A DNA stretch of 34,418 bases, taken from Gemmatimonadota bacterium. GTDB taxonomy: Bacteria > Latescibacterota > UBA2968. The stretch lies in the NCBI GenBank assembly GCA_026706845.1, contig JAPOXY010000047.1, positions 1 through 34,418 on the forward strand, given 5' to 3'. The notes beneath the pieces are model-generated. The model had not been told where the DNA came from, did not search any database, and saw nothing but the letters and a program-made list of their open reading frames with translations. Positions 1 to 34,418 of the stretch are shown in pieces; the first letter of the stretch is position 1; each line of letters begins with the position of its first letter. The translations under genes were made by a program, and so were the position numbers.

Positions 1-34
1 CCGCAGCAATACCCATCCGTCGCCGTTCTTCCAA

Positions 35-577
35 TCAGATCAGTTCGACATCTTTAGCCATCCTCCCTGCGAAAAAAAACTCGGAAAAATCGAAACCTTC
101 TGCTGTTTCATCAACTTGACCAACTGCCTCACTTCCCTTCCACACAAGGCCATAGCCTGCCATAAGATAAAGAAAAAAAAGTGATTGGGCATTTCTCTGG
201 TCCTCTCGCATTCGTTCTCGCAACACACCAGGACGCCCGAACCTGTCTGCTCCAATGGATATTTCGTAGTTAATAGGCCAAGCGTTTTCATGTTCTCTAT
301 AATACACCTCGAACTCGATAGGACCTGTTTGTCCCTGCGTCCGCAACTTCTCGAACCCACCGCGTCCTCGTGCATCGCAAGCCTCCTCAACGCCGAACTT
401 AAGCGCATCCGCAAGAAATCCAAACGCATCGAATAGAGCACTTTTTCCCACGCCATTTTTGCCGATCACCACTGTCATAGGGGTAAGCGGCTGGCTATCC
501 GGTTGGTTCAGGGGACCCAGCGTAACATCCTTGAGCACCTTGAAATTTTTGATTCTCACGCCTTCTATCTTGGCCAT
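35..577 (-). pseudogene. AAA-family ATPase (RecF/AAA_21-like), N-terminal part only
   Basis: The 180-residue product opens like SMC/RecF-type AAA ATPases that start with 'IKNFKVLKDV' and carry a Walker A motif, GKNGVGKS, at about residues 39-46. These proteins hydrolyse ATP and often belong to anti-phage or DNA-repair modules. The start ATG is preceded by a GAGGA ribosome binding site 8-9 bases upstream. Family members usually run to roughly 350-400 residues with a Walker B and an ABC signature. Here the frame stops before either, and the other two frames also close within about 45 bases of a run of eight T on the coding strand, so a single slip at that run does not rescue it. I read it as a truncated gene. 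A short functional domain protein is possible but less likely. Confidence 0.6.
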
Positions 578-718
578 TTTTCAGTCCTCTTTGGCGTTGT
601 TTTCTTCAAATCCTTCTATGCTATAATCGCCGACTTCTTAGAGCTGGGTAACACAATGATTTAAGCAAAAAAACCTGTAAATGCAAGTTTTAAGGATCAT
701 CTTCAGGCAAAATCGGTC

Positions 719-747
719 TTGATAAATTCCGATTCTCAATATATTCT
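719..747 (+). promoter_or_regulatory. candidate sigma70-type promoter upstream of the sulfatase/oxygenase array
   Basis: TTGATA at 719-724 and TATTCT at 742-747 are separated by 17 bases, a normal sigma70 arrangement, in the gap between the divergent ATPase and heparinase-like genes. The -10 box matches only four of six consensus positions. If used, transcripts would carry about 130 bases of leader including the hairpin at 792-816. The rest of the 578-886 gap is AT-rich and shows nothing else I can name, apart from an isolated TATAAT at 622-627 with only a weak -35 partner. Confidence 0.35.
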
Positions 748-791
748 GATTGTATCTACGAATGCCAATTAGCTCCCCATACCCATCCTGG

Positions 792-816
792 ACGCCTGCT
801 TAAAGCATGCAGGCGT
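792..816. repeat. perfect 8-bp inverted repeat (hairpin), probably a dispersed intergenic repeat
   Basis: ACGCCTGC at 792-799 is matched by its exact complement GCAGGCGT at 809-816 around a 9-base loop. No U-tract follows, so a terminator is unlikely. It overlaps the upstream GTG that would extend the next gene, which argues that the GTG is not the true start. The shape recalls the short GC-rich palindromes scattered between genes in many environmental bacterial genomes. A leader hairpin that affects translation is the alternative. Confidence 0.55.
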
Positions 817-886
817 GACGGACACGAGATCGATATGGACAGCCTTGCACAATTCTCTGTCCAATGACCAACCAAAGGACCTCGTC

Positions 887-3800
887 ATGCCCAGCATACC
901 CTGGCGGCCAAGAGTCATCCTTCCCGGCCGCAGTGTTCGCCTGCCCGTGCAAGCCACCGACGACAACATCACCCTCACATCCGACCACTTTGAAACCATC
1001 GCCACCCGATGGTGCGAGCGGGACACCGCGCGCTACTACTACCTGCGATCCCCCCAAAAGCAAGGCGACTACACCCTCATCGCAACGCACAACGGCAACA
1101 CCGCGGAAGCCACCATCCAGGTCCGCACCCTGGACAACCTGCGCCAGCCCCACACCTACAACGGCGCGCAATGGCCCCGCCGATGGCCTCTGGGCCAGAA
1201 CTACCACCCCACCAAAACCCGACAAACGCTACAAAACGACCCCAAATCAGAACGAATCAACGAAGAAACCCTCGCCTGGTGGTCATCTCAACCCGACCAT
1301 GTCCTCTGGTCGCAACTACCGCCCGCAGAACTACCCAAAGCGCACTTTGCCAACTGCCATCAGGGCTGTCCAAACTGCGGAACCGCCATCTTCAAATACA
1401 GCGGCTTCTATCCCTGGGAACGCAACCATCTCCCCTGCGATTTCAAATCGCAATGCCCCAACTGCGCCTCTATCTATCCCAGCAACAACCTCACAAAAGA
1501 AGACTATACCTCGGGCGAGTATGCAGACGACGGATACGGCTACTTCGACGCAGAAGGCCACATCTACCTCTTTGCCGCCACCTATCACCGCGACCAGTGC
1601 CGCGCCTATCACGCTGGCATCAACACACTCACAGACAGCCTCCGCACAGGCGACCTCGACGAAGAACGCACCCGTAAACTCGGCCTCATGCTCCTGCGCT
1701 ACGCCACAGAAGAACTCTACCTCGCCTCGGTCCCCCAGTTCCGCTATGGACCCTCAAAAAGCGTAGAAGAACCCTGGGAATGGGGACAACCGGACTGGGC
1801 AGAAGAAACCGACCCCGTTGCCGCCCTGAGCAGAAAAGGCACCATCCGCTACAGCATCGACACCCCCTACCTCATCGAAAGCCTCGCCCTCGCCTACGAC
1901 ACAGCCTGGCCCCTCCTGAAAGAAGACACACAACTCGTCGAACGCGCACGGGCATTCGGCCTATCTCTGCAAAGCCCCGAAGACACCTGCCTACTCATCG
2001 AAGAAATGCTCGCCGCCCTCCTGCAGGTCACCCTGGATCGAGGTGCAGGCAGCAATCTACCGCGCGAAAGCCAGGGCGTCCTCATCCTCTTGCGCTGCCT
2101 GGACCGCGCCGACGCCCGGGACGTCATGGACTGGGTCTATGACGAAGGTCCCGACACCCTGCGCGTCTTCACCACCAATGACATCCTGCCCGACGGCACA
2201 CCCCAGGAAGCCACAGGCGGATACAATGCCATCCACAGCGACGGCCTCTTCGACCTGGAATACCACCTCCGCAGCCTCCGCACTCAGCAACCCGACGCCT
2301 ATCCGGAAACCCTGTACCCCTCGCTCTTCAAAGATCCGCGAGGCGCACGCGTCCCCCGGGCACTGTGCGAAATCACCATGATCGGAAAATCCTACTTCCA
2401 ATTCGGTGACGGCTCTGCCCCCGGTTCTGCCGGCATCCAGACAAAAGACTCAATCCGTCTGGAAAACGACCTCTATCACGCGCCCATGAACGCCAGCGTA
2501 CTGGAACGCGCCACAACCTTCACCAACGACCCACACATCGCAGAAATCCAATCCACCGTACAGAACAAACAGCACCGCGCACTCGGACCAACCATCCTCG
2601 ACAGCGTCGGCATTGCCATCTTGCGCACACCCGAAGCCCCCGAACGAGCCGCCGTGGGCATAGCGTATGGCGACACCATGCACCATCGCCATCGAGACCT
2701 CCTGGACGTCCAGCTCTTCGCCTTTGACCGTCCCTTTCTCACAGACCTCGGCTATCCACAATCCTGGGCAAGCACATCGCCCTGGGAAGCCCATTGGGCA
2801 ACTCACAACACCGTCTGGGCAGACCTGCCGCCCGGCGAATCCACCGGCTCGGGCCGTGGCCGCCTCGTCCGCGCCCTCTTCACCGACGGCATCCAGGTCC
2901 TGGATATCGAAGCCCACCGTTGGACACTCGACCCATCGGACGGATGGCGCAAAGTCGATATCACCTTCCGCCGCCTCATCGCCCTGATCGAAACCGATGG
3001 CGAAGGCATCGCCCTCCTCGACCTCTCGCGCATCACGGGCGGCGCAGAACACTGGCGCACCTGTCGCGGTCTGGAAGGCATATTCCAAACCGACAACGCC
3101 GACCTCAAACCCCAACCCGGCACAGTCGCCGGTCCCCACATCCAGCGCACCCAAACAGACAACCTGCCCCACCCGGACCACACCGCCCTCGCGTACATGG
3201 ACAACATAACAACCGCTCAGGCACCACCGACCTTCCGGGGCACCTGGCAATCGCAAATCGAACCAGCCGTACATCTCGACCTCCATCAACTCAACATTTC
3301 TCCAAACACCCAGGTCCTCAACACCCGTGCGGCACAGGCCATGGGAACGCCCGAAGAATCCAACTACCTCTACCACCCCGTAATCTGGCGTCGCACACCC
3401 GACAACGACACCACCTGCATCGACCTCGTCTTCGAACCCCGACTCGGCAACCCCACCCTCGCCAGCACCACAGCCATACCATCGAACAACCCCACAGCCT
3501 CGGGCATCCACCTCACCACCGCAAAAGGCAAACAAATCGCCCTCTATTGGGCACCCAATGCTGGCCCGAATGACAAAACCCAATTCGAAAACGGCACCGT
3601 CCTCACAGGTGCCCTCGCAGTCGTCGCAAACGGTCAAATCTCAACCATGGGAGCAACCGCCTTTCAAAACGCCGAAACAACCCTCATAAATCCCCACGCA
3701 CAACAAACTGGCCGAATCATCGCCCTCAACCGGGACACCTGCACCATCGACATCGAAGGCCTGCAAGACATCGCCGCGGGCGACCGCATCACCATCAACC

Positions 3801-4186
3801 CGGACGGCCGCGCACACAGCTACCGCATCGAAGCCGCCGAACAACTCGGCACCCACAGCCACCGCCTCACCCTGGACGTCACCTCAATCCTGGGACGCGC
3901 AAAAATCATCGCCATCGAAGACAACAAAATCGACCTCGGCTTTCACATCATGGCAAAATCCGGCAACCTCCACGGCACGCGCCTACAAACAGAAACCAGC
4001 GACAACTGGGCGGTCATAGAAAACGCCCACAATTCGAGCACCTGGCCCCCCGGAAAAATACGCACCACCATCTACCTTAGCCCGAACAATAACAAACTCC
4101 AGGACCTATCCCCCGGCACCTGGGTACAGGCCGTCGATTACGTAATTGGCGACACGATCCTCTTTGAACCCCTGTGCAGGGGATAG
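887..4186 (+). CDS. heparinase II/III-like protein (predicted polysaccharide lyase)
   Basis: This 1099-residue protein resembles the heparinase II/III superfamily, which cleaves uronic-acid-containing polysaccharides by beta-elimination. An (alpha/alpha) toroid is expected in the middle. The beta-sandwich part shows the family-like HHRHRD cluster near residue 599 followed by 'THNTVW' near 640. Two CPNC pairs at about 161-164 and 190-193 look like a small zinc ribbon before the toroid. The ATG at 887 was chosen because AAAGGA lies eight bases upstream; the in-frame GTG at 815 sits inside a hairpin and has no such site. There is no signal peptide, which is unusual for a lyase acting on polymers and suggests oligosaccharide substrates in the cytoplasm. 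It heads the co-directional array. The exact substrate cannot be read from sequence. Confidence 0.7.
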   Translation: MPSIPWRPRVILPGRSVRLPVQATDDNITLTSDHFETIATRWCERDTARYYYLRSPQKQGDYTLIATHNGNTAEATIQVRTLDNLRQPHTYNGAQWPRRWPLGQNYHPTKTRQTLQNDPKSERINEETLAWWSSQPDHVLWSQLPPAELPKAHFANCHQGCPNCGTAIFKYSGFYPWERNHLPCDFKSQCPNCASIYPSNNLTKEDYTSGEYADDGYGYFDAEGHIYLFAATYHRDQCRAYHAGINTLTDSLRTGDLDEERTRKLGLMLLRYATEELYLASVPQFRYGPSKSVEEPWEWGQPDWAEETDPVAALSRKGTIRYSIDTPYLIESLALAYDTAWPLLKEDTQLVERARAFGLSLQSPEDTCLLIEEMLAALLQVTLDRGAGSNLPRESQGVLILLRCLDRADARDVMDWVYDEGPDTLRVFTTNDILPDGTPQEATGGYNAIHSDGLFDLEYHLRSLRTQQPDAYPETLYPSLFKDPRGARVPRALCEITMIGKSYFQFGDGSAPGSAGIQTKDSIRLENDLYHAPMNASVLERATTFTNDPHIAEIQSTVQNKQHRALGPTILDSVGIAILRTPEAPERAAVGIAYGDTMHHRHRDLLDVQLFAFDRPFLTDLGYPQSWASTSPWEAHWATHNTVWADLPPGESTGSGRGRLVRALFTDGIQVLDIEAHRWTLDPSDGWRKVDITFRRLIALIETDGEGIALLDLSRITGGAEHWRTCRGLEGIFQTDNADLKPQPGTVAGPHIQRTQTDNLPHPDHTALAYMDNITTAQAPPTFRGTWQSQIEPAVHLDLHQLNISPNTQVLNTRAAQAMGTPEESNYLYHPVIWRRTPDNDTTCIDLVFEPRLGNPTLASTTAIPSNNPTASGIHLTTAKGKQIALYWAPNAGPNDKTQFENGTVLTGALAVVANGQISTMGATAFQNAETTLINPHAQQTGRIIALNRDTCTIDIEGLQDIAAGDRITINPDGRAHSYRIEAAEQLGTHSHRLTLDVTSILGRAKIIAIEDNKIDLGFHIMAKSGNLHGTRLQTETSDNWAVIENAHNSSTWPPGKIRTTIYLSPNNNKLQDLSPGTWVQAVDYVIGDTILFEPLCRG

Positions 4187-4242
4187 TGGACATTCTTCAG
4201 CCATTTTTTATATTGATAACCCATAAAAAGAAAGGAATCGCA

Positions 4243-4980
4243 ATGGCCGTTGAAACACTACCCCTAACAGAAAATCAGATTGACCAATACCATCGAGACG
4301 GTTTCTTGCTCGCCTCGGGATTGATTCCCGAGGCTATTGCACGCACGGGTGAAGCCACAATGTGGGAAGTCATGGGCATGGACCCTGACGATTCGGGAAC
4401 CTGGAACAACTATTCAGACGAAGCGATTGCATCCACGCTACAGGCCGGATTCAAACCCCGATCGAAATTATTTCAATACTTCGACAATCAACACCCCGAC
4501 CTCCTCGCCTGTTACACACCCGAAATGATGGCAGCAATGGCGCAATTAACCGGCGAAAGTGTAGGTCTCTTTCATCCACCAACCGGCACACTCATACAAA
4601 ACATCTTTCCCTCAGATGAAGAATGGGCGTGGCAAGGGGCGCATTTTGACGGTGGCGTAAAAGCCAAAATGCACAAAACACTCCCCGGCCCATTCATCAT
4701 CAACTCCATCATATATCTCAACGACATAGAAAAACACGGCGGAGGAACAGTTGCGTGGCCCGGATCTCACAAACCCATTCGCGTACTGGCAGAATCCGAC
4801 CCCGAGAAATACGAATACATGTGGCAACTAAAACAAGACCTGCACACCGTCGATATCGGCGGCCCCGTAGAACTGGAGCCAAAATGCGGCGACATACTAT
4901 TCTTCGCTCACTTCTGCGTCCACGCCGCCACCAATAACGTGCGCGACATGCCCCGCCTGGCACTGCGAAGTCGGTGGTAA
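4243..4980 (+). CDS. phytanoyl-CoA dioxygenase family (PhyH) Fe(II)/2OG oxygenase
   Basis: This 245-residue protein has the cupin-fold PhyH layout. The iron-binding HFD motif falls at residues 134-136, a 'PGSHK' turn near 173, the distal histidine in 'CVHAATNN' at 227, and an arginine for 2-oxoglutarate near 238. Such enzymes hydroxylate an unactivated carbon using O2 and 2-oxoglutarate; the substrate here is unknown. The ATG at 4243 is preferred over an in-frame start at 4174, which overlaps the upstream gene, because AAAGGA precedes it at proper distance. The chain stops almost immediately after the final core strand, so its C-terminus is short for the family. It lies 56 bases after the heparinase-like gene and 13 before the membrane protein. 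Confidence 0.85.
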   Translation: MAVETLPLTENQIDQYHRDGFLLASGLIPEAIARTGEATMWEVMGMDPDDSGTWNNYSDEAIASTLQAGFKPRSKLFQYFDNQHPDLLACYTPEMMAAMAQLTGESVGLFHPPTGTLIQNIFPSDEEWAWQGAHFDGGVKAKMHKTLPGPFIINSIIYLNDIEKHGGGTVAWPGSHKPIRVLAESDPEKYEYMWQLKQDLHTVDIGGPVELEPKCGDILFFAHFCVHAATNNVRDMPRLALRSRW

Positions 4981-4993
4981 ATGGAGATCTCAA

Positions 4994-6964
4994 TTGGCTC
5001 TTTCTTCTGCTCAGGAGGCAATACATCCAGCGACTGAACCGAAACTGATATCGTGGAAGGTCGTGGTCGCAGGCCTGCTCTTAATAATCGCATCGGACTA
5101 CTACATCAACTGGTCCACCGTAATCTTGCGGGCGTCGAAGAACAACAAAGCTCTATTCCCGATGGGCCTGTTCTTCCCATTTGTAGTACTGGTAGGTACC
5201 AATCTACTACTCAGATGGGCAAAACCGCGATGGGCACTAAACCGGGGACAATTGTGCGTAGCCCTGGGCATGGGATTGATCGGATCCCTATTCCCATTCT
5301 ATGGCCTGGCATCCTACGTAGTCGGCACCATTGCCGCGCCCTATTATTTTGCCACCCCGGAAAACGGCTGGGCAGAACTGCTGCACCCCAACATGGTCTC
5401 ATGGCTGGTCATGAACAACGAAGACAAAGCCGTGACCTATTTCTACGACGGCCTGCCCCCGGGCCAGCCCATACCCTGGGGATCCTGGGCCGTACCGGTA
5501 TTCTGGTGGATGACCTTTGTGGCCGCAGCGGCATGCGTAGCCCTCTGCCTGATGGTAATACTGCGAAAACAGTGGGTGGAAAACGAACGCCTGGAATTTC
5601 CGCTCATGGAAGTGGGTATGCAAGTGGCTCAGGTAGATAAGCGCAATGGGGGAACACCCTCCTTGCTCAACCAGCCGCTCTTTCGCGTGGGTTTCTGGGT
5701 CGGAATATTTGCAGTCTTCTGGAACATCATCTCGTACTTTTACCCCTTAATACCAGGACTGCCAACCACGCACACCGAAGGCCAGTGGTTCCGCTGGCTG
5801 GAAGGCGCCAAACCTTTCTGGGTACAAATCAGCATCTACGTCATAGGTTTTGCCTATTTTGCGCGGGTCGAAACCCTGTTCAGCTTCTGGCTATTCTTTC
5901 TCTTTACAGAAATTGAAGTCGCAACCTTTGACCGCCTGGGAATCGCCGCAGGACACGGAGGTGGCGAAGCCGTGCGGTCGCAAAATTTCGGAGTACTATG
6001 CGCCTATGTCATGTTCGGACTGTGGATGGCGCGTGGACATCTGAAAGCCGTATTTCGGAAAGTCTTCAAAGGGGCTTCCGATGTAGATGATTCTCAAGAA
6101 GTGATGTCCTACCGCGTGGCACTAATCGCCCTCATAGCATCCCTCCTATACATGGTCGCGTGGCTGCACGCAGCGGGCATGGAAATCCGGGTCGTCGTCC
6201 TCTACCTGTTTTTCACCGCGGTCGCCTACATCGGAATGGCCCGATTCGCCGCAGAACTGGGATTGCCCTATGGAGATATAGCCTACCACTCAATAACCTG
6301 GACCCCGCTCCACATCATGGGCGGGCAAACAGTAACCGCATCCACATTGACATGCCAGGGCTATCTCTGGGCCATGTTCGGAAAAACCCGGGGATTTCTG
6401 GGACCGCCAATCGCGCAAATGCTGAAATTGACCACACCATTGCGGGTCGAGCGAGGGCGCCTGTTCGGTGTAATCGTACTCGCCGTAGTAGCAGGTGCCA
6501 CATTTGCAATACTCCACGCCATATACATGGGCTATTCCGGCGGCGGCTTCAACCTCAGAGCCGCGTGGAACCTGCTAATCGGACCACAGCGGTCCTATGA
6601 CGCATCCGTAACCTGGATCCGCAACCCGGAAGCGCCCGATGTAGAGCGCATGTTATTCATGGGATCTGGCGTATTGATCACAGCCGTACTCACCTATATG
6701 AAATACCGCTTCGTACACCTGCCCCTCCATCCCGTAGCCCTCATGCTACAGGGCACCTATATGGCGCAGAAAACCGTATTCTCGGTATTTCTCATCTGGA
6801 TCTACAAAGCGACCATCCTCAAAATAGGTGGTGTGCGCCTCTACAGAAAAGGACAACCATTCTTCATCGGCCTGCTAATCGGATATGCCATAGCGACATT
6901 CTTATCCTGCGTAATAGACAGCATCTTCTTCTTTGGACAGGGACACCTGGTACACGGATTTTAG
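4994..6964 (+). CDS. polytopic membrane protein, DUF6785/DUF6784-like (possible transporter)
   Basis: The 656-residue product has a dozen or so hydrophobic spans, starting at residues about 22-42 and 55-75 and continuing to the C-terminus. It resembles the large uncharacterised membrane proteins labelled DUF6785/DUF6784 that I recall from planctomycete, lentisphaera and related genomes, which have a distant oligopeptide-transporter-like look. It is the only multi-span membrane protein in the array, so an importer role for the substrate of the surrounding enzymes is a reasonable inference. The start is TTG, with GGAG seven bases upstream; no in-frame ATG or GTG is better placed. It is followed 12 bases later by another PhyH gene. 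No ATP-binding or periplasmic-binding partner is encoded nearby. Confidence 0.65.
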   Translation: MALSSAQEAIHPATEPKLISWKVVVAGLLLIIASDYYINWSTVILRASKNNKALFPMGLFFPFVVLVGTNLLLRWAKPRWALNRGQLCVALGMGLIGSLFPFYGLASYVVGTIAAPYYFATPENGWAELLHPNMVSWLVMNNEDKAVTYFYDGLPPGQPIPWGSWAVPVFWWMTFVAAAACVALCLMVILRKQWVENERLEFPLMEVGMQVAQVDKRNGGTPSLLNQPLFRVGFWVGIFAVFWNIISYFYPLIPGLPTTHTEGQWFRWLEGAKPFWVQISIYVIGFAYFARVETLFSFWLFFLFTEIEVATFDRLGIAAGHGGGEAVRSQNFGVLCAYVMFGLWMARGHLKAVFRKVFKGASDVDDSQEVMSYRVALIALIASLLYMVAWLHAAGMEIRVVVLYLFFTAVAYIGMARFAAELGLPYGDIAYHSITWTPLHIMGGQTVTASTLTCQGYLWAMFGKTRGFLGPPIAQMLKLTTPLRVERGRLFGVIVLAVVAGATFAILHAIYMGYSGGGFNLRAAWNLLIGPQRSYDASVTWIRNPEAPDVERMLFMGSGVLITAVLTYMKYRFVHLPLHPVALMLQGTYMAQKTVFSVFLIWIYKATILKIGGVRLYRKGQPFFIGLLIGYAIATFLSCVIDSIFFFGQGHLVHGF

Positions 6965-6976
6965 AGGAGTCATTTA

Positions 6977-7924
6977 ATGGCAACAGTTGACACCAGAACA
7001 CATGGCTTAACCGCGGAAGAGCGCGAGGCTTACGCAAAAGACGGATTCTTCATCCGACCAAAAGCCTTCGATACGTATGAGATCGACGCACTGCGCGACA
7101 GAATTGAAGACCTCGTAGAACTCATCGAGACCTCCGACGTATTGCCAGAAAAACAGAAACAAGCAATCCTGAAACGCAACGTCGGAACCGAAGCGACTTC
7201 TGGGCCTGCATCGTTAAACAGCATAACGCGACTTCACAGGTTCAGCGCATTAGTGCGATCCCACATCCGCGACCCGAGGCGACTGGATGCAGTCACACAG
7301 ATCGTAGGATCGGATCTATTCTGTCCCAACGACCTGTACTTCTTCAAACCTCCGGGCACCGGGCGGCCCATTGCGTGGCACCAGGACTCCTGGTACTTCC
7401 GAAACACGTACGTCAGCAGCATAGGCGACGCCATAGAGCAAGCCTCCATAGGAACCTGGCTGGCGCTGGATGAGGCAGATGAAGAAAACGGATGCTTGTG
7501 GGTAATCCCCGGCAGCCACCGCCTGGGCGTAGTAGATCACAGCCAGGTCGAAAGCGATGAGTACTTATTGCAAAAAAGATTGACCGTATCCGACGAAATG
7601 GAAGAACGAGCAATACCAGTAGAAGTGCCAAAAGGCGCCCTCGTATTTTTCAACAACGCCCTGTTTCACCGCAGCACACCCAACAGATCAGACAGGTTTC
7701 GGCGGGCCTATATCGTACACTATATGAAAGCGACCATTCAGCACACCAACACCAGGAACAGGCAAAGGATAGACGAAGAGACGAAACACTGGGGCACAAC
7801 TGAGATGTACATCTGCGGAGTACCCGGATCCATACAAACAACACCCGAAAAGGAAAGCATGAACTGGGACAGTGCCCTGGGACGAACATTGACAGAAGAC
7901 GACATTCGGATAAAAAGGAAATAA
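6977..7924 (+). CDS. PhyH-family Fe(II)/2OG oxygenase
   Basis: The 315-residue protein is a clear PhyH member. HQD at residues 135-137 and the distal histidine at 231 in 'LFHRSTPN' form the facial triad, and an arginine at about 243 should hold 2-oxoglutarate. The 'NGCLWVIPGSH' segment near 171-181 is the usual family signature. The N-terminal helix 'EREAYAKDGFF' is also typical. GAGGAG lies just upstream of the ATG. One base separates its stop from the following sulfatase start, so the two are likely co-translated and may act on the same molecule. The substrate is unknown. Confidence 0.88.
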   Translation: MATVDTRTHGLTAEEREAYAKDGFFIRPKAFDTYEIDALRDRIEDLVELIETSDVLPEKQKQAILKRNVGTEATSGPASLNSITRLHRFSALVRSHIRDPRRLDAVTQIVGSDLFCPNDLYFFKPPGTGRPIAWHQDSWYFRNTYVSSIGDAIEQASIGTWLALDEADEENGCLWVIPGSHRLGVVDHSQVESDEYLLQKRLTVSDEMEERAIPVEVPKGALVFFNNALFHRSTPNRSDRFRRAYIVHYMKATIQHTNTRNRQRIDEETKHWGTTEMYICGVPGSIQTTPEKESMNWDSALGRTLTEDDIRIKRK

Positions 7925-7925
7925 A

Positions 7926-9392
7926 ATGCCAGATAAACGCCCCAACATCCTCTACATCATGACCGACGACCATGGAACCGGCGCCCTGAGTTGCTATGGC
8001 AGCCAGATCAACCACACCCCCAACATGGACCGCATTGCCCACGGAGGGATGCGCCTGGACAATTGTTACGTAACCTACTCCTTGTGCTCGCCCAGCCGCG
8101 CCTCTATCTTAACCGGGAAATACGCACATCTCCACGGACAAACATCAATCGGTGGGAATATCTTTGACGGCACACAACAAACATTCCCCCGCCTATTACA
8201 GAACGCGGGATACCAAACAGCAATCATCGGAAAATGGCACCTGCACAGCATACCAACGGGATTTGATCACTACAGCGTCATGTGGGGACAAGGCTCTTAT
8301 TTTAATCCCAAATTTATCGAACCCGGCGAACACGGTCCCGTATGGAAAGAAAGCCGGGGATATTCGACGGACCTGGTAACCGACAAATGCCTAAACTGGC
8401 TCAAAGGGCGAGACGCTGAAAAACCCTTTATGCTCCTGTGTCATTTTAAATCCCCCCATTACAACTGGGAGCCGGACGAAAAACACAAAACAATGTACCA
8501 GGACGAAACAATCCCCGAACCAGAGACATTTGACCACAACTTTGGAGACAGCCCGGTACCTCCCGAAGCATTGCAGGTCAAGCTGGAAACCGTCCATGAA
8601 CAGTGGAATATCACCCATTGGGACGCCATGCCCCAAGGATTATCCATGCAGCAGCAAAAACACAGAAACTACCAGTACTTCATCAAAGACTACCTCCGCT
8701 GTGTGGCATCGGTAGATGATAATATCGGGCGACTCCTCGACTACCTCGACGAACAAAACCTCGTCGAAAACACAGTTGTAGCATATACCTCTGACAACGG
8801 GATGTTTCAGGGCGAACACGGCTGGGTAGATAAAAAAATGATGTACGAAGAAAGCCTGCGGGTTCCCTTCTTAATCCGATACCCCAGAGAAATCGCAGCG
8901 GGAACCCAAACAAGTGACATGGTCATCAACCTCGACTATGCACCCACCTTTTTGGAATACGCCGGACAGCCCATCCCCGCAGACATCCAGGGACGAAGCC
9001 TGGTCCCCCTCCTCCAGGGACACACACCGGACGATTGGCGAACCGCGTTCTACTATCAACACTTCGACATCCACCCCGACGGCGAACTGGCAAACTGCGG
9101 CGTACGCACCAAAAACTTCAAACTAATCTGGTACAACCACAACTACGACCACTACCAGCTCTTCGACACCCAAAAAGACCCCAGCGAAACCCGGGATGTA
9201 TCCGAAGACCCCGAATACGCCTCAACAGTATCCGAAATGAAAGCCTTGCTGCAAGAAGAACGCGAAAAAGCGGGCCTGACAGACGAAATAGAACAACAAA
9301 TTTTTAACAGCGATAACATACCTCAGACGCGCAAGCAAATGAACGCATTACTACAAATGATAGACACCAATACCGCAAAGGAAAAACAATGA
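7926..9392 (+). CDS. sulfatase of the formylglycine (S1) type
   Basis: This is a 488-residue sulfatase. The modification motif CSPSR starts at Cys54, which must be converted to formylglycine for sulfate-ester hydrolysis. Metal-site residues are visible as D14-D15 in 'MTDDHG' and D290-N291 in 'TSDNG', with K103 and H105 in 'GKWH'. There is no signal peptide, so it is predicted to work in the cytoplasm on imported substrates. The closing 'QLFDTQKDPSE' stretch is the standard C-terminal sulfatase motif. It follows a PhyH gene by one base and overlaps the next gene by ATGA. No formylglycine-generating enzyme is encoded in the window, so maturation must come from elsewhere. Which sulfated sugar it acts on is not evident. 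Confidence 0.93.
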   Translation: MPDKRPNILYIMTDDHGTGALSCYGSQINHTPNMDRIAHGGMRLDNCYVTYSLCSPSRASILTGKYAHLHGQTSIGGNIFDGTQQTFPRLLQNAGYQTAIIGKWHLHSIPTGFDHYSVMWGQGSYFNPKFIEPGEHGPVWKESRGYSTDLVTDKCLNWLKGRDAEKPFMLLCHFKSPHYNWEPDEKHKTMYQDETIPEPETFDHNFGDSPVPPEALQVKLETVHEQWNITHWDAMPQGLSMQQQKHRNYQYFIKDYLRCVASVDDNIGRLLDYLDEQNLVENTVVAYTSDNGMFQGEHGWVDKKMMYEESLRVPFLIRYPREIAAGTQTSDMVINLDYAPTFLEYAGQPIPADIQGRSLVPLLQGHTPDDWRTAFYYQHFDIHPDGELANCGVRTKNFKLIWYNHNYDHYQLFDTQKDPSETRDVSEDPEYASTVSEMKALLQEEREKAGLTDEIEQQIFNSDNIPQTRKQMNALLQMIDTNTAKEKQ

Positions 9393-11377
9393 AAAACGCC
9401 CAACTCCGCTACAGACAGGTACACCTGGACTTTCACACCTCTGAACACTGCCCGAATGTCGGTGGCAAATTTGACGAAGACCAGTTCATCGGCGCCCTAA
9501 AAAAGGGACATGTCAATTCCATAACCATCTTTGCACAATGCCATCACGGCTGGTGTTATTACCCCACAAAAACGGACATGGAACATCCCAACCTGCAAAC
9601 CGACCTCGTCGGACGCATGCTCGCCGCAGCAAAAAAAGCCGACATCAACATGCCCGTCTATATCACCGTACAATGGCAGGAAAAAGCTGCCCGCGAACAC
9701 CCCGAATGGCGCGTCAGGCGACCCGACGGGGGCTATGTGGGACGGCCAACAATGCACCCCCATACCCCCCTGCCACACGGCGGATGGTATCGCCTGTGTT
9801 GCAACACGCCCTATCTGGATGCGAGTGTCCTGCCCGTATTGACAGAAGTAATGGACATGTACAATCCTTCTGGCATCTTCCTGGACATCACCGGAGAAGA
9901 AATTTGCACCTGTGATTGGTGTATCGCCAGCATGCACGAAAAAGGACTCGACCCCGATAACGCTGGAGATCGGATTATCCACTCACAAGCTGTGTACAAA
10001 GACTATCTGTCCAAAACCACGGACATCATCTGGAGCCGAAATCCCGACGCCACAATTTATCACAACGGAAGCGACAAAAAGGGACGCCACGACCTCTACC
10101 CCTACTGGTCGCACCACGAAATCGAATCCCTGCCAACCGGCATGTGGGGATACAACCACTTCCCGACAAACGCGCGCTACTTCACAAACCTACCCGACTG
10201 CAACGCAATCGCACAAACGGGCAAATTCCATCGCATGTGGGGCGAATTTGGCGGCTTCAAAAATCCAGTCGCATTGGAATACGAAGTAGGACAAATCATC
10301 TCATTAAATTGCCGCTGTATGGTAGGCGACCAACTCCATCCCGAAGGTGAAATGGACGAAGAAACCTATCGCATCATAGGCGAAGCGTACAAACGCGTTG
10401 AAGAACGCGAACCCTGGCTGGAAGGTGCCGAACACGTAGTAGATGTGGCAATCCTCGCACCCTCGGGCGTACACAAAGACAGAGATCTGGAAGACAGCGA
10501 AGTCGGCGCCGGACTCATGCTCATGGAAAACCACATCCCATTCTTAATGCTCGACGAAACAATGGACCTATCCCCCTACCAGCTATTAATTCTACCAGAC
10601 AGCGTGCGCGTGGATAACGCACTAAAAGCAAAAATCGACACATTTCTGGCGGGCGGCGGAAAATTATTATCGTCCGGCGAAAGCGGCCTGGACCCTGCAG
10701 GAAAAGGTTTTGCGTATGACATCGGCGCAGAATATACCGGACCCTCGCCCAATGATATAGAATACGTAGTCGTCGGAGACGCCATCGCCACAAATTTGGT
10801 ACGCACCCCATTCCTCGTCTATGAATCCGGCGTAACCACAAAAGTGACAGACGGCGAAATACTCGCAGCCGCGTGGAAACCGTATTTTAACCGCACGTAC
10901 GGAAAATTCTGCTCCCACCGAAACACCCCTTATGAAGGCGACGCGGGTTGGCCCTCCGTCATCCGCAAAGGCAACATCATCCACATCGCCCAACCCATCT
11001 TCAGAGTCTATGACGACCAGGGCATGCAATTGCACCGCGACCTGGTAAAAAACTGCATCGACCTGCTCTACGACGACCCCTTATTGCAGGTCTCCCTGCC
11101 ATCGTGTGGCCGAGTAAATCTAACGCGCCAACCCCAGGAAGGAAACCGGCTAATCCTGCATCTCATGTACGCCAACCCCATCAAACGGGGCGATACAAAT
11201 GTAATTGAAGACATTATCCCATTGTACGACATCGCAGTCTCCCTTAAAGCGGACCGCGACATATCTCGCGTATATCTCGCCCCCGAAAACGAGGACATTG
11301 AATTTGCAGTAGCGAACGGGCGCGTGTCATTTACCGTGCCCAAGGTCGAAATGAATCAGATTGTAGTAATTGAATAA
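9389..11377 (+). CDS. putative glycoside hydrolase, GHL6-like TIM barrel with trimerisation-type C-terminus
   Basis: The 662-residue protein opens with 'RQVHLDFHTS', which I associate with the GHL6 group of putative glycoside hydrolases, related in fold to GH29 and GH42 enzymes. 'GIFLD' at 162-166 ends a barrel strand with a candidate catalytic Asp166, followed by a CxCxxC cluster at 173-178. Residues from about 350 look like the alpha/beta domain seen in beta-galactosidase trimerisation regions, followed by a small beta-rich tail. No signal peptide is seen. Its start codon overlaps the stop of the preceding sulfatase (ATGA), implying translational coupling, so it probably removes a sugar unit after desulfation. 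The specific linkage cannot be stated. Confidence 0.65.
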   Translation: MKNAQLRYRQVHLDFHTSEHCPNVGGKFDEDQFIGALKKGHVNSITIFAQCHHGWCYYPTKTDMEHPNLQTDLVGRMLAAAKKADINMPVYITVQWQEKAAREHPEWRVRRPDGGYVGRPTMHPHTPLPHGGWYRLCCNTPYLDASVLPVLTEVMDMYNPSGIFLDITGEEICTCDWCIASMHEKGLDPDNAGDRIIHSQAVYKDYLSKTTDIIWSRNPDATIYHNGSDKKGRHDLYPYWSHHEIESLPTGMWGYNHFPTNARYFTNLPDCNAIAQTGKFHRMWGEFGGFKNPVALEYEVGQIISLNCRCMVGDQLHPEGEMDEETYRIIGEAYKRVEEREPWLEGAEHVVDVAILAPSGVHKDRDLEDSEVGAGLMLMENHIPFLMLDETMDLSPYQLLILPDSVRVDNALKAKIDTFLAGGGKLLSSGESGLDPAGKGFAYDIGAEYTGPSPNDIEYVVVGDAIATNLVRTPFLVYESGVTTKVTDGEILAAAWKPYFNRTYGKFCSHRNTPYEGDAGWPSVIRKGNIIHIAQPIFRVYDDQGMQLHRDLVKNCIDLLYDDPLLQVSLPSCGRVNLTRQPQEGNRLILHLMYANPIKRGDTNVIEDIIPLYDIAVSLKADRDISRVYLAPENEDIEFAVANGRVSFTVPKVEMNQIVVIE

Positions 11378-11399
11378 TGCCAAAAGAAAGGAGTCTCTT

Positions 11400-12311
11400 A
11401 TGCCAGAAACAAAAAAAATCGTCCGGTCGGAACCCTTTGTAATCAACAAAAACATGAGCAGCCCGATGGCGATATCCGACAGAGACCTCACGCCAAAAAA
11501 TGCGGATGGTCTCCCCGTAGTCTTGCCAACGGAAAAACAAAAATACGACTTTGATCGCAATGGGTGGCTCTTAATCCCCGGCGTACTCTCAAAAGACGAA
11601 TGCGACGAAATGCGGACCTTTGCCGAGCGACTGGCCAAAGACCCCGAAAGCATACCCGAACACGAACGCTGTCCACTTGGCGGACCATTGCAAAAATTGG
11701 CCGACCACCCCGTTATCGTCGGATTCATGAACGAATTCGTGGCATATCCTCCCCTCGCCAACGACGAGCGATACGGATTCAGACTGGAAACATCCCACCT
11801 GTTCTACCGCGATGCTGAAACACCCGGAAGATTTAGTCCACATAATGGCAATGGCCTGTTTCGCATGCCCTGGGACTCCCACTTTTACCGGTGCATCCCC
11901 GGCAAAGCATGGAGCGGACTAACGCGCATCGTATGGGAATTTAACCCCGTCAAAAAAGGGCAGGGCAGCACATTATTTGTACCGGGCAGCCACAAAGCCG
12001 CTTATCCAGCACCCGAAACCGTCCGCGACCCCGAATCAACCATGTGGGAAACATATAGCTGCCCACCCGGATCGCTGTTATTCTTCACCGAAGCAATCAC
12101 GCACAGCGCACATCCCTGGACCAACACCGAAAACAACCGCCTCGCCGTATTCAACCTCTACAATATTGTCGCGAGCCGATGGCATTCGTGGTTACCCCCT
12201 GAAAAACTCATCGAATCCATGCCCCCCTTAAGACAAACGCTCTTCAGCGAACCGTACAACGAAAAAGTGGATACATTCTTCCCGCGCACAACGGCGTATA
12301 TGGACGGGTAA
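11400..12311 (+). CDS. PhyH-family oxygenase with HxG in place of HxD (paralogue A)
   Basis: This 303-residue protein shows the PhyH framework: 'VPGSHKA' near 194-200, distal 'THSAHPW' with His235, and Arg247 in 'NNRLAV'. The position where HxD is expected reads H148-N-G150 in 'PHNGNG', so the carboxylate ligand appears to be missing. In non-haem iron halogenases such as SyrB2 and WelO5 the same Asp is Ala or Gly, leaving room for halide. That parallel is only suggestive, because alignment could move the ligand to Asp159. The ATG at 11400 follows AAAGGAG at 11387-11393; an in-frame start at 11370 overlaps the previous gene. The next gene is a close tandem paralogue. Confidence 0.75.
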   Translation: MPETKKIVRSEPFVINKNMSSPMAISDRDLTPKNADGLPVVLPTEKQKYDFDRNGWLLIPGVLSKDECDEMRTFAERLAKDPESIPEHERCPLGGPLQKLADHPVIVGFMNEFVAYPPLANDERYGFRLETSHLFYRDAETPGRFSPHNGNGLFRMPWDSHFYRCIPGKAWSGLTRIVWEFNPVKKGQGSTLFVPGSHKAAYPAPETVRDPESTMWETYSCPPGSLLFFTEAITHSAHPWTNTENNRLAVFNLYNIVASRWHSWLPPEKLIESMPPLRQTLFSEPYNEKVDTFFPRTTAYMDG

Positions 12312-12319
12312 GCAAGGTC

Positions 12320-12381
12320 GGGAAAAGGATTTCCCTCCTACACGACCATGTAACACACTGTTGAAGCGGCATCCCTGCCGC
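12320..12381. repeat. paired-hairpin intergenic repeat
   Basis: Between the two paralogous oxygenase genes lie two hairpins: GGGAAA (12320-12325) with TTTCCC (12330-12335), and GCGGCA (12366-12371) with TGCCGC (12376-12381). CCTACA follows directly after the first. The gap at 21721-21788 has the same order: hairpin, CTACA, about 25-30 bases, hairpin. I read both as members of a REP-like dispersed family. A transcript-stabilising or attenuating role inside the operon is possible. A terminator is unlikely because no T-run follows. Confidence 0.5.
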
Positions 12382-12418
12382 GACCACGACCAACTTTTTG
12401 ATAATTGGAGACCGACCC

Positions 12419-13318
12419 ATGACCGACAATGGAACAGTCACACCTTATATCATCGACAAAAATCTGGGCAGCCCAATGGACGACTACTCAGATGTATTGC
12501 CAAAGAAAAATGGCGACGGATTAGACATCATCGAACCGACCGCAGAGCAAAAGTACCGGTTTGACAAAGACGGGTGGCTCTTAGTCCCCGGCGTATTGAG
12601 CGAACAGGACATCAAGGAAATGCGGGAATATTGTATTCAACTGCACTTCGATCCCCAATCGCTCCCCGAACACGAACGCACCCCGCTGGCAGGTCCCACA
12701 CAGAAATTGATAGATCATCCTCTGGTAGTCGGCATGATGAATGAATTCATGGCCAATCCCCGCTTATCAAGCCCCAACTGTTACGGATTCAGTCTGGCCG
12801 CCAATGGACTCTGGTATAGAACCGCACCCAGCCGACGAAATGAAGGCAAAAGAGAAGCCCGTCATTTTACCCCACACAATGGCAATGGCCTATATCGCCT
12901 GCCCGGCGACGCGCACTATTACAACGCCTTCCCCGGCAAAGCCAACAGCGCGCATACCCGCGTGGTTTGGGAATTGAACCCCGTCAAACACAAACAGGGC
13001 GGCACACTCCTCGTAACGGGCAGCCACAAAGCTGTGTACACCGCACCCGACGAAATACAAGACCCCGACTCCAGCATCTGGACGACCTATTCATGTCCGG
13101 CAGGCTCGGTCCTATTCTTTGCAGAAGCAACAACACACAGCGCACATCCGTGGACCAATGAAGAAAACGACCGCATTGCCATCGCCAACCTCTACAACTT
13201 CGTAGATGGCGGTCACGCCAGATTGCTGAGGCCCGACCCCCGCATCTTGAACGCCATGCCCCCGATTCGCCAGACCCTGTTCAGAGAGCGATTTGCCGGT
13301 CAAAATGTCGTCAGGTAA
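12419..13318 (+). CDS. PhyH-family oxygenase with HxG in place of HxD (paralogue B)
   Basis: The 299-residue protein is a tandem paralogue of the gene starting at 11400. They share the 'EQKYRFDKDGWLLVPGVLS' opening pattern, the 'LPEHER' segment, 'PHNGNGL', 'GSHKA' and 'THSAHPWTN'. The iron motif again reads H153-N-G155, with distal His240 and Arg252 retained. Conservation of the Gly in both copies makes a sequencing error unlikely and points to a genuine subfamily. The ATG at 12419 has GGAG eight bases upstream. This copy has an extra loop near residues 136-148 rich in Arg, Glu and Lys. It ends eight bases before a sulfatase start. Confidence 0.75.
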   Translation: MTDNGTVTPYIIDKNLGSPMDDYSDVLPKKNGDGLDIIEPTAEQKYRFDKDGWLLVPGVLSEQDIKEMREYCIQLHFDPQSLPEHERTPLAGPTQKLIDHPLVVGMMNEFMANPRLSSPNCYGFSLAANGLWYRTAPSRRNEGKREARHFTPHNGNGLYRLPGDAHYYNAFPGKANSAHTRVVWELNPVKHKQGGTLLVTGSHKAVYTAPDEIQDPDSSIWTTYSCPAGSVLFFAEATTHSAHPWTNEENDRIAIANLYNFVDGGHARLLRPDPRILNAMPPIRQTLFRERFAGQNVVR

Positions 13319-13325
13319 GAACATC

Positions 13326-14714
13326 ATGGACCAGAACCGACCCAATATCCTGTTCCTAATGACCGATGAGCAGCGATTTGACCACCTGGGAAGTGTAAAT
13401 CCCGCGGTAAAAACACCGCACATAGACGCCCTGGCCAATGATGGCGTTCTATTCACCCGGGCATATACACCCAATCCATCCTGTGTACCTGCACGGGCGG
13501 GAATATTCACGGGAAAATATCCACACCAGTGCGCAGCACCCACCTTTATCACCTATTTGCCAGCGCACGAAAAGACATTCATGAGTTATCTACAGGAAGC
13601 GGGATATTACACAGCAGTAATTGGAAAACAGCACTTTGGCGAGTCGAAAATTGAACGGGGTTATAACTACGAAGATATTATAGACAGCCACAGCCCCGCA
13701 CCTCAGAATCCAAATCGCAACTCCTATAATCAGTGGCTATGGGACTCTGGATTTAAGCACCGCAGTGAATTAATTCAGGGAAATCCCGACATCAGAAGAT
13801 ATTCGGAATGGAAAGCGGACCCAAAATACCACGTCGATCACTACGTGGGCGACCGGGGCCGCGAATGGATCGAAAGCAGCATGCCCGAAAATCGCCCCTG
13901 GTTTTGCTGGATCTCATTCCCAGGCCCCCACGGACCCATTGACTGTGGCAATCTCCCCCAGGCCGACCTGTACGACCCGGCAGACATCGACATGCCAGAG
14001 ACAAATTTTGAGATGCTGGCACAAAAACCCCCGCACAATTTATTGCGAGGTGGACCCGAGCGCCAACAGCCTTTTACAAATGATGAAATTCGCAAACTGC
14101 GACACGCTTATTACGCAAACGTAACACTCATAGATGAAAAAGTCGGCGCAATCGTACAGGCATTAAAAAATAGCGGCACCTATGACAACACCCTCATATT
14201 CTTCACCAGCGACCACGGCGATTTCATGGGCGACTTCCAGTTAATGGCAAAAGGGCAAAACATACTGGAAGTACTCATGCGCATACCCTTTATAATCAAG
14301 CCCCCAAAAGGCGGCGCACACGGAAAAGTGGAAACATCTCTCATCTCGGCAATTGATATTGCAGCCACCTGTTTAACGGTTGCTGGCGCAGAAGTGCCCA
14401 AACACATGGCATCACGCGACCTGTCGCATTATTGGTCCCACGCGGAAGACCTGGACGACCAGGACGAGTTGTACATGGAAGCATCGGGCATTCGGTGTTT
14501 GCGCACCCGGCGCTGGAAAATAGGGCACTATTGGAACAAACCCTATGGCGAACTCTACGACCTGAAAAACGACCCGTGGGAAAAAGAAAACCTGTGGGAC
14601 CGCCAGGAATTAACAGCGTTAAAATCCAAATTACAAAAACGCTTACTGGACAAACTGATTGAATTAAGCCCGCGATCTTATATCGCGTGGAATCACGGCG
14701 CACCTGAGTTATAA
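13326..14714 (+). CDS. sulfatase of the formylglycine (S1) type
   Basis: The 462-residue sulfatase carries CVPAR starting at Cys53, with Asp14 in 'MTDEQ', K101-Q-H103 (the usual KWH has Gln in the middle) and D296-H297 in 'TSDHGDFMGD'. 'SDHGD' is typical of the choline-sulfatase/heparan-type side of the family rather than of the 'SDNG' arylsulfatases. No signal peptide is seen. The start at 13326 gives the normal 'RPNILFLMTDEQ' N-terminus; a longer in-frame start would overlap the previous gene. The ribosome site is weak (AGG ten bases upstream), so translation may depend on the preceding oxygenase. An oxidoreductase gene follows after 12 bases. Confidence 0.92.
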   Translation: MDQNRPNILFLMTDEQRFDHLGSVNPAVKTPHIDALANDGVLFTRAYTPNPSCVPARAGIFTGKYPHQCAAPTFITYLPAHEKTFMSYLQEAGYYTAVIGKQHFGESKIERGYNYEDIIDSHSPAPQNPNRNSYNQWLWDSGFKHRSELIQGNPDIRRYSEWKADPKYHVDHYVGDRGREWIESSMPENRPWFCWISFPGPHGPIDCGNLPQADLYDPADIDMPETNFEMLAQKPPHNLLRGGPERQQPFTNDEIRKLRHAYYANVTLIDEKVGAIVQALKNSGTYDNTLIFFTSDHGDFMGDFQLMAKGQNILEVLMRIPFIIKPPKGGAHGKVETSLISAIDIAATCLTVAGAEVPKHMASRDLSHYWSHAEDLDDQDELYMEASGIRCLRTRRWKIGHYWNKPYGELYDLKNDPWEKENLWDRQELTALKSKLQKRLLDKLIELSPRSYIAWNHGAPEL

Positions 14715-14726
14715 GGAACCTCGTAT

Positions 14727-15746
14727 ATGAACGGATATCGGATTGGGATTGTAGGATGTGGCGGGATAGCACATCGGCACATTGAGGGCTATCGGAAAGT
14801 CGCACACGACCTGGGAGAAGTCGTCGCAGGATGCGACATAGACAAAGAGCAACTAAATAGATATTGCGACCAATACGACATACCCAACCGCTTTACAAAT
14901 GCGGCAGACATGATCGCATCGGGAGAAGTCGATGTCATCAGCCTGTTAACACCCCCTGCTGTGCGCCACGACGTAATCTTCCCCGCAATTGAAAAAGGAA
15001 TCCATCTCCTCGTCGAAAAACCATTCGGCGAAACATTGTGCGATGCAGTCTCCTTTGTCGAAGCCGCGGAAAAAGCAGGCGTAACCCTGGCGGTCAACCA
15101 CCAACTGGGATTCATGGAAGACGTCGTCGCAATGCGCGACATCATCAACTCGGGTGAAATTGGCGACATACGTTATATATCGCACGACGAATTAAAAAAC
15201 CGGACCCAGGTACGCGGGTGGCGAAGCCAGGAGCAACGCCTGGAAATCAGTATCTTCAGCATCCACCTCATTGACCGCATCCGCACATTGGCAGACAGCC
15301 CTCCCCAAAGCGTATCAGCCGTAACCCGCCATTGGAATCCAGACGTCAAAGGCGAAACCTTTACCAGTCTGACCGTACAATTTGAAAATGGCGTCGTCGG
15401 CACCATGATCTCCAACTGGCATGGCTTAACCCTATCGGAATGTCGATTGCGCATAGACGCCACAAAAGGCTCGGTACTATCCGTCAAAAAAGTCGTACTC
15501 GCCGACACAGCCACATTGCACATCCATCCCCTGGACGGAAAAAAGGAAACACGCGAATTTCATCGCGAAGGGGCTTTTACACACGCAATGGGTGAAAGCA
15601 TGAATCATTTGATGGACTCGGCGCGGCGCGGCGCAGAACCCATGCACAGTGGGCGAGGAAATTTATACACCATGCAAATTGTCGATGCGGCCTATCTATC
15701 GGCACAACGCGGCGGACAAATGGTAGAAGTAGCGGAAATAAAATAA
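14727..15746 (+). CDS. Gfo/Idh/MocA-family NAD(P)-dependent oxidoreductase
   Basis: The 339-residue protein begins with a Rossmann dinucleotide-binding motif (GIVGCGGIA, residues 7-15), followed by 'TPP' near 75-77 and the family EKP motif at 97-99, where the lysine takes part in hydride transfer. The C-terminal half is the usual alpha/beta domain that binds the sugar. These enzymes oxidise or reduce hydroxyls of sugars, inositols and sugar derivatives, and some act in redox-assisted glycoside cleavage. AAGGA lies ten bases before the ATG. It sits between a sulfatase and two oxygenases and probably handles the desulfated sugar. The substrate is not predictable from this sequence alone. Confidence 0.9.
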   Translation: MNGYRIGIVGCGGIAHRHIEGYRKVAHDLGEVVAGCDIDKEQLNRYCDQYDIPNRFTNAADMIASGEVDVISLLTPPAVRHDVIFPAIEKGIHLLVEKPFGETLCDAVSFVEAAEKAGVTLAVNHQLGFMEDVVAMRDIINSGEIGDIRYISHDELKNRTQVRGWRSQEQRLEISIFSIHLIDRIRTLADSPPQSVSAVTRHWNPDVKGETFTSLTVQFENGVVGTMISNWHGLTLSECRLRIDATKGSVLSVKKVVLADTATLHIHPLDGKKETREFHREGAFTHAMGESMNHLMDSARRGAEPMHSGRGNLYTMQIVDAAYLSAQRGGQMVEVAEIK

Positions 15747-15762
15747 AACTGGAGGAATAGCA

Positions 15763-16563
15763 ATGACCACAGACTGCCCCACAACCCCTGAAGATATCGC
15801 GCAATATCAAAAAAGGGGATTCATCAGCTATCCCAACTTCTTCACGCCCGAAGACCTCTGGGAACTCGCAGACGCACTCGACCACGCCGTAGCAATCAAC
15901 CGCGCCAGAATCAAAGGCGCAGAAAACGCGGGACGAGGCAGACCCGAATACGAACTCGTATTTAACCAAATGGTCAACCTCTGGACCGACTATGCAGGCG
16001 CGCGAAAAATCGCCCTGAACAAACGCCTCGCAGAATCCGCCCGCCGACTATCACAAGCCAAACAAATCCGCATCTATCACGACCACGCACTCATAAAACC
16101 ACCCGGCGTCAAAAGCCGGGAAACCAACTGGCACCAGGACTTCCCGTACTGGTCTGGTATGGACCGCCCGGGCGCACTCTCCGCCTGGATCGCAATCGAT
16201 GATGTCTATATCGAAAACGGCTGCATGCACTTCGTCCCCGGAAGCCACAAATTCGGCAAACAAGAAAGCGTGAGCCTGACCACTCAGGGCGCAAGCATCG
16301 TCCAAAAAATGAAAGAACGCGGACACAAAGTCGCCGAACCCGAAACCATAGAACTGCCAGCTGGCGGCGTCACCTTCCACCACGGATGCAACTTCCACTA
16401 TGCGGGACCCAACCTCAGCGACAAACCCCGCCGCGCATTCGCCATCATCTACATACCCGACTACGTCCTCTTCACCGGCAAAAACGACGCAGCGGGCGCG
16501 CAAGACGAAATGGAAATCGGCAAACCCTGGAACCACCCCCTGCATCCTGTAATCGCCGGATAA
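15763..16563 (+). CDS. PhyH-family Fe(II)/2OG oxygenase
   Basis: The 266-residue protein is a complete PhyH enzyme. HQD is at 124-126, 'NGCMHFVPGSHK' at about 152-163, the distal His212 in 'FHYAGPN', and Arg224 for co-substrate binding. It differs from its oxygenase neighbours by a charged N-terminal half and a Trp/His-rich tail. GGAGG seven bases before the ATG gives a strong ribosome site. The next oxygenase begins 11 bases after its stop. The two are not close paralogues, which suggests two different oxidation steps rather than gene dosage. Confidence 0.88.
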   Translation: MTTDCPTTPEDIAQYQKRGFISYPNFFTPEDLWELADALDHAVAINRARIKGAENAGRGRPEYELVFNQMVNLWTDYAGARKIALNKRLAESARRLSQAKQIRIYHDHALIKPPGVKSRETNWHQDFPYWSGMDRPGALSAWIAIDDVYIENGCMHFVPGSHKFGKQESVSLTTQGASIVQKMKERGHKVAEPETIELPAGGVTFHHGCNFHYAGPNLSDKPRRAFAIIYIPDYVLFTGKNDAAGAQDEMEIGKPWNHPLHPVIAG

Positions 16564-16574
16564 GGAGATCGAAA

Positions 16575-17537
16575 ATGTTGACCCCTGAACAATGTGAATC
16601 ATATCAGCGCAACGGCTATCTCTTAGTCCCCGACCTCTTCTCAAAAGAGCAATTGGCACCCGCGCTCGAAGTCGCAGAACAAAATGCCTACGGCAAATCT
16701 CACGAAGCCTTCAACGCCGAAATAGATGCTCATCCCGAAATCGCAGAAACACTTATCAGACCAAAAGGCCGCCGTAGCTTTGGCGGACCCCGAGCGGAAT
16801 TTCACGACATTCCAACGGGAATTGACGCCATTGACCGCACCCTTGAACACGAACCATTTTTAGACGCCCTAACCCAACTCTTAGACACACCCGACATGCA
16901 CTACCACCACGGCTTTGTCTATGCCCGTAGCGGACGCCTGGACCGGGGAACCCCTAAAGAACCCTGGCAGGGCTTCCACATCGACTGGGCAAAACCCCTG
17001 CTACCCCCGCATCCGGAATGGCAACGCTACGGCCATATCCAGGCCTGGGTTTATCTGACCGACAACGACGCAGACTGCGCCCCGGTCCGCGTATTGCCCG
17101 GCGCACACAGCAAAATGAACAAACTCATCCGCGAGCCACTCGGCACAGAACACGCATCTTATCGCTTTGACGACATCCGCAAACTCCCTTACAAATTCGA
17201 ACCCGTCACCGCCACGGGAAAAACCGGAACCGTACTCTTTTACAGCTCACACACGCCCCATTCAGCCCAGGCATTCACCAACCCCAGAAAACAACGCGCC
17301 GTCCTCTTCTACGCAGTGGGCCGCAGAGACACCAGCACCTGGACACTCACGGAAAAACGAGACATACAAGAACGCAGACGCCTGCGCCCCTTCCTGACAA
17401 AAACCACCGCAAGAGTCCGCAGCCTCTTTGGCTGGCCCAACCCCGGCGACGACTTTTACACGCCAGAAACGCTTAACCTCATCAAAAACGCCTATCCAGA
17501 AATGGACCTCAGTCCATACAAGGAATCTCGCCTATGA
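16575..17537 (+). CDS. PhyH-family Fe(II)/2OG oxygenase
   Basis: The 320-residue protein has HID at 135-137, a '[11 protein letters not shown]' turn near 172-182, a distal His in 'HTPHSAQAF' (His229 most likely) and Arg241. The C-terminal 70 residues extend beyond the core and are basic. The start at 16575 follows AAGGAG; a longer in-frame reading at 16386 runs back through the previous gene and is rejected. Its TGA overlaps the ATG of the following sulfatase, so the oxygenase and the sulfatase are almost certainly co-translated. This is one of the clearest oxygenase-sulfatase pairings in the window. Confidence 0.87.
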
Positions 17538-19276
17538 CAAAACGCCCCAATGTAATCCTGATCTTAACCGACGATCAGGGATATGGGGACTTGAGTTGCA
17601 CGGGCAATCCCGCATTGCAAACGCCACACCTGGATCAATTATACAACCAGAGCGTGCGCTTGACCGACTATCACGTAGATGCCATGTGCTCGCCCACAAG
17701 AGCCGCGCTCATGACCGGGCGATATGCCGCGCGCACCGGCGTATGGAGCACCTTGCGAGGCCGGTATATCATGCGCCGGGACGAAATCACCATCGCCGAC
17801 GCATTTGCGGACTCGGACTATCGAACCGGCATATTTGGCAAATGGCATCTGGGCGACAACTATCCCTATCGCCCCTTTGATCGGGGATTTCAGGAAACCC
17901 TGAGCTTTGGCGGCGGCGTAGTAGGAGAAATCCCCGACTACTGGGACAACGACAACTTCACCGCAACATACCTCCGAAACGGCGCACCCGAATCGCACGC
18001 CTGCTATTGCACAGACGTATGGTTCAACGAAGCCATGCAATTTATGGCGGCGGATGAAACCCCATTCTTCTGCTACATCTCCACCAACGCCCCCCATGGC
18101 CCATTCAACGTACACGAAAAATACAGCGCACCTTATTTGCAACAGGGCATACCGAAACAACGCGCGCGATTTTACGGCATGATCGCAAACATCGACGAAA
18201 ACATCGGGCGTCTCCGCCAGTGGCTCGCGGACAAGGAACTGACAGAAAACACCATACTGATCTTCATGGGCGACAACGGCACATCCATGGGAACCGGAAT
18301 AACCGCGGATGGATATCCAACAGATGGATATAACGCGGGCATGCGCGGCAAAAAAACGTGGGTCTATGACGGCGGCCATCGCAACGCGTGCTTCATACAC
18401 TGGCCCGCCGGAAAACTGATAGGCGGTCGCGATATCGAACATCTAACCGCACACATCGACATATTGCCCACACTGATTGACCTCTGCGGACTGGAACCAC
18501 CAGACCTAAAATTCGACGGCACCAGCCTCACACCCCTGTTAAACAACGCCTATAGCGACTGGCCCGAGCGCACCCTATTCGTACACCAGCAGCAAATCGA
18601 CCACCCCAAAAAATACAAAGACTTCGCCGCCATGACCGACCGCTGGCGACTCGTACACACGGGAGTCTGGCGCGAGCCACAACACGAACTATTTGATCAC
18701 AAACGCGACCCCGAGCAAAAGCGCGACATAGCAGAACACCATCCCGATACCGTAAAAACACTGTGCGAAGATTATGAAACCTGGTGGACTGACATCTCCC
18801 GGCGATTTGGCGAATACAGCGAAATCCCAGTCGGATCAAATCGCGAAAACCCCACAACACTAACCGCACACAGCTGGCACGGAAAAGAAGGAATCTACAG
18901 CCAGCGACATGTGCGCCAAAAAGAGCGAGACAACGGATACTGGGCCATCGACATCGAACAAGACGGAGAATACGAATTCGAACTACGCCGATGGCCCATT
19001 GAAATCGACACACCGATCTGCGCCGCACTACCCGGCAGAACCGGTGTACCTTATGTAGATGATTTGTTACCGGGAGAAGCTCTCGCCATCAAAACGGCAA
19101 AATTGCAAGTAGGCGATATCGTCCAACAAAAAGCAGTCAGTGAAGAAGACAAATACATCGCCTTTCATCTATCACTCAAAAAAGGCTCAACCCGCGTACA
19201 GACCTATTTTGACGATGGCATTGACGCACCACCCGGAGCCTACTATGTTTATGTGAAGAGAATCAATCCCGCTTAG
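17534..19276 (+). CDS. arylsulfatase-type sulfatase with C-terminal beta domain
   Basis: At 580 residues this is the longest of the four sulfatases. CSPTR starts at Cys52, with D13-D14 in 'LTDDQGYGD', K103 and H105 in 'GKWH', and D247-N248 in 'GDNGTS'. The 'YGDLSC' start and GDNG motif place it near arylsulfatase A-like enzymes. Residues from about 430 form an extra beta-rich module that family relatives from planctomycete-like genomes often carry; it may bind substrate. No signal peptide is present. The start codon overlaps the stop of the upstream oxygenase (ATGA). A sulfotransferase-like gene follows after 26 bases. Confidence 0.92.
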
Positions 19277-19302
19277 GGGTCTGAAAAAAAAGGAGTCTAT
19301 CA

Positions 19303-20568
19303 ATGGCATCACGCGTAACGGGTGTTCCCCGACCGGTTGGTATATCTGTTTACGAGCCCGATCGCAGCTGGAATGGATATACCGTCTATGCTGGCGGTGA
19401 GATAATTGACATGAACGGCAATCTGGTAAAGCATTTTGATTTATCACAACTGGGCAAAATAATGCCTGGGGGGTATATACTCGGTGACCGGCGCTACAAC
19501 GGACCCCGCATGGAACGGGGGCGCGAACTCGTTCAGTTGGATTGGGATGGGAATGAAGTCTGGCACTACAATAAAACTGAGCAAATCGAAATTGATAAGA
19601 AAAAAATCTGGTCCGCCAAGCAACACCACGACTTTGAGCGCGAGGGCAGTCCAACCGGGTATTATGCGCCGGGGTTAGATCCCATCATAGAAGGCGGAAA
19701 TACAATAGTGCTCGCAGCAAAAGAAGTTGAAAGACCACATATCGCACCCGGGGTTCTGCATGGCGATTGTATTTTGGAAGTAAATTGGAACGGCGACACC
19801 GTATGGGAATGGCAAAGCGTGGATCACTTTGATGAAATGGATTTCAGCGAAGAAGCAAAAAATGCGATTTACCGGGGAGGACGCGTCGGCGCAGATCCCT
19901 ATGACTGGGTACATTCCAACAGTGTATCCTATCTGGGGCCAAACAAGTGGTATGATGCTGGCGACGAGCGATTTCATCCAGATAATTTTATTTGGGATGG
20001 ACGACACACCAACACAATCGCAGTAATCAGCAAAGAAACTGGTAAAATCGCGTGGAAAGTCGGACCGGATTATTCACTGACATCCGAACTGCGGGCATTG
20101 GGCTGGATCATTGGACTGCATCACGCGCATATGATACCAAAAGGCTTGCCCGGTGAAGGAAATATCCTGGTATTCGACAATGGCGGTGCTGCTGGATATG
20201 GCGCACCGAATCCGGGTGCGCCCAACGGAAGGATGAACGCGGTAAGAGATTATTCTCGTGTGGTAGAATTTGATCCAATAACACTGGAACTCGTGTGGGA
20301 GTATTCCGCGCTCAAGGCGGATGGCGACCGGATCCGCGCCTGCCGTTTCTATAGCCGTCCGTGGAGTTCTGCACAGCGCTTGCCCAATGGCAACACACTG
20401 ATCTGCGAAGGGGCAGGAGGTCGGCTTTTTGAAGTAACTCCCGAACTCGAAATTGTATGGGAATTTATCAGCCCTCGCGAAACGTGCTATCGCGCTTATC
20501 GCGTACCCTATGAGTGGATTCCGCAGTTGGACAAACCAGAGGAAATAGCTATCGCCATAAAAGAATAA
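19303..20568 (+). CDS. arylsulfotransferase (ASST)-like beta-propeller protein
   Basis: The 421-residue protein consists of repeated strands such as 'IIDMNGNLVKHF', 'VQLDWDGNEVWHY' and 'LEVNWNGDTVWEW', the pattern of the six-bladed ASST propeller. ASST enzymes move a sulfuryl group from an aryl sulfate to another phenol through a sulfo-histidine. Histidines that could serve are in 'DWVHSNSV' and 'LHHAHMIPKG'. Known ASSTs are periplasmic; this copy has no signal peptide. AAAGGAG precedes the ATG. Third-position T is more frequent here than in flanking genes, which may reflect separate acquisition. A non-catalytic PQQ-like propeller is the main alternative. Confidence 0.7.
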   Translation: MASRVTGVPRPVGISVYEPDRSWNGYTVYAGGEIIDMNGNLVKHFDLSQLGKIMPGGYILGDRRYNGPRMERGRELVQLDWDGNEVWHYNKTEQIEIDKKKIWSAKQHHDFEREGSPTGYYAPGLDPIIEGGNTIVLAAKEVERPHIAPGVLHGDCILEVNWNGDTVWEWQSVDHFDEMDFSEEAKNAIYRGGRVGADPYDWVHSNSVSYLGPNKWYDAGDERFHPDNFIWDGRHTNTIAVISKETGKIAWKVGPDYSLTSELRALGWIIGLHHAHMIPKGLPGEGNILVFDNGGAAGYGAPNPGAPNGRMNAVRDYSRVVEFDPITLELVWEYSALKADGDRIRACRFYSRPWSSAQRLPNGNTLICEGAGGRLFEVTPELEIVWEFISPRETCYRAYRVPYEWIPQLDKPEEIAIAIKE

Positions 20569-20578
20569 AGGAGCATAA

Positions 20579-21715
20579 ATGAAAATCACCGACCTGCATG
20601 TCATGCGTATGGGCACACCGGGACAGGGAGGAACAAACTGGACATTTGTAAAAATCGAAACCGACGCCGACATATACGGATTGGGCGAAGCCAGTCTGCA
20701 ATACAAGGACGAAGGATTAATAGCGGAATTTGGAGCCTTCAAGCGATATTTAATCGGCAAAGACCCCTTTGAAATCGAACGACTATGGACATCTCTATAT
20801 CGGCGCGTCACATGGTCTGGCGGACCCGTAACCACCAGTGCCATCAGCGCCATTGACCTCGCTCTATGGGACATCAAAGGCAAAGTACTCGGCGTACCCG
20901 TATATGAATTACTCGGCGGAAAATCCCACGACAAAATACGCATGTACGCCAACGGCTGGCCCAGAAAAGGAAACACCCCAGAAGGCATCTTCGAAGGCGT
21001 AAAACAGGTCGTAGATCAGGGCTATACAGCGTTAAAATTCTACCCCTTTGCCGGCGAACAAATAGCAAAAATCGACCGAATAGAACACGGCGTCGCACTC
21101 GTAGAAGCCGCACGAGAAGCCGCCGGACCGCAGGTCGAAATCGGAATTGACATACGCGCGCGATTAAACATCTGGAGCGCGCGCCGGGTCGCACAAGCAC
21201 TCGAGCCATACAACATCGCCTGGATGGAAGAACCCATCTTGTGGGACAACCCCGAAGCCCTCGCGCAATTTGCCCATGAAGTGCGCGTACCCATTGCAAC
21301 GGGCGAACAACTGTACACCCGCTGGGGATTCCGCTCATTATTAGAACTGAATGCCGTGGGCATCATCCAGCCGGACATCTGTCACGCGGGCGGCATCACC
21401 GAACTCAAAAAAATCGCGGCAATGGCCGAAACCTATTACGTAACCGTAGCCCCACACAACTCCAACGGACCGATCTCCACCATCGCCAGCCTGCATCTGG
21501 ACCTCTGCATACACAACAGTTTAATGCAGGAAATATTCCTATCCTCCATCGACCTCTACAACGAAGTCCTCACACAGCCTATCGAAGTAATCGACGGCCA
21601 TTGCATCCCACCCGAAGGACCCGGCTGGGGCGTAGATTTAAAAGAGGATATCCTGGCAAAATACCCCCCCAAACCATTTACACCCATAGAATCAGAGCCT
21701 TATGTAGAATTTTAA
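20579..21715 (+). CDS. enolase-superfamily sugar-acid dehydratase (mandelate racemase/DgoD-like)
   Basis: The 378-residue protein matches the mandelate racemase/galactonate dehydratase group, which removes water from aldonic acids with Mg2+. Metal ligands are D191, E217 (in 'WMEEP') and E243 (in 'ATGEQ'). The Asp266/His293 dyad lies in 'QPDICHAGG' and 'APHNSNGP'. In E. coli DgoD the first ligand is followed by a catalytic His (DxH); here it reads D-I-R193, so that acid/base is replaced and the substrate or chemistry may differ. AAAGGAG precedes the ATG by five bases. In context it may dehydrate the sugar acid made from fucose or another released sugar. Confidence 0.85.
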   Translation: MKITDLHVMRMGTPGQGGTNWTFVKIETDADIYGLGEASLQYKDEGLIAEFGAFKRYLIGKDPFEIERLWTSLYRRVTWSGGPVTTSAISAIDLALWDIKGKVLGVPVYELLGGKSHDKIRMYANGWPRKGNTPEGIFEGVKQVVDQGYTALKFYPFAGEQIAKIDRIEHGVALVEAAREAAGPQVEIGIDIRARLNIWSARRVAQALEPYNIAWMEEPILWDNPEALAQFAHEVRVPIATGEQLYTRWGFRSLLELNAVGIIQPDICHAGGITELKKIAAMAETYYVTVAPHNSNGPISTIASLHLDLCIHNSLMQEIFLSSIDLYNEVLTQPIEVIDGHCIPPEGPGWGVDLKEDILAKYPPKPFTPIESEPYVEF

Positions 21716-21720
21716 AAGGC

Positions 21721-21788
21721 GGGCGACCACGGGGGGTCGCCCCTACAAACTACAATATCATCGTAGGGGACGGCCCCTGTGCCGTCCC
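21721..21788. repeat. paired-hairpin intergenic repeat (REP-like)
   Basis: Two strong palindromes lie back to back: GGGCGACC (21721-21728) with GGTCGCCC (21735-21742), and GGGACGGC (21767-21774) with GCCGTCCC (21781-21788). CCCCTAC at 21740-21746 is also complementary to GTAGGGG at 21763-21769, so the whole block can fold as one larger cruciform. It fills nearly all of the gap between the dehydratase and fucosidase genes. The 'GTAGGGG..GACC' look is that of short dispersed repeats I recall from several environmental phyla. No T-run follows, so it is not an intrinsic terminator. Confidence 0.7.
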
Positions 21789-21810
21789 ACCAATTTCCAC
21801 AGGAGAAACC

Positions 21811-23226
21811 ATGGCGATACAACTACCCGAAGGACCTTTTAAACCGAACTGGGACTCACTCTCAAATTATCGCGTTCCCGACTGGTATCAGAACGACAAA
21901 TTTGGCATCTTCATCCACTGGGGCGTATATTCTGTCCCCGCTTATGGAAGCGAATGGTATCCCCGCAACATGTATCAACAAGGCGCCAGAGAATTCGCGC
22001 ATCACAAAGCGACCTATGGCGAACACAGCAAATTTGGATACAAAGACTTCATCCCCATGTTCAAAGCGGAAAAATACGACCCCGACCACTGGGCAGACTT
22101 ATTCCGCAGAGCCGGTGCCCGCTTTGTCGTCCCCGTAGCCGAGCATCACGATGGATTTGCCATGTACGACACCGCTCTATCGGACTGGTGCGCGAGCAAA
22201 ATGGGACCAAAACGCGATCTCATTGGCGAGCTCGCCGAAGCCGTACGCAAACAATGGCTGATATTTGGCCTATCGACACACCGCGCAGAACACTGGTGGT
22301 TCATGGATGGCGGGATGCAATTTGACTCCGACGTACAGGACGGACAATACGCGGGCTTATACGGCCCCGCGCAACCGAGAGACAGCCAACCCAACGAAGA
22401 ATTCTTAGACGACTGGCTCGCGCGCACCTGTGAACTCGTCGATAAATACCACCCACAAATCGTGTGGTTTGACTGGTGGATACAAGAACCTGCTTTCGCG
22501 TCTTACGTACAGCGTTTTGCAGCCTATTATTACAACCGCGGCGCCGAATGGGATCGCGGTGTCGCAATCAATTACAAACACGATACCTTTCCGCCAGAAG
22601 CCGCAGTTTACGACATAGAGCGCGGGCAATTAGACGACATCAACCCACACTTCTGGCAAACCGACACCTGCGTGGCGAGAAAATCCTGGGGATATATCAA
22701 AGAAGAACGGGGATACAAAAGCGCCTCGCAACTAATCGGCGACCTCGTGGATATCGTAAGCAAAAACGGCGCACTCTTGCTCAACGTGGGACCGCGTCCC
22801 GACGGCACCATCCCCGAAGAAGAAGAGGCCCTATTGCTCGCAATCGGCAAATGGCTCACCGTAAACGGCGAAGCGGTCTACGACTCGCGTCCCTGGAAAG
22901 TATTTGGCGAAGGCCCAACAGAAGTCACAACCGGTTCATTCACCGACACAAAGCGACAGATGTTTGGCGAACGCGACATCCGCTTCACCACGCGAGGGGA
23001 TATCCTCTACGCAACCGTATTGGCCATACCCGAAAAAGATGAAATAACGATCCAATCGCTCGGATCTTCCCTGCGTCTGCTAACCAAACCAATCGACAAA
23101 GTCGAACTATTGGGAGCAGGATCGTTAAAATGGTCGCAAACAATGCGCGGCTTAAAAGTCCAACTCCCCACAGAAAAACCATGCGACCACGCGCTCGTCT
23201 TAAAAATCACGCCAGTGTCCGATTGA
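21811..23226 (+). CDS. alpha-L-fucosidase, glycoside hydrolase family 29
   Basis: The 471-residue protein is a GH29 fucosidase. The barrel begins with 'FGIFIHWGVYSVPAYGSEWY' at about 31-50, continues with 'EHHDGFAMYD' at 111-120, and has the nucleophile Asp221 in 'IVWFDWW'. 'GALLLNVGPRPDG' marks the end of the barrel, followed by a small beta-sandwich. GH29 enzymes release terminal alpha-L-fucose by a retaining mechanism. No signal peptide is seen. The ATG at 21811 has AGGAG upstream; the longer frame runs back through the repeat and the previous gene. This is the best clue that the substrate of the array contains fucose or a related 6-deoxy sugar. Confidence 0.92.
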   Translation: MAIQLPEGPFKPNWDSLSNYRVPDWYQNDKFGIFIHWGVYSVPAYGSEWYPRNMYQQGAREFAHHKATYGEHSKFGYKDFIPMFKAEKYDPDHWADLFRRAGARFVVPVAEHHDGFAMYDTALSDWCASKMGPKRDLIGELAEAVRKQWLIFGLSTHRAEHWWFMDGGMQFDSDVQDGQYAGLYGPAQPRDSQPNEEFLDDWLARTCELVDKYHPQIVWFDWWIQEPAFASYVQRFAAYYYNRGAEWDRGVAINYKHDTFPPEAAVYDIERGQLDDINPHFWQTDTCVARKSWGYIKEERGYKSASQLIGDLVDIVSKNGALLLNVGPRPDGTIPEEEEALLLAIGKWLTVNGEAVYDSRPWKVFGEGPTEVTTGSFTDTKRQMFGERDIRFTTRGDILYATVLAIPEKDEITIQSLGSSLRLLTKPIDKVELLGAGSLKWSQTMRGLKVQLPTEKPCDHALVLKITPVSD

Positions 23227-23234
23227 GGCATCCA

Positions 23235-24008
23235 ATGACATCCGATCACATACACTGGACATTTCAGTACGATGGCAGAAGTCAGACCCCGCATTTTGGC
23301 AAGCAATTGATCGAAATACTGAATAGAAGCACTGCGCCAACATCTCAAAAAAAATACACCGTCCTCCCAAATTACTGGAAAGGATACAAAGGACGGGCAG
23401 GTGGAGATCCCGTGCGCGACCTGACAATTGGCGAAGTAGTGATCAACAGAAAGCGCGAACCATCGAAAAACTGGCATTACGACATCCAATTTCTCAACAC
23501 CACAAGCGGCGAAAACCTGCACCTCGACTACTATTGCGAGGACGACGACCTCCGCACCCTGCGGGACACCTGGCGCGTAACAGCGACCAATGGTGCAGGA
23601 GATAAATATCGCCAATTCACCTGTGAAGGACACATCACATCACAGGGAATCACACTCGTCGTCAACAACACAACTCTACCCGTCGGACATCTCGAAAACA
23701 CCCACCCCATCACCTGCAACTGGACGCTATTTGACGTCATCCCAAAACTTGCACACCAGTTAAAATCTTCCGGCGAACAAATCTCCCTCGCAATCTTGGA
23801 AGACCTCGAAAAAATCCGCACACCCACACATATCGGCTATATGGAAGACTGCACTCTACCACTCAGCGACAGAACCCTGAAACTCTCTGGCTTCTTCGTC
23901 TATGGCGCGGGCATGCTACCCTCGTACTGGTGGCTGGATCAACAAAAACAGGTCATCATCGCATCGACCACATTCCAGACCTTCGTTCTAACGGGAGACG
24001 CGGCATGA
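23235..24008 (+). CDS. unrecognised 257-aa protein coupled to a sulfatase
   Basis: I do not recognise this family. The product is soluble-looking, without signal peptide or membrane span, and alternates short beta-strand patterns with polar turns ('GEVVINRKRE', 'YDIQFLNTTSG', 'SQGITLVVNN'), suggesting a beta-sandwich or barrel. A conserved-looking C-terminal block reads 'ILEDLEKIRTPTHIGYMED' then 'GAGMLPSYWWLD'. The start at 23235 has GAGG six bases upstream; an earlier in-frame start lies inside the fucosidase gene. Its stop overlaps the ATG of the next sulfatase. It may be an accessory, substrate-binding or lyase-like partner of that sulfatase; none of these can be shown here. Confidence 0.75.
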   Translation: MTSDHIHWTFQYDGRSQTPHFGKQLIEILNRSTAPTSQKKYTVLPNYWKGYKGRAGGDPVRDLTIGEVVINRKREPSKNWHYDIQFLNTTSGENLHLDYYCEDDDLRTLRDTWRVTATNGAGDKYRQFTCEGHITSQGITLVVNNTTLPVGHLENTHPITCNWTLFDVIPKLAHQLKSSGEQISLAILEDLEKIRTPTHIGYMEDCTLPLSDRTLKLSGFFVYGAGMLPSYWWLDQQKQVIIASTTFQTFVLTGDAA

Positions 24009-25456
24009 GCGACCGACCCAATATCCTGTTCATCAACACCGACCAGCACACCTGGGATGTCATATCTGCATACGGCAATACACATGTAAAAACGCCGCAC
24101 ATCGACCGCCTGCACAACAACGGCATCTCATTTATGCGGTCTTATAGCAGCGACCCCGTCTGCGCCCCTGCGCGAGCGAGCTGGATGACCGGGCGATACA
24201 CCTCAGAAGCCGGCACCCCGTTCAACGGCGGCCATCTGCACGAAAACATACCCGACCTCGGTCAGATATTACAACAGAGCGACCACCGTGCAATCCACTG
24301 CGGCAAATGGCACGTAGATGGCCGAAACGTATATGATAGCTTCGACGTCCTGTACTACGGCCAACAGCGAATCGGAGCAGGCGGCGGCGAATACTACGAC
24401 GCGGCAATGACGCACGCAGTCGTAGATTTTTTAACCACCTACGACAAAACCGACCCATTTTATCTGCAAGTCTGGTACGTCAACCCCCACGACATCTGCG
24501 AATACGGCCACAACTTTGAAACAAAAGAAATGCCCGACGCCATAACCCGGGGTATGCTCACCGAAAAGGACTTACCCCCTCTCCCTGACAATTTCAATTA
24601 CGACACGCGCGAAACCGTCTTACACCGCGTATGCAGGCGCATAGACGAATGCCTGATCCACTGGCCCATCTTGCGCGCCATGAAAACATGGGACGAACTT
24701 CAATGGCGAACATTTATATGGCATCACCATCGCTTTGTAGAAAAAGTAGATAGTGAAATCGGCCTGATCTTGACCGCACTTGAGCAAAGCGGCCTCGCGG
24801 ACAACACCGCAATCATCTTCAGCGTAGATCACGGCGAAGCCTTTGGGCAACACCAGATGTTCCAGAAATTCTCCCTCTACGAAGCCAGCATTCGCGTACC
24901 CTTTATCGTCTCCTCACTCGGACACAATTTGAACATCCCCAAAGGCGCATTTGATCACAAACACTTTGTTTCCGGTGTCGATCTCCTGCCCACCGTATGC
25001 GACTACGCCGGAATCGACCCACCCGAACATGCGCGGGGAATGAGCGTGCGCCCCCTCGTCGAAGGTCGGGACGTGCCCTGGCGCGACTTTGGCTTTGTCG
25101 AAAGCAACTACTGGGGACGCGCCCTGCTTTTTGATCGATACAAATACGTCTGTGAGTATATTCCCTACGGAGATGAAAAAGACCTGCTCCCACCAGGACC
25201 CGACCCCGAACGCATCGGCCTCGAGCAAATTTTTGACCTCAGGAACGACCCGGGAGAAACGCAAAATCTCGCCCATGAAGAAAACAAACGCGCATTATTG
25301 ATACAATGCCGCCAGGCACTACTGAATTTTGAAGCGGGATTGGAACGGCGAAAAATCACACACGAGCGCCCCACCCGTCAGATCGGCAACTGGGGGCAGC
25401 GCATCCGGGCACACTGGGACGCACACCCCAAATTGGAAGCCATGAGAATTCCCTAA
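24005..25456 (+). CDS. sulfatase of the formylglycine (S1) type
   Basis: The 483-residue sulfatase has CAPAR starting at Cys53, 'NTDQH' with Asp13 at the metal site, K101 and H103 in 'GKWH', and D275-H276 in 'SVDHGEAFGQH'. The 'DHGE' motif and the Trp/His-rich middle (about 215-245) group it with choline-sulfatase/heparan-type sulfatases rather than with arylsulfatase A. There is no signal peptide. It is translationally coupled to the upstream unknown gene by ATGA and followed after 20 bases by a GH32-like gene. The C-terminal tail beyond 'QIFDLRNDPGE' is basic and helical. Confidence 0.92.
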   Translation: MSDRPNILFINTDQHTWDVISAYGNTHVKTPHIDRLHNNGISFMRSYSSDPVCAPARASWMTGRYTSEAGTPFNGGHLHENIPDLGQILQQSDHRAIHCGKWHVDGRNVYDSFDVLYYGQQRIGAGGGEYYDAAMTHAVVDFLTTYDKTDPFYLQVWYVNPHDICEYGHNFETKEMPDAITRGMLTEKDLPPLPDNFNYDTRETVLHRVCRRIDECLIHWPILRAMKTWDELQWRTFIWHHHRFVEKVDSEIGLILTALEQSGLADNTAIIFSVDHGEAFGQHQMFQKFSLYEASIRVPFIVSSLGHNLNIPKGAFDHKHFVSGVDLLPTVCDYAGIDPPEHARGMSVRPLVEGRDVPWRDFGFVESNYWGRALLFDRYKYVCEYIPYGDEKDLLPPGPDPERIGLEQIFDLRNDPGETQNLAHEENKRALLIQCRQALLNFEAGLERRKITHERPTRQIGNWGQRIRAHWDAHPKLEAMRIP

Positions 25457-25476
25457 AACAGAAAGGACAAAGCACC

Positions 25477-27030
25477 ATGAGCGACACACCAGATTACACA
25501 TCACTCGTACCGCACTACACATATCCAAACACACTCGAAGAACAGCGCGAAGCCCTCGCCACCAACCCGCTATTACAGCGGATGAACGAAGCGCGAAAAA
25601 GTTATGAAGGCGACCCCCACAGACCCATCTATCACTACGTAAACCCAGAACACACACTCAACGACCCCAATGGGATTTGCTTCTGGCAGGGACGATGGCA
25701 TCTGTTTTACCAGGCATATCCCCCCGAAGACCCACGTCAGCACTGGGGACACGCCATCAGCGACGACTTAATCCACTGGGAAGACCTGCCCTATGCGATC
25801 TATCCCAACCCCGAACGCTGCTGTTTTTCCGGCTCAACATTCGTAGAAGACGACCGCGTCATCGCCATGTATCACGGCACCATGGTAGGCAACATGGTCG
25901 CCGTATCCAGCGATCCCCTGCTCTTGAACTGGGAAAAAGTAACCGGACAGGCCGTAATCCCCATGCAAAACCCCGATGGCTCCACCCCGCCCTATCGGGT
26001 ATTTGATCCGTGCATCTGGAAAAAGGGCGACTTTTACTACTCCCTCTCGGGCGGCACCCTGCCCGGACCGGGCGGCAAACCCAAGCGCGCAAACTTCCTG
26101 CTCCGCTCACCCGACCTGGCGAACTGGACGTATTTGCATCCATTTGTCGAAGATGACCTCTTCACAATCGTTGGCGACGACGGCGCCTGCCCCTACTTCT
26201 GGCCCATTGGCAATCGCCATATCTTGCTATTTTACAGCCACATAAGCGGAGGGCAATATCTGCTGGGCGACTACGACAAAGAACGCGACAAATTTGTGGT
26301 AACAGCGCATGACAAATGCAATTTTGGACCTTCGGCACCCTGTGGCGTACACGCGCCTTCGGCAACCCCGGATGGCAATGGCAATATCATCGTCATCTTC
26401 AACATGAACCCGGGCAAGCCAACAGAGAACTGGAACCAGATCATGACCCTGCCCCGTAAAATGACCCTCATCGGCGAAGAAGATATACGCATAGAACCAG
26501 CGGGCGACATAGAATCCCTGCGCCGCGATCGCCAGCACGTAGGACGCATGACACTCGCTGCCAATAGCGAGATCGTACTCGACAACATACAGGGCAATGC
26601 AATGGAGATCGTCGCTGAAATCGATACCAAAAACGCGCCCATGGTCGAAATGGACGTATTGCGGTCACCCAACAAAGAAGAAGTCACGCGCATCATGTTC
26701 TTCAAAGATCGCGGGCTTAGAAATCGAGCGCTCAACACACAGAAAAGCCTGATCACCATCGATTCATCGTGTTCCTCCATCCTACCCGACGTGCGCACCC
26801 GCGCGCCAGAAACCGGTTCGGTCCATACCGAACCGGACGAAACCTTAAAATTGCGCGTATTTATCGATAAAAGCGTCGTAGAAGTATTTGTAAACGGCAA
26901 ACAATGCGTGGCATTGCGCGTCTATCCCGGACGCGAAGACAGCACTGGCGTCTCCTTGCGCTCACAGGGACAGGACAGCGAACTCCTGTCTCTCGACGCC
27001 TATCAGATGGAGAATATCTACACATCATAG
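25477..27030 (+). CDS. glycoside hydrolase family 32-like protein with altered active site
   Basis: The 517-residue protein has the GH32 two-domain plan: a five-bladed propeller opening with NDPNG at 62-66 (nucleophile Asp63), and a C-terminal beta-sandwich ending in 'FIDKSVVEVFVNG'. GH32 enzymes cleave beta-fructosides. Two signature motifs differ. RDP reads FDP at 176-178, and the EC motif holding the acid/base Glu appears as ACP at 237-239 in 'DDGACPYFWP'. Either the catalytic acid sits elsewhere or the protein acts on another substrate or is only a binder. I recall similar DDGACPYF variants in related genomes, so this seems a subfamily trait. AAAGGA precedes the ATG. No signal peptide is seen. 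Confidence 0.78.
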   Translation: MSDTPDYTSLVPHYTYPNTLEEQREALATNPLLQRMNEARKSYEGDPHRPIYHYVNPEHTLNDPNGICFWQGRWHLFYQAYPPEDPRQHWGHAISDDLIHWEDLPYAIYPNPERCCFSGSTFVEDDRVIAMYHGTMVGNMVAVSSDPLLLNWEKVTGQAVIPMQNPDGSTPPYRVFDPCIWKKGDFYYSLSGGTLPGPGGKPKRANFLLRSPDLANWTYLHPFVEDDLFTIVGDDGACPYFWPIGNRHILLFYSHISGGQYLLGDYDKERDKFVVTAHDKCNFGPSAPCGVHAPSATPDGNGNIIVIFNMNPGKPTENWNQIMTLPRKMTLIGEEDIRIEPAGDIESLRRDRQHVGRMTLAANSEIVLDNIQGNAMEIVAEIDTKNAPMVEMDVLRSPNKEEVTRIMFFKDRGLRNRALNTQKSLITIDSSCSSILPDVRTRAPETGSVHTEPDETLKLRVFIDKSVVEVFVNGKQCVALRVYPGREDSTGVSLRSQGQDSELLSLDAYQMENIYTS

Positions 27031-27045
27031 ACATCCCACCCACAA

Positions 27046-27082
27046 AAAAGCCCCCGACGCCATAATAGCACCGGGGGTTTTT
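27046..27082. terminator. bidirectional intrinsic terminator between convergent genes
   Basis: CCCCCG at 27051-27056 pairs with CGGGGG at 27072-27077, extended by a G-T wobble and flanking A and T runs (A before, TTTTT at 27078-27082). The run of A on one side and T on the other lets it work in both directions. It sits between the end of the plus-strand array (27030) and the end of the minus-strand oxygenase (27098), exactly where both need to stop. Confidence 0.88.
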
Positions 27083-27097
27083 GCTATAGCACAATCT

Positions 27098-28264
27098 TCA
27101 CGACACAGTCTGGAAACGCTCCCCCGCCTCGCCAGCCGCCGCAGCTGGCCGCTCCAGCTCACTGCGCCAACCGACCACCTCGCCAGCTTTGATGCGCTTG
27201 ATATCAAAACCCGGATACCGGTCCTCGAGCGTATCCCCGAGTTTCGTTCTCTCGGCCCAGCGATCCCACGCCGTCTTCATCCACTCGTGTGGCAATGCTT
27301 CTCGCACAGCGGGATCGAGTTGCCATGCATGCCGCACATCGCTCACAGATGGCTCCTCTTCAGATGGTCCCGACCACTTCGACCAACCAATTGACAACGT
27401 ATTGCGCTCGCGATCGGGAACCGTGTGCCCCGTATGGATCGTCGTCCCATTGCGGATAAGCGCTTCCCCGGCCTTGAGCCGAATCGCCACCTGCCCCGGC
27501 AATGGATCTTCGCCATTCCAACTCGGCGTATGCGGCACCCCCTGCTCCTTCATCGCCTTTGGCAAAAGCACATCGTGCTCAAACGGCGTACGCCACCGAC
27601 TGTGACTCCCCGGCACAAGCTCGTGACACTCATCGTCCGCCAATGCCAAAAACATACTCACGCCATTCCGCTCTTTAAGAGACTTCGCATTATTTGCGCG
27701 GATCTCTTTCCAGCGTATCCTCTCGACCTCCTCGGAATACGCCTCTGGATCACTACCCCGCTCATCCCGCTGTGCAAAATAGCGCTCCCCCGTGCCCCAC
27801 CACGTCACATCCCGGTGCCAGCTCAGCTTATTCTCTTTCTGCCGGGGATTGCACCACAGCAGCAAACCACCCAGCACCGTATCTTCTGGCTCCAGCCCGT
27901 CACACCACGAATGAACAAAACTCAGAAAATCTGGCGAACCGTGGAACTCGGCAAAACACGGCTCCCCAAAAGCCGGATGGATAAGCCCCCGAATCGCCCA
28001 CGGTTCATCATTGCCCGTGCGGTGTACATAGCCCTTCGAACAATCGATCTCGTCGTACCCATTCTCTGGCGCGCACGCCTCGGTAACGCGGCGCCCCGCC
28101 TCTCGGAGGACGGGAATCCAGGGATTATCGGCAAAATCGTTAATAATGACAAAACCGTGCTCCTCCAGATGCGCCAATCGCTCTGGCGTAGCCCCGGGCG
28201 CCGAAAGCTCAGGCTTGAAATCGGCAAAAGCCGCAGCGCGATAAACTGATTGAGAACTGGACAT
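27098..28264 (-). CDS. PhyH-like Fe(II)/2OG oxygenase, larger variant
   Basis: At 388 residues this is the largest oxygenase here. The iron motif is HRD at 150-152, the turn 'ELVPGSHSRWR' lies near 215-225, the distal His is at 277 or 280 in 'TTIHTGHT', and Arg287 follows in 'RERNTLSIGW'. A long charged insertion (about 160-200) separates HRD from the next strand and could shape the substrate pocket. Two ATGs are possible; the second, at 28264, is preferred because AAAGGA is six bases upstream, whereas it directly abuts the first at 28270. It is transcribed alone, away from the oxygenase gene at 28479, from its own promoter. Confidence 0.85.
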   Translation of the reverse strand: MSSSQSVYRAAAFADFKPELSAPGATPERLAHLEEHGFVIINDFADNPWIPVLREAGRRVTEACAPENGYDEIDCSKGYVHRTGNDEPWAIRGLIHPAFGEPCFAEFHGSPDFLSFVHSWCDGLEPEDTVLGGLLLWCNPRQKENKLSWHRDVTWWGTGERYFAQRDERGSDPEAYSEEVERIRWKEIRANNAKSLKERNGVSMFLALADDECHELVPGSHSRWRTPFEHDVLLPKAMKEQGVPHTPSWNGEDPLPGQVAIRLKAGEALIRNGTTIHTGHTVPDRERNTLSIGWSKWSGPSEEEPSVSDVRHAWQLDPAVREALPHEWMKTAWDRWAERTKLGDTLEDRYPGFDIKRIKAGEVVGWRSELERPAAAAGEAGERFQTVS

Positions 28265-28350
28265 CTTCATTCCTTTCGCCCCAGGCCATATTATCTCAGC
28301 ACTGAGGTCATCGTAAGGGTGATAAATCTGCCTTCCCCACGCCCCGTGAA

Positions 28351-28379
28351 ATTATGGCATGAAACAAAAAATTTATCAA
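28351..28379 (-). promoter_or_regulatory. sigma70-type promoter for the minus-strand oxygenase
   Basis: On the minus strand TTGATA (28379-28374) and CATAAT (28356-28351) are exactly 17 bases apart, matching consensus at five of six positions for each box. Transcription would start near 28344, leaving about 80 bases of leader before the start codon at 28264. This is the best promoter match I found in the window. Confidence 0.6.
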
Positions 28380-28426
28380 GCGTTTTGCTATTCGCAAGAA
28401 GTAAAAATGTTGCTTTTTTTAAAAAC

Positions 28427-28435
28427 TGGTATAAT
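28427..28435 (+). promoter_or_regulatory. extended -10 promoter for the plus-strand oxygenase
   Basis: TGGTATAAT gives a perfect TATAAT preceded by the extended TG at the right spacing. The sequence 17 bases upstream has no good -35, which is common for extended -10 promoters. A start near 28442 gives a leader of about 37 bases before the ATG at 28479. It lies about 50 bases from the opposing promoter, so the two could share a regulator. Confidence 0.55.
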
Positions 28436-28478
28436 TTTGGACGAGATAAAATTAAAATGCGAACACGAGGAGATCGCA

Positions 28479-29258
28479 ATGGAACTAACCGAAAGCCAAA
28501 AGCGCTTCTTTTACGAAGAAGGCTACCTCAAAGTCTCGGGCGCTGTGCCCCGCGCGATGGTAGATGCCGCGCGGCAGGCGATCAATGCCGAAATAGGCAA
28601 AGGAAATACCAACCCATTTCCCGAAATCAACGCCACACCAGTCATTACGGACCTGTTCAACGAAACACCCGCCTTCTCTCTCCTCGAATCCGCATTGGGA
28701 GAAGGCAATTTGCAGCGCAGTCAGACGGGAAGTATCAAACTCAATTTCCCGCGCCCACCGGGCAGCCTTCCAAAAGATACTTTAACGGAAAAAATTGGAT
28801 GGGGCAGAAGTGGCGGACATCTGGACGGCATAAAAGCCGTAGGTGACCGGTTGCGCGGATTGCGCGAAGACGGAACTTATAACCGGAATTTTACATCTTT
28901 CGCCGTCGTATATCTCGACGATGTCCCCGTTCCCAACGGCGGCAACTTTACCGTATGGCCCAAATCGCATCACTTCTTTGAAAACTACTTCAAAGAACAC
29001 GGACATCAGATCCTGGACGACCACATGCCCCATGTCGAACTACCCGAAGGTCCAGTATTTGTAACAGGCGAAGCGGGAGACGTAATCTTTGCCCATCACG
29101 CCATGGTACACACTGGCTGCCCCAACACCTCGCCAGACATTCGATACGCCGTAATCTTCAGGACCAAACACACACAAATCGATGAAATTGGACTTGATGC
29201 CTTCACCGATATATGGCGCGAGTGGGATGGTGTGCGCGAGACTGTCGGCGCAGTATAA
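28479..29258 (+). CDS. PhyH-family Fe(II)/2OG oxygenase
   Basis: The 259-residue protein has HLD at 114-116 in 'GGHLDG', '[14 protein letters not shown]' near 158-171, distal His211 in 'MVHTGCPN', and Arg222. The ATG at 28479 follows GAGGAG; an in-frame reading from 28359 crosses the promoter and is rejected. It opens a short plus-strand group with a dienelactone hydrolase and a TPP-dependent enzyme, ending at the hairpin at 31844-31888. This second small operon lies outside the sulfatase array but shares its oxygenase theme. Confidence 0.87.
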
Positions 29259-29283
29259 ACCAAATCACAGAAAGGAACCTATT

Positions 29284-30171
29284 ATGAAATCCGCAACTGA
29301 CTTTGACCAGGAACTCCTCGACCTCTACGACGAATATGTCCACGGACAAACAGACCGGCGAGGCTTCTTAAACCGCGCTGCAAAATTCGCAGTCGGCGGC
29401 GTAACCGCTGCCGCTCTATTAGACAGCCTGAAGCCCGATTACGCATTTGCACAGCAAATCGCCACAGACGACGAACGCATCAGCGCCGAATACATAGAAT
29501 ACCCGTCACCAGAAGGACACGAAAAAACGCGCGGATACCTCGTCGCCCCAGCACAGGCAGAAGGCAAAGTACCCGGCGTCGTCGTCATCCACGAAAATCG
29601 CGGCTTAAATCCCTACGTAGAAGACGTAGCCCGGCGCGTGGCAACGGCAGGCTTTCTCGCTCTTGCCCCCGACGCACTCGCTCCTCTCGGCGGATATCCC
29701 GGCACAGATGACGAAGGCCGACTCATGCAGCGCGAGATAGACCGCAATAAAATGACAGAAGACTTTATCGCCTCTGCGCGTTATTTACACACACACGAAA
29801 AATGCACCGGCAAAGTCGGCGTCGTAGGCTTCTGCTTTGGCGGCGGCATGTCAAACACCCTTGCCGTGCGCATCCCCGACATCATCTCCGCCGCAGTCCC
29901 CTTTTACGGCCGCCAACCCGCTGCCGAAGACGTACAAAAAATAAAAGGCGCCTTGCTCATCCACTATGCCGAACTGGACAGGCGTATCAACCGGGGCTGG
30001 CCCGATTATGAAGCCGCACTCAAAGAAGCAGACGTAACTTACACGGCTCATATATACGAAAACGTCAACCACGGATTTCACAACGACACAACCCCGCGCT
30101 ATGACGAAGCCGCGGCAAAGCTCGCATGGCAACGCACAATTGACTTTTTCAATGAAACATTAAAAGAATAG
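29284..30171 (+). CDS. dienelactone hydrolase family protein with Tat-type leader
   Basis: The 295-residue protein is an alpha/beta hydrolase of the dienelactone hydrolase family. Cys184 in 'GFCFGGG', Asp232 and His263 in 'NHGFHND' form the triad, and Glu104 in 'HENRG' matches the family Glu that interacts with the Cys. These enzymes open lactones or cleave small esters. The N-terminus has '[12 protein letters not shown]' at 24-35 followed by a hydrophobic stretch and 'AFA', the pattern of a twin-arginine export signal. The leader is set about 24 residues in, as is usual for this subgroup. It is the only enzyme here predicted to be exported. AAAGGA precedes the ATG; an earlier in-frame start lies within the oxygenase gene. 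Confidence 0.87.
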
Positions 30172-30191
30172 CTTTTTCCCAAGGAATTTTC

Positions 30192-31823
30192 ATGAACGGC
30201 ATTGAATATATCGCTCGCATTTTGAAACAAGAAGGCGTCGAATGGATCTCCTGCTATCCCAGCAATCCGTTAATTGAGGCAGCAGCCAAAGAAAGCATTC
30301 GCCCAATCGCATTTCGTCACGAACGCGGAGCAGTCATGGCCGCAGACGGCTTTAGCCGCACCAGCAACCGACAGCGATTCGGCGTCGTAGCTATACAGGC
30401 ACAAGCCGGTGCGGAAAACGCAATGGGTGGCATTGCCCAGGCCTATGCCGACAACGTCCCAATTCTGGTCCTCCCCGGCGGCGTAAGACTCAGTCAAATC
30501 GCGGTTCGTCCCAATTTTTCCGCAACCCACACCTATCGCGGATGGGTCAAACGCGTCGAAGCGATCTATCGACCAGAAGATGTCGGCACCGTAATGCGCC
30601 GCGCATTCCACGCGCTTCGCAATGGTATTTCTGGTCCAGTCGTAGTCGAAATGACCTCCGACGTCTGCTCAGAGGAAATACCCGCCGACGCACAAAATTA
30701 TCACTCGCCGAAACGCGCGCAACAAATACCCTCGTCCGGAGACATCAAAGATGCCGTCACAGCACTGCTCGCCGCAAAAAACCCCGTAATCTGGGCGGGA
30801 CACGGGGTCGTATTTGCCGGTGCTACAGATGAATTAAAAGAACTCGCCGACCTGACCGGCACACCCGTATTCTGCACCATGCCCGGCAAATCGGCCTTTG
30901 ACGAACGCCATCCCTTGGCCCTCGGCGCTGGCAGCGGCGCAACCACGGGACCCGTACACCACTGGCTCAAAAATTGCGACGTATTGCTCGCACTCGGATC
31001 CAGCTTAACCCGCACGCCTTATGCCCAATCCGTCCCCCCCGCCAAAGTACTCATCCAAAACACCGATAACCCAGATGACATCAACAAAGACGAAGCCGTA
31101 GATATCGGACTAATCGGCGATGCCAAACTCACCCTGCAAGTGATTATAGACGAAGTAAAAGCGCAAATTGGCGAACCCAGAAATTCTGATCAGATCGCCG
31201 CTGAAATCGCACAGGCCAAAAAACAATGGCTCGACACCTGGACTCCCCTGCTGACCTCAAATGAAGAACCCCTCAACCCCTATCGCGTCATCAACGAAAT
31301 CAACAACACACTCGACCGCGAAAACAGCATTGTCACGCATGACGCTGGCGCGCCCCGCGACTCAATCGTGCCATTTTACACCGCAACCACGCCCCACAGC
31401 TACATCGGCTGGGGCAAAACAACTCACCTGGGTTTCGGCATCCCACTGATGATCGGCGCCAAGCTGGCTCACCCCGACAAATTCTGCCTCAACATGATGG
31501 GAGATGGCGCCTTCGGCATGTCCGGCCTGGACATCGAAACATCTGCTCGCGCGGGCATTCCCGTCACAACCGTGATTCTAAACAACGGGGGCATGGCGAC
31601 CTATCCCGGCGGATTTCCCGTAGCGCGCGAACGCTATGGCGTCTCCAATATGCAGGGCAACTACGCCCAAATAGCCGAAGGCATGGGCGCTGTGGGCATC
31701 ACCGTCAAAAAAGTGGGCGAAATGCGCCCCGCACTACAAGAAGCACAGCGACTAAATGCCGATGGCAAAACCGTATTGATCGATGTGCATACCAGCATGG
31801 AGAGCAAACAGTCGCGGTTTTAA
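30192..31823 (+). CDS. thiamine-diphosphate-dependent enzyme, acetolactate-synthase-like
   Basis: The 543-residue protein has the three-domain plan of acetolactate synthase and related TPP enzymes. The activating Glu44 is in 'RHERGAVMAADG', the central domain spans about 190-330, and the TPP/Mg motif GDG at 437-439 continues to 'ILNNGG' near 464-469. Such enzymes decarboxylate 2-keto acids or ligate and cleave C-C bonds. It looks like a catabolic relative rather than biosynthetic IlvB, since no small regulatory subunit gene is present. Oxalyl-CoA decarboxylase, glyoxylate carboligase or sulfoacetaldehyde acetyltransferase activity cannot be excluded from sequence. AAGGAA lies upstream of the ATG. 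It is the last gene before a strong terminator. Confidence 0.85.
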   Translation: MNGIEYIARILKQEGVEWISCYPSNPLIEAAAKESIRPIAFRHERGAVMAADGFSRTSNRQRFGVVAIQAQAGAENAMGGIAQAYADNVPILVLPGGVRLSQIAVRPNFSATHTYRGWVKRVEAIYRPEDVGTVMRRAFHALRNGISGPVVVEMTSDVCSEEIPADAQNYHSPKRAQQIPSSGDIKDAVTALLAAKNPVIWAGHGVVFAGATDELKELADLTGTPVFCTMPGKSAFDERHPLALGAGSGATTGPVHHWLKNCDVLLALGSSLTRTPYAQSVPPAKVLIQNTDNPDDINKDEAVDIGLIGDAKLTLQVIIDEVKAQIGEPRNSDQIAAEIAQAKKQWLDTWTPLLTSNEEPLNPYRVINEINNTLDRENSIVTHDAGAPRDSIVPFYTATTPHSYIGWGKTTHLGFGIPLMIGAKLAHPDKFCLNMMGDGAFGMSGLDIETSARAGIPVTTVILNNGGMATYPGGFPVARERYGVSNMQGNYAQIAEGMGAVGITVKKVGEMRPALQEAQRLNADGKTVLIDVHTSMESKQSRF

Positions 31824-31843
31824 TCCCTGTCAAAACATTAGCA

Positions 31844-31888
31844 GTATAACCAAAAAACCACGCCCACAGGACGTGGTTTTTTAGTTAT
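31844..31888. terminator. long bidirectional intrinsic terminator
   Basis: A near-perfect 18-bp stem pairs 31844-31861 with 31871-31888. TATAAC and GTTATA form the base, the A6/T6 runs pair in the middle, and CCACG/CGTGG forms the top, around a 9-base loop. One opposed mismatch interrupts it. The A and T runs make it work on both strands. It ends the TPP-enzyme operon and can also stop read-through from the truncated epimerase on the other strand. Confidence 0.9.
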
Positions 31889-31946
31889 AGAAGATGCAAT
31901 TCTATAGATGAGGAATCAAGCCCAATTAGCTGCTCTTTTAGGCATC

Positions 31947-32627
31947 TCAAGCAGGATACTGATGAAAAGGTACGGTTTGCTTTGAATGGCTCCTATCTGA
32001 ATCTTTAGAAACGCTCTTCACATTGTGATACTCCCTGTACCACGCGACGAAATTTGCAAGTCCTGTTTCTATGGGCGTTGTGGGATTGTAGCCGACATCT
32101 CGCATCAGATCCGATACATCTGCTGTATTATCCGGGAAGTCTCCAGGCCGTATGGGCAAGTCTTCTCGGATCGCTTTTTTGCCCAGTAAATCTTCCAATA
32201 GCGAGAGAAAATACTCCAATTCTATGACATTCGGATTGCCGATATTGTAAATCCGATAAGGGCTGGAACTCGATCCCGGATCGGGGCATTGTCCCGTCCA
32301 TTTGGGGTCTGGTTTTGCGGGATTTGACAATACGCGAATTACGCCTTCGACAATGTCGCTGACGTACGTAAAGCTGCGACGCATTTTTCCGTGATTATAG
32401 ACTGTGATTGGTCGATTTTCTAGGATGGCTCTGGTCCACAGATAGGCGCCGCCATCCAGACGTCCCCAGGGTCCGTACACAGAGAAAAAGCGCAATCCCG
32501 TGGTGGGAATGCTGTATAGATGGCTGTACGCATGCGCCATCAGTTCATCTGCTTTTTTGGTCTCGGCGTACAGGCTGAGGGGATGATCGACATTTTGATG
32601 GACGCCGTGAGGTGTGGTGGTGTTCAA
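31947..32627 (-). pseudogene. nucleotide-sugar epimerase (UDP-glucuronate 4-epimerase-like), 5'-truncated
   Basis: The frame encodes only the C-terminal two thirds of a short-chain-type sugar epimerase. 'LYAETKK' contains the catalytic Tyr-x3-Lys, followed by 'GLRFFSVYGPWGR' and 'MRRSFTYVSDIVEGV', hallmarks of UDP-glucuronate 4-epimerases, which normally run to about 330 residues. The Rossmann NAD-binding half is missing. Reading upstream, family-like 'GLN' is followed at once by an in-frame TAG at 32631-32633, which is where IS256 sequence begins. It therefore cannot make a working enzyme. The first codon shown is a TTG and is simply the open part of the frame. Confidence 0.8.
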
Positions 32628-32634
32628 GCCCTAA

Positions 32635-33150
32635 ACTCTCCACCGAAGCGGGGTAACTCCACAACTCATCTCTGACCACCACGAAGGCTTACAAAATGCC
32701 ATCAAACGACACTTTCAAGGTGCTTCTTGGCAGCATTGTCAAACCCACTTTCACAGAAATATCAAAGGCATCACACCGCCTAAGTATCAACGTGAGGTTG
32801 CCCAGACACTCAAAGACGTTTTCAATGCACCCGATCTTGCCACTGCACAAGAGCACCTATCTTCTATGATGGACACCTATGAACCTATACTGCCCAATGC
32901 CGTGGAGAAGATAGACCGGGATATCACCCATTGTCTGGCCTGCTTCCACTTTCCACAACAGCATCAAAAACGCATTCGTACCACCAACCTGTTGGAGAGA
33001 CTCAATCGTGAGATCAAAAGACGTGCCGATGTCGTGCAAATCTTCCCCAATCAAGCGGCTTGTGAACGTCTCATCGGCGCGTTGTGTATGGAGTGGTCTG
33101 ACGAGTGGATCACAGGCAGACGCTATCTGGACATGACGGATTTGAAATAA
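32635..33150 (+). pseudogene. IS256-family transposase, C-terminal fragment
   Basis: From 32635 the frame reads 'GVTPQLISDHHEGL', then 'WQHCQTHFHRN' and 'RTTNLLERLNREIKRR', all landmarks of IS256-type (Transposase_mut) DDE transposases. The second catalytic Asp and the Glu-containing helix are present. The N-terminal half, including the first Asp and DNA-binding region, is absent, and a TAA lies just upstream at 32632-32634. About 172 of roughly 400 residues remain, ending in a normal stop. The fragment is inactive by itself. Confidence 0.88.
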
Positions 33151-33181
33151 AATCGCTGACCCCTATATCACGGAGCTACAA

Positions 33182-33207
33182 TTTTACAGAACTTTTTGGA
33201 CTTGACC
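33182..33207 (+). mobile_element. probable right end of the IS256-type element
   Basis: About 30 bases after the transposase stop lies ACAGAACTTTTTGGACTT followed by GACC. Terminal repeats of IS256-group elements usually have this layout (A/T-rich, 'ACTTTTTGGAC', close behind the stop). The matching left end is not in the window, in keeping with loss of the 5' half. The last 13 bases recur at 34334-34346. Confidence 0.5.
33195..33207 (+). repeat. 13-bp direct repeat, copy 1
   Basis: TTTGGACTTGACC is repeated exactly, in the same orientation, at 34334-34346. The two copies bracket the minus-strand coiled-coil gene. Similarity does not extend convincingly outside the 13 bases. Confidence 0.6.
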
Positions 33208-33318
33208 AGACCGACAGCATTCTGCTTTGAACTATCAGACGCCACAAGAAGTGGTGCAGGCAATTCTTATGAGAAATACCACGACTGATCCTTAGGACAA
33301 ATTAGCCTGCAAAACGGT

Positions 33319-34314
33319 TCAATTTTTGAGTCGCAGATTCTCACGGGGCGCATCCCTTGGAGAAATTATACGTAGTGTTAGATATGTCCATCGAACCTCG
33401 ACAGCATGGCCTACTATCTTCTTCTGTATTTCGTCAACGGTTAGTTCATATTCAAATTTAGAAGCTCTATTTGAAATTGTGAATGGGTTTTGGGGAGAAA
33501 CAGACACGCTATCTTGTAACGTACCAATGATGATGTCCTCACGAAGAGATGTAATACGAATATATAGGAGAATCGGGTCTTGACTTAGTTGTTTGGCCTC
33601 TATTACGAAATGGTCGAATGTAGTATTTGCATCAGGATGTGGTACAGAAATTGAAAGGGTTGAGTTCTCCATCATTATGTGGGGGCCTCTATAGTCCAAT
33701 TTTGCAAAAGCGCCTTCGATTATTGTTCGAGTGTGATCGCTAAGTTTGTTGGCTTCTTGACGTAAGCTTTCTTGTTCGGCACGCATCTCAGATCGCATTT
33801 TTTTTGCTGTATCAGCAAAAGAGGTTTTAAGTTTATTAAAGCTCTCTATGGCTTGAGTTCGTGAGGAATCAGAGGCTTGCTTAGCCATTGTCAATCTATC
33901 GCGCAATTGTTTAATTTCTGCTTCTGTTTCTTGGACAACTCTCTCAAAATTGTCAATCTTGTTATTGAGTCTAACATCGAATATTTCTAACTTCGTGTTA
34001 GTTATTTCTGTTGCGTGATCTTTTAGTACATCCGATATAGCCAACACCTTATCTGTTGCTGCCCTCGCTTCTTTTATCTGATCTTCTAAAATAATTTTAC
34101 AAGTTTCTATTATAATTTCCTCTCCCTTGAAAAGGACAATGAGAGCAGCGATTGCGGCGAATCCACTAAGGATACCCAATATCCAGTTTCGAATGTCTGT
34201 TTTGAGCTTATGCACTTGAGCTGTTAGTTTAAGCTCATACAGTTCACGTTCATCCACTAAAGTTTTGGGTCGATTTGAGTGAGGAGGGATTTCTCCACTG
34301 CTAGATTCAGTCAC
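33319..34314 (-). CDS. membrane-anchored coiled-coil protein of unknown function
   Basis: I do not recognise a family. The 331-residue product has a polar N-terminus, one strong transmembrane segment at about 43-62 ('WILGILSGFAAIAALIVLF'), a long heptad-rich coiled coil from about 70 to 210 and a C-terminal beta-rich domain of about 110 residues. Topology is probably a single-pass anchor with the coiled coil projecting from the membrane. The GTG at 34314 is chosen as start because a full-length Shine-Dalgarno, GGAGGTGATC, lies just upstream (34327-34318); the TTG at 34329 overlaps that site. Codon use is AT-richer than in the sulfatase array, and the gene is bracketed by a direct repeat and IS remnants, so recent acquisition is likely. 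Confidence 0.75.
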   Translation of the reverse strand: MTESSSGEIPPHSNRPKTLVDERELYELKLTAQVHKLKTDIRNWILGILSGFAAIAALIVLFKGEEIIIETCKIILEDQIKEARAATDKVLAISDVLKDHATEITNTKLEIFDVRLNNKIDNFERVVQETEAEIKQLRDRLTMAKQASDSSRTQAIESFNKLKTSFADTAKKMRSEMRAEQESLRQEANKLSDHTRTIIEGAFAKLDYRGPHIMMENSTLSISVPHPDANTTFDHFVIEAKQLSQDPILLYIRITSLREDIIIGTLQDSVSVSPQNPFTISNRASKFEYELTVDEIQKKIVGHAVEVRWTYLTLRIISPRDAPRENLRLKN

Positions 34315-34333
34315 TATGATCACCTCCAATAAG

Positions 34334-34346
34334 TTTGGACTTGACC
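34334..34346 (+). repeat. 13-bp direct repeat, copy 2
   Basis: This is the exact second copy of TTTGGACTTGACC. It lies immediately upstream of the Shine-Dalgarno of the minus-strand coiled-coil gene and directly before the possible OrfA remnant at the window edge. Confidence 0.6.
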
Positions 34347-34347
34347 T

Positions 34348-34418
34348 GTTTTGGATGCTGTTGCCGAATTGGCTAGAGAGTTTGAGCTAACCGCTCAGAT
34401 CATCCAAAACGGTACGCC
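34348..34418 (+). pseudogene. possible IS3-family OrfA remnant (cut by window edge)
   Basis: The frame from 34348 reads 'ELAREFELTAQIIQN', which strongly resembles the helix-turn-helix of IS3-type OrfA proteins ('ELAREFEPTAQTIRNW'). After this the expected Trp is lost: AAC is followed by GGTACG, consistent with a loss of one or two bases. No start codon is evident. It is likely degenerate, but only 71 bases are visible. Confidence 0.4.

Follow-up and report, generated by a model that had tools for sequence, protein, structure and literature searches.

Iron sites of 2OG enzymes

The iron site of human AspH is of the type HXG...H, with Asp721 located exactly four residues before H725 and hydrogen-bonded to a water molecule that occupies the usual carboxylate site (PMC13168262). 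Activity of the D721A variant is substantially lower (PMC13168262). AspH is a hydroxylase for which no halogenation is seen, probably in part because the tight binding of this water makes it hard for halide to enter the site (PMC13168262). For SyrB2, the iron ligands are H116 and H235 (PMC2767507). An HxG or HxA motif in a 2OG enzyme is often read as the sign of a halogenase, but glycine alone does not imply halogenation, because P4H carrying an Asp-to-Gly or Asp-to-Ala change is not a halogenase (PMC2767507) and FIH carrying Asp-to-Gly retains some hydroxylase activity (PMC10947486). In the proteins described here the HxG motif is paired with a conserved acid, an arrangement that resembles AspH and not SyrB2 or CytC3. 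PhyH genes occur at very high copy number in Poribacteria and are mostly of unknown function, according to the portion of the Kamke 2014 account considered here, which mentions no iron-ligand variants among poribacterial PhyH proteins (PMC3909097).

The window analysed in this study is a 34,418-nucleotide stretch of DNA containing eight PhyH genes. Two of these encode the adjacent HxG proteins A and B, and the other six have HxD. The features referred to below are as follows.

11400..12311, + strand: PhyH protein A, 303 aa (H148-N-G150, E231-x3-H235, R247)
11841..11849, + strand: A codons H148-N149-G150, the HxD position (placed by HMM alignments and hhalign)
12090..12104, + strand: A codons E231 to H235, the acid at distal His minus 4 and the distal iron His
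12138..12140, + strand: A codon R247, the 2OG Arg (placed by HMM alignments and the 52-sequence alignment)
12419..13318, + strand: PhyH protein B, 299 aa (H153-N-G155, E236-x3-H240, R252)
12875..12883, + strand: B codons H153-N-G155 (placed by HMM alignments)
13124..13138, + strand: B codons E236 to H240, the acid at distal His minus 4 and the distal iron His
13172..13174, + strand: B codon R252, the 2OG Arg (placed by alignment and sequence)
4174-4980, + strand: further PhyH-type ORF, HxD
6977-7924, + strand: further PhyH-type ORF, HxD
15763-16563, + strand: further PhyH-type ORF, HxD
16545-17537, + strand: further PhyH-type ORF, HxD
28359-29258, + strand: further PhyH-type ORF, HxD
27098-28270, - strand: further PhyH-type ORF, HRD (recognised only by the PhyH profile built in this analysis)

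The HNG motif and the HxD position

ORF A extends from an ATG at 11400 to a stop at 12311, with a possible alternative upstream TTG at 11370, and ORF B runs from an ATG at 12419 to a stop at 13318. The two proteins lie next to each other on the same strand and are 54% identical. Both exceed the 22-bit gathering cut-off of the Pfam PhyH family (PF05721), with scores of 50 and 42 bits for the pair. By profile, A and B are therefore members of the PhyH family; the canonical HxD...H triad of PF05721 does not hold, since HNG stands in place of HxD while the distal His is retained. The original prediction had drawn attention to this substitution and to the retention of the distal His and the 2OG Arg. 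Numbering from the ATG reproduces its assignments of H148/G150 in A and H153/G155 in B; the distal-His/2OG-Arg pairs are H235/R247 (A) and H240/R252 (B), and the PHNGNG motif corresponds to residues 147–152 of A. The 2OG-binding Arg, located beyond the distal His, is invariant.

Several alignments place the HNG motif at the iron site. When a profile of 52 A/B-type proteins is set against one of 20 HxD PhyH proteins by hhalign, H148 falls on the HxD His, G150 on the Asp and H235 on the distal His. HMMs seeded from A and from a canonical PhyH protein of the window give concordant placements of HNG on HxD, with the canonical-seeded HMM misplacing about nine relatives (neither A nor B) by aligning a downstream Asp instead. 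The H-R-D motif of AndA, a solved enzyme, likewise aligns with H148/G150 of A. Within the 52-sequence alignment H148, H235 and R247 are invariant and G150 is nearly so, indicating that the motif is not a chance occurrence. From the alignments, PHNGNG of both proteins occupies the HxD position. The AlphaFold model of A has a mean pLDDT of 85.8, with H148 as a bridge residue.

Two other candidates for site residues were considered. H161-x-Y163 was suspected of being the true HxD site owing to its canonical spacing to the next strand, and was dropped because H161 falls within an insert that HxD PhyH proteins lack and is not conserved across the wider clade. D159 of A and D164 of B, which the original prediction had put forward as possible replacement ligands, were rejected. 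The residue is Asn in a 69%-identical relative, so D159 is not a required ligand; it is missing in other relatives, and it falls within a low-confidence segment of the AlphaFold model. The conserved candidate is instead Glu231 in A and Glu236 in B, a residue that the prediction had not named.

An acid four residues before the distal histidine

For 150 usable PhyH proteins of this genome, we recorded the residues at H+2 and at distal His minus 4, after four clearly misaligned residue calls had been corrected by hand. By strict count, Glu or Asp is found exactly at distal His minus 4 in 24/30 proteins with no acid at H+2 and in 6/120 HxD/E proteins, figures that are not statistically independent because they represent essentially one large clade and one independent case (L082). 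An aligned-column count, made after the pattern had been seen and with the strict value left as it was, finds Glu or Asp before the distal His in 29/30 of the proteins that lack an acid at H+2. The exception, L103 (HQH), has neither acid; conversely, five HxD proteins outside the HxG clade also carry an acid at minus 4. When the non-HxD clade is aligned together with L082, the Glu/Asp column is filled in every non-HxD member, and some of these contain a one-residue insertion after it.

A tree of this genome's PhyH proteins gathers the non-HxD proteins into a single clade (SH-aLRT 94); L138 is among its 29 rows. The expectation that A and B belong to a wider HGG-type PhyH subfamily is thus upheld, with a single clade accounting for 29/150 PhyH proteins. 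L082, which is outside the main clade, lacks the Asp of HxD and carries an Asp at minus 4 instead, whereas HxD is retained in its sister L075, with Ser at minus 4. The tree contains only three to four independent pairs, too few for a formal test of the association by independent contrasts.

L138 (G000:C171, where G000 is this genome), inside the HxG clade, contains HAD together with the conserved Glu (FTEALTH), an apparent regain of the HxD Asp.

A non-acid residue at H+2 is likewise paired with an acid at minus 4 in loci from five other genomes (a Poribacteria genome and four relatives), where 58/62 rows with a non-acid residue at H+2 have the acid, in a sample that is not neutral since its loci were picked with the clade profile. 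The four exceptions are half-domains in L273 and L274, which have lost the first His as well, the second domain of L277 (Ala) and one L222 protein (HSH). In sister subfamilies H+2 has become variable, with Ser, Ala, Asn and other residues, while the acid at minus 4 is kept.

That the acid is found almost exclusively at either H+2 or minus 4 would fit a reading in which E231/E236 is itself an iron ligand, forming a 2-His-1-Glu site from the turn that precedes the strand of the distal His. The independent case of L082 favours this arrangement, as does the AlphaFold model of A, which puts E231 in a three-residue turn between strands 225–230 and 234–237. The AspH residue with the same spacing is, however, a second-sphere residue and not a ligand (PMC13168262), and either Glu or Asp, as well as a one-residue insertion, is tolerated at this point in the clade. 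We regard direct ligation as a rather unlikely sub-case of the explanation preferred below. Also doubtful is its extension to the whole clade, in which a relocated Glu/Asp iron carboxylate would have freed H+2 and left the site open to bulky sugar-like substrates. A relocated 2-His-1-carboxylate topology of this kind was not noted in the 2OG-oxygenase literature examined.

Comparison with solved and characterized enzymes

HygX, the hygromycin B orthoester oxygenase (PDB 4xc9, 4xca, 4xcb, 4zpi), is the closest solved relative of A. It is the top fold match (E 3e-13; TM-scores of 0.57 and 0.69 when normalised by query and by target, respectively) and the top solved sequence in a family-profile search (E 1e-21); in fold and profile alike, A resembles the HygX-like orthosomycin oxygenases. 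HygX contains NEALMH, with Glu at distal His minus 4, and an LHGG stretch, and its substrate is a sugar antibiotic; sequence identity is only about 21%. The LHGG stretch is level with HNG in the MAFFT alignment and lies eight residues upstream in the HMMER alignment. Variation in the metal coordination of HygX is reportedly described in the paper on this enzyme.

A and B share with AspH an HxG...H site having an acid at distal His minus 4, which is E231-x3-H235 in A and E236-x3-H240 in B (PMC13168262, PMC10947486). The acid is Asp in AspH and Glu in A and B, and the AspH substrate is a protein. No AspH chain is present among the listed PDB sequence matches of A or its family, or among the top 50 fold matches of A. 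Because the families differ, the likeness appears to be convergent and confined to the site. With the canonical PhyH proteins EctD, PHYHD1 and PHYH, A and B have in common the PF05721 domain, the distal His, the 2OG Arg and a PGSHK-type motif; they differ in having HxG for HxD, the acid at distal His minus 4 and an extra loop after H148.

The original prediction had raised the possibility of halogenase-like chemistry, in which the space left by Gly150/Gly155 would be taken up by a halide and the radical formed on the substrate would rebound with the halogen. The two-His HxG motif does resemble that of halogenases, and a small residue (Ala or Gly) at H+2, a halogenase trait, is present in A (G150) and B (G155). 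SyrB2 and CytC3 (TIGR01762) share with A and B a PhyH-type fold and a first His followed by a small H+2 residue (HxA). The setting, which we infer to be marine and host-associated, would also provide abundant halide. Against this reading, neither A nor B matches the TIGR01762 chlorinating-enzyme model (cut-off 226 bits) at E up to 10, which leaves both outside that family model, and the position of the conserved Glu is occupied by Ser in SyrB2 and CytC3. In AspH, the water held by the equivalent acid probably hinders halide binding and halogenation is not seen (PMC13168262), and the P4H Asp-to-Gly variant is no halogenase (PMC2767507). The drift of H+2 to Ser, Ala, Asn and other residues beside a constant acid further argues against a pocket kept small for halide. 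Halogenation by A and B is therefore very improbable. More generally, HxG proteins may be divisible into likely oxygenases and likely halogenases by a simple rule, according to whether or not the minus 4 position holds an acid.

The best TIGR01762 matches in this genome are L024/L213 (G000:C122) and L026/L214 (G000:C100), which score 94 and 67 bits, below the cut-off. Both have HQD despite their scores with the chlorinating model and are probably hydroxylase relatives of SyrB2.

Conservation and proposed function of the pair

The A/B pair is under strong purifying selection, with dN/dS of 0.04–0.09 among orthologues at about 93% DNA identity, as had been anticipated from the retention of both copies. 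The A-then-B order is kept in the same genus, and the unit is found in related genomes and in a Poribacteria genome. It occurs in different neighbourhoods (G008, G012, G028, G013/L035, a second G002 locus and L037). Named close relatives belong to MAGs of Latescibacterota or Latescibacteria and to one of Gemmatimonadota, and a 62% relative is from a Poribacteria MAG. Taken together, the low dN/dS, the conserved order and the differing neighbourhoods indicate that A–B is a selected unit and not part of one fixed operon.

Loss of the HxD Asp might alternatively mean loss of catalysis, with A and B being pseudoenzymes or binding proteins, perhaps one partner activating the other. Heterodimeric 2OG oxygenases, TlxIJ for example, may work by partner activation of this kind, and a TlxIJ heterodimer structure is among the fold matches; the tandem paralogues do stay together, and the first His has clearly been lost in some double-domain relatives. 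Both His residues, the 2OG Arg and the acid are nonetheless retained in A, B and their relatives, and the dN/dS values also speak against this alternative, which we judge to be improbable.

We consider it likely that A and B are paired Fe(II)/2OG oxygenases of an HxG PhyH clade, with a two-His site supported by an acid, and that they oxygenate probably sugar-like substrates. The sequences show the residues themselves, their alignment with HxD, the exchange of acids and the conservation of the pair; the geometry of the site, the choice between water and direct ligation, the reaction, the substrate and the partnership are inferred as follows. Iron would be held by H148 and H235 in A, or H153 and H240 in B, with 2OG anchored by R247 or R252. 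E231/E236, four residues before the distal His, would serve in place of the lost HxD aspartate, most likely by hydrogen-bonding a water molecule in the carboxylate site by analogy with Asp721 of AspH, and less likely through direct ligation of iron by its side chain. In both cases the expected intermediate is the usual Fe(IV)=O species, and the substrate would be hydroxylated, oxidatively demethylated or cyclised without halogenation. A sugar, or a compound derived from one, is the probable substrate, with A and B probably working as partners or catalysing successive steps.

Across genomes, the neighbours of the pair include genes for a sulfatase, an aldo-keto reductase, GH43, GH127, GFO/IDH and MR_MLE as well as unrelated genes. 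These neighbours are a weak guide to substrate, because the neighbourhoods differ and sugar-related genes are common throughout these genomes. In the window, the segment 7926-27030 contains four sulfatases, an arylsulfotransferase-like protein, GHL6, an alpha-L-fucosidase and GH32 in one run around the pair, a probable sulfated-sugar utilisation cluster in this genus.

PhyH expansion and additional observations

With no fewer than 154 PhyH matches in its 5.46 Mb, this genome resembles those of the Poribacteria in the Kamke 2014 account (PMC3909097). The HxG-type class makes up about a fifth of its unusually large PhyH set. The Poribacteria genome G060 is very rich as well: at E up to 0.001 the HxG-clade profile finds 91 matches in it, a count that is not exclusive to the clade since the profile reaches HxD proteins too.

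L273, L274 and L277, and also the long ORFs L146, L147 and L167, encode double-PhyH proteins of about 500–600 aa in which the first iron His is lost in the N-terminal domain and kept in the C-terminal domain. From their sequences, these are probable fusions of a pseudo-domain to an active domain. A heparinase II/III-like ORF occupies a single frame at 815-4186 of the window, whereas in the related genome G007 (L209:2275-3822) it is matched by two pieces that overlap, which suggests that the G007 ORF is frameshifted or split.
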